NCBI GenBank assembly: GCA_029210585.1
Contig: JARGFP010000002.1
Span: 62,001-126,000, forward strand
DNA: 64,000 bases
Reading direction: 5' to 3'
Source: Bacteroidales bacterium
Lineage (GTDB): Bacteria; Bacteroidota; Bacteroidia; Bacteroidales; GCA-2748055
A program made the position numbers and the translations under genes. Shown in pieces: positions 1 to 64,000 of this stretch (the first letter of the stretch is position 1; each line of letters starts with the position of its first letter). Below the pieces are notes generated by a model. It had not been told where the DNA came from. It saw nothing but the letters and a program-made list of their open reading frames with translations, and did not search any database.

Positions 1-365
1 ATGGTGTTGGTTTCGTGGGCAACGAAGGAACCCTGGTGGTCGACCGCGGGGGATGGGAAGTGATCCCGGAACCCAAAGGGGGAAATCCAACCCTGGAACG
101 GGTGGAGCTTGTCAAAGGTGACGGCAAGGGATTGCACAATCACTGGGTGAATTTTACAAATGCCATCAAGCATGGAGAGGAACTCAACTGCCCGGTTGAG
201 ATCGCTGCAGGAGTGGCCCGGACCTGTCACCTGGGCAACATCGCCTATAAGACCGGTCGCAGGCTTTACTGGGATGCTGAAAACAGCAGCTTTATCAACG
301 ACAAGGAGGCAGATAACTACCTTGGTCCTGTGTACCGCAGCCCCTGGATCGTCCCGGCCGTCTAG
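1..365 (+). CDS. Gfo/Idh/MocA-family oxidoreductase, C-terminal fragment
   Basis: The reading frame is already open at the left edge, so only the last ~120 residues are present; the NAD-binding Rossmann half lies outside the window. The visible part carries a GNEGTLVVDRGGW strand and then an HNHWVNFTNAIKHGE segment followed by EIAAGVARTCHLGNIAYKTGR, the usual C-terminal pattern of secreted Gfo/Idh dehydrogenases of Bacteroidota that act on sugars or sugar acids. Substrate cannot be told. A second full-length member of this family lies at 57515-58852 with a Tat signal. The frame ends at TAG 363-365 and is followed by a short repeat array rather than by an operon partner. Confidence 0.85.
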   Translation, partial: GVGFVGNEGTLVVDRGGWEVIPEPKGGNPTLERVELVKGDGKGLHNHWVNFTNAIKHGEELNCPVEIAAGVARTCHLGNIAYKTGRRLYWDAENSSFINDKEADNYLGPVYRSPWIVPAV

Positions 366-393
366 CTGCCCTGCCGCTCATACGCATAAATTT

Positions 394-504
394 CGCGTCC
401 TTTGCGGTTACCACCCCTATTCCATCGCGTACTTTGCGATAATTAATGCAATAGATCACGCACATTGCGGTTGCTACCACTGTTGCATCGCACATTGCGG
501 TTAA
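394..504. repeat. Degenerate ~30-33 bp tandem repeat
   Basis: Four copies of a CGC-GT/CA-nn-TTTGCGGTT-like core begin at 394, 426, 459 and 489 (periods 32, 33 and 30). The last two share the exact 14-mer CGCACATTGCGGTT. The array fills most of the 201-bp gap between the oxidoreductase and the ferredoxin reductase. There are no unique spacers, so it is not a CRISPR. Confidence 0.7.
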
Positions 505-566
505 AAACCTCTTTTTCGTGAACAATTTTCGCCCAAATTGTTATACATTCTGAAACGATTAAAAGA

Positions 567-1229
567 ATGCATACGATTACAGATGTGGATAAATATACAG
601 TGGAAGATGTGCGGCATGTGAATGATTCAACCTATGTGTTGCAGTTTTCCAGGGGAGGGATGGAATTCAAACCCGGTCAGCACCTGAACCTCGGGACCAA
701 GGGATCGGGACAGCACAGGGAATACTCTATATACAGCAGTCCTGACAACTCCTCTATTGAGGTGCTGATAAAATTAGTGGATGACGGAGTGGTGAGCCAG
801 CAGCTCAGGAATGTGCAACCGGGCGATGAACTGAGTGTGAAGGGACCTTATGGTTTTTTTCTTACCGATGCAAAGCCAAAAAAGGGAGAAAAGCTACTCT
901 TTATTGCCTCTGGCACAGGAATTGCCCCTTTTCACAGCTTTATCATGTCCTATCCGGAAGCAGATTACCGGTTGATCCATGGAATACGAAATATCAACGA
1001 GGCTTATGACCGGGAACATTATAAGGCGGATCGTTATTTTGCCTGTACATCCAGGGGCAACAAAGGAGATTTCAACGGACGGATCACCGATTACCTGCTA
1101 AGCGGGCAGGAAAAAAAGGCAGATAAAGTGTATCTTTGCGGCAATAGCAGCATGATCTATGACGCCATGGATATCCTTCGTGCGCAGGGCTACAGGCACG
1201 ATCAGCTGTTTACCGAGGTATACTTTTAA
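567..1229 (+). CDS. Ferredoxin/flavodoxin-NADP(+) reductase family protein
   Basis: A 220-residue FAD/NAD(P)-binding reductase that moves electrons between NAD(P)H and a small redox protein in the cytoplasm. Domain order is an FAD-binding beta-barrel (about 1-105) with the flavin motif REYSIYSS near residue 52 and a GPYGFF loop near 92, then a nucleotide-binding domain (about 108-220) with GTGIAPFHSF and the late motif YLCGNSSMIYDAMDIL. It ends in an aromatic residue (EVYF), as in plant-type FNR proteins that stack the terminal ring on the flavin. It stands alone, with no electron-acceptor gene next to it. The partner (ferredoxin or flavodoxin) and NADH/NADPH preference are not visible. Confidence 0.85.
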   Translation: MHTITDVDKYTVEDVRHVNDSTYVLQFSRGGMEFKPGQHLNLGTKGSGQHREYSIYSSPDNSSIEVLIKLVDDGVVSQQLRNVQPGDELSVKGPYGFFLTDAKPKKGEKLLFIASGTGIAPFHSFIMSYPEADYRLIHGIRNINEAYDREHYKADRYFACTSRGNKGDFNGRITDYLLSGQEKKADKVYLCGNSSMIYDAMDILRAQGYRHDQLFTEVYF

Positions 1230-1334
1230 AATATGTGGAGCTACAGGTTCCCGGAAAAATAAACAAAACAGATTTCATTTTTTGGTTTCCGTTTGTTGAC
1301 CTGGAACTTGTTCGGATGAAGATTGAGAAGATGT

Positions 1335-2624
1335 ATGAAAGTCCTGAAAACAGTTGCGTTTAAGACATTGGGGTGCCGGCTCAACCAGTTTGAGACCGAC
1401 GCACTTGTGACCGGTTTCCATAATGCCGGTTACCACGTGGTGGAAGGAGATGAAAAGGCAGATGTCACTGTGATCAATACCTGTACCGTTACCAACCAGA
1501 GCGACCAGAAATCGAGGCACACCATCAACCATGCCGCGGCAAAGAACCGGGACGGGCTGGTGGTGGTGACCGGCTGCATGGCCGATAACTACAAGGAGAA
1601 ACTGGAGGGACAGGAGCAGATCACTTACGTGGTCGACAACGACCGCAAGAGCCAGATCGTGGAACTGGTCAACGGTCACTTTACCGGGGAGATCATTCAC
1701 CCTGACAAGATGATGGGGGACCGGTTCGGGTTCGACACGGTTCAGAAGAGTCTGCATACCCGTACCTCGGTGAAGATCCAGGATGGGTGTGACAATTTCT
1801 GTACGTTCTGCATCATCCCGTCGGTCCGCGGAAGGGCCGTCAGCCGCCCGGTGAAGGACGTACTGGATAATGTCAGAAGGGTTGTCGATAACGGCTTTAA
1901 GGAGGTGGTCATCACCGGGGTCAATATTGGCCGGTACGACGATGAGGGCCTCACCTTTGAAAACGTGGTGGAGCAGGTGCTGGAACTGCCGGGAGATTTC
2001 AGGGTACGCATCTCCTCGCTGGAGCCCGATGGGTTCAGTGAGGACTTCCATCAATTGTTCAGTCACCCGAAACTGGCACCGCATCTGCACCTTTGCCTGC
2101 AAAGCGGATCCGGGGAGATCCTGCTGAAGATGCGCAGGATGTATTCTGCCAACTATTTCATGGAAACGGTGGAACGCTTCAGAAAAGCGATTCCCGATTT
2201 TAATTTCACCACGGATGTCATTGTAGGGTTCCCGGGGGAGACCGACGACGATTTCCAGAAGACTGTCGATTTTATCAGGGAGGCAAAATTCTCCCATGTA
2301 CATACCTTCCGGTTCTCGCGGAGGACAGGAACACGGGCCGACCGGATGAAGGAACAGGTTTCGGGGAAGGTGATGGCCGAAAGAAGCGAGGTGATCCGGA
2401 AGATTTCAGAAGAGAACCGGCACGCATATATGCACTCCATGCAAGGGAAAGAACAGCGCGTACTGATTGAAAAAGTGGCCGGTGGAATGGCCAGTGGGTA
2501 TGGCGAACATTACATGCCCGTTGCGTTTGCTGTTGAGGACCCCACCACCAACAGGTTTGAACAGGTCCGTCTGACCGGGACCACACCCTCCGCCGACCCG
2601 GTGATGCAGGGCACGTTGATTTAA
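1335..2624 (+). CDS. mtaB: tRNA t6A37 methylthiotransferase MtaB
   Basis: Radical-SAM methylthiotransferase that converts N6-threonylcarbamoyladenosine-37 to its 2-methylthio form in tRNAs reading ANN codons. It shows the three-part family layout: an N-terminal UPF0004 domain with cysteines in TLGCRLNQFE, NTCTVTN and VTGCMAD, the radical-SAM CxxxCxxC in DGCDNFCTFC near residue 155, and a C-terminal TRAM-like segment. Length (429 aa) is normal. ATG 1335 is preferred over an in-frame TTG at 1323 because MKVLKTVAFKTLGC matches the usual short N-terminus. Its TAA shares a TTAA tetramer (2621-2624) with the stop of the convergent ricT-like gene. Confidence 0.93.
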   Translation: MKVLKTVAFKTLGCRLNQFETDALVTGFHNAGYHVVEGDEKADVTVINTCTVTNQSDQKSRHTINHAAAKNRDGLVVVTGCMADNYKEKLEGQEQITYVVDNDRKSQIVELVNGHFTGEIIHPDKMMGDRFGFDTVQKSLHTRTSVKIQDGCDNFCTFCIIPSVRGRAVSRPVKDVLDNVRRVVDNGFKEVVITGVNIGRYDDEGLTFENVVEQVLELPGDFRVRISSLEPDGFSEDFHQLFSHPKLAPHLHLCLQSGSGEILLKMRRMYSANYFMETVERFRKAIPDFNFTTDVIVGFPGETDDDFQKTVDFIREAKFSHVHTFRFSRRTGTRADRMKEQVSGKVMAERSEVIRKISEENRHAYMHSMQGKEQRVLIEKVAGGMASGYGEHYMPVAFAVEDPTTNRFEQVRLTGTTPSADPVMQGTLI

Positions 2625-3250
2625 AAAGGAGCATTCTGCCGGGCACCGACCTGGCGCAGCTCTATTTTCATACTGAATTCACTCATCAGGAGCTTCAGCA
2701 ATTCCCTGAAATCGACACGGCCATCGGCGGTGTAATAAACGGTGATCTTTTTTCCGTCGCCCCTGAATTCAACATCACTGATGCTCATTTGCAGTCCGAG
2801 GGAACCGGCAAGTTCGCGGCATATGATCAAGGCTGAGCGGTCATTTTTCCTGGCTTCGAGCCATTTTTCGATGTCGGTGTCATTGGCGATGCGGTACACG
2901 TTTTTCAGTGATGCCCGCTTTCTGTCTGAAGCATTACCCTCGTATCGTTTCCTGGCCAACTCGCCTGTAAGAGAAACTGTTCCTACATCATGACCTCCTT
3001 CCACATCAACGACGATGCGATCGTCCTTCTGCAACCGCAGCATCCTGCTGTTCCTGTAAAATTCCTTCCTGTTGTTCTTGAACCTGACTTCAATGACCTC
3101 TTCCCCGACCCTGAGGCCGGACAACCCTTTCATCCAGTCGTGGGTTGCCAGCATTCCCTTCGAAGTATCCAACTGCGCCAGGAACACCTGTTCCTGTGCA
3201 GGTGTCTGGCTACTCTTCCCACAACTGCATCCTCCGCTGCAACATGACAT
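2621..3250 (-). CDS. PSP1-domain protein (RicT-like), C-terminally truncated
   Basis: PSP1-domain proteins of the RicT/YaaT type form an Fe-S containing complex that influences RNA processing in Bacillus; in Bacteroidota they are usually over 400 residues by my recollection. This copy has 209. The N-terminus has a cysteine cluster (MSCCSGGCSCGK) and the PSP1 core runs to FSMKIELRQVGARQ, but the protein then ends within four residues (NAPF) instead of continuing into the glycine- and cysteine-rich C-terminal region (GRIGGIGxCGRxLCC type). The stop overlaps the mtaB stop by four bases in convergent orientation. The usual neighbours (holB, gldH) are missing. Deletion, rearrangement or misassembly at about 2625-2640 are all possible. 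Confidence 0.8.
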   Translation of the reverse strand: MSCCSGGCSCGKSSQTPAQEQVFLAQLDTSKGMLATHDWMKGLSGLRVGEEVIEVRFKNNRKEFYRNSRMLRLQKDDRIVVDVEGGHDVGTVSLTGELARKRYEGNASDRKRASLKNVYRIANDTDIEKWLEARKNDRSALIICRELAGSLGLQMSISDVEFRGDGKKITVYYTADGRVDFRELLKLLMSEFSMKIELRQVGARQNAPF

Positions 3251-3329
3251 ACTTATGCTTATTTAGATTAAGTAAACGTAAATGCAAAAGTGCAGAAAAG
3301 TGATAAGAAATCAAAACAAAGCAGCTGTT

Positions 3330-4127
3330 TTATGCTTTCTCGTGATGGTTTTGGCTTCGCATCAGTTTAATGAGTTGACGGTAAATAAACTTATTGAACC
3401 TGACGCTGTTTCTTACCGTTGGTTCGTTCCGCCGGATATTTTTTTGTTCAGGCCGGGGGATCCGTTCCAGTGCTTCAGAATGGGTTTCCAGGGCGGGGAG
3501 AAAGAGCTCGTTCAGGGCGTAATCATACAGTTCAGCATCCCTGGAATTGTATTTTTTGAGCAATTTCAGGGAAGCGTCGTCGCCCAGCAGCCGGTTTTTG
3601 ATGTCGTTGTTCCTGGCAGTGATCAGTCTCCTGTAGTCCAGGTTGAGCGGCTTCCCGAGCTGGAGTTGCATAAACCTGACCGAATCATCGAAATATTCGG
3701 TAATCCCGGTAAAGGAATATGCCTCCATGAGCAGCCGTTTTGCCTTTTCAACATCTGTGGAACCGGCGATAATCTTTACCGAGAGGTCCTGGTTTTCCGC
3801 GTGGCTGATCCATTCTTCGAAGGAAATGGAGAGGTTGCTCCGCAGCATATTGTCCTGGTAATGAGATGCACATCTTGTAACAGGTTCCCGCAGTATAGTG
3901 ATCAGCTGGTCGTCCGGCCCTGCAAAGTTTGAGAGCGGATCCAAAAAATTATGTCCTGTAATCGCCTGCGGTTCGCGGAAAATCTTTTTTGCAAAGCGAA
4001 GGTCCTCATCCGTGTAGGGTGTCCTTTTTGTTTTCAGGGCGTCAATATGTTTCACACCATAGTTGTTGCGGAGGATATACTTCAGGGATGTCCCGGCAGT
4101 TTTCGGTATGTGTGAGAAAACGATCAT
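3330..4127 (-). CDS. Sulfotransferase family 2-like protein
   Basis: A PAPS-dependent sulfotransferase fold is suggested by the N-terminal 5'-phosphosulfate-binding motif FSHIPKTAGTSL at residues 4-15 and the 3'-phosphate-binding motif TILREPVTRCASHY around residue 95. This is the arrangement of the carbohydrate sulfotransferase (Sulfotransfer_2) clan; the acceptor is unknown. I start at ATG 4127 rather than the longer frame from 4184 because a TATCTTTG -7 element sits just upstream and would leave the longer start untranscribed. There are 79 bp to the truncated PSP1 gene on the same strand. No PAPS-synthesis genes are in the window. The 3' end is rich in Arg/Lys and Asn. Confidence 0.75.
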   Translation of the reverse strand: MIVFSHIPKTAGTSLKYILRNNYGVKHIDALKTKRTPYTDEDLRFAKKIFREPQAITGHNFLDPLSNFAGPDDQLITILREPVTRCASHYQDNMLRSNLSISFEEWISHAENQDLSVKIIAGSTDVEKAKRLLMEAYSFTGITEYFDDSVRFMQLQLGKPLNLDYRRLITARNNDIKNRLLGDDASLKLLKKYNSRDAELYDYALNELFLPALETHSEALERIPRPEQKNIRRNEPTVRNSVRFNKFIYRQLIKLMRSQNHHEKA

Positions 4128-4131
4128 AGTG

Positions 4132-4139
4132 CTGCAAAG
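4132..4139 (-). promoter_or_regulatory. -7 promoter element TATCTTTG for the sulfotransferase gene
   Basis: TATCTTTG on the minus strand fits the Bacteroidota -7 consensus TAnnTTTG and lies only a few bases upstream of the chosen ATG, so the mRNA would have almost no leader. No clear -33 TTTG was found. Confidence 0.5.
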
Positions 4140-4389
4140 ATAGCAATTACCATTACAGGGCTGTTTCCTCATGTCGAAAACCACGGATTGTTCATTTATT
4201 TTGGAACAACAGGTTGATTACACCTGGCTTAACACCATGGGGCGCTGTTTTTATGTCGATACAACACAGATTATAGCTTCGCAGCAACCTGCAGCTTTTT
4301 CCATGATGTCCTGGCAGCAAGGAGTGCAACAGGCTGCTGTCACAAGGATGCCATCAATTAATTTATTTAGATTCTAAAAAGTATTTGGC

Positions 4390-4397
4390 TAACTTTG
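4390..4397 (+). promoter_or_regulatory. -7 promoter element TAACTTTG for hppA
   Basis: Matches TAnnTTTG and lies ~97 bp upstream of the pyrophosphatase ATG. A matching -33 TTTG at the usual 19-21 bp spacing is not evident. Confidence 0.5.
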
Positions 4398-4493
4398 CAC
4401 CTTTAAAAAAAGGCAATTCGTTGTTTATTAGCCGTTTAATGTATTTTGTTGATGAACAAGGAATTAATACTTTTCTAACTTAACCTTTATATT

Positions 4494-6800
4494 ATGAATG
4501 ACATTTATGGATTGTTCTGGATTGTGCCTTTAGCAGCTACTTTGGCACTTGTTTTTGCTTATCTTTTCTTCAGGACGATGATGAAAAGTTCTGAGGGTAC
4601 GCCTAGGATGAAGGAAATTGCACAGTATGTAAGAGATGGTGCAATGGCCTACATAAGGAGTCAGTACAGGGTAGTGGCACTGGTATTTTTGGTCATGGTG
4701 ATCCTCCTTGGGGTGATGGCTTACCTGGGTGTACAGAATCCTTTTGTTCCGATGGCCTTTCTGACGGGCGGTTTCTTTTCCGGACTGTGTGGATTTCTTG
4801 GAATGAAAACAGCCACCTTTGCATCAGCCCGGACAGCCCAGGGAGCGTCGGAATCGTTGAATAAGGGCTTAAAGGTTGCATTCAGAAGCGGTGCAGTAAT
4901 GGGACTGGTTGTGGTAGGTTTTGCATTGCTTGATATTGCCGGATGGTTCTATCTGCTGGACAAACTGATCTTCACTCCCGACAACATGGAAAATGGTGCC
5001 CGTTTTCTTGGACTTACATTTGTACATGCAGGAACTTCAGAGCACCAGAAGCTGGTTGAGATCACTGTTACAATGCTTACTTTTGGTATGGGTGCATCCA
5101 CCCAGGCACTGTTTGCACGTGTGGGAGGTGGTATTTATACCAAGGCTGCAGATGTCGGTGCCGACCTGGTAGGTAAAGTCGAAGCGGGTATTCCCGAGGA
5201 TGATCCACGCAACCCGGCTACCATTGCAGACAATGTTGGTGACAACGTCGGTGATGTTGCAGGTATGGGGGCCGATCTGTATGAATCATATGCAGGATCG
5301 ATTCTTGCTACCGCTGCACTGGGTGCTGCTGTGCCACTTGTTGGAAGTTACTCAGGGATGACGCAGCAAACTACCGTGCTGGCACCCATGATGGTTGCCG
5401 CTGTCGGTATTATTCTCTCCATCGTAGGTATCTTCATGGTAAGAACCAAGGAGACTGCCACACAGAAAAACCTGTTGAATGCACTGTTGCTCGGTACAGG
5501 AGGCAGTTCATTCTTTATCCTGATTGCCATCGCCGTGATGGCTGCCGTAGGCTGGATCACATGGGGTATTTTTGGTGCTGTTGTTGCCGGATTGGTGGCC
5601 GGGGTTATCATCGGACAGGCAACAGAGTATTTCACCTCTGATGAATACAAACCCACCAAAGGAATTGCAAAACAAACACAGGGGGGAGCTGCAACAACCA
5701 TCATTGACGGTATTGCCGTTGGAATGACCTCCACATGGATCCCGGTTGTTACGATCGTTGCAGGGATTATCGCTGCATATGGATTTGCCGGCGGATTTAC
5801 AAATTTTGCACATGGCGTTTATGGAATTGGTTTTGCTGCTGTGGGTATGCTTTCCACGCTGGGAATCACCCTTGCCACGGATGCGTTCGGACCGATTGCT
5901 GACAATGCAGGAGGTAATGCTGAAATGTCAGAACTGCCTCCGGAGGTACGTGAGCGGACAGATGCACTGGATATGCTCGGAAATACTACTGCAGCTACAG
6001 GCAAGGGATTTGCAATCGGGTCAGCTGCACTTACTGCGATGGCCCTGCTGGCAGCATACATGGAAGAGATCAGGCTCTGGCTTGGCAAGATGGCCGACAA
6101 GGCGACTGATGGTGTATTTGCCGTTGGTGATACCCTGTTTTTCCGTGGTGATTTGAACCCGGTAGTTGAAGCCGGACAGGTTGCTGTACAGCTTGAAAGT
6201 GCACAAATCAACGATTTCGTTCGTGCCTATGACCTGTCTCTTTTCAACCCGATGTTACTTGGAGGTATCTTTGTTGGTTCGATGATGGCCTTCCTGTTCA
6301 GTGCGCTGACCATGAAAGCAGTGGGACGTGCAGCCGGAGCCATGGTTGACGAGGTACGCAGGCAGTTCAAGGAGATGCCCGGCATTATGAAAGGGGAGCA
6401 GGTACCCGAATATGCAAAATGTGTGGCGATTTCCACCAAAGGAGCACAGCGCGAGATGATCCTTCCCTCCTTGATCGCCATTATTGTGCCGATCGCTATC
6501 GGTGTGCTGCTTGGCGTTGCCGGAGTTGTCGGATTGCTCGTTGGCGGACTTACAACAGGTTTTACACTCGCAGTGTTTATGAACAACGCAGGTGGTGCAT
6601 GGGACAATGCCAAGAAATTCATTGAAAAAGGCAACTATGGCGGGAAAGGAAGTGACTCCCACAAATCCGCTGTTGTTGGTGACACGATTGGTGATCCTTT
6701 CAAGGATACCTCAGGTCCTTCCTTGAACATCCTCATCAAGCTGATGACCATGATCTCTGTTGTAATGGCAGGTCTGACCGTGGCATTCAGTATTTTCTAA
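4494..6800 (+). CDS. hppA: Membrane-bound ion-pumping pyrophosphatase
   Basis: Integral membrane pyrophosphatase that couples PPi hydrolysis to cation export across the inner membrane. At 768 residues with about 16 hydrophobic segments it has full family length. The substrate site is plain: [20 protein letters not shown] followed by [19 protein letters not shown] around residues 215-265, and a second acidic cluster [20 protein letters not shown] near 470. The [10 protein letters not shown] segment has alanine where K+-independent enzymes have lysine, so K+ dependence is inferred. Bacteroidota members are mostly Na+ or dual Na+/H+ pumps; which ion is used here cannot be settled by eye. It is monocistronic, ending in a strong terminator. 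Confidence 0.96.
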
Positions 6801-6825
6801 AAGATCATCTTATACAATTATATGA

Positions 6826-6855
6826 AGCCGGTTCAGCAATGAACCGGCTTTTTTT
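6826..6855 (+). terminator. Rho-independent terminator after hppA
   Basis: A perfect 10-bp stem (AGCCGGTTCA 6826-6835 with TGAACCGGCT 6840-6849) closes a 4-base loop and is followed by a run of T. It reaches into the stop of the convergent lpxH. Confidence 0.92.
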
Positions 6856-7600
6856 AAAAAGTTTCCAGGCGGAATTCCTCGCCGTCGAATACGCCGTAGC
6901 TGTAACTGGAGATCCAGTCGCCAAGGCATACGGCCCTTTTCCCCGGGGCAATTTCTACATCATAGGGAATGTGGCGGTGTCCGAACACAAAGATGTCGAT
7001 GCCGGGTTCTGTTTCCAGTTTTTCCCTGGCGAAGATGATTTGTTCCTCGTGTTCTTCTTTATAGGGTTCAACCATCTCTTTGCCATACCTGCTCTTCTTC
7101 GACCACCATTGGGCAAAAGCTGTTGTGCCGTTCGGATGGAGCCGGGCGTAGCACCACTGCAGGAATTTGTTCCTGAAGATTGATTTAAGGAACAGGTATC
7201 CGCGGTCCTTGCCGGTCAGCCCGTCGCCATGTGAAAGATAAAAGGTTTTGGTTCCCATGCTGATCACCATCGGGTCATGGTGAATTTCAGCGCCGATCTC
7301 TTCGGGGAAGTAGTCGAACAGCCATACATCGTGGTTTCCTGAAAAGATGTGGATTTTTACTCCCTGGTCGGCCAGTTCCGCAAGTTTGCCTATGAAACGG
7401 ACAAATCCGCGCGGGACCACTTTCCTGTATTCAAACCAGTAGTCGAAGACATCCCCGAGCAGCCACAGTTCTTTTGCCTCCGGACCGATTTCGGTCAGCC
7501 AGGCCACCAGGTGCTTTTCGCGCTCCCGGCTTTCTCCTGCAGGGTACATCCCCAGGTGCATATCGGAGGCAAAGTATATGTTGTTTCGTTTACCGGTCAT
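6854..7600 (-). CDS. lpxH: UDP-2,3-diacylglucosamine diphosphatase LpxH
   Basis: Calcineurin-like metallophosphoesterase that cleaves UDP-2,3-diacylglucosamine to lipid X in lipid A synthesis, at the inner face of the cytoplasmic membrane. All metal-binding blocks of the family are present in order: FASDMHLG (near 10), LGDVFDYWFEY (near 47), FSGNHD (near 85), LSHGDG (near 122) and FGHRH (near 208). Length (248 aa) is right for LpxH. Downstream it converges on hppA and shares the terminator region; upstream (53 bp) are the TlpA-like lipoprotein genes on the same strand, so it may be co-transcribed with them. Confidence 0.9.
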   Translation of the reverse strand: MTGKRNNIYFASDMHLGMYPAGESREREKHLVAWLTEIGPEAKELWLLGDVFDYWFEYRKVVPRGFVRFIGKLAELADQGVKIHIFSGNHDVWLFDYFPEEIGAEIHHDPMVISMGTKTFYLSHGDGLTGKDRGYLFLKSIFRNKFLQWCYARLHPNGTTAFAQWWSKKSRYGKEMVEPYKEEHEEQIIFAREKLETEPGIDIFVFGHRHIPYDVEIAPGKRAVCLGDWISSYSYGVFDGEEFRLETF

Positions 7601-7653
7601 TCAATTGATTCTTTTCCAGCAGTTTGCACCTGTTTTCAGCGATCATCAGAATG

Positions 7654-8811
7654 TTACAGCAGGTTATCGAGCCAGGTGGCAAGCACATTGCTTTCGATGT
7701 TCTTTGCAACGATGTTCCCCTCTCTGTCGATCAGGTAATTGGCAGGGATCGACTGCACGTTGTAAACAGTTGCAGCGTAGGAGTTGGGGTAGCTTAATTC
7801 CGAGACATTGATCCATGGAAATTCTTCAAAATCCACCGCTCCCCGCCATGTATTCCTGTCATTTTCCATGGCAACGGAATAGATTTCGAAGCCCTTGTCG
7901 TGGTATTCATTGTAAAGCCCGATAAGCCGTCGGCTGGCTGTCCTGCTCTCGTTGTTCCAGGAGGCCCAGAAATTCAGCAGGATCACTTTGCCATCCAGCG
8001 CACGGAGGCTTTGCGGATCGCCATTGACATCTTCTATCACCAGGTCGATCAACCCGGTCTCCACCGTGCTGTTTTGCGTTAACTTATTGATCGTTATTAT
8101 ATTGTTGTATTCGGTGATGCGTTGTTCCACATCATTCACCAGGGATTTCGCCAGCGTGGAACCCGGGTATTTCACCCGCACAGAATCGGAAACGATCTTG
8201 TAATATTGCAGGTCTTTCACGTCATTGAACAGGTACACATCCGGCGCTACTCGTTGATAGAGGGCATACACACTGGAGAGAGAACTGATATTCTCAATAA
8301 TGAATCGGACGTTGGCGCGTTTCTGGTCGTTGAAGATCTCCCGGTAAGTGGTGATCAGGGTTTCAGCTTCGGGACTTTCAAGGTTCTCCATCTCATTGAG
8401 TGCATCAAGGATTGAATCCAGCCTGGTTTTGGTCTGTTCCACCTCCTGTACCAGGGCCCTGATCTTCACTGATTCTTCAGAACCGGCGACCACATATCCT
8501 TTCCTGAAAGAGGATTGCGGGATGTCCAGGCGGATCTCATCACCCGGAAATGCCAGCAGGTTGATATACTGGTCCTGTTCGTTTTTCACCAGGATCAATT
8601 CAGGATGGTCCAGGTTGAAACCAAATTTGAAATCACCTTTTTTGTTCAGCTTCACCGAGTCAATAAATTGTTTTTCAGCGATGTTCAGCATCTCAAATTG
8701 CAGGTATCCGCCCGCACCCGCTGGGTAGGAACCCCGGATGATGATGTTGTCATCTGATCCACAGCTAAACAGTAATGAACTGATGACCAGTCCGATATAA
8801 ATTTTTCTCAT
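7654..8811 (-). CDS. TlpA-like lipoprotein with DUF4369-type N-domain, CxxC lost
   Basis: Predicted periplasm-facing lipoprotein (lipobox LLFSC, Cys17) with a ~95-residue beta-rich N-domain of the DUF4369 kind, a helical linker rich in Glu/Arg, and a C-terminal thioredoxin fold of the TlpA/ResA type. The thioredoxin strand KVILLNFWASW is followed by NNESR where active members read CGPCR, so both redox cysteines are gone; the cis-proline loop (IPANYLID) is kept. It therefore cannot act as a simple dithiol reductase and is more likely a binding or chaperone-like paralogue. It follows its paralogue 8817-9998 by 5 bp, and lpxH lies 53 bp downstream. Confidence 0.82.
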   Translation of the reverse strand: MRKIYIGLVISSLLFSCGSDDNIIIRGSYPAGAGGYLQFEMLNIAEKQFIDSVKLNKKGDFKFGFNLDHPELILVKNEQDQYINLLAFPGDEIRLDIPQSSFRKGYVVAGSEESVKIRALVQEVEQTKTRLDSILDALNEMENLESPEAETLITTYREIFNDQKRANVRFIIENISSLSSVYALYQRVAPDVYLFNDVKDLQYYKIVSDSVRVKYPGSTLAKSLVNDVEQRITEYNNIITINKLTQNSTVETGLIDLVIEDVNGDPQSLRALDGKVILLNFWASWNNESRTASRRLIGLYNEYHDKGFEIYSVAMENDRNTWRGAVDFEEFPWINVSELSYPNSYAATVYNVQSIPANYLIDREGNIVAKNIESNVLATWLDNLL

Positions 8812-8816
8812 ATGTA

Positions 8817-9998
8817 TTATTGTAAGTGCTTTTCCACAGAACGGATTAAATTTTCTCCAAAGTTATCCTTTTCAACGATGGTACCGGCGGGATTGATCAG
8901 GAAATTGGCTGGAATCCTCTCGATCCGGTAAAGATTGGCCACTGCCGACTCCCATCGTTCCAGTTCACTGGCATGGTACCAGCCAGGAATCTGTTCTTTG
9001 ACTGCCGCATGCCATTCCTGCTTATCATCATCGATCGATACGCTGATAATGACCAAGTCCTGTTCACCGAATTTCCTGGCACATTCGGCCAGGAACCTGT
9101 TTTCTTCCAGGGAGGGTTTGCTCCAGGAAGCCCAGAAATGCAGTAATACAAATTTTCCCCTGAACGTTGAAAGGGTGAGCGGATGGTCATCGATTGACTG
9201 AATCACAAAATCAGGTGCTTTGTCACCTGGCTGAAGCTGCACCTCCTGTTGCTGGTTTCGCAGCTGTTCCATTGCAGCTGCCAACTCACTGTGAAGGGCC
9301 CTTACTGCCTCGTTACCAGGATAACTGGCATAGAGTACTGAATCGGCGAACCTGTAAATTTCAAGGTCGGTAAGCGGGTGGAACACCGGCAGTCCCGGAC
9401 CGAACTGGTTGTACAATGCGATCAGTATGGCTGGTGAGTCGGGGTGGTTCAGGATAAATTCCCTTGAATAGTTGTGAAAGGCACCAGAGACGGAGTCAAA
9501 CCGCGCATTCAGCTCTTGTTTTTTTTCGGCATAGCCGGGGCCGGGTGGGATATTCCTCGATGCAAGCGCAATCTTTTCCAGTTGTTCAAGGGCTTCCTTA
9601 TGGACGATTGCCAGCTGTCTCAGGAGATCGGAATACCCAGAGCCTTCGACCGTGTATGGATACAAATTTTCTGCTGTACCTGTGAGATGCAGGTGGTCGC
9701 CGGGACTGGCAATGAGCGTGATATACCCCTGGTCGGTATACTTCAGCGCATAATAATTCATCCCGGGTTCACTGAAAGTGATAGCGAACTGTCCGCGGTC
9801 ATCGCAGCGGACTGAATCGATGGGAACAAAGGCAGTGGTACCCATAAGGTCCAGGGTCACAAGCTGGTCTTCCCCGTTTTCCAACGTGCCTGTGATGGTG
9901 ATCTGACCGGTTTCGGCAGATGATGGTTCACTTTTTTGCTGCCGGGAACAACCGGCAACAAAAGTGACCAAAACAACAATAAGCATCCTCAGCAACAT
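8817..9998 (-). CDS. TlpA-like lipoprotein, paralogue of the next gene, CxxC lost
   Basis: Lipoprotein (lipobox VAGC, Cys17) with the same build as its neighbour: beta-rich DUF4369-like N-domain (about 30-120), helical middle, and a C-terminal thioredoxin domain from about 255. The core reads KFVLLHFWASWSKPSLEENR, so the CxxC of TlpA is replaced by SKPS; IPANFLIN retains the cis-proline loop. The two genes are clearly related in layout but diverged along most of their length, so the duplication is old and the cysteine loss is not a recent accident. It is the first gene of the minus-strand unit, preceded by a -7 box at 10027-10034. Confidence 0.82.
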   Translation of the reverse strand: MLLRMLIVVLVTFVAGCSRQQKSEPSSAETGQITITGTLENGEDQLVTLDLMGTTAFVPIDSVRCDDRGQFAITFSEPGMNYYALKYTDQGYITLIASPGDHLHLTGTAENLYPYTVEGSGYSDLLRQLAIVHKEALEQLEKIALASRNIPPGPGYAEKKQELNARFDSVSGAFHNYSREFILNHPDSPAILIALYNQFGPGLPVFHPLTDLEIYRFADSVLYASYPGNEAVRALHSELAAAMEQLRNQQQEVQLQPGDKAPDFVIQSIDDHPLTLSTFRGKFVLLHFWASWSKPSLEENRFLAECARKFGEQDLVIISVSIDDDKQEWHAAVKEQIPGWYHASELERWESAVANLYRIERIPANFLINPAGTIVEKDNFGENLIRSVEKHLQ

Positions 9999-10026
9999 GT
10001 GATTTCCGTTTAACGTACGAAATTAT

Positions 10027-10034
10027 CAAATTTA
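10027..10034 (-). promoter_or_regulatory. -7 promoter element TAAATTTG for the TlpA-like pair
   Basis: Minus-strand TAAATTTG fits TAnnTTTG, about 30 bp upstream of the lipoprotein ATG. No convincing -33 partner. Confidence 0.5.
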
Positions 10035-10147
10035 ACCTAAAGTATTGACATCCCCGGTAAATACTAACGCGCAGAAAAGAGGTGTAGTATAAACAAAATT
10101 TAATTTGATTAGTTACTACAACTGTCTGTTCTCAACAATTTTAGTTA

Positions 10148-10155
10148 TATCTTTG
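10148..10155 (+). promoter_or_regulatory. -7 promoter element TATCTTTG for the glycogen operon
   Basis: Fits TAnnTTTG and lies 21 bp before the debranching-enzyme ATG. It is the only clear promoter for the tightly spaced genes from 10177 to 14931. Confidence 0.55.
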
Positions 10156-10176
10156 TGTCAATAAAAATCGCTGTTT

Positions 10177-12120
10177 ATGGCATTCCTCAAATTTGATAAG
10201 GCAGAGCTGGTCAACCTTGAATACTCCCTTTCCCGGGAAGCATTAAGATCCAATCGTGCAGGTTCTTTCGCTTCCACCACAATTGCCGGGTGTAATACGC
10301 GCAAATACCATGGTCTGCTCATCTGCCCGGTCGAATATCTCGACGGGGAAAATCATGTGCTGCTTTCCTCACTGGATATTTCCGTTATTCAGCATGAAAA
10401 ATCGTTTAACCTTGGGATACATAAGTACGAAGGAGATTTGTACGTACCCAGGGGACATAAATATATCCGGGATTTTGATGCGGAAAAGGGATCCCGCACG
10501 ACCTTCCGTGTGGGTGGGGTTGTGCTGACCCGCGAGACGATGCTGGTTCAGAAAAAGGAACAGATGCTGGTGAAGATCACCCTTGATGAAGCCCATTCGG
10601 ATACCAGGGTGCAATTCAGACCTTTCCTCGCATTCAGGAACATTCATAAACTCAGCAAGGCCAATCTTTACCTGAACCGCCAGTATGCACAGGTGCCCAA
10701 CGGTATCAAACTGAGGATGTATGACGGGTATCCTGAACTGCATATGCAGCTGTCCGGGAAAGCAGAGTTTGTTCCGGTACCGGACTGGTACTACAACGTG
10801 GAATACCTGGAGGAACAGCGCAGGGGGTATGAATTCAAGGAGGACCTGTATGTTCCGGGATATTTTGAGGTGCCGATGAAAAAGGGCGAAACGATCATCT
10901 TTTCTGCATCCACTACCGAGGAAAAACCTGCCGGTCTGAAGCGTCGCTTCAAGGCAGAAGAGGACTTGCGGACGCCCCTCGACAGTTTCAGGAACTGCCT
11001 GGTGAATTCGGCCCAGCAATATTTCGTAAGAAAGAACAGTGTTACAGAAATACTTTCCGGGTTTCCCTGGCTGGATGTCAGAAGCCGTTATACTTTCCTG
11101 TCGCTGCCGGGCCTGACTTTGGCGCAGGGAAATGATACCACTGCTGCACTGAATGTGATCGATACCATGACAGGCAGGCTGAAGGACGGCCTCTTTCCGA
11201 ATACCTCGCGCCAGCATCACGATTTCTATAATTCCATTGATGCCCCGCTTTGGTTCATATGGACCTTGCAGCAGTTGGAGAAGCAGATCGGGATTGATCC
11301 GTGGAAAATGTACCGCAAGGAGATCATGCAAATCATGGAGGCTTACAGGAACGGTACGCATTTAGGCATCTCCATGTCGGAGAACGGCCTGGTTGCCGGA
11401 GGTGATGAAGGAATTCCGCTCACGTGGATGGATGCCATGGCAGAGGGGCAGGCCATTACCCTGCGTCCCGGTTATACAGTGGAAGTCAACGCGTTGTGGT
11501 ACAATGCGGTTTGCCAGGTCCTGCAATGGGCAGGTGAGAAAAGCAGTGTGGCCAGGCAATGGAAAGACCTTCCTGAAAAGATCAGGAATGCTTATGTTGA
11601 TCATTTCTGGATTGATGATAAAGGGTACCTGGCAGATTATGTCCACAATGGATTCAGGGACGATTCCGTACGGCCGAACCAGGTAATTGCCGCATCGATG
11701 GATCATGCCCCTGTCACAAAAGAGATGAAAAAGAGCCTGCTGGATGTGGTCGAAAGCGAATTGCTTACCCAAAAGGGGCTGCGCACACTTTCTCCGAAGA
11801 ATATCGCCTACAGGGGGCTTTACACGGGTGACCAGGAAAAACGTGACAGGGCGGTGCACCAGGGTTCGGTATGGCCATGGTTGCTGGAGCATTTTGTGAA
11901 GGGGTACCTGGAGGTCCACAAGCGCTCCGGAATGATCCTTGCGCGAAAGATATATGACGGGTTCGAGGAGGACATGACCAAGTACGGTATTGGAACGATC
12001 CCCGAGCTGTACGACGGAAACCCGCCGCATGATCCGCGGGGTGCCATCAGTTTTGCTCCGAGCGTTGCCTCATTGCTCCGGATTGGTGAGATGATCGATA
12101 TGTTTAATAAGCAAAAATAA
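10177..12120 (+). CDS. Glycogen debranching enzyme (amylo-alpha-1,6-glucosidase, GH133 type)
   Basis: Cytoplasmic debranching enzyme that removes alpha-1,6-linked side chains from glycogen. At 647 residues it shows an N-terminal beta-sandwich domain (NLEYSLSREALRSNRAGSFAS near 10, followed by NTRKYHGLL) and a C-terminal (alpha/alpha)6 barrel from about 270 with SRQHHDFYNSIDAPLWF, GGDEGIPLTWMDA and VEVNALWYNAV. It opens a run with a GT4 glycosyltransferase (14 bp on) and a GH57 enzyme (16 bp further). The same three-gene order occurs in Bacteroides, as I recall it, and is consistent with glycogen turnover. Confidence 0.92.
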   Translation: MAFLKFDKAELVNLEYSLSREALRSNRAGSFASTTIAGCNTRKYHGLLICPVEYLDGENHVLLSSLDISVIQHEKSFNLGIHKYEGDLYVPRGHKYIRDFDAEKGSRTTFRVGGVVLTRETMLVQKKEQMLVKITLDEAHSDTRVQFRPFLAFRNIHKLSKANLYLNRQYAQVPNGIKLRMYDGYPELHMQLSGKAEFVPVPDWYYNVEYLEEQRRGYEFKEDLYVPGYFEVPMKKGETIIFSASTTEEKPAGLKRRFKAEEDLRTPLDSFRNCLVNSAQQYFVRKNSVTEILSGFPWLDVRSRYTFLSLPGLTLAQGNDTTAALNVIDTMTGRLKDGLFPNTSRQHHDFYNSIDAPLWFIWTLQQLEKQIGIDPWKMYRKEIMQIMEAYRNGTHLGISMSENGLVAGGDEGIPLTWMDAMAEGQAITLRPGYTVEVNALWYNAVCQVLQWAGEKSSVARQWKDLPEKIRNAYVDHFWIDDKGYLADYVHNGFRDDSVRPNQVIAASMDHAPVTKEMKKSLLDVVESELLTQKGLRTLSPKNIAYRGLYTGDQEKRDRAVHQGSVWPWLLEHFVKGYLEVHKRSGMILARKIYDGFEEDMTKYGIGTIPELYDGNPPHDPRGAISFAPSVASLLRIGEMIDMFNKQK

Positions 12121-12134
12121 AATTTCACAGGTTC

Positions 12135-13424
12135 ATGAAGGTACTAATGTTCGGGTGGGAATTTCCGCCACATATCTCAGGGGGGTTGGGAACTGCAAGT
12201 TTCGGACTTACCCGCGGACTTTCCACAATTCCCGACCTGGATGTCATCTTTGTTGTGCCCAGGGCCTATGGAGATGAGGATCAGAGCAAGATGCGGCTGA
12301 TCGGAGCGGGAGATATCACCCTGGATACAAAGCACATGAGGTTTTCGAAATTGCTGGGCAGCATTTCCTACATCGAGGTCAGTTCCAACCTGGTACCGTA
12401 CCATTCCCCTGAAGAATATGAATCGCTGGTGAACAAAGCGGAGAACAAGAAAAAGAAACTGATCCACACCACGATGGGAGGAAAGCTGGTATTTTCGGGG
12501 GGATACGGTAAGAACCTGTACGAAGAGATCGCCAATTATGCCCTTGTTGCCCAACAGATCGCAGATGAAAATGAACACGACGTGATCCATGCCCATGACT
12601 GGCTGACTTATCCGGCAGGGATGGCAGCGAAGGGTATTTCCGGTAAACCGTTGGTGATCCATGTACACGCCACGGATTTCGACCGGTCCGGGGGTAAGGT
12701 GAATCCCGGTGTTTTCGAAATCGAAAAGAAGGGCATGGAAGCTGCGGACAAGGTCATTGCCGTGAGCAATCTTACGCGCAACACCATCATTGAAAAGTAC
12801 GGGATCGCACCTGAGAAAGTAACCACTGTCTATAACGCGGTTGAACCGCTCGGGGACCAGGAAAAGATTGCCTTGCGGCGCGGGATCGACGACAAGGTAG
12901 TGACTTTCCTGGGGCGTGTCACCCTGCAGAAAGGCCCTGAATATTTTGTACAGGCCGCAGAAAAGGTGTTGCGCAAAATGGAAAATGTGCGTTTCGTGAT
13001 GGCCGGAAGTGGTGAACTGCTGGAGCGGATGATTAGCTGGGCAGCTTCACTGGGCATCGCCGATAAGTTCCATTTTACCGGGTTTCTGAAGGGTGACGAT
13101 GTGTTCAGGATGTTCTCCATCAGTGATGTGTACGTAATGCCTTCGGTATCCGAACCTTTTGGAATATCTCCGCTTGAAGCCATGCAATCCAATGTGCCTA
13201 CGATTATCTCAAACCAGTCGGGCGTTGCCGAGATATTGAAATATGCCATCAAAACGGATTTCTGGGATGTGGATGCCATGGCAGATGCGATCTACGGTTT
13301 ATTGAACTATCCGTCCCTTTCCGAGGTCTTTAAGAAATATGGGAAAGAGGAGGTGGACAACATGAAATGGGAAAATTCCGCTAAGAAAGTTTTTTCGCTA
13401 TACAAGGATGCAGTTTTAACGTAA
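12135..13424 (+). CDS. GT4-family glycosyltransferase in the glycogen locus
   Basis: A 429-residue GT-B retaining glycosyltransferase. The N-domain starts with MKVLMFGWEFPPHISGGLGT, whose glycine loop resembles the KxGGL motif of glycogen/starch synthases, then HAHDWLTYPAGM near 155 and VIHVHATDFDRSG. The C-domain holds FLGRVTLQKGPEYFVQAAE and the nucleotide-sugar motif SEPFGISPLEAMQSNVPTI near 340. By position it is probably the glucan-elongating enzyme, but the donor (ADP- or UDP-glucose) is unproven and no glgC is in the window. It is co-transcribed with the debranching enzyme. Confidence 0.85.
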   Translation: MKVLMFGWEFPPHISGGLGTASFGLTRGLSTIPDLDVIFVVPRAYGDEDQSKMRLIGAGDITLDTKHMRFSKLLGSISYIEVSSNLVPYHSPEEYESLVNKAENKKKKLIHTTMGGKLVFSGGYGKNLYEEIANYALVAQQIADENEHDVIHAHDWLTYPAGMAAKGISGKPLVIHVHATDFDRSGGKVNPGVFEIEKKGMEAADKVIAVSNLTRNTIIEKYGIAPEKVTTVYNAVEPLGDQEKIALRRGIDDKVVTFLGRVTLQKGPEYFVQAAEKVLRKMENVRFVMAGSGELLERMISWAASLGIADKFHFTGFLKGDDVFRMFSISDVYVMPSVSEPFGISPLEAMQSNVPTIISNQSGVAEILKYAIKTDFWDVDAMADAIYGLLNYPSLSEVFKKYGKEEVDNMKWENSAKKVFSLYKDAVLT

Positions 13425-13440
13425 CAATGAATTACCAGTA

Positions 13441-14931
13441 ATGAGAACAATCTGCTTATATTTCCAGGTTCATCAGCCTTTCAGGTTCAGGACCTATCGT
13501 TTTTTCGACATTGGAAATGACCATTATTATTACGATGATTACACCAATGAGAGTATCCTGCGTAAAGTGGCGGAAAAAAGTTACCTCCCGGCCAACCGGC
13601 TGCTCCTGGAAATGATCAGCCGGCACAAAGGGAAATTCAAGATTGCATTCTCTGTTTCGGGCATCGCCATTGAACAGTTCAAACTGTATGCCCCGGATGT
13701 GCTCGACAGTTTCAGGGCCCTTGCTGAAACAGGCCAGGTGGAATTCCTGGCAGAAACCTATGCCCACTCACTGGCTTCCATGAAAGACAGTGATGAGTTT
13801 ACTAAGCAGGTGATGGATCACAAAGCATTGGTAAAGGAACATTTCGGGCTGGAGCCCAATGTGTTCAGAAATACAGAGCTGATCTATTCCGATGAAATCG
13901 GTGCAGCAGTGTATAAAATGGGTTTCAGGACCATGCTTACAGAAGGTGCCAAGCACGTGCTTGGATGGAAAAGTCCAAACTACCTCTATTGCAATGCCAT
14001 CGAGCCGCGCCTCAAGGTATTGCTGAAAAATTTCAAGCTGAGCGACGATATCGCCTTCCGCTTTTCCAATAAAAGCTGGTCGGATTATCCCCTTACCGCT
14101 GAGAAATTTGCAGACTGGCTGAAAGCGCTGCCGGCCGCAGAGGAGACCGTGAACCTGTTCATGGATTATGAAACCTTTGGAGAACACCAGTGGGCAGAGA
14201 CAGGCATCTTTGAATTTCTGAAAGCACTGCCTGAAGCAGTCTTTAAGAAAACAAAGTATACATTCAGCACACCTTCCGAGGTGGCGAAGAACCTGCAGGT
14301 GGTTTCGGCGGTGCATGTCCCGAATCCAATTTCCTGGGCGGATGAGGAACGCGACCTTTCCGCCTGGCTCGGAAACGAGATGCAGAAAGAAGCTTTCAAC
14401 AAATTGTATGAACTGAAAGACCGGGTATATGAAAGCAACGACAGGGAGCTACTGCTGGATTTCAAGTATCTCCAGGTGAGCGACCATTTTTATTATATGT
14501 CCACGAAGTTTTTCTCAGATGGCGAGGTCCATTCCTATTTCAATCCATACAGCACTCCTTATGAAGCATTTATCAACTATATGAATGTGCTGAGTGATTT
14601 CAAAATCAGGGTGGATGCTGCCGTACCATCCGGCAAAGACGGGGAAATTTCCAGGCTCAGCAAGATCATCAGGGAAAAGGATGAAACGATTGCCAAATAT
14701 GATAAGGAGATTCAGCGGTTAAAGAAAAGCGCTTCACATGCAAAAGCTACTGCGGGCAGACCCAGGAAAGGACCGGTAAAGACTGCGGCAACCATGACCG
14801 CCACAGCACCTGCAGGAACCAAGGCCAACACTACCACTAAAACAACTTCCAGAACTACTGCCAAACACCCAGCCAAAACTACATCAAAATCCAGCGGGAA
14901 GAAGACCGGTACCGGCAGATCCAAAAAGTGA
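13441..14931 (+). CDS. GH57 alpha-amylase-type enzyme with basic low-complexity tail
   Basis: A GH57 glycoside hydrolase with no signal peptide, so cytoplasmic. Its short N-terminus (FQVHQPFRFR, His11) is the first GH57 block; the likely nucleophile is Glu146 in VFRNTELIYS and the acid/base Asp243 in NLFMDYETFGEHQ. These positions are assigned by family pattern. Residues ~420-437 form a short charged coil, and ~440-496 are a Lys/Thr/Ala-rich tail resembling a histone-H1-like segment, which is not part of the GH57 fold. It is the third gene of the glycogen operon, starting 16 bp after the GT4 gene. The exact role (amylase, glucanotransferase or branching) cannot be told. Confidence 0.88.
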   Translation: MRTICLYFQVHQPFRFRTYRFFDIGNDHYYYDDYTNESILRKVAEKSYLPANRLLLEMISRHKGKFKIAFSVSGIAIEQFKLYAPDVLDSFRALAETGQVEFLAETYAHSLASMKDSDEFTKQVMDHKALVKEHFGLEPNVFRNTELIYSDEIGAAVYKMGFRTMLTEGAKHVLGWKSPNYLYCNAIEPRLKVLLKNFKLSDDIAFRFSNKSWSDYPLTAEKFADWLKALPAAEETVNLFMDYETFGEHQWAETGIFEFLKALPEAVFKKTKYTFSTPSEVAKNLQVVSAVHVPNPISWADEERDLSAWLGNEMQKEAFNKLYELKDRVYESNDRELLLDFKYLQVSDHFYYMSTKFFSDGEVHSYFNPYSTPYEAFINYMNVLSDFKIRVDAAVPSGKDGEISRLSKIIREKDETIAKYDKEIQRLKKSASHAKATAGRPRKGPVKTAATMTATAPAGTKANTTTKTTSRTTAKHPAKTTSKSSGKKTGTGRSKK

Positions 14932-15005
14932 TGCCGGCAGGTCTCGTGTGGGATGAAGAGAGAAATTTATGTAATTATTGTACTTAATTATTTAAGCAAA
15001 CAGAG

Positions 15006-18000
15006 ATGAGTAATACGATCATTGCTCCCTCTTACCTTTTTGAGGTAAGCTGGGAAGTATGTAACAAAATAGGAGGAATTCATACAGTACTTGCCACCAA
15101 GGCAAACACAATCATGGAAAAGATGATGGACCGGTATATCGTCATCGGTCCGGATGTATACAGGGACAGCGGGGCGCATCCTGAATTTGTCGAGGACAGC
15201 GGATTGTACCGTGAGTGGACCCAGCAGGCAGCCAGCGAAGGGCTCACCGTAAGGATCGGCAGGTGGAAAATCGAGGGCGAACCTGTGGCTTTCCTGGTGG
15301 ATTTCACGACGTTCTTTCCCAGGAAAGATGAAATTTTCAAGAAGTTCTGGGAGTTGTACCACGTGGATTCCATCTCCGGTCAATGGGATTATACTGAGCC
15401 GATGATGTTTGGTTATGCCACCGGAAAGCTCATTGAAAGTTTCATCCGGTTCCATGGCCTGAAGAAAAAACGGATCGTTGCCCACTTCCATGAGTGGATG
15501 ACCGGCGCTTCCTTATTGTGCCTGAAGGAATCTCAACCCCAGGTAGGTACAGTCTTTACAACCCATGCCACGGTGATCGGCAGGTCGATGGCGGGCAATC
15601 ACCAGCCGTTATACGGCAGCATGGAAAGCATCAATGCTGAGGAAAAGGCCCGGGAACTCGATGTGGTCGCCAAACAATCGGTGGAAAAGATCACCGCACA
15701 ACAGGCAGATGTCTATACCACCGTTAGTGAGCTTACCGCCAGGGAATGCCAGTATTTTCATGGAAGGAAGGTAGACCTGACAACTCCCAACGGGTTTGAG
15801 GACAGTATGATTCCTTCAACTGGTGAATTTGGAGAAAGGAGGATTAATGCCCGTGAAAAGCTGCTGAAGGTTGCGTCGCTTCTAACGGGAGAACAACTCC
15901 CTGGTGATGCGATGCTGATCGCCACCAGCGGGCGATATGAATTCAGGAACAAGGGAATCGATCTGTATATCGATGCACTGGGCCGCCTCAACGCGGGTCA
16001 GCAACTCAAAAAGCCGTTGGTTGCCTATATCCTGATCCCTGCCAACCATTTCGGCCCCAGGAAGGATTTACTGGAGGCCTTGCAAACAGAAGGAAAGCAA
16101 ACAGAAGGAAAGCAAACAGAAGGGGATCCATACCTTACCCATTACCTGCATTATGCCGACCAGGACCTGATCCTGCAGCGATTGCAGACGAACGGACTGC
16201 TGAACCGGAAGGAGGACCAGGTAAAAGTGGTATTCGTACCTTCCTATCTGAAGGGAAACGACGGAATCTTCAACATGGATTACTATGCGGCGCTGACCGG
16301 GTTTGACCTTACCGTGTTCCCCTCCTATTATGAACCCTGGGGGTACACTCCTATGGAAAGCCTGGCGTTCAGTATTCCCACGATCACCACTTCTCTGACC
16401 GGTTTCGGGAACTGGGCCCTTGAAAAGGCGGCCGGCGCTGCGATGGGCATCACCGTAATTCCAAGGGATGACCAGAATGATGAAGACGTCGTGCAGGCCA
16501 TCAGTGAAGCGGTGACAGTTTTCCAGGCCATGGACCAGGGGGCTTATGAAAAGGCAAGGGCAGAAGCATTTGCGATCAGCCGCACAGCACTTTGGACAAG
16601 CCTGATCACCCATTACTGGAAAGCATATTCACTGGCCCTGGAGGGGTCAGTTGAAGCTGAGGAGGAATATGCAACCAGGGAGCGCGTGGAACAACTTCCG
16701 CCAACCTTCAGGTTCCTTACCGATATTGAACCGGTATGGAGGAGGTTGATCGTCAACCAGCAGATTCCGCAGAAACTTCAGTTCCTCGAGGAGCTGGCCC
16801 GGAATATCTGGTGGTCGTGGAACCGGGAAGCAGTTGATCTCTTCCGGTCTGTGGAGCCCGCTCTCTGGGAAGAGGTTGAGGAGAACCCGATCGTCCTGCT
16901 GGAGCGCATGCCCTACGAAAAACTTAAATCGCTGGAAAAAGACGATACTTTTCTTGAGCAGCTACACCGTGTAAAATCTGTTTACGACGAATACATGCAC
17001 ACCCCCCGGCGCAAGGATGCACCGTCGGTGGCATATTTCAGCATGGAATTCGGACTTCACAATTCCCTGAAGATTTATTCCGGCGGACTTGGTCTGCTGG
17101 CGGGTGATTACCTGAAGGAGGCGAGCGACTATAATTACGATATGGTGGGTGTCGGACTGCTTTACAGATACGGCTATTTCAGGCAGGTGATCACTTCCGG
17201 GGGCGTGCAGGTGGCGCATGAGGATTCCCAGGATTTCAGCCGTATCCCGGTCGTGCCCGTAAAAGATGAAGCCGGCAACTGGAAGATGGTCCAGGTGGTT
17301 TTGCCTGGACGAACACTGAAAGCCAGGATATGGAAAGCACAGGTTGGCAGGGTACCGTTGTACCTTTTGGATGCGGACCTGGAAGAAAATAAGCCGATGG
17401 ACCGGGCTGTCACCCACAGGTTGTATGGAGGGGATCATGAGAACCGGTTCAAGCAGGAGTTGCTGCTGGGCATTGGTGGTGTAAGGGCCTTGCGTGAGCT
17501 GGGGATTCATACCGACCTGTATCACCTGAACGAAGGCCATGCTGCATTTACAGGTTTTGAGCGTCTGCGTGAATATATCGTGGACAACAAAATGACCTAC
17601 CCGGAGGCACGCGAAGTGGTACGCTCCACCAGCCTGTTCACTACTCACACCCCAGTACCGGCCGGACACGACAAGTTTGATGAAAACATGATGCGTACCT
17701 ACCTGAGTCATTACCCTGAACCGCTTACCATCAGATGGAACAGGATGATGAACCTGGGCAGGGAGAACCACAACGACACCAACGAACTTTTCTCCATGAG
17801 CGTGCTGGCTGTCAACCTTTCCCAGGAAGTAAACGGCGTAAGCAAGCTTCACGGACAGGTAAGCAGGGAGATGTTCAGGGTCATGTGGAAAGGGTACATG
17901 GCCGACGAATTGCATATCGGACATGTCACCAACGGGGTACATCTTTCCACGTGGCTCGCCGACAGCTGGAGATCGTTTTACCTGAAGGAATTTGGGCAGG

Positions 18001-19268
18001 ATTTCCTGGAAAGACAGGAGGACAGGGGACTATGGGAAAAGATCAGGCAGGTAAAGGATGAGGATATCTGGAACATTCGCAGTGCCGAAAGGAAGGGCCT
18101 GGTGGAATATATCCGTAAGCGGTTATCTGATGCGTCTGCCAGTTTCCTCGAGGATCCGAGGCTCACCATCGAGGTTGCCGATTCTTTGGATGAAAATGCG
18201 CTGACCATAGGTTTTGCCAGGAGGTTTGCCACATACAAGCGGGCCCACCTGTTGTTTAAGGACCTGGACCGGCTGGCACGGATCGTGAATAACCCCGAAC
18301 AACCCATCCAGTTTATCTTTGCAGGAAAGGCACATCCGAAAGATGAGCCCGGACAGGCGCTGATCAAGAGGATCGTTGAAATTTCCAAAATGCCTGCATT
18401 TATCGGCAAGGTGATCTTCCTTCAGAATTACAATATACAGCTTGCCAAGAGGCTGCTTCATGGCGTGGATATCTGGCTGAACACACCCACCCGTCCGCTG
18501 GAGGCTTCCGGCACCAGCGGGGAGAAGGCGGTGATGAATGGCGGACTGCACTTCAGCGTGCTGGATGGCTGGTGGGCGGAAGGTTACAGGGAGAATGCAG
18601 GGTGGGCGCTTCCCGTTGAGCGCACCTTCGAAAACCAGGAGCAGCAGGATGAACTGGATGCCGAAAGAATCTATTCGCTGTTTGAAAACGAGATTGCACC
18701 GAAGTTTTATAACCGGGACAAGGATGGTGTTCCAACAGGATGGGTAGAAGTAATCAAGAATTCGATTGCCGGCGTGGCACCCGAGTTTACCATGAACCGC
18801 ATGTTGCGCGATTACATCGATCGATTCTACAGCAAGTTGTATGACCGGTCCCGCAGGCTCATGCAAAATGATTACAGGCTGATCCGGGAGATTTCCTATT
18901 TCAAGAAACAGATCATGGACCAGTGGCAGGAGATCAAAGTGCTGAATGTGGACCTGCCGGCTGCCGGTAAGGATGACCTGAAGGTGGGGGAAACCCTCCC
19001 GGGATCGATCATGCTGGATCTCAATGGTATTGCAGTTGAGCATATCGGTGTGGAAATGGTCCTTGCGGAAGTGGCAGATGCCGGCGCTGAAAAAAAGGTG
19101 CTGAAGACCGTTGCGCTGGAATGCACCAGTTACAAGGATGCAGTGGCTGAATATAAAGTCGACGCCCAGCCCGGCAGTTCCGGTCAGTATGATATCGGCT
19201 TCAGGATCTACCCAAAAATGGAAGAGTTGCCGCACCGGATGGACCTTCCGCTGGTAAAGTGGATTTAA
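15006..19268 (+). CDS. Fusion of glycogen-synthase-like domain and alpha-glucan phosphorylase
   Basis: A 1420-residue two-enzyme protein. Residues 1-550 resemble a GT3-type glycogen synthase (YLFEVSWEVCNKIGGIHTV at 11-29, AHFHEWMTGASLL, and a donor-site PSYYEPWGYTPMESLAFSIP near 440). From about 570 to the end it is a GT35 alpha-glucan phosphorylase of the short bacterial/archaeal kind: LARNIWWSWNREA, YFSMEFGLHNSLKIYSGGLG, HLNEGHAAF near 840, and the PLP-lysine motif GTSGEKAVMNGG with Lys near 1174. A ~90-residue beta-rich C-terminal region follows. One protein would thus carry both glucan synthesis and phosphorolysis folds. An in-frame 15-bp repeat (KQTEG units) sits near residue 360. It starts 74 bp after the GH57 gene. 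Confidence 0.9.
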   Translation: MSNTIIAPSYLFEVSWEVCNKIGGIHTVLATKANTIMEKMMDRYIVIGPDVYRDSGAHPEFVEDSGLYREWTQQAASEGLTVRIGRWKIEGEPVAFLVDFTTFFPRKDEIFKKFWELYHVDSISGQWDYTEPMMFGYATGKLIESFIRFHGLKKKRIVAHFHEWMTGASLLCLKESQPQVGTVFTTHATVIGRSMAGNHQPLYGSMESINAEEKARELDVVAKQSVEKITAQQADVYTTVSELTARECQYFHGRKVDLTTPNGFEDSMIPSTGEFGERRINAREKLLKVASLLTGEQLPGDAMLIATSGRYEFRNKGIDLYIDALGRLNAGQQLKKPLVAYILIPANHFGPRKDLLEALQTEGKQTEGKQTEGDPYLTHYLHYADQDLILQRLQTNGLLNRKEDQVKVVFVPSYLKGNDGIFNMDYYAALTGFDLTVFPSYYEPWGYTPMESLAFSIPTITTSLTGFGNWALEKAAGAAMGITVIPRDDQNDEDVVQAISEAVTVFQAMDQGAYEKARAEAFAISRTALWTSLITHYWKAYSLALEGSVEAEEEYATRERVEQLPPTFRFLTDIEPVWRRLIVNQQIPQKLQFLEELARNIWWSWNREAVDLFRSVEPALWEEVEENPIVLLERMPYEKLKSLEKDDTFLEQLHRVKSVYDEYMHTPRRKDAPSVAYFSMEFGLHNSLKIYSGGLGLLAGDYLKEASDYNYDMVGVGLLYRYGYFRQVITSGGVQVAHEDSQDFSRIPVVPVKDEAGNWKMVQVVLPGRTLKARIWKAQVGRVPLYLLDADLEENKPMDRAVTHRLYGGDHENRFKQELLLGIGGVRALRELGIHTDLYHLNEGHAAFTGFERLREYIVDNKMTYPEAREVVRSTSLFTTHTPVPAGHDKFDENMMRTYLSHYPEPLTIRWNRMMNLGRENHNDTNELFSMSVLAVNLSQEVNGVSKLHGQVSREMFRVMWKGYMADELHIGHVTNGVHLSTWLADSWRSFYLKEFGQDFLERQEDRGLWEKIRQVKDEDIWNIRSAERKGLVEYIRKRLSDASASFLEDPRLTIEVADSLDENALTIGFARRFATYKRAHLLFKDLDRLARIVNNPEQPIQFIFAGKAHPKDEPGQALIKRIVEISKMPAFIGKVIFLQNYNIQLAKRLLHGVDIWLNTPTRPLEASGTSGEKAVMNGGLHFSVLDGWWAEGYRENAGWALPVERTFENQEQQDELDAERIYSLFENEIAPKFYNRDKDGVPTGWVEVIKNSIAGVAPEFTMNRMLRDYIDRFYSKLYDRSRRLMQNDYRLIREISYFKKQIMDQWQEIKVLNVDLPAAGKDDLKVGETLPGSIMLDLNGIAVEHIGVEMVLAEVADAGAEKKVLKTVALECTSYKDAVAEYKVDAQPGSSGQYDIGFRIYPKMEELPHRMDLPLVKWI
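16082..16123 (+). repeat. 15-bp in-frame tandem repeat (2.8 copies)
   Basis: Units start at 16082, 16097 and 16112 and are nearly identical; each encodes QTEGK. They lie in a surface-type loop of the synthase-like half, before YLTHYLHYADQDL. Confidence 0.9.
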
Positions 19269-19273
19269 TATTT

Positions 19274-21277
19274 TTATCTCACCCCGGGTACCGGAAGTTT
19301 CTTTAATACCTGGGCAGTCCTGGCCGGGAGATACAGGTTCAGCCGTTGTTTGAGTCCAAAGGATCTTTCCACGGTGGTTCTGTGAACCGTGGAAAGATCA
19401 ATGTTATTGTACCCGCCGAACCTGGGTTCATCGGTTGACAGCACACACTGGTACTTCCCCTGGTCAACAGCAAGCCCGTAGTCGGTGTATGAATTAGTTG
19501 GGTGGAAATTAAAGACGAAAAAGTAGTTGTTTCGCATAAAAGCAATGACCTTGTCGCCGTCATCGATCTTCGAAGGGTCACACCCGCTCCTGTACAGGTT
19601 GTTTTTCCTGATCAGCATTACCGCAGCCTTGTCGAAATCACTCAGGTAATGGTATTTCAGATTCATGTTTTCCACCAGCGACCATTGCCTGCGTGCATAC
19701 TGGTAGGACCAGCCATTTCCCTCCCTGGGGAAGTCGATCCATTCCGGGTGACCGAATTCGTTGCCCATGAAATTCAGGTATCCGCCACCAGCTGTGGACA
19801 TGGTGATCAGCCGGATCATTTTGTGGAGTGCAATTCCCCTGTCGACCAGCAGGTTGGATGACGATTTATCCATATGCCAGTACATTTCCTTGTCGATCAG
19901 CCGGAAAATGATCGTCTTGTCACCCACCAGGGCCTGGTCGTGCGATTCGGCATAGGAGACCACCTGTTCGTCTGCCCGTTTCGAGGTGAGCTGGTGGTAC
20001 AATTCTGCCATGTTCCAGTCTTCATCCTGCTTTTCCTTGATGGTTTTGATCCAGAAATCGGGTACCCCCATGGCCAGCCGGTGTGTGAATCCCATTCCTC
20101 CATCTTCCACCGGGGACGCGATGCCGGGGTATCCGCTCATGTCTTCGGCAATGGATATGGTGCCGGGTTTTACCTGCTGTGCCAGTTGGTTGGCCAGCGC
20201 AAGGTATGTGATGGCATCTTCATCCTGACCCCCATCAAAATACATATCGTAGGAAGCAAAATCGCGGCCAAGTCCGTGATCGTAATAGAGCATGCTGGTG
20301 ACACCATCGAACCGGAATCCGTCGAACCGGTAGGCTTCAAGCCAGAAATGAATATTCGAAAGCAGGAAGTGCATTACCTCGTTCTTCCCATAATCCCAGC
20401 AAAGTGAATCCCACGCCCGGTGCTCCCGTCGGTCGCCCAGGTGGAAAAACTGTCCGGGGTCACCGGCGTACATCGCCAGTCCTTCCATCTCATTTTTAAC
20501 GGCATGAGAATGCACAATATCCATGATCACAGCGATGCCATGTCCATGTGCTTCGTCGATCAGATCCCTGAGCTGGTCGGGTGTTCCGAACCTTGAGCTG
20601 ACCGCGAAGAGGCTGGAGACATGGTAGCCGAAAGAACCGTAGTACGGGTGCTCCTGTATTGCCATCAGCTGCAGGGTATTGTATCCGCCTTCCACTACCC
20701 TGGGGAGGACTTTTTTCCTGAATTCATCGAATGTGCCGACATCATGTGCTTCGGTGCCCATGCCGATATGCGCTTCGTATATGAATGGGTGAAAACCGGA
20801 AAGCTTCGGAGCCGGGTGCTTCCACTGGTATACTGATCCGGGTGCCCAGACCTGCGCATTGAACAGCAGTGAATTTTTTTCCTGGACGACCCTGATGGCC
20901 CAGGCCGGGATCCGCTCCCCGGAACCGTTCTGCCACCTGACCTTTAATTTGTACTTGTCGAGGTGATTGATGGTGTCAATGGGAAGACGCAACTCCCAGG
21001 ACCCATTGCCCAGTGAGGAAAACCGGTAATCTTCCAGTGCTTTCCACCCATTGAAATCCCCGATAAGGAAGACTTCGTTCGCATTGGGCATCCACTCCCT
21101 CATGATCCATTCGTTGCCTTCGCAATGCAATCCGAAATAATGATGACCCATTGAGAATTCCCCCAGGTTTTTCTGTTCTCCCAGGATGTCCTTTTCCTTG
21201 TGCCTTGTATTTTTAAACCTTTGCTCAATGACAGCAGCGTAGGGTTTTAGCCAGGGGTCGTTTTCAATTATTTTCAT
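19274..21277 (-). CDS. glgB: 1,4-alpha-glucan branching enzyme
   Basis: GH13 branching enzyme that creates alpha-1,6 branch points in glycogen. It has an N-terminal CBM48 domain (WMPNANEVFLIGDFNGW near 60), a TIM barrel with EAHIGM, YGSFGYHVSSLFAVSSRFG, the nucleophile Asp in GFRFDGVTSM near 315 and the acid Glu in SIAEDMSG near 370, and a C-terminal beta domain. The layout is of the eukaryote-like subgroup rather than the E. coli GlgB form. The frame opens at a TTG (21307), but a TAAATTTG -7 box at 21312-21319 predicts a transcript starting about there, so ATG 21277 (MKIIENDPWLKPY) is preferred. Convergent with the synthase-phosphorylase gene, 5 bp apart. Confidence 0.94.
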   Translation of the reverse strand: MKIIENDPWLKPYAAVIEQRFKNTRHKEKDILGEQKNLGEFSMGHHYFGLHCEGNEWIMREWMPNANEVFLIGDFNGWKALEDYRFSSLGNGSWELRLPIDTINHLDKYKLKVRWQNGSGERIPAWAIRVVQEKNSLLFNAQVWAPGSVYQWKHPAPKLSGFHPFIYEAHIGMGTEAHDVGTFDEFRKKVLPRVVEGGYNTLQLMAIQEHPYYGSFGYHVSSLFAVSSRFGTPDQLRDLIDEAHGHGIAVIMDIVHSHAVKNEMEGLAMYAGDPGQFFHLGDRREHRAWDSLCWDYGKNEVMHFLLSNIHFWLEAYRFDGFRFDGVTSMLYYDHGLGRDFASYDMYFDGGQDEDAITYLALANQLAQQVKPGTISIAEDMSGYPGIASPVEDGGMGFTHRLAMGVPDFWIKTIKEKQDEDWNMAELYHQLTSKRADEQVVSYAESHDQALVGDKTIIFRLIDKEMYWHMDKSSSNLLVDRGIALHKMIRLITMSTAGGGYLNFMGNEFGHPEWIDFPREGNGWSYQYARRQWSLVENMNLKYHYLSDFDKAAVMLIRKNNLYRSGCDPSKIDDGDKVIAFMRNNYFFVFNFHPTNSYTDYGLAVDQGKYQCVLSTDEPRFGGYNNIDLSTVHRTTVERSFGLKQRLNLYLPARTAQVLKKLPVPGVR

Positions 21278-21311
21278 CGCTTGTCCATTATCAGGTATCT
21301 GTTTCAAGATA

Positions 21312-21319
21312 CAAATTTA
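21312..21319 (-). promoter_or_regulatory. -7 promoter element TAAATTTG for glgB
   Basis: Minus-strand fit to TAnnTTTG, 34 bp before ATG 21277. It excludes the longer TTG start in practice. Confidence 0.55.
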
Positions 21320-21496
21320 ACCTGATTTATTCATTAATTGACCTAATGCGCATCTATGTTACCTGCGATTCAGGATTCATTGTACCCTTCGCCATGAATA
21401 CCCGATACCATGCATTCAGGCATGAGGCAGGCGAAAACTTCGGGGCAGAATTTGCAGTGAGATTAAAATTCGCTTACAATGGCAGCGTAAAATTGT

Positions 21497-21504
21497 TAAA
21501 TTTG
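21497..21504 (+). promoter_or_regulatory. -7 promoter element TAAATTTG for ribF
   Basis: Fits TAnnTTTG. Its last base is the G of an in-frame GTG, so that GTG cannot be the start of a transcript made here; ATG 21525 is then the first usable start. Confidence 0.55.
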
Positions 21505-21524
21505 TGCCTCATTTCAAGAATGGT

Positions 21525-22460
21525 ATGAAGGCCTACAGCATCAACGACAATCCGTATATTATCAAACCGGTTGTGACCATCGGCATTTTCGATGGTGTAC
21601 ACAAGGGACATAAATATATTCTTCAGTCCCTGATTGCCAGGGCCAGGGAGGTTGAGGGCAAGTCGGTGGTCCTTACCCTCTGGCCACACCCGAGAATTGT
21701 GCTTGACAAAGACATGTGGAATTTCAGGCTGCTGCATTCGCAGGAGGAAAAGATCCACCACCTGAGTAAACTTGGACTGGATTATTACATTACCATTCCG
21801 TTTGACAAGGACCTGGCATCCATGAGTGCCTGTGAATTTGTGCAGGAATACCTGGTCGACAGGTTACATGTATCCAGGCTGATACTGGGTTATGACAATA
21901 CCTTTGGCAAGGACCGGCAGGGAAGTCCTACCGGCCTGGCGGCCTGTGCTGAACGATCGGGGCTGATCGTTGAAAAGCTGGATGAGTTCAGGGAGTCGGA
22001 GCTGAATATCAGTTCCACGTCGGTGCGCAGTGCACTGCTGGAAGGTGACCTGGAAGCTGCGCGGGAAATGCTCGACTATGATTATTACATCGAGGGAAGG
22101 GTGGTCACCGGGAACCGGCTGGGGCGCCAGATTGGCTATCCCACAGCAAATATTCATCCGCAATCGGCCTACAAACTGATTCCGCATGATGGGGTATACG
22201 CTGTGCATATCGAACACAGGAACGTGTTGTATGCGGCCATGCTGAATGTGGGACTGCGGCCCACCATCGACAGCGCGAATCCTGTTAAGACAATCGAAGC
22301 GCATCTTTTTGATGTGGATATCGATCTTTATGACGAAGAAATTGTTATACATTTCCGGAAAAGGATCCGTGACGAAAAGAAATTTCCCTCCATCGAAGCG
22401 CTGAAAAAGCAGCTTCATCAAGATGAACGGGAGATCAAGGCGTTTTTTTCCGGGAATTAA
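21525..22460 (+). CDS. ribF: Bifunctional riboflavin kinase / FAD synthetase
   Basis: Makes FMN from riboflavin and FAD from FMN in the cytoplasm. The N-terminal nucleotidyltransferase domain has GIFDGVHKGH at residues 20-29, the fold-typical DNTFGKDRQG near 125 and ISSTSVRSAL near 165. The C-terminal flavokinase domain has GNRLGRQIGYPTANI near 200 and GVYAVHIEHRN, ending in KKFPSIEALKKQLHQD. Length (311 aa) is normal. The start at ATG 21525 is set by the promoter just upstream. It stands alone; ahcY follows 31 bp later with its own -7 box. Confidence 0.95.
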   Translation: MKAYSINDNPYIIKPVVTIGIFDGVHKGHKYILQSLIARAREVEGKSVVLTLWPHPRIVLDKDMWNFRLLHSQEEKIHHLSKLGLDYYITIPFDKDLASMSACEFVQEYLVDRLHVSRLILGYDNTFGKDRQGSPTGLAACAERSGLIVEKLDEFRESELNISSTSVRSALLEGDLEAAREMLDYDYYIEGRVVTGNRLGRQIGYPTANIHPQSAYKLIPHDGVYAVHIEHRNVLYAAMLNVGLRPTIDSANPVKTIEAHLFDVDIDLYDEEIVIHFRKRIRDEKKFPSIEALKKQLHQDEREIKAFFSGN

Positions 22461-22461
22461 T

Positions 22462-22469
22462 TAATTTTG
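22462..22469 (+). promoter_or_regulatory. -7 promoter element TAATTTTG for ahcY
   Basis: Fits TAnnTTTG and begins right after the ribF stop, 22 bp before the ahcY ATG. The 31-bp gap is too short for an SAH riboswitch. Confidence 0.55.
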
Positions 22470-22491
22470 CACTGAAAATCAATATTTTATT

Positions 22492-23913
22492 ATGGAGACA
22501 ATGACATACGTAGAACCGTTGCCGTACAAAGTTGCCGATATCGGACTGGCGGACTACGGCAGGAAGGAAATTGAAATCGCGGAAAAGGAAATGCCGGGAC
22601 TGATGGCTATTCGTGAAAAATATGCAAAGGAGCAACCCCTGAAAGGTGCAAGGATCATGGGGTCGTTGCATATGACCATTCAGACTGCCGTGCTGATCGA
22701 AACACTGGATGCCCTTGGTGCTGATGTGCGCTGGGCAAGTTGTAATATCTTTTCTACCCAGGACCATGCTGCTGCAGCAATCGCTGAACGGGGAATCCCG
22801 GTATTCGCATGGAAAGGGGAGACACTTGAAGAATACTGGTGGTGTACCGCGCAGGCCCTGAGTTTCCCCGGAGGCAAAGGCCCGCACATGATTGTTGATG
22901 ATGGCGGTGATGCTACGTTGCTCGTGCATAAAGGATACAAAGCTGAAAACGACGCTTCTGTGCTGGATGTGAAAACCACCAGCCGCGAGGAGGCGGTTGT
23001 TGTAACCACCCTGAAGCGGATCCTCCAGGAAGATCCGCAGAAGTGGCACCGGACTGTTGCAGAAATGAAGGGGGTTTCTGAAGAGACCACAACAGGCGTG
23101 CACAGGCTCTACCAGATGCTGCAAAAAGGTGACCTGCTTTTCCCTGCAATCAATGTGAACGATTCAGTTACCAAGTCGAAGTTTGACAACCTGTATGGGT
23201 GTCGCGAATCACTGGCCGATGGCATCAAGCGTGCCACGGATGTGATGATTGCCGGTAAAGTCGTTGTGGTTGCAGGATATGGCGATGTGGGGAAAGGCTG
23301 TGCACATTCCATGAAATCATACGGAGCCAGGGTGATTGTTACAGAGATCGATCCCATCTGTGCCCTGCAGGCTGCCATGGAAGGATTCCAGGTGACCACT
23401 ATGGAAGATGCACTGGAAGAGGGTAATGTTTTCGTTACAACTACAGGCAACAGGGACATTATCACCACGGAACATATGTCGAAGATGAAGGACCAGGCCA
23501 TTGTATGCAATATCGGTCATTTCGATAATGAAATCCAGGTGGATGCACTTGACGAAATGGAAGGTGTGCAGAAGGTGAATATCAAGCCGCAGGTTGACAA
23601 GTACATTTTCGAGGATGGTCATGCCATCTTCCTGCTGGCAGAAGGCCGCCTGGTAAACCTTGGTTGTGCAACGGGACATCCTTCATTTGTGATGAGCAAC
23701 TCGTTCTCCAACCAGACACTTGCGCAGCTCGACCTGTGGCAGCATGAGTACGACCTGGGTGTGTATATGTTGTCAAAGAAACTCGATGAAGAAGTGGCCA
23801 GGTTGCACCTCGAACAACTTGGCGTGAAACTTACCAAACTCACAGAAGAGCAGGCTGCATATATCGGTGTGGACCAGGGAGGTCCTTACAAGCCTGAGCA
23901 TTACAGGTATTAA
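22492..23913 (+). CDS. ahcY: Adenosylhomocysteinase
   Basis: NAD-dependent hydrolase that splits S-adenosylhomocysteine into adenosine and homocysteine, clearing the product of methylation reactions. At 473 residues it has full length. Visible landmarks are [20 protein letters not shown] (substrate side), [43 protein letters not shown], the NAD loop [10 protein letters not shown] near 262, and the C-terminal [13 protein letters not shown] that completes the neighbouring subunit's site. It ends on a TTAA tetramer shared with the convergent lipoprotein gene. Confidence 0.97.
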
Positions 23914-24335
23914 TTATAGACGTGCAGCAGGTCACCGTATACCCTGCTGTAATACTCGTGAAGCGGAAACGTGGCTGGTCCTTCGATAGGATCAGCACCG
24001 GTAAGCAGCAGGTATTTTGATTTGCATTCAGGACAGGTAAATAAAATGTCATCGAATTCCTCGTCTTCAACAACTGTTGCATTGTGTTCGGGGTATTGTG
24101 TACAGGTGCGGTCATAGACATGGAACAGTCCGAAATCCTCCCTGTATACGATCAGGCCATTTGCACCGCCATCGATCAGGGTCGTGGAATTCAGGGCAGG
24201 GTTCCCCAGTTCGCTGATGATATTCAGGTTCAGGTCGACACGCACATATGGAATCTGGTAGCCCCCGGTTTCACATTTCGTTGAAAGGATCACCAGTAAC
24301 AGCAGCAGGGTCCATATTTTTAGTTTTCCAATCAT
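23910..24335 (-). CDS. Small lipoprotein with altered Rieske-like cysteine pattern
   Basis: A 141-residue predicted lipoprotein (lipobox LSTKC, Cys21). The second half reads [12 protein letters not shown] (Cys78, His84), then [10 protein letters not shown] (Cys101, Cys104) and [13 protein letters not shown]. Bacteroidota have small secreted Rieske-type proteins with a CxH...CxxH or related pattern followed by a G-P-A-x-x-P-L segment, and this protein resembles them, but the first pair is C-x5-H and the second CxxC. It may bind 2Fe-2S with changed ligands, or zinc, or nothing. ATG 24335 is chosen since a -7 box lies at 24351-24358. Its stop overlaps that of ahcY. Confidence 0.65.
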
Positions 24336-24350
24336 AGAAAATCTTTGATA

Positions 24351-24358
24351 CAAAGATA
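24351..24358 (-). promoter_or_regulatory. -7 promoter element TATCTTTG for the Rieske-like lipoprotein
   Basis: Minus-strand fit to TAnnTTTG, 15 bp before ATG 24335. It rules out the longer frame beginning at 24374. Confidence 0.5.
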
Positions 24359-24440
24359 AGCGCCAGGGTGGCAAGTCAATTATTTTTTGTATTTTTAACT
24401 GTGTAAATCAATCGATTATTGCCCAAAACCATCCGAAATC

Positions 24441-24968
24441 ATGGAATTTGACATTGGAACGCTGATCTATATTGTCATTACGATCATAGCCATCGTGGCA
24501 GGTGTTGCCGGGAAGAAGAAAACGCCTGCCGGCAGTTCTGATGGATCAGGTGACGGGAGCTCAAAAAGTTTTTTCGATAAGCTGGAGGAACAATTAACTG
24601 GTTTCGCGGATGAGGCGAAGGAGACGGCAGGATCATTTGCCGAGGAAATCAAGGCCCCGTTTACCGGGGATCAGTATGTGGTGGAGCGGGAAGTCGCCGC
24701 TGATGATCGTCGCGAGCAGGATAAGACCTACTGGCAGAACAATATTGAAAGTGCATATGATGAATATGCCGGGATCTACGATCCCGATCAACAGGACGAA
24801 CTCGAACAAATATCCGAAGAAGCAATTCGTTCAACGGATGAAAGCGATATGTTGCAGGTTGAAGAGCTGGATGAATCAGAACATCCTGACTATTTTGAGA
24901 TCGTAAATGAGTTTGACCTTGGCACTGCTGTAGTATATTCAACCATAATTAATAGGAAAGAATACTAA
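24441..24968 (+). CDS. Small membrane-anchored acidic protein, function unknown
   Basis: I do not recognise a characterised family. The protein (175 aa) starts with a membrane segment (about 6-24, LIYIVITIIAIVAGVAG) and a short basic KKK stretch, giving an N-out or anchor topology with a cytoplasmic body. Residues 33-42 are Gly/Ser-rich, 43-75 amphipathic, and the rest very acidic. The C-terminus FDLGTAVVYSTIINRKEY resembles a motif (FDLRKAVIYSEILNRKY) that I recall ending other small Bacteroidota membrane proteins, which suggests a conserved binding tail. It is followed by greA, which has its own promoter. Confidence 0.75.
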   Translation: MEFDIGTLIYIVITIIAIVAGVAGKKKTPAGSSDGSGDGSSKSFFDKLEEQLTGFADEAKETAGSFAEEIKAPFTGDQYVVEREVAADDRREQDKTYWQNNIESAYDEYAGIYDPDQQDELEQISEEAIRSTDESDMLQVEELDESEHPDYFEIVNEFDLGTAVVYSTIINRKEY

Positions 24969-24976
24969 TAAATTTT

Positions 24977-24984
24977 TATATTTG
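24977..24984 (+). promoter_or_regulatory. -7 promoter element TATATTTG for greA
   Basis: Fits TAnnTTTG; predicts a leader of ~65 bases before ATG 25056. Confidence 0.5.
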
Positions 24985-25041
24985 TGGCGTTGAAGAGTTC
25001 CGTATGGCGGGATTCTTCTTTGTTTTTAGTGAAACCAATAA

Positions 25042-25048
25042 AAGGAGG
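25042..25048 (+). promoter_or_regulatory. Strong Shine-Dalgarno site for greA
   Basis: AAGGAGG ends 7 bases before ATG 25056. Such a full anti-SD match is unusual in Bacteroidota and fixes the start against an in-frame upstream start at 24984. Confidence 0.7.
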
Positions 25049-25055
25049 AAAAGCT

Positions 25056-25529
25056 ATGTCAAATGTGTCATATATGACGGAAGAGGGACTGGCCAACCTG
25101 AAAAAGAAATTAGACCGTCTGACCCGGGTTGAACGACCTGCAATATCTGAACAGATCGCGGAAGCGAGGGACAAGGGAGATCTGTCTGAAAACGCCGAAT
25201 ATGATGCAGCGAAGGAGGCCCAGGGAATGTTGGAATTGAAAATATCCAGGCTCGAGGAACTGGTCGCCAATGCACGGATCATAGATGAATCCAGGATCGA
25301 TACCAGCACGGTGCAGATCATGAATACCGTGAAGCTCAAGAACTGTAAAACCAATAAGGTAGTTCAATATACCATCGTGTCTGAAAGCGAATCAGATATT
25401 AAAACCGGAAAGATCGCAGTTACAACGCCTATTGCAAAAGGTTTGCTGGGCAAGAAGGTGGGCGAAGTTGCAGATATCAGTGTGCCTTCAGGCAAGATGA
25501 CATTTGAGATTATGGAAATTTCCATGTAA
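25056..25529 (+). CDS. greA: Transcription elongation factor GreA
   Basis: Binds the RNA polymerase secondary channel and stimulates cleavage of backtracked RNA. The 157-residue protein has the N-terminal coiled coil with the tip motif EARDKGDLSENAEYDAAKE (acidic Asp/Glu pair near 43-46) and a C-terminal FKBP-like domain (IAVTTPIAKGLLGKKVGE). It is followed 12 bp later by a HIT-family gene, probably as one transcript. The 65-base leader with a strong ribosome-binding site is noted separately. Confidence 0.96.
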   Translation: MSNVSYMTEEGLANLKKKLDRLTRVERPAISEQIAEARDKGDLSENAEYDAAKEAQGMLELKISRLEELVANARIIDESRIDTSTVQIMNTVKLKNCKTNKVVQYTIVSESESDIKTGKIAVTTPIAKGLLGKKVGEVADISVPSGKMTFEIMEISM

Positions 25530-25541
25530 AATCTTACCGAT

Positions 25542-25934
25542 ATGGCCACAATATTTACAAAAATCATCAACGGGGAGATCCCTTCCTACAAGATAGCCGA
25601 AGACGACCGCTTCCTTGCTTTTCTGGATATCCATCCCCTTGCAAAAGGACATACACTGGTAGTCCCCAGGGTGGAGACCGATTACCTGTTCGACCTGGAG
25701 GATGACCTGCTGGGTGAAATGATGAAATTTGCCAAAAAGGTGGCGCTTGCCATCGACAAAACAATGGATTGTAAACGCGTGGGGGTAGCGGTGCTGGGAC
25801 TCGAGGTACCACATGCACACATTCACCTGTGCCCGATCAACGACCTCTACGATATCGAGTTCAGCAAACCGAAGCTGAAGTTGTCGGAAGAAGAATTCAG
25901 GAGCATCGCGGAAAAGATCCGTGCAGCACTCTGA
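25542..25934 (+). CDS. HIT-family nucleotide hydrolase
   Basis: A 130-residue histidine-triad protein; family members hydrolyse nucleoside phosphoramidates or similar AMP-linked substrates in the cytoplasm. It has the N-terminal FTKIINGEIPSYKIAEDD, GHTLVVPRV in the middle and the catalytic triad PHAHIHLCPI near 90-99. The physiological substrate is not known for most bacterial members. It is the second gene after greA and converges on ruvC, 27 bp away. Confidence 0.93.
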   Translation: MATIFTKIINGEIPSYKIAEDDRFLAFLDIHPLAKGHTLVVPRVETDYLFDLEDDLLGEMMKFAKKVALAIDKTMDCKRVGVAVLGLEVPHAHIHLCPINDLYDIEFSKPKLKLSEEEFRSIAEKIRAAL

Positions 25935-25961
25935 TTTCCTGACGATTTGTTTCAGCAGTTC

Positions 25962-26516
25962 CTAACGTATTCTTCCCGGATTCTTTTTAACAAAATCTGC
26001 CCATCCCTTTGCCCCTGTTTTTTTTATGGGGTTGGAACTTTCATAGAAATGGCAGACGGCTGCGGCAAGTCCATCGGTTGCATCAAAATTTTTGGGCATG
26101 TCGGGAATCATGAGCATTCTTTCGAGCATTGATGACACCTGTTCCTTGGATGCCTGGCCCACTCCCGTTATGGCCAGTTTAATCTTTCTTGGCGCATACT
26201 CAAAAACAGGCAGGTCCATGTTGAGTGCAGCAGCAATGGCAGCCCCCTGGGCACGTCCCAGCTTGAGCATCGACTGTACATTTTTTCCATAGAATGGTGC
26301 CTCAATGGCCATTTCCACGGGGGTATAATTTTCAATCAGTTTTACGGTGGTACGGAAGATGGCATTCAGTTTCTGATAGTGGTCCCCTTCTTTACGTATG
26401 TCCAACACCCCCATATCGATGTAACGCGGTACTTTGGCGGATGCATCCAGTACCCCGAAACCCATGATATTTGTACCGGGATCGATCCCCAGTATGATCC
26501 TTTCAGCTCTGGCCAT
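25962..26516 (-). CDS. ruvC: Holliday junction resolvase RuvC
   Basis: Nuclease that cuts Holliday junctions with RuvAB. The 184-residue length is typical. The catalytic carboxylates are visible: Asp in ILGIDPGTNIMGFGV near 10, Glu in AIEAPFYGKN near 70, and the C-terminal NFDATDGLAAAVCH near 140-155. The start at ATG 26516 (MARAERIILGIDPGT) is preferred over a longer frame because it gives the family's normal N-terminus; it overlaps the upstream transporter gene by 14 bp, suggesting translational coupling. The order serS - transporter - ruvC forms one minus-strand unit. Confidence 0.95.
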   Translation of the reverse strand: MARAERIILGIDPGTNIMGFGVLDASAKVPRYIDMGVLDIRKEGDHYQKLNAIFRTTVKLIENYTPVEMAIEAPFYGKNVQSMLKLGRAQGAAIAAALNMDLPVFEYAPRKIKLAITGVGQASKEQVSSMLERMLMIPDMPKNFDATDGLAAAVCHFYESSNPIKKTGAKGWADFVKKNPGRIR

Positions 26517-27408
26517 CTCGTTTCTGTGCAGTATTCTGTATGAATATCCCTGATACCACAAGGATAATTCCAAAGATAGTGGAAATAAAGATGGTTTCCC
26601 CAAGGATCAGGTGCACAAATATGAGATTCACAAAGGGGGCCACGAACACCAGGTTGGAGATACGTGCCGTGGTGGATGAAAGCTGCAGTGCCCGCAGCCA
26701 CAGCACAAAGGTGAGTCCCATTTCAAAAATCCCGATGTATGCGGCCACAATCCACGCTTCCCTGCCAGCGGGCAGACCGGGATCCCTGAAGAAACTGCCG
26801 GCAAGCAGGTAAAACGACGAAAATACAAAGATCAGGAATAAACCCAGCACTTCGTCCAGCCGGCTCTTCATGTTGAAGATCCAGTAAAATGCCCAGAGGA
26901 AAGCTGTGAACAGTGCCAGCAGGACTCCCCTGAAGTTCGAATCTTCACTGAACAATGCACCGCCCTGCAATGACAATACGACCACTCCCCCGAAACTGAC
27001 TATCATGGAAACCACGCTCAGCCAACCGATCTTTTGTTTCAGCATGGGAATAGAAATCAGCACCAGCACAATGGGCCAGGTCATGTTGAGCGGCTGTGCC
27101 ACCTGTCCTGGCAGCAGATCGTAGGCCTTGAAAAGCACCAGGTAATAGAATGCCGGGTTCAGCAGGCCCAGAAGCGCCGATCTGCCCAGGTCCCTCGGGT
27201 GAAGCGTTTTCAGTAGTTTGAATTTTCCCTGTACCAGGAGAATCAGTCCAAGTACCAGGGTAGAAACGATGGCTGCACCTGTAACCATCTGGTAATTGTC
27301 CTGGTAGCGCAGCCCCAGCTTGAATGCAGTGGGAACCGTTGACCAGAACAGTACGGCTGTAATGGCAAACAGGAATGCTTTCCGCTGGTTTTTTTGCTGA
27401 TCCGCCAC
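26503..27408 (-). CDS. EamA/DMT-family transporter
   Basis: A drug/metabolite transporter-type permease (301 aa, about ten hydrophobic segments in two EamA halves, about 12-145 and 155-295). Substrate is unknown; family members export or import amino acids, sugars or other small molecules across the inner membrane. It lies between serS (11 bp upstream) and ruvC (overlap of 14 bp). A second EamA protein (44665-45594) in the window is not closely similar by eye. Confidence 0.9.
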   Translation of the reverse strand: MADQQKNQRKAFLFAITAVLFWSTVPTAFKLGLRYQDNYQMVTGAAIVSTLVLGLILLVQGKFKLLKTLHPRDLGRSALLGLLNPAFYYLVLFKAYDLLPGQVAQPLNMTWPIVLVLISIPMLKQKIGWLSVVSMIVSFGGVVVLSLQGGALFSEDSNFRGVLLALFTAFLWAFYWIFNMKSRLDEVLGLFLIFVFSSFYLLAGSFFRDPGLPAGREAWIVAAYIGIFEMGLTFVLWLRALQLSSTTARISNLVFVAPFVNLIFVHLILGETIFISTIFGIILVVSGIFIQNTAQKRDGQS

Positions 27409-27419
27409 TGTGAACGGGG

Positions 27420-28694
27420 TTACCTGATCAGGTCTGTTCCCATCAGTTGTTGCAATACGCCCGGAACCCGGATTCCGTTCTCTGCCTGGTTATTTTCGAG
27501 CAATGCTGCCACGATCCTGGGAAGCGCGAGGGCACTTCCGTTGAGGGTATGTGCCAGCACAGGTTTCTTTTCTCCTTCTTTCTTGTACCTGAGTTTCAGC
27601 CGGTTGGCCTGGTACGATTCAAAGTTGGATACTGAGCTGACTTCCAGCCACTTGTCCTGAGCAGCAGCATAGACTTCAAAATCGTAGGTAAGTGCGGATG
27701 TAAAACCCAGGTCGCCGCCACAAAGTCTGACAATCCGGTAGGGAAGTTCCAGCTGGCGGATCAGTGATTCCACGTGATCCACCATTTCATCCAGTGCTGC
27801 ATAGCTGTTCTCAGGGGTTTGTATCTGCACGATCTCCACCTTGTCGAACTGGTGCACCCGGTTCAGTCCGCGCACGTCCTTGCCGTATGAGCCTGCCTCT
27901 CTTCTGAAACAAGGGGTATAGGCAGTATTTTTTACAGGCAGCATGGCTGCATCCAGGATCACATCCCTGTAGATGTTTGTTACCGGTACTTCGGCAGTGG
28001 GTATCAGGTAAAAATCGTCTGACTGCACATGGTACATCTGGCCCTCTTTATCGGGCAGCTGACCTGTACCGAACCCGGAATCAGCATTGACCATCAGCGG
28101 AGGGAGTATCTCTGTATACCCGGCTGCAATATTCTGTTCCAGGAACCAGGAGATGAGTGCACGCTGCAAACGGGCACCTGCACCTTTATATACCGGGAAT
28201 CCTGCCCCGGTGAGTTTCACGCCCAGGTCGAAATCGATGATGTCGTATTTTTTTGCCAGGTCCCAGTGCGGCATGGCTTTGTCATCCAGCCTGGGTTTTT
28301 TGCCGCCTTCCCTGATCATTTGATTGTCTTCTTCGGACCTGCCCGGCGGCACCAATTCATTCGGAACGTTGGGAATCTGCACGAGCAGTGTATTCACCCG
28401 GTCCGATGCTTCCTGCATCTGGCTGCTCAGTGCTTTGATGGTTGCCTTGATCTCCGCAGTCCGGTTTTTTGCCTCGTTGGCCTGTTCATGTGCACCTTGC
28501 TTGAAGAGCGATCCGATCTCTTTGCTGAGTTTGTTCATTTCGGCCTGCAGGTCATTGGTCTTCACCTGCAGATCACGGCGGGTGTTGTCTGCCTCAATCA
28601 AATGATCAATGAACGTGGTGGCATCGAAATTCCTGATCTTCAGTAACCGGAGCACTTCATCGCGGTGCTCCCTGATGTATGGTAGTGTCAGCAT
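27420..28694 (-). CDS. serS: Seryl-tRNA synthetase
   Basis: Charges tRNA-Ser. The 424-residue protein has the long antiparallel coiled-coil arm (about 30-105, charged and Leu-rich) that binds the long variable arm of tRNA-Ser, then the class II core with motif 2 around CFRREAGSYGKDVRGLNRVHQFDKVE (given as landmarks CFRREAGSYG and RVHQFDKVE, near 265-285) and motif 3 near NGSALALPRIVAALLENNQ. It is the first gene of a unit with an EamA transporter and ruvC, and is separated from the rplU-rpmA unit by a terminator. Confidence 0.97.
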   Translation of the reverse strand: MLTLPYIREHRDEVLRLLKIRNFDATTFIDHLIEADNTRRDLQVKTNDLQAEMNKLSKEIGSLFKQGAHEQANEAKNRTAEIKATIKALSSQMQEASDRVNTLLVQIPNVPNELVPPGRSEEDNQMIREGGKKPRLDDKAMPHWDLAKKYDIIDFDLGVKLTGAGFPVYKGAGARLQRALISWFLEQNIAAGYTEILPPLMVNADSGFGTGQLPDKEGQMYHVQSDDFYLIPTAEVPVTNIYRDVILDAAMLPVKNTAYTPCFRREAGSYGKDVRGLNRVHQFDKVEIVQIQTPENSYAALDEMVDHVESLIRQLELPYRIVRLCGGDLGFTSALTYDFEVYAAAQDKWLEVSSVSNFESYQANRLKLRYKKEGEKKPVLAHTLNGSALALPRIVAALLENNQAENGIRVPGVLQQLMGTDLIR

Positions 28695-28699
28695 AGGAA

Positions 28700-28750
28700 A
28701 TAAAAAATAAAAAAACCTGTAATCTGCTATAAAGGTAGCTGATTACAGGT
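28700..28750 (-). terminator. Rho-independent terminator after rplU-rpmA
   Basis: Minus-strand hairpin with a perfect 10-bp stem (ACCTGTAATC 28715-28724 pairing with 28741-28750) around a 16-base loop, followed by a long T/A-rich run (28714 downwards). It lies between the rpmA stop and the serS ATG. Confidence 0.88.
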
Positions 28751-28781
28751 GATTATTTGAAAACTTTACCTCTAAATATTC

Positions 28782-29042
28782 TTAGTTTTCCAGTGGTTCA
28801 ACTGAAACGTAGGATTTGTTGTTTCTTTTCTTCTGGAATTTTACTTTCCCGTCGACCAGCGCATACAGGGTATGGTCTTTTCCTATGCCAACGTTAAGTC
28901 CGGGATTGTGTACCGTTCCGCGTTGACGAACAATGATATTGCCGGCAATCACTTCCTGTCCGCCGTAAATTTTCACACCCAGTCTTTTGCTTTCTGATTC
29001 GCGTCCGTTTCTTGAACTACCGGCCCCTTTCTTATGTGCCAT
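28782..29042 (-). CDS. rpmA: 50S ribosomal protein L27
   Basis: Large-subunit protein whose N-terminus reaches the peptidyl-transferase centre. The 86-residue sequence begins [20 protein letters not shown] and contains [23 protein letters not shown], the classic L27 blocks. The N-terminus starts directly at AHKKG, with no Firmicutes-type cleaved extension. Follows rplU by 28 bp. Confidence 0.98.
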
Positions 29043-29070
29043 AACTTTGTATTTTTAATATTTTCAATGA

Positions 29071-29664
29071 TTATCCCTGGTCAGCAGCCTTATCTCCTTC
29101 AGAAGATTTTTTCGCTGCAGGTTTTTTTGCTGCAGGCTTTTTCGCTGCAGTTGTTTTTTTCTCAGTAGTGCTTTTCTTCTCAGCAGCAGGTTTCTTTTCT
29201 GCTGCGGTTTTCGTTGCTTTCGTTCCGGCAGCAGGTTTTTTTGCTGCAGCAGATTTGCCGGCAGCAGGCTTCTTCTCAGCAGGTTGCCCGGCGGTTTCAG
29301 GCTTTGATGCAGCTGCCTTGTCTGCTGTGGCCGCTGCTGCTGGTTTCACTGCCTTCTCCTCGATGCCGGTAATCTCAATGCGGGTCATGTACTGCCTGTG
29401 GCCATTCAGTTTTTTGTATCCCTTCCTTCTTTTCTTCTTAAAAACCAGCACTTTATCACCCTTGACATGCTCAATTACCTTCGCGGATACAGCAGCATCC
29501 CTGATCACAGGATTTCCAAAAGTGATCTTGCCATCATTTTCAATGAGTAATACCTTGTCAAAAGATACTTTCGACCCTGCATCCCCTTCCAGCCTGTGGA
29601 CGAACAATTTCTGTTCTTTCTCAACTTTGAACTGCTGTCCGGCGATATCAACGATTGCGTACAT
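29071..29664 (-). CDS. rplU: 50S ribosomal protein L21 with long basic tail
   Basis: L21 core occupies residues 1-101: [18 protein letters not shown] at the start, [20 protein letters not shown] near 72-91 (rRNA-binding loop) and a final [10 protein letters not shown]. The canonical protein ends about here; this one continues for ~95 residues of Ala/Lys/Pro/Thr-rich low-complexity sequence built from AAKKPA- and AEKK-like units, resembling a histone-H1 tail. Comparable tails are known on some Bacteroidota ribosomal proteins. It is the first gene of the rplU-rpmA unit and is driven by a full-consensus promoter. Confidence 0.95.
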
Positions 29665-29700
29665 TATCTGTTAATTTTCAGTGTTTTCAAATTCGGTCTG

Positions 29701-29732
29701 CAAAGATAGAAAAGTTTGTAAGATATGACAAA
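29701..29732 (-). promoter_or_regulatory. Full Bacteroidota-type promoter for rplU-rpmA
   Basis: Minus-strand TTTG (29729-29732) and TATCTTTG (29701-29708) are separated by exactly 20 bp, a textbook match to TTTG-N19-21-TAnnTTTG. It is the best promoter in the window. Confidence 0.8.
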
Positions 29733-29846
29733 GAAATGTTTAAAAATTATTTGCCTTTTACTCAGTTACAGTTCAATGAGGCAGTGAACCTTCAGAATGA
29801 AGTTCAAATAATAGTGCAGAATCCTATGATTCCTTTTTAAAAATTT

Positions 29847-29854
29847 TAATTTTG
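29847..29854 (+). promoter_or_regulatory. -7 promoter element TAATTTTG for the nuclease/transporter unit
   Basis: Fits TAnnTTTG, 67 bp before ATG 29922. The rest of the 257-bp divergent gap is AT-rich without a gene. Confidence 0.45.
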
Positions 29855-29921
29855 CTGAGACATCTGACATCGTTTGTTGTACAGGCAATGAATTATTAAA
29901 TAAACAGACCGATCATCCGTA

Positions 29922-30548
29922 ATGGGTAAAGTTAAACTGAACGTACTGGGTATTTCCTACAGTCAGACACAGTCGGGGGCCTATGCCCTTGTACTTGCAG
30001 AGGAAGAAGGGGCAAGGAGGATACCAATCATCGTGGGCGGTTTTGAGGCCCAGGCCATTGCGATTGAACTGGAAGGACTGAATCCACCGCGTCCGCTCAC
30101 CCATGATCTTTTTAAGAAATTTTCCGATTCTTTCGGGATTCACCTGATCGAAGTGAATATTCACAAACTTGAAGAAGGGGTCTTTTTTGCAAATGTGTTG
30201 TTTGACAACGGTGACAAGGAAATCTCACTGGATGCGCGGACTTCGGATGCCATTGCCCTGGCCTTGCGATTTAAGTGTCCCATATATACTACTGAGGAGA
30301 TAGTTGAGAAGGCAGGTATTGTGCTTGATTTTGAACAGGCTTCCGGGGGTGGGGAAGACGATGGAGCCAATGATCCTGCAATAAGCAGGGAACAGGATCT
30401 GGGCATTCGAAAGCATGCACAACGAACAGACATGTCGGCGCACACAGTTGATGAGCTGAAGGCTATACTGGACAAAGCCATTGCCAATGAGAATTATGAA
30501 AAGGCCTCCGAGATCAGGGATGAGATCAGGCGCAGGCAGAAAGAATAG
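29922..30548 (+). CDS. Bifunctional nuclease (BFN/DUF151) family protein with UVR motif
   Basis: A 208-residue protein with an N-terminal DUF151/BFN domain (about 1-135; LGISYSQTQSGAYALVLAE, RRIPIIVGGFEAQAIAIEL and SLDARTSDAIALALRFKCPI) and a C-terminal UvrB/UvrC-type helix pair (about 170-208; VDELKAILDKAIANENYEKA then SEIRDEIRRR). Family members have been reported as nucleases, but the bacterial role is unsettled. A Gly/Asp-rich linker joins the two parts. The next gene, a nucleoside transporter, starts 7 bp later, which fits a nucleic-acid salvage unit. Confidence 0.88.
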   Translation: MGKVKLNVLGISYSQTQSGAYALVLAEEEGARRIPIIVGGFEAQAIAIELEGLNPPRPLTHDLFKKFSDSFGIHLIEVNIHKLEEGVFFANVLFDNGDKEISLDARTSDAIALALRFKCPIYTTEEIVEKAGIVLDFEQASGGGEDDGANDPAISREQDLGIRKHAQRTDMSAHTVDELKAILDKAIANENYEKASEIRDEIRRRQKE

Positions 30549-30555
30549 ACCACGT

Positions 30556-32067
30556 ATGGAAAAAATGATTGCTGGCCTCATCCTCGCCCTCGGGCTGTTG
30601 GTAGTGCCTTTTCACTCCACCGGACAAGATACGCTTCGGCCTGAAACGGCTCCAGACCAGGATACCATGGTGGCTGCAGATACAGCCCCGCTGGAAATTG
30701 CCACTATTGAGGAAGCAGCCGGGGCAACGGATATGTCCACTATTATTCCGAACCGTATCGGGTTCCGGTTCAGCCTGGTAAAGATTCTCAGGGGACTGCT
30801 CGGTATGCTTGTATTGATTGCCATTGCCTGGGCCTTCAGCAAAAACAGGAGGGCCATTTCATGGAAAACCGTAGGCATCGGGCTTGTCATTCAACTGCTT
30901 CTTGCTGTTGGTATATTATATGTGCCCGTGGTACAGACAGTATTTGAATTTGTCGGCAAGATATTCGTAAAGATTCTGTTTTTTACAAGTGTGGGGACCG
31001 AATTCCTGTTCGGCAGCGGTGCGGAGGGAGAGATCGCCAAGCCATTGCAAACCTTTGCCATCAATATTCTTCCCACCATCATCTTTTTCTCGGCCATCAC
31101 CAGCGTATTGTTTTACCTGGGAGTGATCCAATACATTGTCCGGGGGCTGGGATACCTGATGTCGAGGGCCATGGGATTATCGGGCGCAGAAAGCCTCTCT
31201 GTTGCCGGTAACATCTTCCTGGGTCAGACGGAGTCGCCCCTGATGATCAAGGCATACCTGGAAAAACTCAATGAATCCGAGATGCTGCTTGTCATGTCGG
31301 GGGGAATGGCGACCCTTGCAGGAGGGGTACTTGCTGCCTACATCGGATTCCTGGGGGGAGGGATACCCGAGCAGGAGCTGGTCTTTGCCAAGCACCTGCT
31401 GGCGGCATCCGTGATGGCGGCTCCCGGGGTGGTCGTTATTTCAAAGATCCTTGTTCCCAACACGGGAGAGGTTGACAAGTCCATCAATGTAACACAGGAA
31501 AATATCGGGAAGAATGTGCTCGATGCCATTTCCAACGGGACTGCGGAAGGACTGAGACTTGCAGTGAATGTTGCCGCGATGCTGCTGGTGTTCATCGCTT
31601 TCATTGCATTGATTAATTTCGTTTTCGTGAAAGTGGGCGACTGGACCACGCTGAATAGCCTGGTAGCCAGGGTCACCAATGGAAATTATGATGAGCTCAG
31701 CCTGGAGTTCCTGCTCGGATATGGCCTGTCGCCCGTGATGTGGCTGATCGGGGTGCCCCTGGAAGACATTACCCTTACAGGTTCCCTGCTGGGGAAAAAG
31801 CTTATCATGACAGAGTTTGTGGCTTACATCAGTCTTGCAGAAATGAAGACTGCAGGCCTTTTTTCAGATCCCAAATCCATTATCATGTCGGTATACATGT
31901 TGTGCGGATTTGCCAACTTTGCTTCCATCGGCATACAGATCGGGGGTATCGGGGCACTTGCACCCGGGAAGCGCGTACAACTTTCACGCCTTGGCATGAG
32001 AGCTTTGCTGGCAGGTACGCTTGCTGCACTTCTTTCCGCTACTTTGGTTGGCATCTTACTGGGTTAA
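30556..32067 (+). CDS. NupC/CNT-type nucleoside transporter with signal-like N-terminus
   Basis: Concentrative nucleoside transporter driven by Na+ or H+. The core (about 85-503) has the CNT blocks GRGLGY/RGLGYLMSRAMG, NIFLGQTESPLMIKAYL near 220 and SGGMATLAGGVLAAYIGFLG, then the hydrophobic C-terminal half. The N-terminus is unusual: residues 1-24 look like a signal peptide (IAGLILALGLLVVPFHSTGQ) and 25-75 are polar, acidic and Thr-rich before the first core helix. ATG 30556 is chosen since longer frames reach into the preceding gene. It is followed 16 bp later by a receiver protein. Confidence 0.9.
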   Translation: MEKMIAGLILALGLLVVPFHSTGQDTLRPETAPDQDTMVAADTAPLEIATIEEAAGATDMSTIIPNRIGFRFSLVKILRGLLGMLVLIAIAWAFSKNRRAISWKTVGIGLVIQLLLAVGILYVPVVQTVFEFVGKIFVKILFFTSVGTEFLFGSGAEGEIAKPLQTFAINILPTIIFFSAITSVLFYLGVIQYIVRGLGYLMSRAMGLSGAESLSVAGNIFLGQTESPLMIKAYLEKLNESEMLLVMSGGMATLAGGVLAAYIGFLGGGIPEQELVFAKHLLAASVMAAPGVVVISKILVPNTGEVDKSINVTQENIGKNVLDAISNGTAEGLRLAVNVAAMLLVFIAFIALINFVFVKVGDWTTLNSLVARVTNGNYDELSLEFLLGYGLSPVMWLIGVPLEDITLTGSLLGKKLIMTEFVAYISLAEMKTAGLFSDPKSIIMSVYMLCGFANFASIGIQIGGIGALAPGKRVQLSRLGMRALLAGTLAALLSATLVGILLG

Positions 32068-32083
32068 TTGTTAGCTTTGCACC

Positions 32084-32458
32084 ATGAATGTTTTTAGCGG
32101 ACAGAAGATACTGGTGGTTGAAGACAATTTCATGTCCTTTAAATTACTGGAGGCCTACTTCATGCGGTCCAACCTGGAAATTGTTCATGCATCCGACGGA
32201 CTGATGGCACTGGAATTGTTCAAAGGTCATGCGGATATTGCCTTGATACTTATGGATATACAGTTGCCGGGTATGAACGGGATTGAGGTGACCAGGGCCA
32301 TACGGGAAATCAATACGGAGGTGCCGATCATCGCTGCCACTGCGAATGTATTTGATGATGATAAAACAGCTTGTATGGATGCAGGCTGCACCGATTTTGT
32401 GACGAAGCCCATTAATTTCCCGGCTCTTTTCGAACTCCTGGATAAACGACTCAGCTGA
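32084..32458 (+). CDS. Stand-alone response-regulator receiver protein
   Basis: A 124-residue CheY-like receiver with no output domain. Acidic pocket ILVVEDN (Glu13/Asp14), phospho-acceptor Asp58 in LILMDIQLPGMNG, the Thr switch in IAATAN near 86 and Lys108 in FVTKPIN are all present, so it should be phosphorylatable. The MNGIEVTRAIRE and KTACMDAGCTDFVTKP sequence is of the kind found in hybrid histidine-kinase receivers. No kinase is nearby. Its TGA overlaps the ATG of the following glycosyltransferase by one base. Confidence 0.92.
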   Translation: MNVFSGQKILVVEDNFMSFKLLEAYFMRSNLEIVHASDGLMALELFKGHADIALILMDIQLPGMNGIEVTRAIREINTEVPIIAATANVFDDDKTACMDAGCTDFVTKPINFPALFELLDKRLS

Positions 32459-33597
32459 TGCCGGCTGCATTGCTTATTTTTGCCACACTGGTCATTATTC
32501 TCTACAGTGGCTGCATGCTCTGGTATTATATTTCCTTTAAACGTTACCATGAGCTGCCCCTTCACAACGCGAAGCCTCTCTTCCGGGTCGTTTCGGTGAT
32601 CCTGCCGATAAGAAACGAGGAGGCGAATCTCAGGATGTTGGTCCATGACCTGTTGGTCCAGGATTACGGAACCGGGAATTGCGAAATTATCTTTGTGGAT
32701 GACCATTCCACTGATCGGTCGTTCACAATGCTTGGACAGGTTTGTCGCGAGCATACCCATTTCAGGTTAATCAGGCTCCAGGATGGTATGACCGGAAAAA
32801 AACATGCAATTGCTGCCGGAATTGAAGCTGCTTCGGGTGAATGGATCATCCAGACAGATGCAGATTGCCGCCTGCCTGCTAACTTCATTTCCGGACATGT
32901 TCAATATGCACGCGCTGGTGCCGACCTGGTGGCCGGGCCGGTGATTGTGCGTACCGGGAAAAGTGTCTGGGGCAGTATGGAATCGCTGGAGCATTTTGGT
33001 CTGACAGCCACTTCCATGGCTGCTGCTGCTGCCGGCCGGCCCGTGATGTGCAGTGGAGCCAGCCTTTCCTATAGTAAGAAGTTCTACCTGGAGGTTGCAC
33101 CTGGTCTTTTTGCCATTCCACATGCATCGGGTGACGATGTCTTTCTCCTGGCAGCGGCGAAAAAGCGAAAAAAAAACATCCTGTTCCCGACTGTACCGGG
33201 GATGGTGGTAACGACAGGACCGGCGGAGGGACCGGTGGCGTTCCTGCGGCAACGGATCAGGTGGGGGTCCAAGGCGAGGTACTACAGGGATGCGGACATG
33301 TTGTTGCTGGCATTGCTGGTATGGTTCGCGAATGTTACGCTTACAGGGTTGCTGGCCGCATCACTGTTTGTTAACGGAGTGGTGTGGCTTTTTTTTCCTG
33401 CACTGGCACTGAAATCTTTTTCGGAATACCTGCTGCTGAACAAGGTCGCTGCCAGGCTCAGGCTGAGGCACCTTATGGTATTATTTCCTGCAGCAGCGTT
33501 ATTTTATTATTTTTACATCACTTTTGCAGGCATGCTTTCCATGTTAGGTTCATTCTCGTGGAAGGGCAGAAGATACAGTAGTCAGGGTTGTTTATAG
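32458..33597 (+). CDS. GT2-family membrane glycosyltransferase
   Basis: A 379-residue processive-type GT2 enzyme. It has an N-terminal membrane helix (3-25), a GT-A domain (VSVILPIRNEEANL near 45, FVDDHSTDRS near 77, TDADCRLP near 135, and QRIRWGSKARYY near 262, a QxxRW-type product motif) and three or four membrane segments after 280. The pattern resembles enzymes that make polysaccharide or glycolipid precursors at the inner membrane. The acceptor and sugar are unknown. The one-base overlap with the receiver gene suggests coupling; the gene ends the unit, and there is no terminator hairpin close to its stop. Confidence 0.88.
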   Translation: MPAALLIFATLVIILYSGCMLWYYISFKRYHELPLHNAKPLFRVVSVILPIRNEEANLRMLVHDLLVQDYGTGNCEIIFVDDHSTDRSFTMLGQVCREHTHFRLIRLQDGMTGKKHAIAAGIEAASGEWIIQTDADCRLPANFISGHVQYARAGADLVAGPVIVRTGKSVWGSMESLEHFGLTATSMAAAAAGRPVMCSGASLSYSKKFYLEVAPGLFAIPHASGDDVFLLAAAKKRKKNILFPTVPGMVVTTGPAEGPVAFLRQRIRWGSKARYYRDADMLLLALLVWFANVTLTGLLAASLFVNGVVWLFFPALALKSFSEYLLLNKVAARLRLRHLMVLFPAAALFYYFYITFAGMLSMLGSFSWKGRRYSSQGCL

Positions 33598-33716
33598 TGT
33601 CCGTTTTTTGCGTGATGCGCCTCGGGGAGATTGTTCAATTATATGCGTAAGCCCGGCATTTCTCTGTTTCATGCGGTGTGTTTCCGGGCAGTGTGATTCA
33701 GATTCATTTAGTGCAA

Positions 33717-33724
33717 TACATTTG
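33717..33724 (+). promoter_or_regulatory. -7 promoter element TACATTTG for the DppC-like permease
   Basis: Fits TAnnTTTG; about 40 bp before the TTG start. The permease frame itself is open from 33712. Confidence 0.4.
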
Positions 33725-33765
33725 TTGATGGGTACAATATTCACGAACAAAAATACGCTGAAATC

Positions 33766-34968
33766 TTGACCGGCACCGGCATATCACCCGGCCGGCTGGC
33801 ATGGATCAGGTTCAGGAGCAACCCGGTTTCTCTGGCCGGACTGGTTTTTATCCTGCTGGCAGTATTGGTTTCGGTGGCCGGTTATATCATCAGTCCTGAT
33901 AAAACAATACACGCCAATACACAGGTGCTGGAGATTGCACTTGAAAAGCCCGGCTTTACCTGTGATTTCCTCCGGGTGACCATGAACAGTACCAGGGAAA
34001 AGAAAGGTTTCATGGCCAGGTTATTTACCGGGAAGCATCCCCGGCAGGTGCTTGTGCCCATGCATTCATACCATTTCGAAGCGGACCAGGTGGTTGTGCT
34101 GGAATATTCCAAATACAAGGAGGATCGCTTTTATTCTTCCTACTACCTGGCCGATGTGCTTTTTCCAGTGGATATGTCAACCTATACCTTTGCAGACGGG
34201 CTGTATTCGGTGAAAAGCGTGCAAGGGGACCAGGAATTTTCCGGGAGCATTGCCAGTCTCCGGTTGCGGGTGGAGGAGGAGCATATTTTCCGGAAGCGAT
34301 TTCTGCTGGGTACGGACAGGTTTGGCAGGGACATGCTGAGCAGGATGATCCTGGGAACCCGCGTGAGTCTGTCCGTTGGATTTATCGCCGTATTGATTTC
34401 CCTGGTGGTTGGAGTCCTGCTTGGGGGTATTGCCGGGTATTTCCGGGGCTGGATCGACAAGGTGATCATGTGGCTGGTAAATGTTGTATGGTCTGTGCCC
34501 ACCCTGTTGATGGTGATTTCCATTACCCTCGTGCTTGGGAAGGGATACTGGCAGGTATTTGTGGCCGTTGGGCTCACCATGTGGGTGGAAGTGGCCAGGG
34601 TGGTCAGGGGACAGGTGCTGTCTGTACGCGAGAAGGAATACGTGGAAGCAGCGCGTGTGATTGGTATGCGGCCCGGACGGATCCTGTTTCGGCACATCAT
34701 TCCGAATGTACTTTCCCCGGTGATCATCATTTCTGCAGCCAATTTTGCGACGGCCATCCTGCTGGAAGCCGGGCTCAGCTTCCTGGGAATCGGAGTGCAG
34801 CCACCGGTGCCTACCTGGGGAGGCATGATCAAGGACCATTACGGTTTTATAATCGTGAACCTGGGATACCTTGCTTTCATACCCGGTATTGCCATCATGC
34901 TGATGGTACTGGCATTTACCCTTGCCGGGAACGGACTCAGGGATGCCCTGGACAGCAGGCAGACATAG
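33766..34968 (+). CDS. DppC/OppC-type ABC permease with extra periplasmic insert
   Basis: A binding-protein-dependent transport permease (400 aa), longer than the usual ~290-300. Membrane segment 1 is at about 22-43, then a ~110-residue polar stretch (about 44-170), then the normal DppC core: LLGTDRFGRDMLSRMILGTR near 180, several membrane helices, and the EAA loop EYVEAARVIGMRPGRILFRH near 290 for the ATPase. No ATG is available in the open frame before this point; TTG 33766 is the likely start, which is uncertain. No partner permease, ATPase or binding protein lies next to it; the following genes belong to a different (ABC-2) system. Confidence 0.85.
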   Translation: MTGTGISPGRLAWIRFRSNPVSLAGLVFILLAVLVSVAGYIISPDKTIHANTQVLEIALEKPGFTCDFLRVTMNSTREKKGFMARLFTGKHPRQVLVPMHSYHFEADQVVVLEYSKYKEDRFYSSYYLADVLFPVDMSTYTFADGLYSVKSVQGDQEFSGSIASLRLRVEEEHIFRKRFLLGTDRFGRDMLSRMILGTRVSLSVGFIAVLISLVVGVLLGGIAGYFRGWIDKVIMWLVNVVWSVPTLLMVISITLVLGKGYWQVFVAVGLTMWVEVARVVRGQVLSVREKEYVEAARVIGMRPGRILFRHIIPNVLSPVIIISAANFATAILLEAGLSFLGIGVQPPVPTWGGMIKDHYGFIIVNLGYLAFIPGIAIMLMVLAFTLAGNGLRDALDSRQT

Positions 34969-35082
34969 TCTTCTCTGTTTATGCGCTGCATGCGCCGGGC
35001 TGAGCGGTCCTGTCGCACAAACGGACCCTGCCGGCAACCGGTGTATACTTATATGTATTTCGCCTGTATTCCGGCTGGTAGA

Positions 35083-35910
35083 TCAGGAAAGCCTTTTCCT
35101 GTCCATGATCCGGTAGGAAAAGAAAATGATGATGGCCACGTATCCTGTTACCAGCAGTGCATTGGCCCAAAGTGGAAGGCCCTTTGGCAGGATATCCAGG
35201 GATGATGGATCCACAGGCTCTGCTGAATTCATTTTTCGCTGGAAAATTTCAATCAGGTCGGGCAGTGGTGTCAGCTGTGTATTGGCCCTCATGGGAAAGA
35301 ACCAGCGGATTTCCTTTTCCCTGAAGATCAGGAAAAGCACCGGCTCAACAAATGTCCGGAACCCGATGAAGGAGAGGATGGACATTGCCGTGTTCTTGAC
35401 GAGCAGGGCGATGAACAGCCCGATGATCATATAGGTGACCGATGACAGGAAATAGGGCAACAGTTTCCAGATGTTTTCAACCATGATGCCGGGGGTGATT
35501 TTATAACTATGTGTCAGCCCGAGCAATACGGAAGTAAGACCGATGAGGATCGTGGCCAGGGCTGCCAGCAGGAAGATCAGCACGATCTTTTGTGTAAGCA
35601 GTTCCCTCCGGCCAAGACCGAAAATCACCTGGGTTTTGAAGGTGTGGTTTGAAAATTCATTGGTGGTAATCATGATCACGATCAGTGCCAGCAATATATT
35701 GTAGGGTTCAGTTATCCATGTCATAAAGGACCATACATCAGGGAAGCGGAACAGGTCGCTGAGGGAGATTACCGGGATTTGTTTGTCGATCAGCGGATAG
35801 ATGACCAGTCCGAGTACAATGGCAACGACATACAGGCCCAGCAGGATCTGGAAGGGGATATAGTTCAGGATTTTGACCTGTTCGATCCGTATCAGTTTTT
35901 TGACTTGCAT
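35083..35910 (-). CDS. ABC-2 type exporter permease
   Basis: A 275-residue ABC-2 membrane subunit with about six hydrophobic segments (near 25-40, 70-88, 110-130, 150-172, 180-196 and 250-268). Its N-terminus MQVKKLIRIEQVKIL and a FKTQVIFGLGRRELLTQKI loop are typical of ABC-2 permeases that pair with a simple ATPase. That ATPase is encoded 118 bp upstream (36029-36919) on the same strand. Substrate unknown; such pairs export lipids, peptides or drugs. Confidence 0.88.
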   Translation of the reverse strand: MQVKKLIRIEQVKILNYIPFQILLGLYVVAIVLGLVIYPLIDKQIPVISLSDLFRFPDVWSFMTWITEPYNILLALIVIMITTNEFSNHTFKTQVIFGLGRRELLTQKIVLIFLLAALATILIGLTSVLLGLTHSYKITPGIMVENIWKLLPYFLSSVTYMIIGLFIALLVKNTAMSILSFIGFRTFVEPVLFLIFREKEIRWFFPMRANTQLTPLPDLIEIFQRKMNSAEPVDPSSLDILPKGLPLWANALLVTGYVAIIIFFSYRIMDRKRLS

Positions 35911-36028
35911 AGAGGTGTTTTATATGTTTGCATTTGATCTGTTCGAAGTATACTTGGAAAGTGCGTATGCTGTATTCAGTCTGTGCACTGCATATAGTGT
36001 GTTACATACACGCAGTGCAGGAATGGGT

Positions 36029-36919
36029 TTATTCCTTAACGAGTTCCAGGAACTGTGCTTCAAGGCTTTTTTTGCGGCTGACCAGGTGATCGATCACTAC
36101 CCCGTTCCCGAAGGCAAACGTGTTCAGGTCCCCGATTTTCATGCCAGGCTGAAGCAATGCCACCAGGACCCCATTTTCCTTGCGGGCTTCGGTAACCACA
36201 TTGTTCTCCTCCAGCAACCTCAACAGTTTTGCATTGTCGGAGCTGGAGAATTCCACCACCTCTTCTTCCGTAAGGATTTCTTTTACAGATCCTGCTGCCA
36301 GCAGGTCGCCGTTTTTCAATATGGCCACATGGGAGCAGATCTTTTCAACTTCGGACAGGATGTGAGAGGCAAGTATCAGTGTTTTTCCCCTTTCCACCTG
36401 TTCAATGATCGTTTCCCGTACTTCAGCGATTCCTTCGGGGTCAAGTCCATTGGTAGGTTCATCGAGCACAAGCACCCGGGGGTCGCCCAGCAATGCTGCA
36501 GCGATTCCCAGTCGCTGCTTCATGCCCAGCGACAGGGTTTTGAACCTGGACTTCCTGCGTTCGAAAAGCCGGGTTTCCTTCAGTACAAGTTCAATGTCGT
36601 CAAACCCGATATTTTTGATTGTGCAAATGATCCTGAGGTTTTTTTCCAGGTTGAGGTATGGGTAGAAGTGGGGTGTTTCGATCAGGGAGCCGATGCGGGT
36701 TCTTTGTCCGGGGCTTGGCGTCTCGCCAAACCAGCTGTAGGTCCCTGTATCCTGACGAAGAATCCCGGTAAGAATGGAAAGGGTAGTGGTTTTGCCACTG
36801 CCGTTTGGTCCCAGGAGTCCGAATGCCTGGCCAGGGTCGATATGGATCGAGAGGTTTTTAATGGCCTTTACCGATCGATAGGATTTTGACAGCTGTTGTA
36901 TTTCCAGGATGTTGCTCAT
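36029..36919 (-). CDS. ABC-type exporter ATP-binding protein
   Basis: The nucleotide-binding subunit of the ABC-2 system. The 296-residue protein has Walker A GPNGSGKTTT (about 36-45), signature LSLGMKQRLG near 130, Walker B VLVLDEPTNGLDPEG near 152 and an H-loop ILASHILSEVEK near 187. A C-terminal extension of ~80 residues follows, as in drug- and bacteriocin-export ATPases. Its permease lies 118 bp downstream. There is no adjacent regulator. Confidence 0.92.
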   Translation of the reverse strand: MSNILEIQQLSKSYRSVKAIKNLSIHIDPGQAFGLLGPNGSGKTTTLSILTGILRQDTGTYSWFGETPSPGQRTRIGSLIETPHFYPYLNLEKNLRIICTIKNIGFDDIELVLKETRLFERRKSRFKTLSLGMKQRLGIAAALLGDPRVLVLDEPTNGLDPEGIAEVRETIIEQVERGKTLILASHILSEVEKICSHVAILKNGDLLAAGSVKEILTEEEVVEFSSSDNAKLLRLLEENNVVTEARKENGVLVALLQPGMKIGDLNTFAFGNGVVIDHLVSRKKSLEAQFLELVKE

Positions 36920-36938
36920 GCGATTGATTCAGGTATGC

Positions 36939-36976
36939 ATAATAAAAATGAAGGAAATATTGCTACTTCCTTCATT
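36939..36976 (-). terminator. Rho-independent terminator after recQ
   Basis: Minus-strand hairpin: 36967-36976 pairs perfectly over 10 bp with 36947-36956 around a 10-base loop, followed by a T-rich run. It ends recQ and separates it from the ABC-2 genes. Confidence 0.82.
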
Positions 36977-37007
36977 AAGGTTATCTGGTAGTCAAGAGGT
37001 TTTCAAA

Positions 37008-39191
37008 TCAGTTGCCCAGTTCGGAGAAGAATTTGATCCTGACAAGCCGGATCTCCTCCTCTGTGTAATCTTCTGCTTCGAGTTCGTTCAGTGCTTCCTT
37101 GATGGATTCTGATTCCGCTTCCCTGAAATACTGGTAAATATCGTCAATGCGGTCTTCGTCCATCACATCGTCCAGGTAATAGTTGATATTGATCTTGGTT
37201 CCGGAATTCACGATGGCTTCTATTTCATCGATCAGTTCCAGCATCTCCAGGTTTTTTGCCTCAGCAATATCATGGAGCGGGATTTTCCGGTCGATGCTCT
37301 GGATGATGAATACCTTCACACCGGATTTGTTCACCACTGATCTCACCACCATGTCCTGTGGACGGATGATCTCTTTGTCCTCCACATAGTTTTTTATGAT
37401 GTCGGCAAACTCTTTTCCGAATTTCTTTGCCTTGCCTGCACCGACGCCTACTATATTTTGAAGCTCCATCACCGTTATGGGATATTGGATGGCCATATCC
37501 TCCAGGGAAGGATCCTGGAATATTACAAAAGGCGGCAGTTCCATTTTTTTTGCCATCTTTTTACGGAGGTCCTTGAGTATATGAATCAACTCCTCGTCCA
37601 CCGCTCCTGTTCTACCGCCTCCGGCTATGGCATCATCGTTGGAGACAATGTCATAATCATGATCTTGTGTTAACATTATCGAATACGGATTCTTTAAATA
37701 CTCTTTTCCTTTCTCACTTAGTTTTAACAACCCATAATTTTCAATATCCTTGTAGACCAGCCGGGCAATCAGTGCCTGTCTTACGACCGCATTCCAGAAC
37801 TTGTTATCCTTTTCCTTGCCTGCTCCAAAGAACTCATTATGATGGTGTTTGTACGATTTAACTGCGCTGGTATCATTGCCGGCCAGCACGTTTGCAATGT
37901 GCTCAGGTTTGAATCTTTCCTGGACCCCTAATATAGTTTTTAATGCCAATACAAGATACTCTTTGCCTTCAAATTTTTCTTTCGGATGTAAACAATTGTC
38001 ACAATTGTCACAATTCTCCTCCATGATCTCCCCGAAGTAATTCAGCAGCAGTTTGGGTCGGCATACGGAAGATTCTGTATACGAGACAGTTTCGAGAAGG
38101 AGTTGTTTCCCGATCTCCTGTTCGGCCACAGGTTTACCCTGCATGAATTTTTCAAGTTTCTGGATGTCCTTGTACCGGTAGAAGGCGATGCATTTACCCT
38201 CACCGCCGTCGCGACCTGCACGTCCGGTCTCCTGGTAATATCCTTCCAGGCTTTTGGGAATGTCATAGTGGATCACAAACCGAACATCGGGTTTATCAAT
38301 TCCCATGCCGAATGCAATGGTGGCTACGATCACATTTGCTTCTTCCATCAGGAACATGTCCTGGTTTCTCGACCGGGAAGCCGCATCCATGCCCGCATGG
38401 TAGGGGAGGGCTTTGATGTTATTGACCACCAGCGTCTGAGCGAGCTCCTCGACTTTTTTCCGGCTCAGGCAATAGATGATGCCTGATTTGCCTTTATTGG
38501 CGGAGATGAATTTGATGATCTCCCTGGAGGCATGTATTTTTGGACGAATCTCGTAATAGAGGTTGTGCCTGCGGAAGGATGATTTGAATACATTCGCGTC
38601 CATCATATCCAGGTTCTTCTGGATGTCGCTTTGTACCTTCGGAGTTGCCGTTGCTGTCAGGGCAATGATCGGAGCGGTCCCGATCGCATTGATGATCGGC
38701 CTGATCCGACGGTATTCAGGACGGAAGTCGTGTCCCCATTCTGAAATACAGTGTGCTTCATCGATCGCGTAAAAGGAGACTTCCACATTTTTAAGGAATT
38801 CTACATTGTCTTCCTTCGTAAGTGATTCCGGCGCCACATACAATAATTTTGTCCGCTTATCGAGCACATCCTGCTTCACCCTGGCGATCGCGCTTTTGGT
38901 GAGGGACGAATTCAGAAAATGCGCGACGCCCTGGTTGGTGCTGAATGAGCGCATGGCATCCACCTGGTTTTTCATCAGTGCGATCAGGGGTGAAATCACA
39001 ATTGCCGTGCCTTCCATCATGAGTGCCGGCAACTGGTAGCAAAGTGATTTGCCTCCACCTGTGGGCATCAGGACAAATGAATCGTTACCATTAAGTACAT
39101 TCTTAATGATGTCTTCCTGGTTTCCCTTGAAACTATCGAAACCAAAATAGCGTTTCAGGAAATCATTTAATTGTTGGTCAGAGACCTGCAT
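37008..39191 (-). CDS. recQ: ATP-dependent DNA helicase RecQ
   Basis: A 3'-5' SF2 helicase acting in recombination and fork repair. The 727-residue protein has Walker A LMPTGGGKSLCYQLP near 43, DEAH in YAIDEAHCISEWGHDFRP near 143, an ARG-finger helicase core through YYQETGRAGRDGG near 330, a zinc-binding cluster ENCDNCDNCLHP near 400, a winged-helix domain and a C-terminal HRDC-like domain with LQNIVGVGAGKAKKFG near 590. Full length with no missing motifs. The upstream region carries a 12-bp palindrome at 39244-39255. Confidence 0.95.
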   Translation of the reverse strand: MQVSDQQLNDFLKRYFGFDSFKGNQEDIIKNVLNGNDSFVLMPTGGGKSLCYQLPALMMEGTAIVISPLIALMKNQVDAMRSFSTNQGVAHFLNSSLTKSAIARVKQDVLDKRTKLLYVAPESLTKEDNVEFLKNVEVSFYAIDEAHCISEWGHDFRPEYRRIRPIINAIGTAPIIALTATATPKVQSDIQKNLDMMDANVFKSSFRRHNLYYEIRPKIHASREIIKFISANKGKSGIIYCLSRKKVEELAQTLVVNNIKALPYHAGMDAASRSRNQDMFLMEEANVIVATIAFGMGIDKPDVRFVIHYDIPKSLEGYYQETGRAGRDGGEGKCIAFYRYKDIQKLEKFMQGKPVAEQEIGKQLLLETVSYTESSVCRPKLLLNYFGEIMEENCDNCDNCLHPKEKFEGKEYLVLALKTILGVQERFKPEHIANVLAGNDTSAVKSYKHHHNEFFGAGKEKDNKFWNAVVRQALIARLVYKDIENYGLLKLSEKGKEYLKNPYSIMLTQDHDYDIVSNDDAIAGGGRTGAVDEELIHILKDLRKKMAKKMELPPFVIFQDPSLEDMAIQYPITVMELQNIVGVGAGKAKKFGKEFADIIKNYVEDKEIIRPQDMVVRSVVNKSGVKVFIIQSIDRKIPLHDIAEAKNLEMLELIDEIEAIVNSGTKININYYLDDVMDEDRIDDIYQYFREAESESIKEALNELEAEDYTEEEIRLVRIKFFSELGN

Positions 39192-39243
39192 TTATATTTC
39201 TCCTCTTCTTATTTTACTAAAAATATATAAAATTATCATACAA

Positions 39244-39255
39244 CTGAAATTTCAG
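39244..39255. promoter_or_regulatory. 12-bp perfect palindrome upstream of recQ
   Basis: CTGAAATTTCAG lies 53 bp upstream of the recQ ATG. It is the right size for a dimeric repressor site, but nothing else supports this. Confidence 0.3.
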
Positions 39256-39437
39256 CTGTTAAATTGTTCCCGGGTTTTTTTATACTTTTCGGAATACCAG
39301 GATAATGAAAAGAATATCAATGGATCATTTTTTGCCCGGACAAGCGCGTAAAACTATAAAAAAATCATCTTAAAAACTGGCGTGCACCAGTGATATTTTT
39401 TGTTACTTTGCAGCACTTTTTGAATCTGTTATTCCCG

Positions 39438-40262
39438 ATGGCAAAAGAAACCAAAGCTGAAATGTCATTCCTGGAGCACCTTGAAGTACTGAGGTGGCAC
39501 CTGTTGCGATCTTTTGTTGCGATCCTTGTGCTTGCCATCATTGCCTTCATATTCAAGCGGATCGTTTTTGATGTGATCATTATTGCTCCGAAAACCCCGG
39601 AATTTGTGACCAACAGGTTGTTGTGCATGCTGGGGCAGGAGGTGAACATCCAGCGGTTGTGTATCAACGCAAGGCCCTTCGGGCTGCAGACGGTGAAAAT
39701 GGCCGAGCAGTTTGCCATGCATATCATTGTGAGCCTGGTGGGTGGTTTCATCATTGCTTTTCCATATGTATTCTGGGAGTTCTGGCGGTTCATTAAGCCT
39801 GCCATGTACGACAAGGAGAAACAAACAGCCAGTGGAGCAGTATTTTATACCTCACTGCTCTTTATGATGGGTGTCGCCTTCGGTTATTTCCTGATTGCCC
39901 CGCTTTCTGTGCATTTCCTGGGCAACTACCGGGTGAGCGAGGAGGTAATCAGCAATCCTACGCTGCGATCCTATGTACAAACGGTATCATCGGTCACACT
40001 GGCTTCAGGGATTGTTTTTGAGCTCCCTATCCTGGCCTATTTCCTTACCAAGATCGGGCTGATCACCCCGGAGTTTATGAAAAAATACAGGCGGCATTCG
40101 ATTGTGGTGATACTCGCGCTTTCAGCACTGATTACCCCCCCGGATATTTTCAGCCAGGTGATGGTTTCCATGCCGCTGATTATATTGTATGAGGTCGGAA
40201 TCGGAATCAGCAGGAGGATCATCAGGGAACGGGCGCGGAAAGAAGCAGCCGGGGAAGTATAA
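39438..40262 (+). CDS. tatC: Twin-arginine translocase subunit TatC
   Basis: Core membrane receptor of the Tat pathway, which exports folded proteins with twin-arginine signals. The 274-residue protein has the N-terminal MSFLEHLEVLRWHLLRS (recognition-site region), six hydrophobic segments and the IAFPYVFWEFWRFIKPAMYDKEK loop (quoted as FPYVFWEFWRFIKPA). An extra segment near 50-90 (NRLLCMLGQEVNIQRLCINA) is longer than in E. coli and common in Bacteroidota. ATG 39438 is preferred since it gives the normal N-terminus. The oxidoreductase at 57515-58852 has a matching Tat signal. lptB follows 38 bp later. Confidence 0.93.
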   Translation: MAKETKAEMSFLEHLEVLRWHLLRSFVAILVLAIIAFIFKRIVFDVIIIAPKTPEFVTNRLLCMLGQEVNIQRLCINARPFGLQTVKMAEQFAMHIIVSLVGGFIIAFPYVFWEFWRFIKPAMYDKEKQTASGAVFYTSLLFMMGVAFGYFLIAPLSVHFLGNYRVSEEVISNPTLRSYVQTVSSVTLASGIVFELPILAYFLTKIGLITPEFMKKYRRHSIVVILALSALITPPDIFSQVMVSMPLIILYEVGIGISRRIIRERARKEAAGEV

Positions 40263-40300
40263 TACGGAGGCGGGAACTGCGTTTTTAATAAGCGAACCAT

Positions 40301-41032
40301 ATGGAAAAAATGCGATTACATACCCACAACCTGGTGAAGAAATACCGGTCAAGGACCGTAGTGAATCATGTTTCCGTTGATGTATCACAGGGAGAGATCG
40401 TTGGTCTTCTCGGGCCAAACGGGGCAGGCAAGACCACCACGTTTTACATGATTGTGGGACTGATTACTCCCAATGAGGGGAAGATCTACCTGAATGACAA
40501 TGAGATCACTTCGGAACCGATTTACAAACGGGCAAGAATGGGGATCGGTTATCTGGCCCAGGAGGCCTCGGTGTTCAGGAAGCTGAGTGTAGAAGACAAT
40601 ATCAGGGCAGTGCTGGAAATGTCAGACTTTCCCAAATCAGAACAGAAGGAGATCGTGGAATCGCTGCTGGAAGAGTTCGGTCTGCAGGGAATCAGGAAAA
40701 GCCTGGGGATCCAGCTTTCCGGAGGAGAACGAAGAAGGACTGAAATAGCGCGGGCACTGGCGCTGAGCCCGAAATTCATACTCCTTGATGAGCCGTTTGC
40801 CGGTGTGGACCCCATCGCCGTTGAGGATATCCAGGAGATTGTTTCCAGGCTGAGGGACAAAAATATCGGGATCCTGATCACAGACCACAATGTGCATGAG
40901 ACCCTTTCCATTACAGACCGCGCCTACCTGCTGTTTGAAGGATCGATCCTGAAGGCAGGAACCGCGCAACAGCTCACTGAAGATGAGCAGGTGAGGAAGG
41001 TCTACCTGGGAAAGAACTTTGAACTGCGGTAA
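40301..41032 (+). CDS. lptB: LPS export ABC transporter ATP-binding protein LptB
   Basis: Powers lipopolysaccharide extraction from the inner membrane with LptFG. The 243-residue protein has Walker [20 protein letters not shown] near 37, signature [16 protein letters not shown] near 140, Walker [21 protein letters not shown] near 158 and an H-loop [10 protein letters not shown] near 197. The FAGVDPIAV sequence and the ERRR variant are characteristic of LptB. It follows tatC, an adjacency I recall as common in Bacteroidota. Confidence 0.94.
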
Positions 41033-41126
41033 TGGACCTTCCTGTTGCATTCAATGCGCAAAAAATGAGCAAATTAACACACTGCCTCCCTCCCGTTTTT
41101 TCTTTTTAGTTTGTAAAAAAAACTGT

Positions 41127-41134
41127 TACCTTTG
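41127..41134 (+). promoter_or_regulatory. -7 promoter element TACCTTTG for tRNA-Leu
   Basis: Fits TAnnTTTG, 17 bp before the tRNA start. Confidence 0.55.
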
Positions 41135-41150
41135 CACGACTAATTTTTCA

Positions 41151-41232
41151 GCGGATGTGGCGGAATTGGTAGACGCGCCAGACTTAGGATCTGGTTCCTT
41201 TGGGAGTGGGGGTTCGAGTCCCTTCATCCGCA
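41151..41232 (+). tRNA. tRNA-Leu (UAG)
   Basis: An 82-base tRNA with acceptor stem GCGGATG/CATCCGC (41151-41157 with 41225-41231) and discriminator A at 41232; no CCA is encoded. The anticodon stem CCAGA/TCTGG encloses CTTAGGA with anticodon TAG at 41185-41187. The T-arm has GGTTCGAGTCC. The variable arm is short for a class II tRNA-Leu, but all identity features fit. A promoter precedes it, and a hairpin with T-tract follows. Confidence 0.96.
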
Positions 41233-41245
41233 CAAAAACCTACGG

Positions 41246-41288
41246 AAACCGCAGGGCCTGCAACTGCCATTTGCCTGTGCGGTTTTTT
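41246..41288 (+). terminator. Terminator after tRNA-Leu
   Basis: Hairpin from AAACCGCAGG (41246-41255) pairing with CCTGTGCGGTTT (41274-41285) with a two-base bulge, then a T run up to 41288. It lies between the tRNA and tig. Confidence 0.7.
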
Positions 41289-41315
41289 ACAATGAAGAAA
41301 TAATTATACCGGAAT

Positions 41316-42671
41316 ATGAACATTACAAGAGAAAACGTAGACAATCTTAACACATTATTGACCGTTACCGTTGAAAAATCAGATTACGAGGAGCAGGTTG
41401 ACAAGGTGCTGCGCGATTACCGCAGGAATGCCAATATCAAGGGATTCAGACAGGGCAATGCCCCCATGGGGATGATCAGGCGCATGTACTATGTCCCGGT
41501 CCTCGCCGATGAGGTGAACAAGCTGGTATCGCAGTCACTCTACGACTACCTGGGCAAGGAAGAGATCAGGATCCTTGGGGAACCACTGGCAAAAGTTGAC
41601 GAGGAAAAATCCATAGATTTTGAGAAGGATGAGCAGTTTGAATTCCAGTTCGAGCTCGGGCTTTCACCGGAAATCAAACTGGAAATCACCGAGAAGGAAA
41701 AATTTCCCCTGTACAAAATCAAGGTGGCCAAAAAGGAGCTGGATGAATACAAGGAGAATGTGGCAAAGCATCATGGTGAGTTCGTTTCCGTCGATGAAGC
41801 CGGCAACGATGAACTGATCAAGTGCAACCTCGTTAAAGTGAACAAGGATGGGGAACCAGTGGAAGACGGGATCAGTGTTGAGGATGTTTCCATGTCGCTG
41901 GAGATGATGAAGGACAAGGAACAGCAAAAACTTTTTAAAGGTGCCAAAAAGGGCGATGAGATCATTTTTGATGTCAAAAAGGCCTACCCCAATGATACTG
42001 AGGTTGCTTCATTGCTCCGGATCGACAAGGACGAGGTTCCTTTGATCGATGGTACATTCAAATGCACCATCAACGATGTGCAGAAATTTGAAAAGGCAGA
42101 GATCAACGAGGAACTTTTCAACAAAATCTATGGCGAGGGAGAAGTCAAAACCGAGGCCGAATTTGACAGCAGGCTGAAAGAAGAGATGAAGACCCAGTAT
42201 GACCGTGACAGCGACTACCGGTTCGGAATCGATGTGAAGGAAATGCTGACCAAAAAGGCGAAGATTGATCTGCCCGTGGAATTCCTGAAAAGATGGTTGC
42301 TGGAAACCAATGAGAACATGACCCGGGAGCAGGTGGAAAGCGAGTTCTCCCAGTATGAAGATGATTTCAAATGGCAATTGATCAAGGACCACCTCTACAA
42401 AGTTCATGATATCAAGGTGGATGAGCAGGAAATCCGTGATTCGGCCCGCGAGGTAGCCAGGGCACAATACCAGCAATACGGGATCCACGACATCCCGGAT
42501 GAGTACGTGGACAATTTTGCCAATGAGCTTTTATCCAAAAATGAGGAGGCACGGAGGATAACCGATCGTAAACTTGAAGAAAAATTGCTTAATTTTATCA
42601 AAAATACAGCGAAGATCGAAGAGAAGGAAATTTCCCTGGAGAAATTCAGGAATTTATTTGATAAGAAATAG
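41316..42671 (+). CDS. tig: Trigger factor
   Basis: Ribosome-associated chaperone for nascent chains. The 451-residue protein has the N-terminal ribosome-binding motif region ANIKGFRQGNAPMGMIRRMY (near 38-57, equivalent of GFRxGxxP), a poorly conserved PPIase-like middle and a long, charged helical C-domain (about 270-451). It heads the tig-clpP-clpX cluster, with 49 bp to clpP, as in many bacteria. Confidence 0.93.
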   Translation: MNITRENVDNLNTLLTVTVEKSDYEEQVDKVLRDYRRNANIKGFRQGNAPMGMIRRMYYVPVLADEVNKLVSQSLYDYLGKEEIRILGEPLAKVDEEKSIDFEKDEQFEFQFELGLSPEIKLEITEKEKFPLYKIKVAKKELDEYKENVAKHHGEFVSVDEAGNDELIKCNLVKVNKDGEPVEDGISVEDVSMSLEMMKDKEQQKLFKGAKKGDEIIFDVKKAYPNDTEVASLLRIDKDEVPLIDGTFKCTINDVQKFEKAEINEELFNKIYGEGEVKTEAEFDSRLKEEMKTQYDRDSDYRFGIDVKEMLTKKAKIDLPVEFLKRWLLETNENMTREQVESEFSQYEDDFKWQLIKDHLYKVHDIKVDEQEIRDSAREVARAQYQQYGIHDIPDEYVDNFANELLSKNEEARRITDRKLEEKLLNFIKNTAKIEEKEISLEKFRNLFDKK

Positions 42672-42720
42672 CATTTGTTCACACAGGTAAAGCGGACAAG
42701 CACTAAAAAAATGAATAGCC

Positions 42721-43404
42721 ATGAATCAGAATGATGATTTTAAGAAGTTTGCAACAAAGCACAGGGGCATCAGCAGCCTGACCCTGCATAATTTTACTTC
42801 AGCCTATAACAGTTACATCTCACCCACCATTATCGAGGAGCGCCAGCTGAATGTCGCTTCCATGGATGTGTTTTCACGCCTGATGATGGACCGCATTATT
42901 TTCCTGGGTACGCCCATCGATGATTATGTGGCCAATATCATCCAGGCACAGCTGCTGTATCTCGACTCTGCAGATCCGTCAAAGGATGTGCAGATCTATT
43001 TCAATTCGCCTGGTGGAAGCGTGCATGCCGGGCTGGGAATTTACGATACGATGCAGTACACTTCATGCGATGTTTCCACGATCTGTACAGGGATGGCAGC
43101 TTCTATGGCTGCGGTATTGCTTACTGCAGGAACAGCCGGGAAACGTTCAGCATTGAAGCATTCCAGGGTCATGATTCACCAGCCCATGGGCGGTGCTCAG
43201 GGACAGGCTTCTGATATTGAGATCACGACCCGTGAGATTCTTAAACTAAAAAACGAACTCTATACCATTATTGCCAATCATTCCGGTAAGGATGTCAAGA
43301 AGGTGGAAAAAGACAGTGACAGGGATTACTGGATGACTTCCGAAGAAGCCAAGGCATACGGAATGGTTGATGAAGTACTATTCAGAACAAAAGAGAAAAA
43401 ATAA
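42721..43404 (+). CDS. clpP: ATP-dependent Clp protease proteolytic subunit
   Basis: Serine peptidase forming the double-ring chamber that ClpX feeds. The 227-residue protein has the catalytic Ser128 in CTGMAASMAAVLLTAG, His153 in HSRVMIHQP and a likely Asp near 200 (KKVEKDSDRDYWM). The N-terminal ~35 residues precede the ERQLNVASMDVFSRLMMDR block and may be a propeptide. clpX follows after 6 bp. Confidence 0.96.
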   Translation: MNQNDDFKKFATKHRGISSLTLHNFTSAYNSYISPTIIEERQLNVASMDVFSRLMMDRIIFLGTPIDDYVANIIQAQLLYLDSADPSKDVQIYFNSPGGSVHAGLGIYDTMQYTSCDVSTICTGMAASMAAVLLTAGTAGKRSALKHSRVMIHQPMGGAQGQASDIEITTREILKLKNELYTIIANHSGKDVKKVEKDSDRDYWMTSEEAKAYGMVDEVLFRTKEKK

Positions 43405-43410
43405 CAATTT

Positions 43411-44625
43411 ATGGACCGTTGCTCATTTTGTGGCAGGGAGAAGAAGGATACCAACCTTCTCATCGCGGGTATCTCCGGGCATATCTGTGACCGGTGTATT
43501 GAACAGGCCCATTCCATCGTCGAGGAAGAACTCGGTGCGTCGGGCGAATTCGACCTGGGAGAGATCAAGCTGCTCAAGCCGAAGGAGATCAAAAGCTTTC
43601 TCGACCTTTATGTGATCGGGCAGAATGAAGCAAAGAAATATATTTCAGTGGCTGTCTATAACCACTACAAGCGTCTCATGCAGAGTGATACGAAAGATGA
43701 TGTGGAAATTGAAAAATCAAATATCATCCTGGTTGGTGAGACCGGTACAGGTAAAACGCTGCTTGCCCGCACCATCGCCAGAATGCTGCATGTGCCTTTC
43801 ACCATCGTGGATGCCACGGTACTCACCGAGGCCGGCTATGTGGGTGAGGACATTGAAAGCGTGCTGACCCGCCTGCTGCAGGTGGCAGATTATAATGTGG
43901 AGGCAGCCGAGAAGGGGATTGTATTTATCGATGAGATCGATAAGATCGCCAGGAAGAGTGACAATCCCTCGATCACCAGGGATGTGTCGGGCGAAGGGGT
44001 ACAACAGGGCTTGCTGAAGCTGCTGGAAGGCTCGGTTGTAAATGTGCCCCCGCAGGGGGGACGCAAACATCCCGACCAGAAGATGATCCCGGTGAATACG
44101 AAGAATATCCTGTTCATTTGCGGCGGAGCCTTTGACGGCATCGATCGGAAGATTGCCAACAGGCTCAACACGCAGGTCGTGGGATACACGGCAGCCAGGG
44201 AACACGAAAAGATCGACAAAAGCAACCTGCTGCAGTACATTGCACCGCAAGACCTGAAATCTTTCGGACTGATCCCGGAGATCATCGGGCGATTGCCGGT
44301 ACTTACCTACCTGGAGCCCCTGAATGAAGAGGCACTCCGACGGATCCTCACGGAGCCGAAGAATGCGATCACAAAGCAGTATGAAAAACTGTTTCAAATG
44401 GATGGCATAAAGCTGTCATGGGACAAAAAGGTGCTGGATTATATTGTTGAGAAGGCCGTTGAATTCAAGCTGGGGGCACGCGGATTGCGTTCCATCTGCG
44501 AGGCGATCATGATTGATGTAATGTTCGAAATGCAAACCGGAGAAGACAACGAGGTGAAGATTGGAATCAAGTATGCCCGCGAGAAACTGGAAAAAACCAA
44601 CCTGAAGCGACTCCGTGCAGCCTGA
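43411..44625 (+). CDS. clpX: Clp protease ATP-binding subunit ClpX
   Basis: AAA+ unfoldase. The 404-residue protein has an N-terminal zinc-binding domain (Cys4 in [10 protein letters not shown] and HICDRC), Walker [16 protein letters not shown] near 113, Walker [18 protein letters not shown] near 167, [20 protein letters not shown] near 225 and the [13 protein letters not shown] sensor-2 helix near 350. It completes the tig-clpP-clpX unit; the next gene starts 39 bp later. Confidence 0.97.
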
Positions 44626-44664
44626 TTCAGTCCCCGCATGCGATCCCTGTAAACCTTCGTTCAC

Positions 44665-45594
44665 TTGAAAAAAATCTGGGTAATAGTCAGTGTCATCCTT
44701 GCCAACGTGTTCTGGGGTATCACGTTTGTCATCTTTAAATATGCCAACGAATCCTTCGATCCGGTTGCGATTATCTTTACCCGGCTGCTGATCTCGATCC
44801 CCTTCCTGTTTGCTTTTGCCTTTATAACCGGCAGGATGATGCGCTTCCGCAAGGGAGATTTCAAGTGGTTCCTCCTCATGTCGCTGTTTGAGCCGTTCAT
44901 CTATTTTTTCGGCGAATCCTTTGGTCTTTCCATGGTTTCCTCCACGGTCGCTGCAATCATTATTTCCACCATTCCCCTGTTCGTACCCATCGTGGCTTTT
45001 TTTATCCTGAATGAACGTCTCTCGGTTACCAATATCGCCGGGCTGCTCATTTCCTTTGCCGGGGTGATCATGGTGGTAATGGCCAGTGAAGGCAGGCTTG
45101 CTGGGAATATCAGGGGAATCATGCTGATGTTCCTGGCTGTTTTCGGAGCCGTGGGGTATACCATCATCGCCAAGCGGCTGCTTGACCATTACAACGGGAT
45201 ATTTATCACCGCCTGGCAGAGCACGCTCGGATTCCTCTTTATCACCCCGATTTTCCTCACACTCGAACTGCCCACCATCGATTTTGCAGCCGTGAAGGCC
45301 AGCAGCATCTGGGCACTTCTCTACCTCGGTGTGTTCGGTTCCGGTATCTGTTTTATTCTATTTACAACCGGCATCAGGGAACTGGGGGCTTCAAAAGCCA
45401 ATGTATATGCCAACCTGGTACCGGTAGTGGCTGCGATCGTTTCCTTTTTTGTCCTGAAAGAGGCGATGCCGGCCATGAAGATCATCGGGATCATGGTGGT
45501 ACTGTCAGGACTGTTGCTCTCACAGCGGAGCAGCACCATGCAGCGGACAAACGCCAGGAAATGGAGAAACTGGATTTCCATGCCACGGGTTTGA
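44665..45594 (+). CDS. EamA/DMT-family transporter
   Basis: A 309-residue permease with two EamA repeats and about ten membrane helices (first one at about 4-22, WVIVSVILANVFWGITFVIF). Start is TTG 44665, supported by the immediate hydrophobic onset; no ATG is nearby. Substrate unknown. It lies 39 bp after clpX and 4 bp before a glycosyltransferase-like gene, with which it is probably co-transcribed. Confidence 0.85.
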   Translation: MKKIWVIVSVILANVFWGITFVIFKYANESFDPVAIIFTRLLISIPFLFAFAFITGRMMRFRKGDFKWFLLMSLFEPFIYFFGESFGLSMVSSTVAAIIISTIPLFVPIVAFFILNERLSVTNIAGLLISFAGVIMVVMASEGRLAGNIRGIMLMFLAVFGAVGYTIIAKRLLDHYNGIFITAWQSTLGFLFITPIFLTLELPTIDFAAVKASSIWALLYLGVFGSGICFILFTTGIRELGASKANVYANLVPVVAAIVSFFVLKEAMPAMKIIGIMVVLSGLLLSQRSSTMQRTNARKWRNWISMPRV

Positions 45595-45598
45595 AAAA

Positions 45599-46777
45599 AT
45601 GAAAGTCGCACTGGTCATACAGGGAGAGGGGAAAGGCCATTTTTCCCAGGCCATGGAAGCCATGCAATTGCTCCATGCACAGGGTGATGAAATCACCGGT
45701 TGTTACCTGGGCAGAAGTCTTTTCCGCGAAATGCCTGCATATTTCAGGAAAGCTTCACCGCTCCCGCTGAAGACCTTTTTGTCGCCCAATTTTTTGCGGA
45801 CCCCGGACAGGAAAGGGATCCATATCTTTTTTTCGCTTCTGCTGAATGTGCTGCTGACACCCATCTACCTGTTTGAAGTTGGACGTCTGGGCATCATGCT
45901 GCGCAGGAACGGGAGCGACCACGTGCTGAATTTTTATGATCCTGTAGGCGCGCTGGCCGGAAAATGGATGAAACGCAGTTCCCGGAAGACCGTGATCTCG
46001 CACCATTTCTACCTTTCACACCCCGATTTTATCCATCCACATGGCATGGAGCGTGCCTTTTTCTGGCTGCAACTGATGAATGCCCTGATGATGCGGCAGG
46101 CGGATGAGGTATTTGCCCTGTCATTCAGGAAAGGTGCAACGCATGGCAGGATCCGGGTGGTTCCTCCACTGGTGCCGGGAAAACTGGGAAGCGTACACGA
46201 AAGGGAAGCAGCCGGGATTGATACACCGGGCTGCAGGAACCCGGGAGCCGAAGTCCTGGACCACATGGCAACAGAGCAGGATCACATGTTACAAGAGTGG
46301 GATGAAATGGTACATGGGCCGGACAAAATGGCAAAAGTGCGGGACCCGGATCTCTGTTATTTTCTTAACCCGGGCTTTGCAGAAGAGATGGTGCGTTATT
46401 ACAGGGACAGGCCCGAACTGAAAGCAGATCTTTTTACAGAAGCCACATTGCCGTCGCAACCCCCTGTCAATGTGCGCATCCACCGTCCCGACAGGGAAAA
46501 ATTCCTTTCGGCCATGCAACATGCAGGAAGGGTCATTTGCACGGCTGGCTTTGACACAGTGGCGGAGGCTTTCCGGCTGGGTATTCCCGTGTTTGTCATT
46601 CCCTCGGAAAACCATTACGAGCAATACTGCAATGCACTGGATGCAGCACGTACCGGGATGGCGTACCAACTGGATTCCCTGGCGGAACTGGATGAAGCGG
46701 TTTTTGAGCCGAAAAGCAATACAAAATATATCAAATGGCTGGAAACGGGACATGACGAGCTCTTCCGGAGGACCTGA
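45599..46777 (+). CDS. GT28/UGT-like glycosyltransferase with repetitive insert
   Basis: A GT-B fold, 392-residue protein. The N-domain starts with KVALVIQGEGKGHFSQAMEAM, a GHxxQA glycine/His loop like that of MurG-type and UGT-type enzymes. The C-domain has AGRVICTAGFDTVAEAFRLG near 322 and a PSENHYEQYCNALDA segment near 345, the usual donor-binding region. In between, residues 221-248 are four 7-residue repeats (D-x-M centred) encoded by a 21-bp tandem repeat at 46259-46342. Donor and acceptor are unknown. It follows the EamA gene by 4 bp. Confidence 0.78.
   Translation: MKVALVIQGEGKGHFSQAMEAMQLLHAQGDEITGCYLGRSLFREMPAYFRKASPLPLKTFLSPNFLRTPDRKGIHIFFSLLLNVLLTPIYLFEVGRLGIMLRRNGSDHVLNFYDPVGALAGKWMKRSSRKTVISHHFYLSHPDFIHPHGMERAFFWLQLMNALMMRQADEVFALSFRKGATHGRIRVVPPLVPGKLGSVHEREAAGIDTPGCRNPGAEVLDHMATEQDHMLQEWDEMVHGPDKMAKVRDPDLCYFLNPGFAEEMVRYYRDRPELKADLFTEATLPSQPPVNVRIHRPDREKFLSAMQHAGRVICTAGFDTVAEAFRLGIPVFVIPSENHYEQYCNALDAARTGMAYQLDSLAELDEAVFEPKSNTKYIKWLETGHDELFRRT
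46259..46342 (+). repeat. 21-bp in-frame tandem repeat (4 copies)
   Basis: Units begin at 46259, 46280, 46301 and 46322, each GAY-nnn-ATG plus four codons; protein units are DHMATEQ, DHMLQEW, DEMVHGP and DKMAKVR. They are degenerate, so the expansion is not recent. Confidence 0.85.
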
Positions 46778-46860
46778 AACCAGGCTGCTGCAATTTCTTT
46801 CCGGGGCGATCGCACTATTTCATTATCTTATACGTTATTATTCAGAAGAATGCTTCATTG

Positions 46861-47904
46861 ATGAGGAGACTATCACTTATAACTTTTCTGGCCCTTTTGC
46901 CTGTCATCCTCCATGCCCAGCGGGGCGGCGAGAATGTATACAGCTTCCTGAAGCTTACCAACGCTGCCCGGGTATCGGCGCTGGGAGGGATGAATGTGTC
47001 CATCAATGACGATGATCTCAACCTGGTCTTCCACAACCCCGCACTGCTCACAGCAGGGATGGACAGGAACATGAACCTGAATTACGTCAATTATTTTGCA
47101 GGAGTGAACTACGGCTATGCCTCCTATGCCCTGGAGCGTGAGGGACTGGGGAATTTTGCCGGGGGTATTCACTATGTCGATTACGGCACCTTTTCCGGCA
47201 CCGATGAGTACGGGAATGCACAGGGGACTTTCCGGGCATCGGAATATGCATTGAACCTGGTCTATTCCAGGTCACTTATCGACTCGGTACTTTCAGTGGG
47301 AGTGAATGTCAAACCCATTTTCTCCATTTATGAACGGTACACTTCCCTGGGACTGACTGCCGATATCGGGGCATTGTATACCCTTTGTGCTACGAATACA
47401 TCGGTGGGTGTGGTACTGAAAAACATGGGCCTCCAAATCACTTCTTTCAGCGGCACACGCGAAAAAGTGCCCTTTGAGATCCAGGCGGGTATTTCGCAGG
47501 CTCTGGAGCATGCACCGTTCCGGTTCAACATACAGTTCCAGCACCTGGAGCGCTGGGACCTGACCTACGAAAAGGCCGGGACCCCTGATCTTTTTGGTGG
47601 GGAAACTGAAGTGACCAACCGGTTCGACCAGTTCGCTGATAATTTCATGCGGCATGCCATCTTCGGGGTGGAATTGTTGCTTGGAGAAAACTTACATTTT
47701 GACCTGGGCTACAATTACAAGCGCAGGCAGGAAATGAAAATGGACAGCTGGCCCGGGATGGTCGGATTCTCCTGGGGTTTTGGCTTCCGCGTAGCCAAAT
47801 TCCATGTGGCATACGGGCGTTCGACCTATCACCTTGCGGGAGGTACCAACCACTTTTCACTCACAACAAATCTTTCTGAATTTTACAGGAAGGGGAAGGG
47901 GTGA
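46861..47904 (+). CDS. porQ: Type IX secretion system protein PorQ
   Basis: Outer-membrane barrel protein of the PorQ family, part of the attachment-complex side of the Bacteroidota type IX secretion system. The 347-residue protein has a signal peptide (about 1-18, ending in LHAQ), then an ENVYSFLKLTNAARVSALGG block and NDDDLNLVFHNPALL, both typical of PorQ, with beta-barrel-like strands to a SLTTNLSEFY end. Start is ATG 46861. The order porQ-cmk-ispH is the same as I recall in Porphyromonas gingivalis. Its presence implies a T9SS elsewhere in the genome. Confidence 0.88.
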   Translation: MRRLSLITFLALLPVILHAQRGGENVYSFLKLTNAARVSALGGMNVSINDDDLNLVFHNPALLTAGMDRNMNLNYVNYFAGVNYGYASYALEREGLGNFAGGIHYVDYGTFSGTDEYGNAQGTFRASEYALNLVYSRSLIDSVLSVGVNVKPIFSIYERYTSLGLTADIGALYTLCATNTSVGVVLKNMGLQITSFSGTREKVPFEIQAGISQALEHAPFRFNIQFQHLERWDLTYEKAGTPDLFGGETEVTNRFDQFADNFMRHAIFGVELLLGENLHFDLGYNYKRRQEMKMDSWPGMVGFSWGFGFRVAKFHVAYGRSTYHLAGGTNHFSLTTNLSEFYRKGKG

Positions 47905-47961
47905 TCTTACCCCCACATCTGCAGGTTCCCCGTGTAATGGTTATCATCCCCGGGAAAACCT

Positions 47962-47969
47962 TATCTTTG
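47962..47969 (+). promoter_or_regulatory. -7 promoter element TATCTTTG for cmk-ispH
   Basis: Fits TAnnTTTG, 16 bp before the cmk ATG, so cmk and ispH can be transcribed apart from porQ. Confidence 0.55.
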
Positions 47970-47985
47970 TGCTATAATTAAAAAA

Positions 47986-48705
47986 ATGGAACGAACATCC
48001 AGGGACCTGATCATTGCCATCGACGGACATTCATCCACCGGCAAAAGCACCTATGCAAAACTGATTGCGAAAGAACTGGGATATGTGTATGTCGATTCCG
48101 GTGCCATGTACCGTGCCGTAACCCTCTATTGTATGGAGCATGGATTGTTTGACCAGACCGATGAACCGGAAGCCGGGGAGGTGAATGCACATCTGGAGCA
48201 CCTGTATATTACTTTCAGGCGCAATCCCGAAACCGGGGTGAATGAAACATGTATCAATGGCCGGGTGGTGGAGCAGGAGATCCGTTCCATGGCAGTGTCC
48301 GACCATGTAAGCTACATCAGTACGCTGCCTGATGTGCGGACACAGATGGTGGAATTGCAGCGTGAAATCGGCCAGGACGGTGGCGTGGTGATGGATGGCA
48401 GGGACATCGGAACAGTAGTGTACCCCCATGCCCATATCAAGATATTTATGACCGCGCGACCCGATGTACGGGCTGAACGCAGACGAAAGGAGTTGGAAGG
48501 GAAAGGAATTGACGAGGATTTTGAGAAGGTGAAGCGGAACATTATGGAGCGGGACCGCATCGATTCAGGACGCGCAACCAGTCCGCTGAAACAGGCTGAA
48601 GACGCTGTCCTGCTTGACAACAGTGAGATGACCATCGCCGGGCAGATGAGCTGGTTTTATGAAACTTTTGGAAAGCGTTTGAAAGCACATGGCGAGGAAG
48701 ATTGA
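47986..48705 (+). CDS. cmk: Cytidylate kinase
   Basis: Phosphorylates CMP and dCMP. The 239-residue protein has the P-loop AIDGHSSTGKSTYAKLIAKE near 11-30, YVDSGAMYRAVTLYC near 38, SYISTLPDVRTQMVELQRE near 107, MDGRDIGTVVYPHAHIKIFM near 128 and a LID region RRKELEGKGIDEDFEKVK near 163. Its end overlaps the start of ispH by 17 bp. Confidence 0.96.
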   Translation: MERTSRDLIIAIDGHSSTGKSTYAKLIAKELGYVYVDSGAMYRAVTLYCMEHGLFDQTDEPEAGEVNAHLEHLYITFRRNPETGVNETCINGRVVEQEIRSMAVSDHVSYISTLPDVRTQMVELQREIGQDGGVVMDGRDIGTVVYPHAHIKIFMTARPDVRAERRRKELEGKGIDEDFEKVKRNIMERDRIDSGRATSPLKQAEDAVLLDNSEMTIAGQMSWFYETFGKRLKAHGEED

Positions 48706-49738
48706 AATAGACCCATCTGCAGGTGTCTGTTTTGGTGTTGAAAAAGCCATTGCCACGGCAGAGGAAAACCTCAGGGACGGGAAAGTGGTATACGGACTGG
48801 GCGAAATGGTTCACAACGACCAGGAGACCGGCCGGCTGGAGCAGCTTGGATTGAAAACCATTTCTACTGATGACCTGGACAGGATCGGTCCTGCCCGGGT
48901 GATCCTCAGGGCCCACGGGGAACCCCCTTCCACCTTCAGGAAGGCCGCCGCCAATCACATTGAGATCATCGATGCCACCTGCCCGATCGTCACCGGTTTA
49001 CAAAAGAAAATCAGGAAGCGTTACGGGGAGTTTGACAAGGACAGGGAGCAGATCGTGATCTTTGGCAAGCAGGGACATCCCGAAACCATTGGCCTGATGG
49101 GGCAGACCAACGACGAAGCCGTACTTGTGACCGATCCCGGGAAGACCGGTCACGTTGATCCCCGGAAAAAAGTGTACCTCTATTCCCAGACCACCATGGA
49201 CCCGGACCAGTTTGAAGTGCTGAAAGCAAATCTCGAAGCCTTTGCTGCCACGGCAAATTCAGAAAAGCCGCAATCCCTCTGTTCTATCTGCAACCAGATG
49301 AAGCGACGCAAGCCGGAACTGAAAAAATTTGCAATGACGCATGATTACATGGTCTTTGTAAGTGGAAAGCACTCTTCCAACGGAAAAATGCTCTATGAAT
49401 ACTGCAGGCAGATCAATCCGCAGACCTGGTGGATACACAGCCCGGGCGACATTGATCCCGGATGGTTTTCCGGCACCGGAAGCAGCGGAGAAACCGGAAG
49501 GGCCGGAGGTGCCCGAAGCAGTGAAGGAATGGGAAGTACCGTAAGAACCGGAGGACCCGGGAAGGCCGTAATCTCCCAAAGCAGTGAAGGACCCGGAGAA
49601 GCAGGGAGCACCGGTGGTACCCGAAGGTCCGCAAACAGCGGTGGTACGGGCAGCATTGGAATCAGCGGAGCCACCTCCACGCCACTCTGGCAGCTGGAGC
49701 AGGTAAGGCAATATCTGGCAGACTTAATAACTGATTAA
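48689..49738 (+). CDS. ispH: 4-hydroxy-3-methylbut-2-enyl diphosphate reductase with low-complexity insert
   Basis: Last enzyme of the MEP isoprenoid pathway; a [4Fe-4S] protein making IPP and DMAPP. Cluster cysteines are visible in GVCFGVEKA (Cys14), DATCPIVTGL (near 97) and SLCSICNQM (near 195). SGKHSSNG and GATSTPLWQLEQV give the substrate-side Ser/Thr residues. Between DIDPGWF (residue ~260) and SIGISGATSTP lies a 61-residue Gly/Ser/Thr/Glu-rich stretch (49469-49651) absent from other IspH proteins; without it the length is 288, close to normal. The active-site residues on both sides are kept. It overlaps cmk by 17 bp. Confidence 0.92.
   Translation: MARKIEIDPSAGVCFGVEKAIATAEENLRDGKVVYGLGEMVHNDQETGRLEQLGLKTISTDDLDRIGPARVILRAHGEPPSTFRKAAANHIEIIDATCPIVTGLQKKIRKRYGEFDKDREQIVIFGKQGHPETIGLMGQTNDEAVLVTDPGKTGHVDPRKKVYLYSQTTMDPDQFEVLKANLEAFAATANSEKPQSLCSICNQMKRRKPELKKFAMTHDYMVFVSGKHSSNGKMLYEYCRQINPQTWWIHSPGDIDPGWFSGTGSSGETGRAGGARSSEGMGSTVRTGGPGKAVISQSSEGPGEAGSTGGTRRSANSGGTGSIGISGATSTPLWQLEQVRQYLADLITD
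49469..49651 (+). repeat. In-frame GC-rich low-complexity insert in ispH
   Basis: A 183-bp (61-codon) stretch of imperfect GGA/ACCGG-type units. The 12-mer AGCAGTGAAGGA occurs at 49517 and 49580, 63 bp apart. It encodes only Gly/Ser/Thr/Glu/Arg-type residues. Confidence 0.85.
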
Positions 49739-49770
49739 CAGTTTTTTTACCTTGCTACAACTATATTGAT

Positions 49771-49778
49771 TAATTTTG
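49771..49778 (+). promoter_or_regulatory. -7 promoter element TAATTTTG for pfkA
   Basis: Fits TAnnTTTG, 43 bp before the pfkA ATG. A TTG at 49752-49754 is too close to be a normal -33 element. Confidence 0.5.
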
Positions 49779-49821
49779 CATCCTGGTTGATGTTGAAACA
49801 GGAATATGTTATTTACTAGAT

Positions 49822-50805
49822 ATGGCACAAGTTAAAAAAATTGGCGTTCTGACTTCAGGAGGTGATGCCCCGGGGATGAATGCTGCAATCAGGGGGGTCA
49901 CACGGACCGCCATCTTCAACGGCATGGAAGTAATCGGCATCAGGCACGGCTACCATGGAATGATCTTCAGGCATTTTACACCGCTGAAGGCACACAGCGT
50001 GAGTGATATCCTGGCCAAGGGGGGCACTATATTGAAGACCGCCCGGAGCAAGGAGTTCATGACCGTGGAAGGAAGAAGGGAAGCATATAAAAACCTCAAG
50101 GAGGAAGAAATCGACGCGGTTGTGGTGATCGGGGGTGACGGTTCACTCACAGGAGCAAGGGTTTTCTGCGATGAATACTACGACATCCCTTTCATCGGCA
50201 TACCCGGTACAATCGACAACGATATTTACGGAACGGATTATACCATCGGCTATGACACTGCGCAGAACACCGTGGTGGATGCAGTGGACAAGATACGGGA
50301 TACCGCGAGCAGTCACAACCGCCTGTTCTTTATCGAGGTGATGGGCCGTGATGCGGGATTTATCGCCCTGAAGACAGGTATCGCCTGTGGTGCCGAGGCC
50401 ATACTGATTCCGGAAGTGGACGGACAGGTGGAAGGACTGAAGGATTACCTGGAGAAGGGCTACAAGCGAAAAAAATCGAGTAACATCATCATTGTTGCTG
50501 AAGGTGAGAAATCGGGAGGTGCATTTGCCATTGCCGAAAGGGTGAAAGAGGAGTTTGAGGAATACAGTGTGCGCGTGTCGATCCTGGGCCATATCCAGCG
50601 GGGTGGAAAACCATCCGCCTACGACAGGGTTACGGCAAGTACCCTCGGGTATGAGGCTGTGCAGGCACTGCTGGATGACCAGAAGAGCGTGATGGTGGGA
50701 TACCATAACGGCGAGGTCGACCTGGTCCCCTTCAGGAAAGTAATCAAGCTGAAAAAGCACGTGGATCCGCAGCAGCTGGAAATGGCCGATGTACTTTCCA
50801 TCTAG
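49822..50805 (+). CDS. pfkA: ATP-dependent 6-phosphofructokinase
   Basis: Committing step of glycolysis. The 327-residue protein has SGGDAPGMNAAIRG near 14, GGDGSLTGA near 104 and GIPGTIDNDI near 124, and MGRDAGFIAL near 174. The GGDGS and PGTIDND forms (Gly rather than Asp or Lys at the two diagnostic positions) point to ATP rather than pyrophosphate as donor. It is of interest beside the PPi-using HppA in this window. Monocistronic with its own -7 box; 222 bp follow before priA. Confidence 0.95.
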   Translation: MAQVKKIGVLTSGGDAPGMNAAIRGVTRTAIFNGMEVIGIRHGYHGMIFRHFTPLKAHSVSDILAKGGTILKTARSKEFMTVEGRREAYKNLKEEEIDAVVVIGGDGSLTGARVFCDEYYDIPFIGIPGTIDNDIYGTDYTIGYDTAQNTVVDAVDKIRDTASSHNRLFFIEVMGRDAGFIALKTGIACGAEAILIPEVDGQVEGLKDYLEKGYKRKKSSNIIIVAEGEKSGGAFAIAERVKEEFEEYSVRVSILGHIQRGGKPSAYDRVTASTLGYEAVQALLDDQKSVMVGYHNGEVDLVPFRKVIKLKKHVDPQQLEMADVLSI

Positions 50806-51027
50806 TCTCCGGGTTGCGGGTTGCATTGCACCGGGAATGGTTTCCTGATCTCAAGGGATAGAAATGATGCCCGGGGAAAATTTTTCTTTCAGCCTGGGGA
50901 CACACTTACAAGTGCAATCAGGAAATGAAGATGGAAGGCTGGCAAGGGACGGACAATCGGTTATGCCCCATGTGCCTGTTTTGCCTGCAACGTAATTTCA
51001 GCCTTTCTGTTTAAATTGCAATCAGCT
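50806..51027. other. 222-bp intergenic region
   Basis: Between pfkA and priA. It is GC-moderate, with no open frame worth calling, no -7 box with a full match, and no hairpin with T-tract. TTTAAATTGC at 51010-51019 is only a partial promoter match. Confidence 0.5.
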
Positions 51028-53511
51028 ATGCAAATGCCCGAATCATATGCCGAAGTAATCCTGCCGCTTGCCCTGAAAGGGACTTTTACCTACGTGGTTT
51101 CCGCGGGCGAAAAGGATGCTGCACTGCCTGGAATGCGGGTACTGGTGCAGTTCGGCAAGCAGAAACTGTATTCAGGGATCATCAGTGAAGTGCACCACCA
51201 GGCGCCGGAACATTTTCATCCCAAACCGGTGTTGTCATTTCTGGACGATGCACCGATCGTAACCGAATTGCAGCTGCAATTCTGGAAGTGGCTTTCCGAT
51301 TATTATATGTGTACCATTGGTGAAGTGATGCACGCGGCCCTGCCCAACGGGCTGAAGCTTGCAAGTGAGACTGTGCTCCAGGCCGGTCAGGATGACATTC
51401 AACCGGGAACGCTCACTGATGAAGAACAGGTGATGCTTGAATTCCTTGAGGATGCAGGAAAAGTGAGTCTCAACGAGGTGTTGAAAAGCCATTTTGGCAA
51501 TGACGGTGTGCGGCTGGTAAAACGGCTGGTGGAGCGGGGTGTGGTCAGCACCGATCAGCATATACGAAAATCTTACCGGCCCCGCAAGGTTTCCTGTATC
51601 GGGCTTGCCGGGGAATATACAGACGAACCGGCCTATGTGGCCTGTCTTGAAAGTCTTTCCAGGGCACCTGCCCAGGCCAGGGCCATGGAACTGTATGCGG
51701 AGGTTTCGGAAATATTCAGCTCCGGTTCTGTACCCCGGGAAGTTGAACGCAGTGCACTCACTGAAGCTGGTGCTTCACCTGCAGCACTTTCGGGTTTAAT
51801 AAAGAAAGGCGTATTCAGGTTGTATGAAAAGACCGTTTCACGGATCCACCACATTGCCGAGGCAGGCAGTGAGGCACCCCTTTCCCCGCTGGCCGGTTTC
51901 CAGGAGCAGGCAATCGGTGAGATCAGGAAACATTTTGATACATTTCCGGCAGTATTGCTGCATGGGATTACTTCCAGCGGGAAGACCGAAATATACATGC
52001 ACCTGATCCAGGAACAGATCGACCGGGGCAAACAGGTATTGTACCTGTTGCCGGAAATCGCCCTGACCACCCAGATCATCCGGCGCCTGGCAAAGGTGTT
52101 CGGGTCAAAGATCGGGGTATACCACAGCAGGTACAACGATATGGAGCGGGTTGAGGTATACCGCAACCTGGCCGGACTGACGGAAAAGGAACCCTATTCA
52201 GTGATCCTTGGTGTGCGTTCCGCGGTATTCCTGCCTTTTCAGCAACTGGGACTGGTGATCGTGGATGAGGAACATGAAAATACCTACAAGCAGCATGATC
52301 CGGCTCCCCGTTACCATGCACGGGATGCAGCGACCATCCTGGGATTATTCACCGGAGCAAAGGTGTTGATGGGAACGGCTACACCGTCATTTGAGACCCT
52401 TTACAACACCATGGCCGGTAAGTACGGGCTGGTGAAGCTTGACAAGCGGTTCGGGGAGGTGGAGATGCCGGAGATCATTATTGCTGATGTGGCACGGGCC
52501 CGCAAGCGGAAGCAGCTGCGCGCACACTTCACTCCCGAGCTGATCACGGCACTTGAAGAGACGCTGGCTGCAGGACAACAGGCGATCCTGTTTCAGAACC
52601 GCCGGGGACATTCCAATTACCTGCATTGTGAAGCGTGCGGGTACATCCTCAAATGCCGGAGTTGTGATGTCAGCCTGACCTACCACAAGTTCAGTAACGA
52701 TATGTTGTGTCATTACTGTGGTTTCAGGATGCCGGTTCCTGTGCAATGTCCCGAATGTCATGCCACCGGGATGCAGATGCGCGGCTTTGGTACGGAGAAA
52801 ATTGAGGATGAGATTGCCGCATTGTTCCCGGATGTATCGGTGGGAAGGCTCGACCTGGATAAATCGAAAAGCCGGCGCAGTTTTGAAAAGCTGATTTCAG
52901 ATTTTGAATATGGCCGGACGCAGATCCTGGTGGGAACACAGCTGGTTACGAAGGGACTGGATTTTGATCATGTGGGATTGGTGGGGATCATTGATGCTGA
53001 CTCGATGCTGAATTTCCCTGATTTCAGGGCATTTGAGCGCAGCTTCCAGCTGATGGTGCAGGTAAGTGGCCGGGCAGGGCGCCGGCAGAAGCGGGGGAAG
53101 GTGGTGATCCAGACAATGGACCCGGAGCACCCTGTGATCCGACATGTGCTGGGCAATACATTCGAACCATTCTTCGAGGTGCAGATGCAGGAGCGGAAGA
53201 TGTTCAGGTACCCGCCCTACACCAGGCTGATCAGGATCACCCTGAAACATGAGATTCCATCGATCCTCGACGGGGGATCTGTTTTCATGGCCAACGAACT
53301 GCGGGAAATTTTCGGTGGCAGGGTATTTGGTCCGCAGCAGCCCGCAGTGGGAAGAACACACGGGAAATATATCAAACAAATACTGCTGAAGATTGAGAAG
53401 GAGGCTTCGGTTGAGCGGGCCAAGGGACTGATTGCGGAACTGGTTGACATTTTTTCCAAAAATCCGGTGTACAGGCAGATTCGGCTGACGGTGGATGTGG
53501 ATCCGTTGTAG
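51028..53511 (+). CDS. priA: Primosomal protein N' (replication restart helicase PriA)
   Basis: SF2 helicase that reloads the replisome at stalled forks. The 827-residue protein has a DNA-binding N-domain (about 1-110), Walker A GITSSGKTEIYMHLI near 313, DEEH in VIVDEEHENTYKQHDPAPRY near 412, a zinc-binding domain with four Cys pairs between residues ~533 and 577 (CEACGY, CRSCDV, CHYCGF, CPECHA), and the helicase C-domain with QVSGRAGRRQKRG near 675. ATG 51028 is preferred over an in-frame TTG four codons upstream. No partner gene is linked. Confidence 0.95.
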   Translation: MQMPESYAEVILPLALKGTFTYVVSAGEKDAALPGMRVLVQFGKQKLYSGIISEVHHQAPEHFHPKPVLSFLDDAPIVTELQLQFWKWLSDYYMCTIGEVMHAALPNGLKLASETVLQAGQDDIQPGTLTDEEQVMLEFLEDAGKVSLNEVLKSHFGNDGVRLVKRLVERGVVSTDQHIRKSYRPRKVSCIGLAGEYTDEPAYVACLESLSRAPAQARAMELYAEVSEIFSSGSVPREVERSALTEAGASPAALSGLIKKGVFRLYEKTVSRIHHIAEAGSEAPLSPLAGFQEQAIGEIRKHFDTFPAVLLHGITSSGKTEIYMHLIQEQIDRGKQVLYLLPEIALTTQIIRRLAKVFGSKIGVYHSRYNDMERVEVYRNLAGLTEKEPYSVILGVRSAVFLPFQQLGLVIVDEEHENTYKQHDPAPRYHARDAATILGLFTGAKVLMGTATPSFETLYNTMAGKYGLVKLDKRFGEVEMPEIIIADVARARKRKQLRAHFTPELITALEETLAAGQQAILFQNRRGHSNYLHCEACGYILKCRSCDVSLTYHKFSNDMLCHYCGFRMPVPVQCPECHATGMQMRGFGTEKIEDEIAALFPDVSVGRLDLDKSKSRRSFEKLISDFEYGRTQILVGTQLVTKGLDFDHVGLVGIIDADSMLNFPDFRAFERSFQLMVQVSGRAGRRQKRGKVVIQTMDPEHPVIRHVLGNTFEPFFEVQMQERKMFRYPPYTRLIRITLKHEIPSILDGGSVFMANELREIFGGRVFGPQQPAVGRTHGKYIKQILLKIEKEASVERAKGLIAELVDIFSKNPVYRQIRLTVDVDPL

Positions 53512-53530
53512 TCGCTGGAAATTAAATTTT

Positions 53531-53538
53531 TATCTTTG
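53531..53538 (+). promoter_or_regulatory. -7 promoter element TATCTTTG for the heptose kinase gene
   Basis: Fits TAnnTTTG. A TTG at 53506-53508 sits 22 bp upstream, one more than the usual maximum spacing. Confidence 0.5.
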
Positions 53539-53561
53539 TCGAAACTTAATCCATTTTCTCC

Positions 53562-54611
53562 ATGTTTGAAGCCGCCGACCTTAAAAAATTCTTTGAATAC
53601 ATCTCTAACCGAAAGGTATTGATCATCGGTGATGTAATGATCGACACCTACCTCTGGGGGAAGGTCGACCGGGTATCCCCCGAAGCACCGGTGCCGATCG
53701 TTTCCGATATTATTGAGGAGAACAGGCTGGGAGGAGCTGCAAATGTGGCGCTGAATATCAAATCCATGGGAGCTGTTCCGATCCTTTGTTCCGTGATCGG
53801 AGGTGACGAACGCGGAGCCGTTTTTCTCGACCTGCTCGGGGAGCAAAACCTGTCCGATGTCGGAATCACGGTGGATGATTACAGGATCACTACCCAGAAA
53901 ACAAGGGTCATCTCCGGTTTCAAACACCTGTTGCGCATCGATGAAGAGATAGAAAATCCGCTTTCAAGAAGTATACAGAACAAATTCATTGAGATTGTAC
54001 TGAACCTCATGGAGACCGGTCGCATTGACGCCCTCATCTTCCAGGATTATGACAAGGGGGTGGTAACGCCCTCTATCATTTCCCGGGTAACAACGCTTGC
54101 AAACAGGTTGAATATACCGGTGATGGTGGATCCGAAATTCAGGAATTTCCAGAAGTACAAAGAGGTGACCGTGTTCAAACCCAACCTGAAGGAGTTCCTG
54201 AAAGGAGTGAAGCTGGATGCAAAGAAATCGGATATTGACAAACTGGTGACTGCCGGAGAAGCATTCAGGCTACAGCAAAAGATCGGGGTATTGCTTGTAA
54301 CGCTGGCCAACAACGGCATCCTGGTTTTTGAAGCTGGAAAACACTATCACATACCTGCGAACAACAGGCGAGTTACGGATGTTTCGGGAGCCGGGGACAC
54401 GGTGATCAGTTTAGCAGCGCTTTCCTATGCCAGTGGAATGAATGCCGAACAGATGGGAGCGCTCTCGAATCTTGCGGGCGGACAGGTATGTGAAAAATCG
54501 GGCGTGGTTCCGGTGAACAGGGAGCAGTTAAGGGTGGAATGTGAACAGTTACTGCCGGAGAATGCAGGAACCGGAACAACATCTGCAGGAGCAGGTGCAG
54601 CATCCGAATGA
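53562..54611 (+). CDS. PfkB-type kinase, probable D-glycero-beta-D-manno-heptose-7-phosphate kinase
   Basis: PfkB-fold sugar kinase likely acting in ADP-heptose synthesis for LPS cores. Residues RKVLIIGDVMIDTYLWGKVDRVSPEAPVPI (landmarks GDVMIDTYLWGKV and SPEAPVPI, near 20-45) and NRLGGAANVALNIKSMGA near 57-73 match the RfaE1/HldE kinase domain, and the anion-hole/catalytic DVSGAGDTVISL is near 275. The cytidylyltransferase domain of bifunctional HldE is absent, as in split systems. The last ~16 residues (TGTTSAGAGAASE) come from a 42-bp repeat that overruns the stop codon. Confidence 0.85.
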   Translation: MFEAADLKKFFEYISNRKVLIIGDVMIDTYLWGKVDRVSPEAPVPIVSDIIEENRLGGAANVALNIKSMGAVPILCSVIGGDERGAVFLDLLGEQNLSDVGITVDDYRITTQKTRVISGFKHLLRIDEEIENPLSRSIQNKFIEIVLNLMETGRIDALIFQDYDKGVVTPSIISRVTTLANRLNIPVMVDPKFRNFQKYKEVTVFKPNLKEFLKGVKLDAKKSDIDKLVTAGEAFRLQQKIGVLLVTLANNGILVFEAGKHYHIPANNRRVTDVSGAGDTVISLAALSYASGMNAEQMGALSNLAGGQVCEKSGVVPVNREQLRVECEQLLPENAGTGTTSAGAGAASE

Positions 54612-54675
54612 GCCGGAACAACATCTGCAGGAACCGGTGCAGCATCCAAATGAACCGGAACAACATCCGCCGGAG
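54568..54675 (+). repeat. 42-bp tandem repeat (2.6 copies) across the heptose-kinase stop
   Basis: Units at 54568-54609 and 54610-54651, with a partial third from 54652, about 90% identical. The TGA of the kinase (54609-54611) spans the junction of units one and two. In another frame the repeat reads EPEQHLQEQVQHPN. Confidence 0.88.
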
Positions 54676-54838
54676 GTTAATGTACCGGCCTTGCATTCAT
54701 TTTTAATCCATGAGTTAGAATGCCTCCTGCACAGAGCAGGAAGCTGTAAATAAATGTTTTACGGTTCATGGTTTTTCGAATGTCATACAATTTACAAAAT
54801 CCGGATGCGTTTTAACAGTAACCAACCCCTGAATCAGT
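54612..54838. other. 227-bp intergenic region
   Basis: Holds the rest of the 42-bp repeat up to about 54675, then AT-rich sequence with no convincing gene and no full match to TAnnTTTG. Confidence 0.5.
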
Positions 54839-55447
54839 ATGAAAAAAATCATCTTCGCCCTGTTGGTTCTTGCAGCCCTCCCGTTGCAGGGACAACGTTT
54901 TTTTCTGCAGTTGCAGCCGGAAGCAGGTGTTTCCTCGTTTACGTCTGGAATCATACCGTATGAACTGCGGTCCTCTTACCAGGTGACGCTTGCCTGGGGT
55001 CTTCAGCTGAACGACCGGTCTGCCGTCAGGCTCGGCTTCGGCGTCCAGCAGTCTGGAGCCAGGAGCACCATCATTTATGCTGCAGGCGGCGTAACAACCC
55101 GGGACATTCTTTACCAGGACGTCTATTTCATCAAGGTCCCGGTGGATTACTCCATCAGCCTGGGCAGCCGTGGTCTCTTTACCCTGGATGCAGGCGCCTA
55201 TTATAACCTGAACATCACCGACCAGGTCGTCGATATGGAAATCAATGATGGTTATTTGCCTTTATATGCGGAAGATTATACAAAAGATGATGTAGGTCTG
55301 CGTTTGCGTCCTGCTGTCAGCATTCCTTTTTCCCCGAAGGTTTCCCTTTCACTGGGCATCCTGCAGGAGTTCGGACTGGTGACATTTTTGCGGCAAACGC
55401 ATCATTACAATACTTACCTGTCTGCTGGTATGCAAGTGCAGCTCTAG
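54839..55447 (+). CDS. Outer-membrane beta-barrel protein
   Basis: A 202-residue secreted barrel of the PorT/OMP_b-brl kind common in Bacteroidota. Signal peptide residues 1-18 (KKIIFALLVLAALPLQGQ). Then alternating hydrophobic strands: FFLQLQPEAGVSSFTSG, YQVTLAWGLQLNDRSAVRLG and a terminal LSAGMQVQL that ends in Leu. The function is unknown. It lies 227 bp after the kinase, and is not obviously linked to it. Confidence 0.8.
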   Translation: MKKIIFALLVLAALPLQGQRFFLQLQPEAGVSSFTSGIIPYELRSSYQVTLAWGLQLNDRSAVRLGFGVQQSGARSTIIYAAGGVTTRDILYQDVYFIKVPVDYSISLGSRGLFTLDAGAYYNLNITDQVVDMEINDGYLPLYAEDYTKDDVGLRLRPAVSIPFSPKVSLSLGILQEFGLVTFLRQTHHYNTYLSAGMQVQL

Positions 55448-55474
55448 CGGGATTTTCGCATCCTCAATTCCGCA

Positions 55475-55496
55475 CATGCCTGAAAACCCAGGCATG
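55475..55496. terminator. Hairpin between convergent genes (weak terminator)
   Basis: CATGCCTG (55475-55482) pairs perfectly with CAGGCATG (55489-55496). It lies between the barrel gene and the sulfatase stop, but lacks a T-tract on either side, so intrinsic termination is doubtful. Confidence 0.35.
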
Positions 55497-55540
55497 CCTG
55501 TCATTCGACATTGCCCATCAAGTTTCGAAGCGTATCGATT

Positions 55541-57397
55541 TCAGGAGTGTTGCGGGTATTTTTCCACGAGGTATTCCTGCATGCGGATCTCGTACGACTG
55601 CTCTTTTTCATCGAGATCGAGATGACGGACTGTCTCCATGAGCTCCTGTCCGTCGTCACCCATCAGATCGGTAATATTCAGGACGGTGAGCATGGCGTAG
55701 GAATTTGCCAGGAGCAGTTCCTCCAGGATGTTCATACCTTGTTGCTTTTTACCCGCCTTGATAAGTGTCCAGGCTGCAAGCGCCCTGACCTCGTGGGACG
55801 GATCATTTTGTGCCTCTGTTCCTGCGAGTTCATCATGCAGCAGGAAGCAACCCACCATCGACCAGTACCTTACCCCGACTTCCGGGTGGTTCAGACCAGC
55901 CCGCAGCTTGTCGAGGTTGTCCGGGTCCTGTTCCAGTGCGATATCAGAGATATCAAGAAGTTGCTCCAGGTTGTACAATTTGGGATCACGAACGACTTCA
56001 TATAGTGTAAGGTCATGTTGTTTTGCTATTCTGACCAGTTCACTTTCGGGCAGCAGCCCCGCGTCATGGATCTGAAGCTGCCATTCACGTAAAGCGGTTC
56101 TCATCTGGTCAGCCCTGTTGGCATAGCCGGGCTCGTTGATCAGGTTGTTACTGTTGTCCCAATCTTCTCCGAGGCTGTACAATTCCTCTGTATAGACCTT
56201 CGGAAAGAAGTACTTTGACTGTTCTGAAGGCAGATTTCCACTACGCACAGCTTCTTCCCAGGTTACTGAGGCGGTCATTTTCCACAGGTAGTTCAGGTGT
56301 TGCATCCATGGCACCTGGGGCATGTAATTCCGGATGTACACGAATTCCTTGTCATACACGGCCCTGGCATTGTCCTGGCGTTCATCCATTCTTCCCCTGA
56401 AGGAAAAGTGGTAAGTTCTTTCAGGTTCTTTATTATTACCGAGAAATATTTTTCCCTGCATTTGTCCGGGTACTTCGGCACCTGCAAGACTCAGCCATGT
56501 TTTGGGCATATCGATGAAGCTGACGATCTGTTCAACCACATCTCCCGGATTATCTGCTGGGTACAGCGATTTGTACTTTTCCGGTATCCGGATGATCAGG
56601 GGGGTGTGGATCCCGCTTGCAAAAAGGTACCTTTTGCTGCGCGGAAGCACACCTCCATGGTCGGAGCAATAGATCACGATGGTATTTTCAGCCATGCCTG
56701 ATGCTTCCAGTTTTGCCAGTACCTCACCAACGTATGCATCCATTCGCTGAACGGCATCGTGGTATTTTGCATAGTTTTTCCTGATGTCGGGGAGGTCAGG
56801 GTGATAGTTGCGCAATGCAGTATTTGCAGGATCATATATGGTGTTTTCAACATCGCCCTGGGCCCTGCTTTCGTGGGAATCAAAGAAATTCACGATCTTG
56901 AAAAAGGGTTGGTTCTGTTTGAGCAATTCCCAATCGACCGATGCTCCGTCACCCTCCTTGTCCATATCATCCCAGCAATCTGCATCTGCTCTTCCACCGA
57001 TATTATAATCAGTTTTTTTCCCATTACTCACGTAGTATCCCGCCGCTTTCAGGTAGTCAGGATAATAACCGACCTGGTCGTGCGGGATCACGTAGCGGCT
57101 TCGCATATTGTGTGTTCCTGTGGAGAGTGCATGCATCCCGGTGATCCATGTGCTCCTGGAAGGAGCACATACCGGGGCATTGGCATAGGAATGGGTATAG
57201 CGGAATCCTTCCATGGAAAGGGCATCGATATTGGGTGTGCCGGCAAATTCATTTCCATAGCAGCCCACCCATTGTATGTTATTGTCCTCGCTGGTGAGCC
57301 AGAGAATATTTGGGCGTTCCCCTGCGCGTGTTCTGGCGGAAAAAAGTGCCAGTAAAATAACCATTGCACTAAACAGTTGCATGCCTGGTTTTCTCAT
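55541..57397 (-). CDS. Secreted sulfatase with C-terminal repeat-like domain
   Basis: Formylglycine-dependent arylsulfatase-family enzyme. The 618-residue protein has a signal peptide (about 1-25), metal-binding Asp38 in LWLTSEDNN, and the maturation motif CAPSR with Cys77 (converted to formylglycine by an anaerobic or aerobic maturase), then THNMRSRYVIP and YCSDHGGVLPRSKRYLF near 265. After about 440 comes a ~170-residue helical region with HEAT-like segments (HPEVGVRYWSMVGCFLL, HEVRALAAWTLIKAG) not needed for catalysis. Substrate unknown. It is the last gene of a minus-strand group with an oxidoreductase and a DUF1080 protein. Confidence 0.9.
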   Translation of the reverse strand: MRKPGMQLFSAMVILLALFSARTRAGERPNILWLTSEDNNIQWVGCYGNEFAGTPNIDALSMEGFRYTHSYANAPVCAPSRSTWITGMHALSTGTHNMRSRYVIPHDQVGYYPDYLKAAGYYVSNGKKTDYNIGGRADADCWDDMDKEGDGASVDWELLKQNQPFFKIVNFFDSHESRAQGDVENTIYDPANTALRNYHPDLPDIRKNYAKYHDAVQRMDAYVGEVLAKLEASGMAENTIVIYCSDHGGVLPRSKRYLFASGIHTPLIIRIPEKYKSLYPADNPGDVVEQIVSFIDMPKTWLSLAGAEVPGQMQGKIFLGNNKEPERTYHFSFRGRMDERQDNARAVYDKEFVYIRNYMPQVPWMQHLNYLWKMTASVTWEEAVRSGNLPSEQSKYFFPKVYTEELYSLGEDWDNSNNLINEPGYANRADQMRTALREWQLQIHDAGLLPESELVRIAKQHDLTLYEVVRDPKLYNLEQLLDISDIALEQDPDNLDKLRAGLNHPEVGVRYWSMVGCFLLHDELAGTEAQNDPSHEVRALAAWTLIKAGKKQQGMNILEELLLANSYAMLTVLNITDLMGDDGQELMETVRHLDLDEKEQSYEIRMQEYLVEKYPQHS

Positions 57398-57446
57398 CTG
57401 TTTTATTTTAAATTAACAGGTCAGATAGCGTACCCCGGTGTTACGT

Positions 57447-57515
57447 CAGTATTGACACTGGTGCTGTTTCAGTGTTAACGCTGGTACTATGTTAGTTTGT
57501 ACCTGAGCGCTGTGT
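57447..57515. repeat. Degenerate ~23-bp repeat between sulfatase and oxidoreductase
   Basis: Three degenerate CAGTnTTnACnCTGGTnCT-like units begin near 57447, 57470 and 57493. They fill most of the 117-bp gap. Confidence 0.4.
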
Positions 57516-58852
57516 CAGATAACAGGTTCCCATCCGGGTTCATACTCCCTTCCCCAGAGCTTCATTGCATCCTGGTAAAGCATTTTTCCGGTGTTGGGAT
57601 CGATATCAAATCCGCTGTTGATCCGGTAGGCGACATTGCTGTAGTGCACCATGGCCATGCTGACGGCAGCATCTGCGATGGGGGCCATCAGTTTTTCCGT
57701 GTCCCGGATGGAATTGAAGAAGTTTTCCACGTGCAGGGTTGAAGTGCTTCCACCTCCGCCCAGAGCTGTTCCTGCTTCCTCTGAATCCGATTCATTGTTT
57801 TTTACCAGTCCCCCTTTGCGGTCATAGATCATGTACTTGTTCCTGTCGACATATACGCTTCCTTCGCTGCCATAAATGATTGTACCGCGACCTGTCCCGT
57901 AAGTGTCGTAGCCGTTCCTGCTGATCCCTGACCACTTGATGGATTTGTTGTCATCGAATTTGTAGGTTGCCTCCATGGTATCGTACATTTCCCATCCGTC
58001 GTCAAGGAACTGTCCCTTGGTTGCATCCACATCAACCCTGTTGGGGAATCCTACCTGCAGTGCCCAGCGTGCCACATCCATTTCATGGGTGCCGTTGTTA
58101 CCGGCCTCAGCAGTTCCGTAATCCCAGCCATACCAGTGCCAGTTATAGTTCCATGTTTCTTCGGTATATCCTCTCCTGGGGGCAGGTCCCTGGAACAGTT
58201 CCCAGTCAAGTCCGCCGGGAACCGGAGCAGGTTTCTGTACAGGAACACGACCGCGCTTGTTGGTATAAAAAGCAATTGCTTTATATGGAATACCAATTTC
58301 GCCGTTATGGATGGCATTGATCACCTGGATGGTATGAAAGGATGAGCGCTGCTGGTTTCCCATCTGCACCACCCGGTCGTATTTCTTCTGGGCCTCCACC
58401 AGGAGTTCGTTTTCGAACATGTTATGACTGCAGGGTTTTTCCACGTAGACATGTTTTCCTTCCCTGATGGCCATAATGGATCCCGGGGCGTGCCAGTGGT
58501 CGGGTGTGGCGTTGATGACCGCGTCCACTTTTTTGTCTGCAAATACCTTCCGCAGGTCCTTCTCCAGGCGGGCCTTGTAATCGATCTTTTTATCAAATAA
58601 TGCAGCTGCTTCCGTTAGCTGGGAAGGCATCACATCGCAGAGGTAGGACAATTCAATATTGTTGCTTTTTTTTGCAATTGCCTCGGGATAAGCACCAAGA
58701 CGGCGGCCCAGTCCGATGATGGCTACATGGATCCGGTCATTTGCTCCCAGGATTCTTTTGTAACTCTTTGCTGAGAGGCTCATGCCGCCCACCATCAGTC
58801 CTGCCGCTGTGGCTCCTGTTTGTTTAATAAATCTCCTCCTGTCGGTTTGCAT
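57515..58852 (-). CDS. Tat-exported Gfo/Idh/MocA-family oxidoreductase
   Basis: A 445-residue NAD(P)-dependent dehydrogenase-family protein with a twin-arginine signal (DRRRFIKQTGATAAGLMVGG at 4-23), so it is exported folded via TatC and acts in the periplasm. The Rossmann domain has VAIIGLGRRLG near 50, INATPDHWHAPGS near 115 and EKPCSHNMFENELL near 137. The C-domain resembles the fragment at the window's left edge. Bacteroidota genomes hold many such exported members, which act on sugars. It starts 2 bp after the DUF1080 gene and so is co-transcribed with it. Confidence 0.9.
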   Translation of the reverse strand: MQTDRRRFIKQTGATAAGLMVGGMSLSAKSYKRILGANDRIHVAIIGLGRRLGAYPEAIAKKSNNIELSYLCDVMPSQLTEAAALFDKKIDYKARLEKDLRKVFADKKVDAVINATPDHWHAPGSIMAIREGKHVYVEKPCSHNMFENELLVEAQKKYDRVVQMGNQQRSSFHTIQVINAIHNGEIGIPYKAIAFYTNKRGRVPVQKPAPVPGGLDWELFQGPAPRRGYTEETWNYNWHWYGWDYGTAEAGNNGTHEMDVARWALQVGFPNRVDVDATKGQFLDDGWEMYDTMEATYKFDDNKSIKWSGISRNGYDTYGTGRGTIIYGSEGSVYVDRNKYMIYDRKGGLVKNNESDSEEAGTALGGGGSTSTLHVENFFNSIRDTEKLMAPIADAAVSMAMVHYSNVAYRINSGFDIDPNTGKMLYQDAMKLWGREYEPGWEPVI

Positions 58853-58854
58853 TA

Positions 58855-60234
58855 CTATAAAGTTTTAATTTTGATATTCTTGAAACTTACTTTGTCTCCA
58901 TGGTCCTGCAGCAGGATATGTCCGGTGCGGGCTTCGCCGAAATTCGGCCAGACCTTGTATTTGCTCTCGGCCACCAGGTCTTTCCATTGCTGGCCGCTGC
59001 GGTTGTATTTCACCACCAGGATCCCATTCAGGTAATGTTCCACGTCATCGCCACGCACAATGATTTTTGCCCTGTTCCAGCCATAGCCGTTTGTGCGTTT
59101 TTCTTGCTGAAGATCCGGGTTATACCTCTTCGCATTGGCAGGGATAAGGTCATACAGGGAAGCCAGGGTCCGGTTACCGTTCTTTCCCATTTTTGCATCG
59201 GGATGATTTTTATCGTCGAGGATCTGGTATTCACATCCGATGGAGGAGCCTGCGCCCTGGTTCAGTTCGGTATCGACAAAATACTTGATTCCGCTGTTGG
59301 CACCTTCGGTTATTTTGAAGTCTACTTCAAGAATGAAGTTTTCATACTTATCTGTTGTGACAATGTCGCCGCCATTTCTTGATTCAGCGCCATCGGCCTG
59401 TTCCACGGACAGGATGCCGTCGGCAATGATCCATCCATCTTCCGGAAACGTCTCCAGTTTGGCGCCCCTCCATCCTTTGGTGGTTTCGCCGTCCCACAGG
59501 AGTTTCCATCCTTCGTCTTGTTCCCTTTCGGACAACGTGTTTTCCAGGTAGCTTACCTGGGTGACATCGGGATTTTCCGGTGTTTTATGTTCCTCAAGAT
59601 TGATGGTACATATCTCAATATTTTTGAACATGTTTTTCTGTCCTTCCAGTGCTTCATTGTTGCCGATGCTGTGCACCTGAAGGCCGATGAAACCTTCGGC
59701 ATCCACATCATCTATGAGATTGGCAAATTCCACCCCGTTCACAAATGTCCTGAGGCTGTTGCCAATGGCTTCGATCCGGTAGGTGTTCCACTCACCCGGC
59801 TTGAAGGCACTTTTTGCTTCCTGGTTGTATTCCATCGGATACAGCCATCCTCTCCTGGCCTCATCGTATATGCCACCGGTCCAGGATCTTATCCCGGGAT
59901 CAAGTTCCATCTGGTAGCCATGTACACGGCCATCCCTGTATTCCGGATTGCTTTGTGCGCGGAACATGACGCCGGAATTGCCCTCTTCAAATTTTGCTTC
60001 CAAAGTAAGGATGAAATCACCGAAAGTCTCCTCAGTACAGAGGAAGGTATTCGGTGTTCCGGTAACGCATCTTCCCACGATTAAACCATCCTCAACGGTG
60101 TAGGGTGCTTCCCCGTTTTTCACTTCCCATCCGGAAAGATCTTTGCCATTGAACAGAGGAACGAAATCATCTTTTTGCTGACAGGCAGACAGCGCCAGGC
60201 TGATGAAGAAAAAAAGAACAGTTGTTTTTTTCAT
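58855..60234 (-). CDS. DUF1080 (3-keto-disaccharide hydrolase) lipoprotein, two domains
   Basis: Lipoprotein (lipobox LALSAC, Cys18) with two tandem DUF1080 domains, about 26-205 and 235-459, each starting with a W/F-x-x-LW/FNGK-type strand ([25 protein letters not shown]). DUF1080 proteins have a concanavalin-like fold, and some have been linked to 3-keto-glycoside hydrolysis. Together with a Tat-exported oxidoreductase, it is consistent with a periplasmic oxidise-then-cleave route, which is inference. It heads the minus-strand group; a 16-bp palindrome lies 69 bp upstream. Confidence 0.85.
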
Positions 60235-60439
60235 TTTGGGTATGCGGATTATGTAATTACTAATAATTTGTTTTTCAAGTTGTTGAGCAATAACTGCTAT
60301 GTATACAATCGATTGTATTTTGGTTTTCTAAATGTACGCATTGTTTTACAACATGCGGCCCAGGTATTGATCATGTAGGTTTAATTATTGTTCTAAGATA
60401 AAAAAGAAGCCGTTGCATACCAAGTTGCCGTTAAGATTT
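60235..60439. other. 205-bp intergenic region
   Basis: AT-rich control region of the DUF1080 operon; the palindrome is the only structured element. No full TAnnTTTG was found on the minus strand. Confidence 0.5.
60303..60318. promoter_or_regulatory. 16-bp perfect palindrome upstream of the DUF1080 operon
   Basis: ATACAATCGATTGTAT is a perfect inverted repeat with a central CG, like LacI-family operators. It lies 69 bp before the DUF1080 ATG in a 205-bp gap that holds no gene. Confidence 0.55.
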
Positions 60440-60886
60440 TTATTTACTTATGTAATCCATGGCTTCCAGGTTCAGGGCTTTTAATGAGAGCAGAATATCA
60501 CGAAAAAAATAGATGCAGGAAAAAAGGATGGAGATGATGGAAAGCACAAAAAGTGAATATCCGATGATCCTGAGATTTGTTTCCAACAGGAACATGAGGA
60601 AAAGCAGGGGTATGATGAGGCTGCTGGCAATTACGCTGACCACCATGGATCCAATTGAAAATCGCAGTACACGGCTTCGCTTGTAGAGTATTTTTATTTC
60701 TTCTTTTTTCACCGACGTATTTTTCACCGCTCCGGTGGTGAGTTCGCTGATCAGGTGCCGGGTCCGGTCGATGGTCCGTGCAAGCCGGTTGGTAAAGGTG
60801 AGCAACAGCAGTCCCACCCCGGAGATAAGGGCCACTGGTGTAATACAGGATTGAAGAAAGTCAACGAACTGTGCTGTGGTTTGCAT
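60440..60886 (-). CDS. DUF2721 membrane protein
   Basis: A 148-residue protein with three membrane helices (about 15-33, 77-98 and 104-127) and an intracellular charged loop (LARTIDRTRHLISEL near 35-49, KKEEIKILYKRSRVLRFSI) that matches the DUF2721 pattern. No function is known for the family. It stands alone on the minus strand with an AT-rich upstream region. Confidence 0.75.
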   Translation of the reverse strand: MQTTAQFVDFLQSCITPVALISGVGLLLLTFTNRLARTIDRTRHLISELTTGAVKNTSVKKEEIKILYKRSRVLRFSIGSMVVSVIASSLIIPLLFLMFLLETNLRIIGYSLFVLSIISILFSCIYFFRDILLSLKALNLEAMDYISK

Positions 60887-60972
60887 ATGTGAAAAGGTTC
60901 AGGGGTTGCGCATATTTATCGTAAAAGTAGCGCAAATCCATTGAAATATGGCAAGTCTGAAAAATTTTTAGA

Positions 60973-61104
60973 GTAGCCGGGATTGCTCCTCGTACCTCGT
61001 CGCGATCTCAGATGGGGTAGCCGGGATTGCTCCTCGTACCTCGTCGCGATCTCAGATGGGGTAGCCGGGATTGCTCCTCGTTCATCGTTGCGATCTCAGA
61101 TGGG
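60973..61104 (+). repeat. 44-bp tandem repeat, three copies
   Basis: Perfectly abutting units at 60973-61016, 61017-61060 and 61061-61104; the first two are identical and the third differs at a few bases. Each can form a hairpin with GATTGC pairing to GCGATC. A fourth, diverged copy lies at 62534-62577 on the other side of the ATPase gene. Confidence 0.95.
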
Positions 61105-61169
61105 GGGTGTACTGTAGGGAATGGATTTTGTGTTAAATGAACAATTACTCGCTATTATATATAAATAAT

Positions 61170-61183
61170 GTGTAAATTTACAC
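61170..61183. promoter_or_regulatory. 14-bp perfect palindrome upstream of the AAA ATPase
   Basis: GTGTAAATTTACAC ends 27 bp before ATG 61211. It overlaps where a promoter would be, so it is a candidate operator. Confidence 0.5.
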
Positions 61184-61210
61184 AAAAAACACACGAAAAG
61201 CGTGATTGTG

Positions 61211-62533
61211 ATGAAAGTTCAGAGGGAAATTATTCAGAGATTAACGCAGTGGAGCGTTAGTGAAACCCGAAAGCCCCTTATTATTATGGGAGTCAGGCAA
61301 ACGGGTAAAACCTGGGTTATGCGCGAATTCGGGGAAGAATATTTCGATTATACAGCCGAATTTAATTTTGACCGAACCAAAGAGCTTGCTGAGATTTTTG
61401 ACAAGACGAAAGATGTAAAGCGCATTCTGAACGATCTGGCTCTTTTTTCCGATGTTCCGTTACTTCCTGGTAAAACCCTGATTATTTTTGATGAAATACA
61501 GGAATGTAGCGGAGCTTTAAACAGTTTGAAATATTTTCAGGAAGATGCTCCTGAGTACCATCTGATTGCGGCAGGTTCACTACTGGGCGTTTCAATTAGA
61601 CAGAAAAAAATGTCGGTTCCTGTAGGCAAGGTTGAAATTCTGAAGATGCGTCCCATTTCTTTTAAAGAATTTTTGCAACATGCTGATGAAAAGATTTTCA
61701 ATTTTGTTGAAGAAATTTCCCGGATTGAACCTTTGCCAGGGATCATATTTAACAGGCTTAAGGAAGAATACAGAAGGTACCAGGTAAGTGGAGGGATGCC
61801 TGAATCTGTTGTGTCACTGCTCGGTAACACTGGAATGGCCAGGGTTGAAGATGTATTACAAAACATTCTGAATCTCTATACCCTGGATTTTTCAAAGTAT
61901 GCAGACGCGGTTCAAATTACAAGAATAAACAGTATCTGGAATTCTTTGCCTTCTCAGCTGGCAAAAGAAAACAGTAAATTCATTTACAAAGTAGTCAAAA
62001 CAGGTGCTAGGGCTCGTGAATATGAGGATGCATTGCTTTGGCTGGAGGAAGCAGGGCTTGTTTACCGTGTGTATAATGTATCGAAACCTGGTATTCCGCT
62101 CAGCGCTTACCGGGATATTTCGGCTTTCAAATTGTATGCATTTGATTGCGGAATCTTAAGAAGGTTGTCAAAATTGTCACCGGATATTATTTTGTCGGGT
62201 CACCTGGGTTTTACCGAATTTAAAGGTTCGCTGGCAGAAAATGCGATATTGCAGTCGCTTGAGCCACAATTTGATGATCAACTTTATTACTGGACCTCCG
62301 GAAACAAAGCCGAAATTGATTTTTTGCTTCAGACAGCCACGCAAATTATTCCGGCAGAAGTTAAATCTGAAAACCGGGTGAGTGGTAAGAGTTTATCGGT
62401 TTACCATAAAAAGTTTGCTCCTGAAATCAGGATAAGATTTTCAATGAACAACCTTCATCAGGAGAAAGGTTTGCTAAGTATTCCGGTTTTTTTGGCAGAC
62501 TGGTCAACAAAACTTATTGAAATGAGTGATTGA
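61211..62533 (+). CDS. AAA_14/DUF4143 ATPase
   Basis: A 440-residue protein of the AAA_14-DUF4143 type, abundant in Bacteroidota and archaea but without a settled role. The AAA part has Walker A GVRQTGKTWVMREF near 27-40, Walker B KTLIIFDEIQECSG near 92-105 and a sensor-like HLIAAGSLLG near 115. The C-terminal DUF4143 part (about 200-440) has YYWTSGNKAEIDFLLQ and IIPAEVKSEN, a DEKK-like nuclease-superfamily pattern (Asp/Glu and Lys kept). ATG 61211 is chosen over an in-frame GTG at 61202. It is more AT-rich than neighbouring core genes and lies between 44-bp repeats, so it is probably acquired. Confidence 0.85.
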   Translation: MKVQREIIQRLTQWSVSETRKPLIIMGVRQTGKTWVMREFGEEYFDYTAEFNFDRTKELAEIFDKTKDVKRILNDLALFSDVPLLPGKTLIIFDEIQECSGALNSLKYFQEDAPEYHLIAAGSLLGVSIRQKKMSVPVGKVEILKMRPISFKEFLQHADEKIFNFVEEISRIEPLPGIIFNRLKEEYRRYQVSGGMPESVVSLLGNTGMARVEDVLQNILNLYTLDFSKYADAVQITRINSIWNSLPSQLAKENSKFIYKVVKTGARAREYEDALLWLEEAGLVYRVYNVSKPGIPLSAYRDISAFKLYAFDCGILRRLSKLSPDIILSGHLGFTEFKGSLAENAILQSLEPQFDDQLYYWTSGNKAEIDFLLQTATQIIPAEVKSENRVSGKSLSVYHKKFAPEIRIRFSMNNLHQEKGLLSIPVFLADWSTKLIEMSD

Positions 62534-62577
62534 GTAGACGAGATTGCTCCTCGTGCCTCGTCGCGTTCTCGGATGGG
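62534..62577 (+). repeat. 44-bp repeat, diverged fourth copy
   Basis: Begins right at the ATPase stop codon region and matches the upstream units over most of its length. With them it brackets the ATPase gene. Confidence 0.88.
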
Positions 62578-62584
62578 GGTGTGT

Positions 62585-62761
62585 GTGACAAAACAATCGA
62601 GACGCAAATTCAGTGCGGAATTCAAGGCCAAGGTTGCCTTGGAAGCCATTAAAAATGAGTAGACCATGGCCGAACTGGGCCACCAATTTGAAGTTAATCC
62701 TGTGACGATCTCCAAATGGAAAAATGAGTTTTTAGAAAGAATGTCGGTCGTTTTTGAGTGA
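62585..62761 (+). pseudogene. IS3-family transposase OrfA fragment with internal stop
   Basis: Translates as an OrfA helix-turn-helix N-terminus (KQSRRKFSAEFKAKVALEAI), then a TAG at 62660-62662 where a lysine codon is expected, and continues MAELGHQFEVNPVTISKWK before ending. The dead gene is truncated, with no OrfB. It starts 8 bp after the fourth 44-bp repeat. Confidence 0.85.
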
Positions 62762-62780
62762 AGTACTACCTATTCTTAGG

Positions 62781-62800
62781 ACCACTGAAAGTGGTTTCTT
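62781..62800 (+). terminator. Small hairpin downstream of the OrfA fragment
   Basis: ACCACT (62781-62786) and AGTGGT (62790-62795) with a 3-base loop, then a short T-rich run. It may be an IS remnant rather than a working terminator. Confidence 0.4.
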
Positions 62801-62868
62801 AATTTATTTCTTCTCTCTTTATGATGATGTAATACCGTGTTAATAACCGGAAATAACTCGTAGCATAG

Positions 62869-63225
62869 CGGAGAGTTATTCTGGCTGATTTTATCTCTGA
62901 GCATGCCTGGGAGACCCTGGGTGTATACCATGTTGCTCCTCCAGCCCATCATAAGCGCATTAGAACCACCAATATGGTGGAGAGGGTTAATCAGGAGCTC
63001 CTAAGACGTAGTAAGGTGATCAGGATATTCCCTAACCCCAAGAGCTGTTTGAGGCTCTTCTCGGCCCTTTTGAAAGAGTGGCATGAGGACTGGGTGTCTG
63101 GGCGACGATATTTGAATATGGACCGGCTGAGGGAGTGGGAGGCCGAGCGCGCCGCTCATCCCCAGGACCGCGGTCCTGGGGATGAGCAGTCCCCTATGAA
63201 GGAAAAAGAATTAACCGTGGTTTGA
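62869..63225 (+). pseudogene. IS256-family transposase C-terminal fragment
   Basis: The open stretch from 62869 (after TAG 62866-62868) reads FISEHAWETLGVY, RIRTTNMVERVNQELLRR and IFPNPKSCLRLFSALLKEWH, then SGRRYLNMDRL, which is the end of IS256/Mutator-type transposases. The N-terminal DDE part is missing. The last third holds a 34-bp perfect palindrome (63154-63187) encoding a repetitive PQDRGPG-like stretch. Confidence 0.85.
63154..63187. repeat. 34-bp perfect palindrome inside the transposase remnant
   Basis: Two 17-base arms (63154-63170 and 63171-63187) are exact reverse complements with no spacer. The arms begin GCTCATCCCCAGG. Its origin is unknown. Confidence 0.92.
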
Positions 63226-63300
63226 TAATTTTACAGAAAATAAGTTGCACAACTTTTTAATGCCGATTGTGGAGAAAATGCGGGGAAAATACCAAAAAGA

Positions 63301-63339
63301 AAAAATGCAATCAACTAAATACGAGTCGATTGCATTTTT
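63301..63339 (-). terminator. Terminator after tRNA-Pro
   Basis: Arms 63301-63312 and 63328-63339 pair perfectly over 12 bp; on the minus strand a T-rich run follows. It sits just downstream of tRNA-Pro. Confidence 0.8.
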
Positions 63340-63345
63340 ATTATG

Positions 63346-63419
<74 letters not shown>

Positions 63420-63719
63420 AATGTGGTGAACAGATGCAAAATTAACATTTTTTCCTTTTTTAATGAAAGTTTGGATGAGATTTTATTCGTGCGATGGTCC
63501 CCTGGTACGGGGTTCCGAAATAGTGGGTCAGAACTATGCCTGCCGCAATAAAATGCTGATATTTAATACGATATGAATATATATATTAAAAAATATATTA
63601 AAATAACTATAAATAGCACTATTAAAATATATATATGATTTTGCAGGCTGGATTCAGGGTTTTAAATGTACTATGTGAAAACTATTTATGTTTGATCATT
63701 TTCAGGAAATGTACTTGCA
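63420..63719. other. 300-bp AT-rich intergenic region
   Basis: Holds no convincing gene. From about 63560 to 63640 it is very AT-rich, with repeated ATATATTAAAA and ATTAAAATATA units. A CCCC-TGGTA-CGGGG inverted repeat lies near 63500-63515. Confidence 0.6.
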
Positions 63720-64000
63720 TCAGATCTTTGCCAGCACCATGGTCATGGCATGCAGGGTGATGGTGATGCCCAGGTAGATATTGCGCGACATCGCGGGCTT
63801 GAGGTTGAATAGTTTGTACTGCAGGGAGCCGGCATGACAGGAGGTTACACAGTCTCCGCAAAGGGTGCAGGTAGACGCGGGTTCCCGGGCCAGGATATCC
63901 TCTTTTTTCAGCGCATTGTATTTGCAGTGCGCACTGCAGAGCATACAACTCGTGCAGCTGTCGTTGATGGTCAGCCGGATGGGATTGACGTATTTTGCCC
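63720..64000 (-). CDS. 4Fe-4S dicluster-type membrane protein, C-terminal part
   Basis: Partial: the frame continues past the right edge. The visible residues include a ligand cluster SCTSCMLCSAHCKYNAL and a second one STCTLCGDCVTSCHAGSL, typical of two [4Fe-4S] ferredoxin-like sites in NapH/NosR/CcoG-style proteins, followed by a helical end (ITITLHAMTMVLAKI). The ATG at 63944 is internal, because upstream codons (VNPIRLTINDSC) continue the family pattern; I therefore extend the gene to the edge. Electron partner unknown. Confidence 0.82.
   Translation of the reverse strand, partial: AKYVNPIRLTINDSCTSCMLCSAHCKYNALKKEDILAREPASTCTLCGDCVTSCHAGSLQYKLFNLKPAMSRNIYLGITITLHAMTMVLAKI

Follow-up and report, generated by a model that had tools for sequence, protein, structure and literature searches.

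The window, i.e., the whole analysed stretch of 64,000 nucleotides of a Bacteroidales contig, contains two tandem genes for lipoproteins, here called P2 and P1 (Table 1). The ORF check of the window showed both frames to be intact on the minus strand with 5 bp between them. The two products have the same domain order, consisting of an N-terminal lipobox with cysteine C17 (LLFS-C17 in P1 and FVAG-C17 in P2), a DUF4369 beta domain, a long helical linker and a C-terminal TlpA/ResA-fold domain. The Pfam profile Thioredoxin_8 matched both proteins (E-values 4.6e-14 and 7.6e-16), and DUF4369 (PF14289) scored 28.5 for P2 and 24.4 for P1 against a gathering cut-off of 25. With the NCBIfam profile for ResA the pair scored 52.8 and 69.6 bits, below the cut-off of 170. 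The gene following the pair scored below both NCBIfam equivalog cut-offs for LpxH, the UDP-2,3-diacylglucosamine diphosphatase (99 vs. 134 and 78 vs. 190 bits), and is therefore named LpxH-like only. Within the family of the window, the gene order was a divergent glycogen-debranching gene, P2, P1 and the LpxH-like phosphatase gene.

Table 1. Features of the P2-P1 gene pair and the adjoining gene; positions are those of the window.
Feature	Position	Strand	Remarks
P2, DUF4369 + TlpA-fold lipoprotein	8817..9998	-	First gene of pair; 393 aa, motif SKPS
P2 DUF4369	9627..9899	-	Residues 34-124
P2 Cys65 codon	9804..9806	-	In DUF4369
P2 SKPS replacing CxxC	9111..9122	-	Residues 293-296
P2 thioredoxin-like domain PF13905	8877..9158	-	Residues 281-374
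P2 cis-Pro363 codon	8910..8912	-	Invariant in 30/30 aligned rows
P1, DUF4369 + TlpA-fold lipoprotein	7654..8811	-	Second gene, adjoins LpxH-like gene; 385 aa, motif NNES
P1 DUF4369	8473..8685	-	Residues 43-113; slightly below Pfam cut-off
P1 NNES replacing CxxC	7945..7956	-	Residues 286-289
P1 thioredoxin-like domain PF13905	7711..7992	-	Residues 274-367
P1 cis-Pro356 codon	7744..7746	-	Invariant in 35/35 aligned rows
LpxH-like calcineurin-type phosphatase	6854..7600	-	Next gene downstream of pair; conserved neighbour

The initial annotation had described both proteins as lacking CxxC while keeping the thioredoxin strand and the cis-proline loop, and this was borne out by the ORFs and by alignments in which the columns of the two motifs line up with the CxxC of relatives. 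The strand and motif read NFWASW-NNES in P1 and HFWASW-SKPS in P2, and the cis-proline loops of the two proteins read QSIP and ERIP. Because thioredoxin folds in general rely on the cis-proline for their structure, its conservation is no proof of binding. The lipid-anchored C17 is the sole cysteine of mature P1, so that thiol exchange by P1 is impossible, and the only cysteines of P2 outside the motif, beyond the anchor, are C65 and C306. A metal site formed by the substituted residues was rejected, as these positions hold a mixture of N, S, D, and T with no conserved His/Cys or metal-ligand set. The mature N-terminus of P1, CGSDD (8749-8763, minus strand), is similar to SDDDD, a lipoprotein export signal of B. 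fragilis (PMC5080379); since it is missing from most P1 orthologues, surface exposure of P1 is doubtful.

AlphaFold2 models of P1 and P2 built from family alignments had a mean pLDDT of 88 each, and a pTM of only 0.57-0.59, which means that the domains are modelled confidently and their mutual placement is not. The last domain of the P1 model resembled ResA-type structures with TM-scores of about 0.8-0.87 by target length. P1 thus has the fold of the ResA/TlpA oxidoreductases (TM-score of about 0.81-0.84 to ResA, target length), and the cis-proline and the membrane anchoring of these enzymes are found in P1 and P2 as well, but the CxxC active site is not. The PDB entry closest to P1 by sequence was 2LRT (E-value 7e-19; profile E-value 4e-44), an uncharacterised thioredoxin-like protein, BVU_1432, from Bacteroides vulgatus, of which the chain comprises the thioredoxin-like domain only, with the motif region DFTVYNNAMS; this C-terminal domain lacks CxxC as in P1. 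2LRT itself stands outside our tree and was tied to the P1 clade described below via a Bacteroidales member of that clade (row G049_u2368 from locus L093; motif region DFTAYQANLS), which matched 2LRT with an E-value of 3e-38. Two further structures belong to the same domain family, i.e., 3FW2 from B. thetaiotaomicron, which is also CxxC-less (SWNDSISQ), and 3FKF from B. fragilis, in which one motif cysteine is present (CDPQ); both were deposited as thiol-disulfide oxidoreductases despite their motifs. With CxxC-less Bacteroides domains already solved (2LRT, 3FW2), the protein type as such is known. A search of the open-licence PMC literature on CxxC-less TlpA, DUF4369, 2LRT and Bacteroides thioredoxin pseudoenzymes found no relevant paper.

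Within the family of the window, 21 genomes showed both copies beside the LpxH-like gene, always in the order P2-P1, and a 22nd showed P1 only owing to a contig break. CxxC was absent from P1 in all 21 (one cysteine was left in two), whereas P2 carried CxxC in four genomes, which belong to genera g3 and g5; of the other P2 copies, two had a single cysteine and 15 had neither. Among P2 relatives CxxC was kept in two genera and lost in the other four. Apart from the window genome, P1 was CxxC-less in 20/20 family genomes and P2 was without either cysteine in 14, all with intact frames; this recurrence rules out assembly or sequencing error, or chance, as the cause of the missing motif. A lost reductant pathway was also ruled out as a cause, since a DsbD-type electron donor is still encoded: DsbD_TM was found both in the genome of the window and in most of the family, whether P2 has CxxC or not.

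One scan of genome contigs gave only three relatives. A first neighbourhood sample had been chosen with P1 and was therefore biased to P1-like genes, so a second sample was anchored on the LpxH-like gene. A TlpA-fold gene was found immediately upstream of the LpxH-like gene in 46 of 110 Bacteroidales genomes outside the family, and 44 of these were scored, the other two matches having no visible motif region. CxxC was present in 10/44 of these LpxH-adjacent copies (9/28 single copies and 1/16 tandem copies). In the tandem arrays, the proximal copy was CxxC-less in 15/16 and the distal copy carried CxxC in 8/16, a contrast with a Fisher p of 0.015 uncorrected for relatedness. The initial annotation had suggested looking for a conserved CxxC-less clade, and one was recovered: in a pruned tree from which the motif columns had been removed, P1 grouped with further proximal copies, a number of single copies and a "DFTAY" group in a clade of 35 rows without any CxxC (support 100/98), which in a larger quick tree comprised 43 rows (SH-aLRT 95). 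This clade covers many Bacteroidales families, and P2 falls outside it. The number of CxxC state changes was at least 14 in the larger tree and nine in the pruned tree; as the tree is unrooted and has many long branches, the direction of change was taken from other orders of the class. Among the best matches from those orders, all 23 loci examined carried CxxC, which makes CxxC the ancestral state, and these relatives scored higher against the P2 profile than against the P1 profile.

The wider family has thus lost CxxC repeatedly, most often in the copy adjoining the LpxH-like gene. The change is not confined to the genome of the window; such confinement would have counted against the initial annotation. 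As P1 is CxxC-less throughout the family and P2 retains CxxC in g3 and g5, the loss in P1 predates the family and the loss in P2 took place within it; the two are separate events, that of P1 being old and common to Bacteroidales families and that of P2 the younger. The two parallel losses proposed initially therefore hold in so far as they are separate and concern diverged paralogues, but they did not happen at one time and are not peculiar to this pair.

Estimates of dN/dS were about 0.11-0.14 for P1 and 0.17-0.20 for CxxC-less P2, obtained from pairs with dS of about 0.7-1.6, most other pairs being dS-saturated and left out. Both genes are thus under purifying selection, and the initial view that neither is decayed agrees with the intact frames and with selection maintained after the loss. 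P2 was more constrained than P1 in a close pair in which P2 still has CxxC (G007/G011) and less constrained than P1 in CxxC-less pairs, which allows for some relaxation of P2. Where the first cysteine would stand, 67 of 77 CxxC-less rows had S, N, D, or T compared to a background of 25%, a bias whose p-value takes no account of relatedness; at the second cysteine position, S was found in 53 of the 77 and C was still present in 13. Within the family, Ser293 was present in 21/21 and Ser296 in 18/21 CxxC-less P2 orthologues. In the models, the active-site helix starts at residue 287 in P1, after N286, and at residue 294 in P2, after S293, so that the first-cysteine position is the residue preceding this helix, its N-cap. 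S, N, D, and T are established helix N-cap residues, and from these preferences we infer that the fold was preserved and the redox chemistry abandoned.

The reading that we favour, and regard as fairly probable, is that P1 and P2 are envelope proteins held by a lipid anchor, descended from CxxC oxidoreductases and now non-redox, with the fold as a putative binding or scaffold module. The ancestor of both would have been a CxxC thiol-disulfide oxidoreductase, P1 would be the older and permanently non-redox form, and P2 a former redox enzyme converted within the family of the window. The cysteine lost where the active-site helix begins has given way to residues able to cap the helix. The fold that remains, with the groove at its cis-proline, would serve non-covalent binding or scaffolding, and what it holds may be a peptide, the sister lipoprotein or another protein of the envelope. 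The binding partner or chaperone role put forward in the initial annotation is a plausible candidate.

A less likely arrangement, to which we give perhaps some credence, is that P1 is the non-catalytic subunit of a hetero-oligomer in which a CxxC-bearing P2 was the enzyme half, later dead in the family of the window. The constant tandem order within the family and the proximal-distal contrast in the arrays outside it are consistent with this, but P1-clade proteins also occur alone beside the LpxH-like gene with no tandem P2 (rows G050_s, G128_s, G135_s, and G097_s). It is rather unlikely that the work is done by DUF4369 and the helical linker, with the thioredoxin-fold domain as a stabilising remnant: the linker of P1 has conserved positions (S177, S180, A183, L184, Q186, and D200) that are also present in CxxC relatives, but a mere remnant would not need the invariant F281, W322, and P356 and the near-invariant N351, V336, and Y350 of the thioredoxin-fold domain.

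For P2, Cys65 leaves a monothiol function as a possible counterpoint to the non-redox reading. Replacement of CxxC by this DUF4369 thiol, through a disulfide-linked dimer or a mixed disulfide with an envelope partner, is nevertheless improbable. The thiol is present in 20/21 CxxC-less family P2 orthologues and in 0/9 CxxC-bearing rows, but this probably reflects one event inherited by a single clade, and about 20% of all columns are equally conserved; moreover, Cys65 cannot pair with P1, which has no cysteine to offer. That the genes are simply decaying, with CxxC gone by relaxed selection and no function left, is very improbable: the losses are repeated (at least 9-14 state changes), but the frames intact across the family, the dN/dS well below 1 and the spread of the P1 clade largely refute it.

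More speculatively, and with a low likelihood in our judgement, the favoured non-redox reading could be extended to an ancient redox-dead lipoprotein, linked to an LpxH-like gene in many Bacteroidales families, that is paired, as the pseudoenzyme, with a CxxC sister as the enzyme, the enzyme half later becoming a second pseudoenzyme in several lineages including that of the window; this would imply that the proteins have a non-redox task of their own in the assembly of the envelope or in lipopolysaccharide biogenesis. The linkage to the LpxH-like gene is widespread, yet over half of the sampled genomes lack it, and it hints at envelope biogenesis, short of proof. Proteins such as P1 and P2 tend to be named thiol-disulfide oxidoreductases by fold alone, as with 3FW2, so the redox capacity of the Bacteroidales envelope is easily overstated. 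Repeated loss of CxxC, biased by position, within a syntenic pair offers natural replicates of the change from enzyme to non-enzyme, and the pair is a defined target for learning the binding partners of these common lipoproteins.

Besides, a block divergent from the pair (10177-19268, plus strand) was found to contain genes for a glycogen-debranching enzyme, a glycosyltransferase, a GH57 protein and a fused synthase-like/alpha-glucan phosphorylase, the first three of which also occur next to the pair in several further families of Bacteroidales. Among the arrays from other genomes, one (L074 from G053; 1316-4921) contained three TlpA-fold genes in tandem, followed by the LpxH-like gene; CxxC was present in each of the three, and in two its sequence context was unusual (NPNCDRC and DSHCQIC). 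In another LpxH-linked tandem array (L139 from G161), the distal gene (5327-6481) was highly divergent, with the motif region EFPSPDFTLS and a branch length of 3.95.
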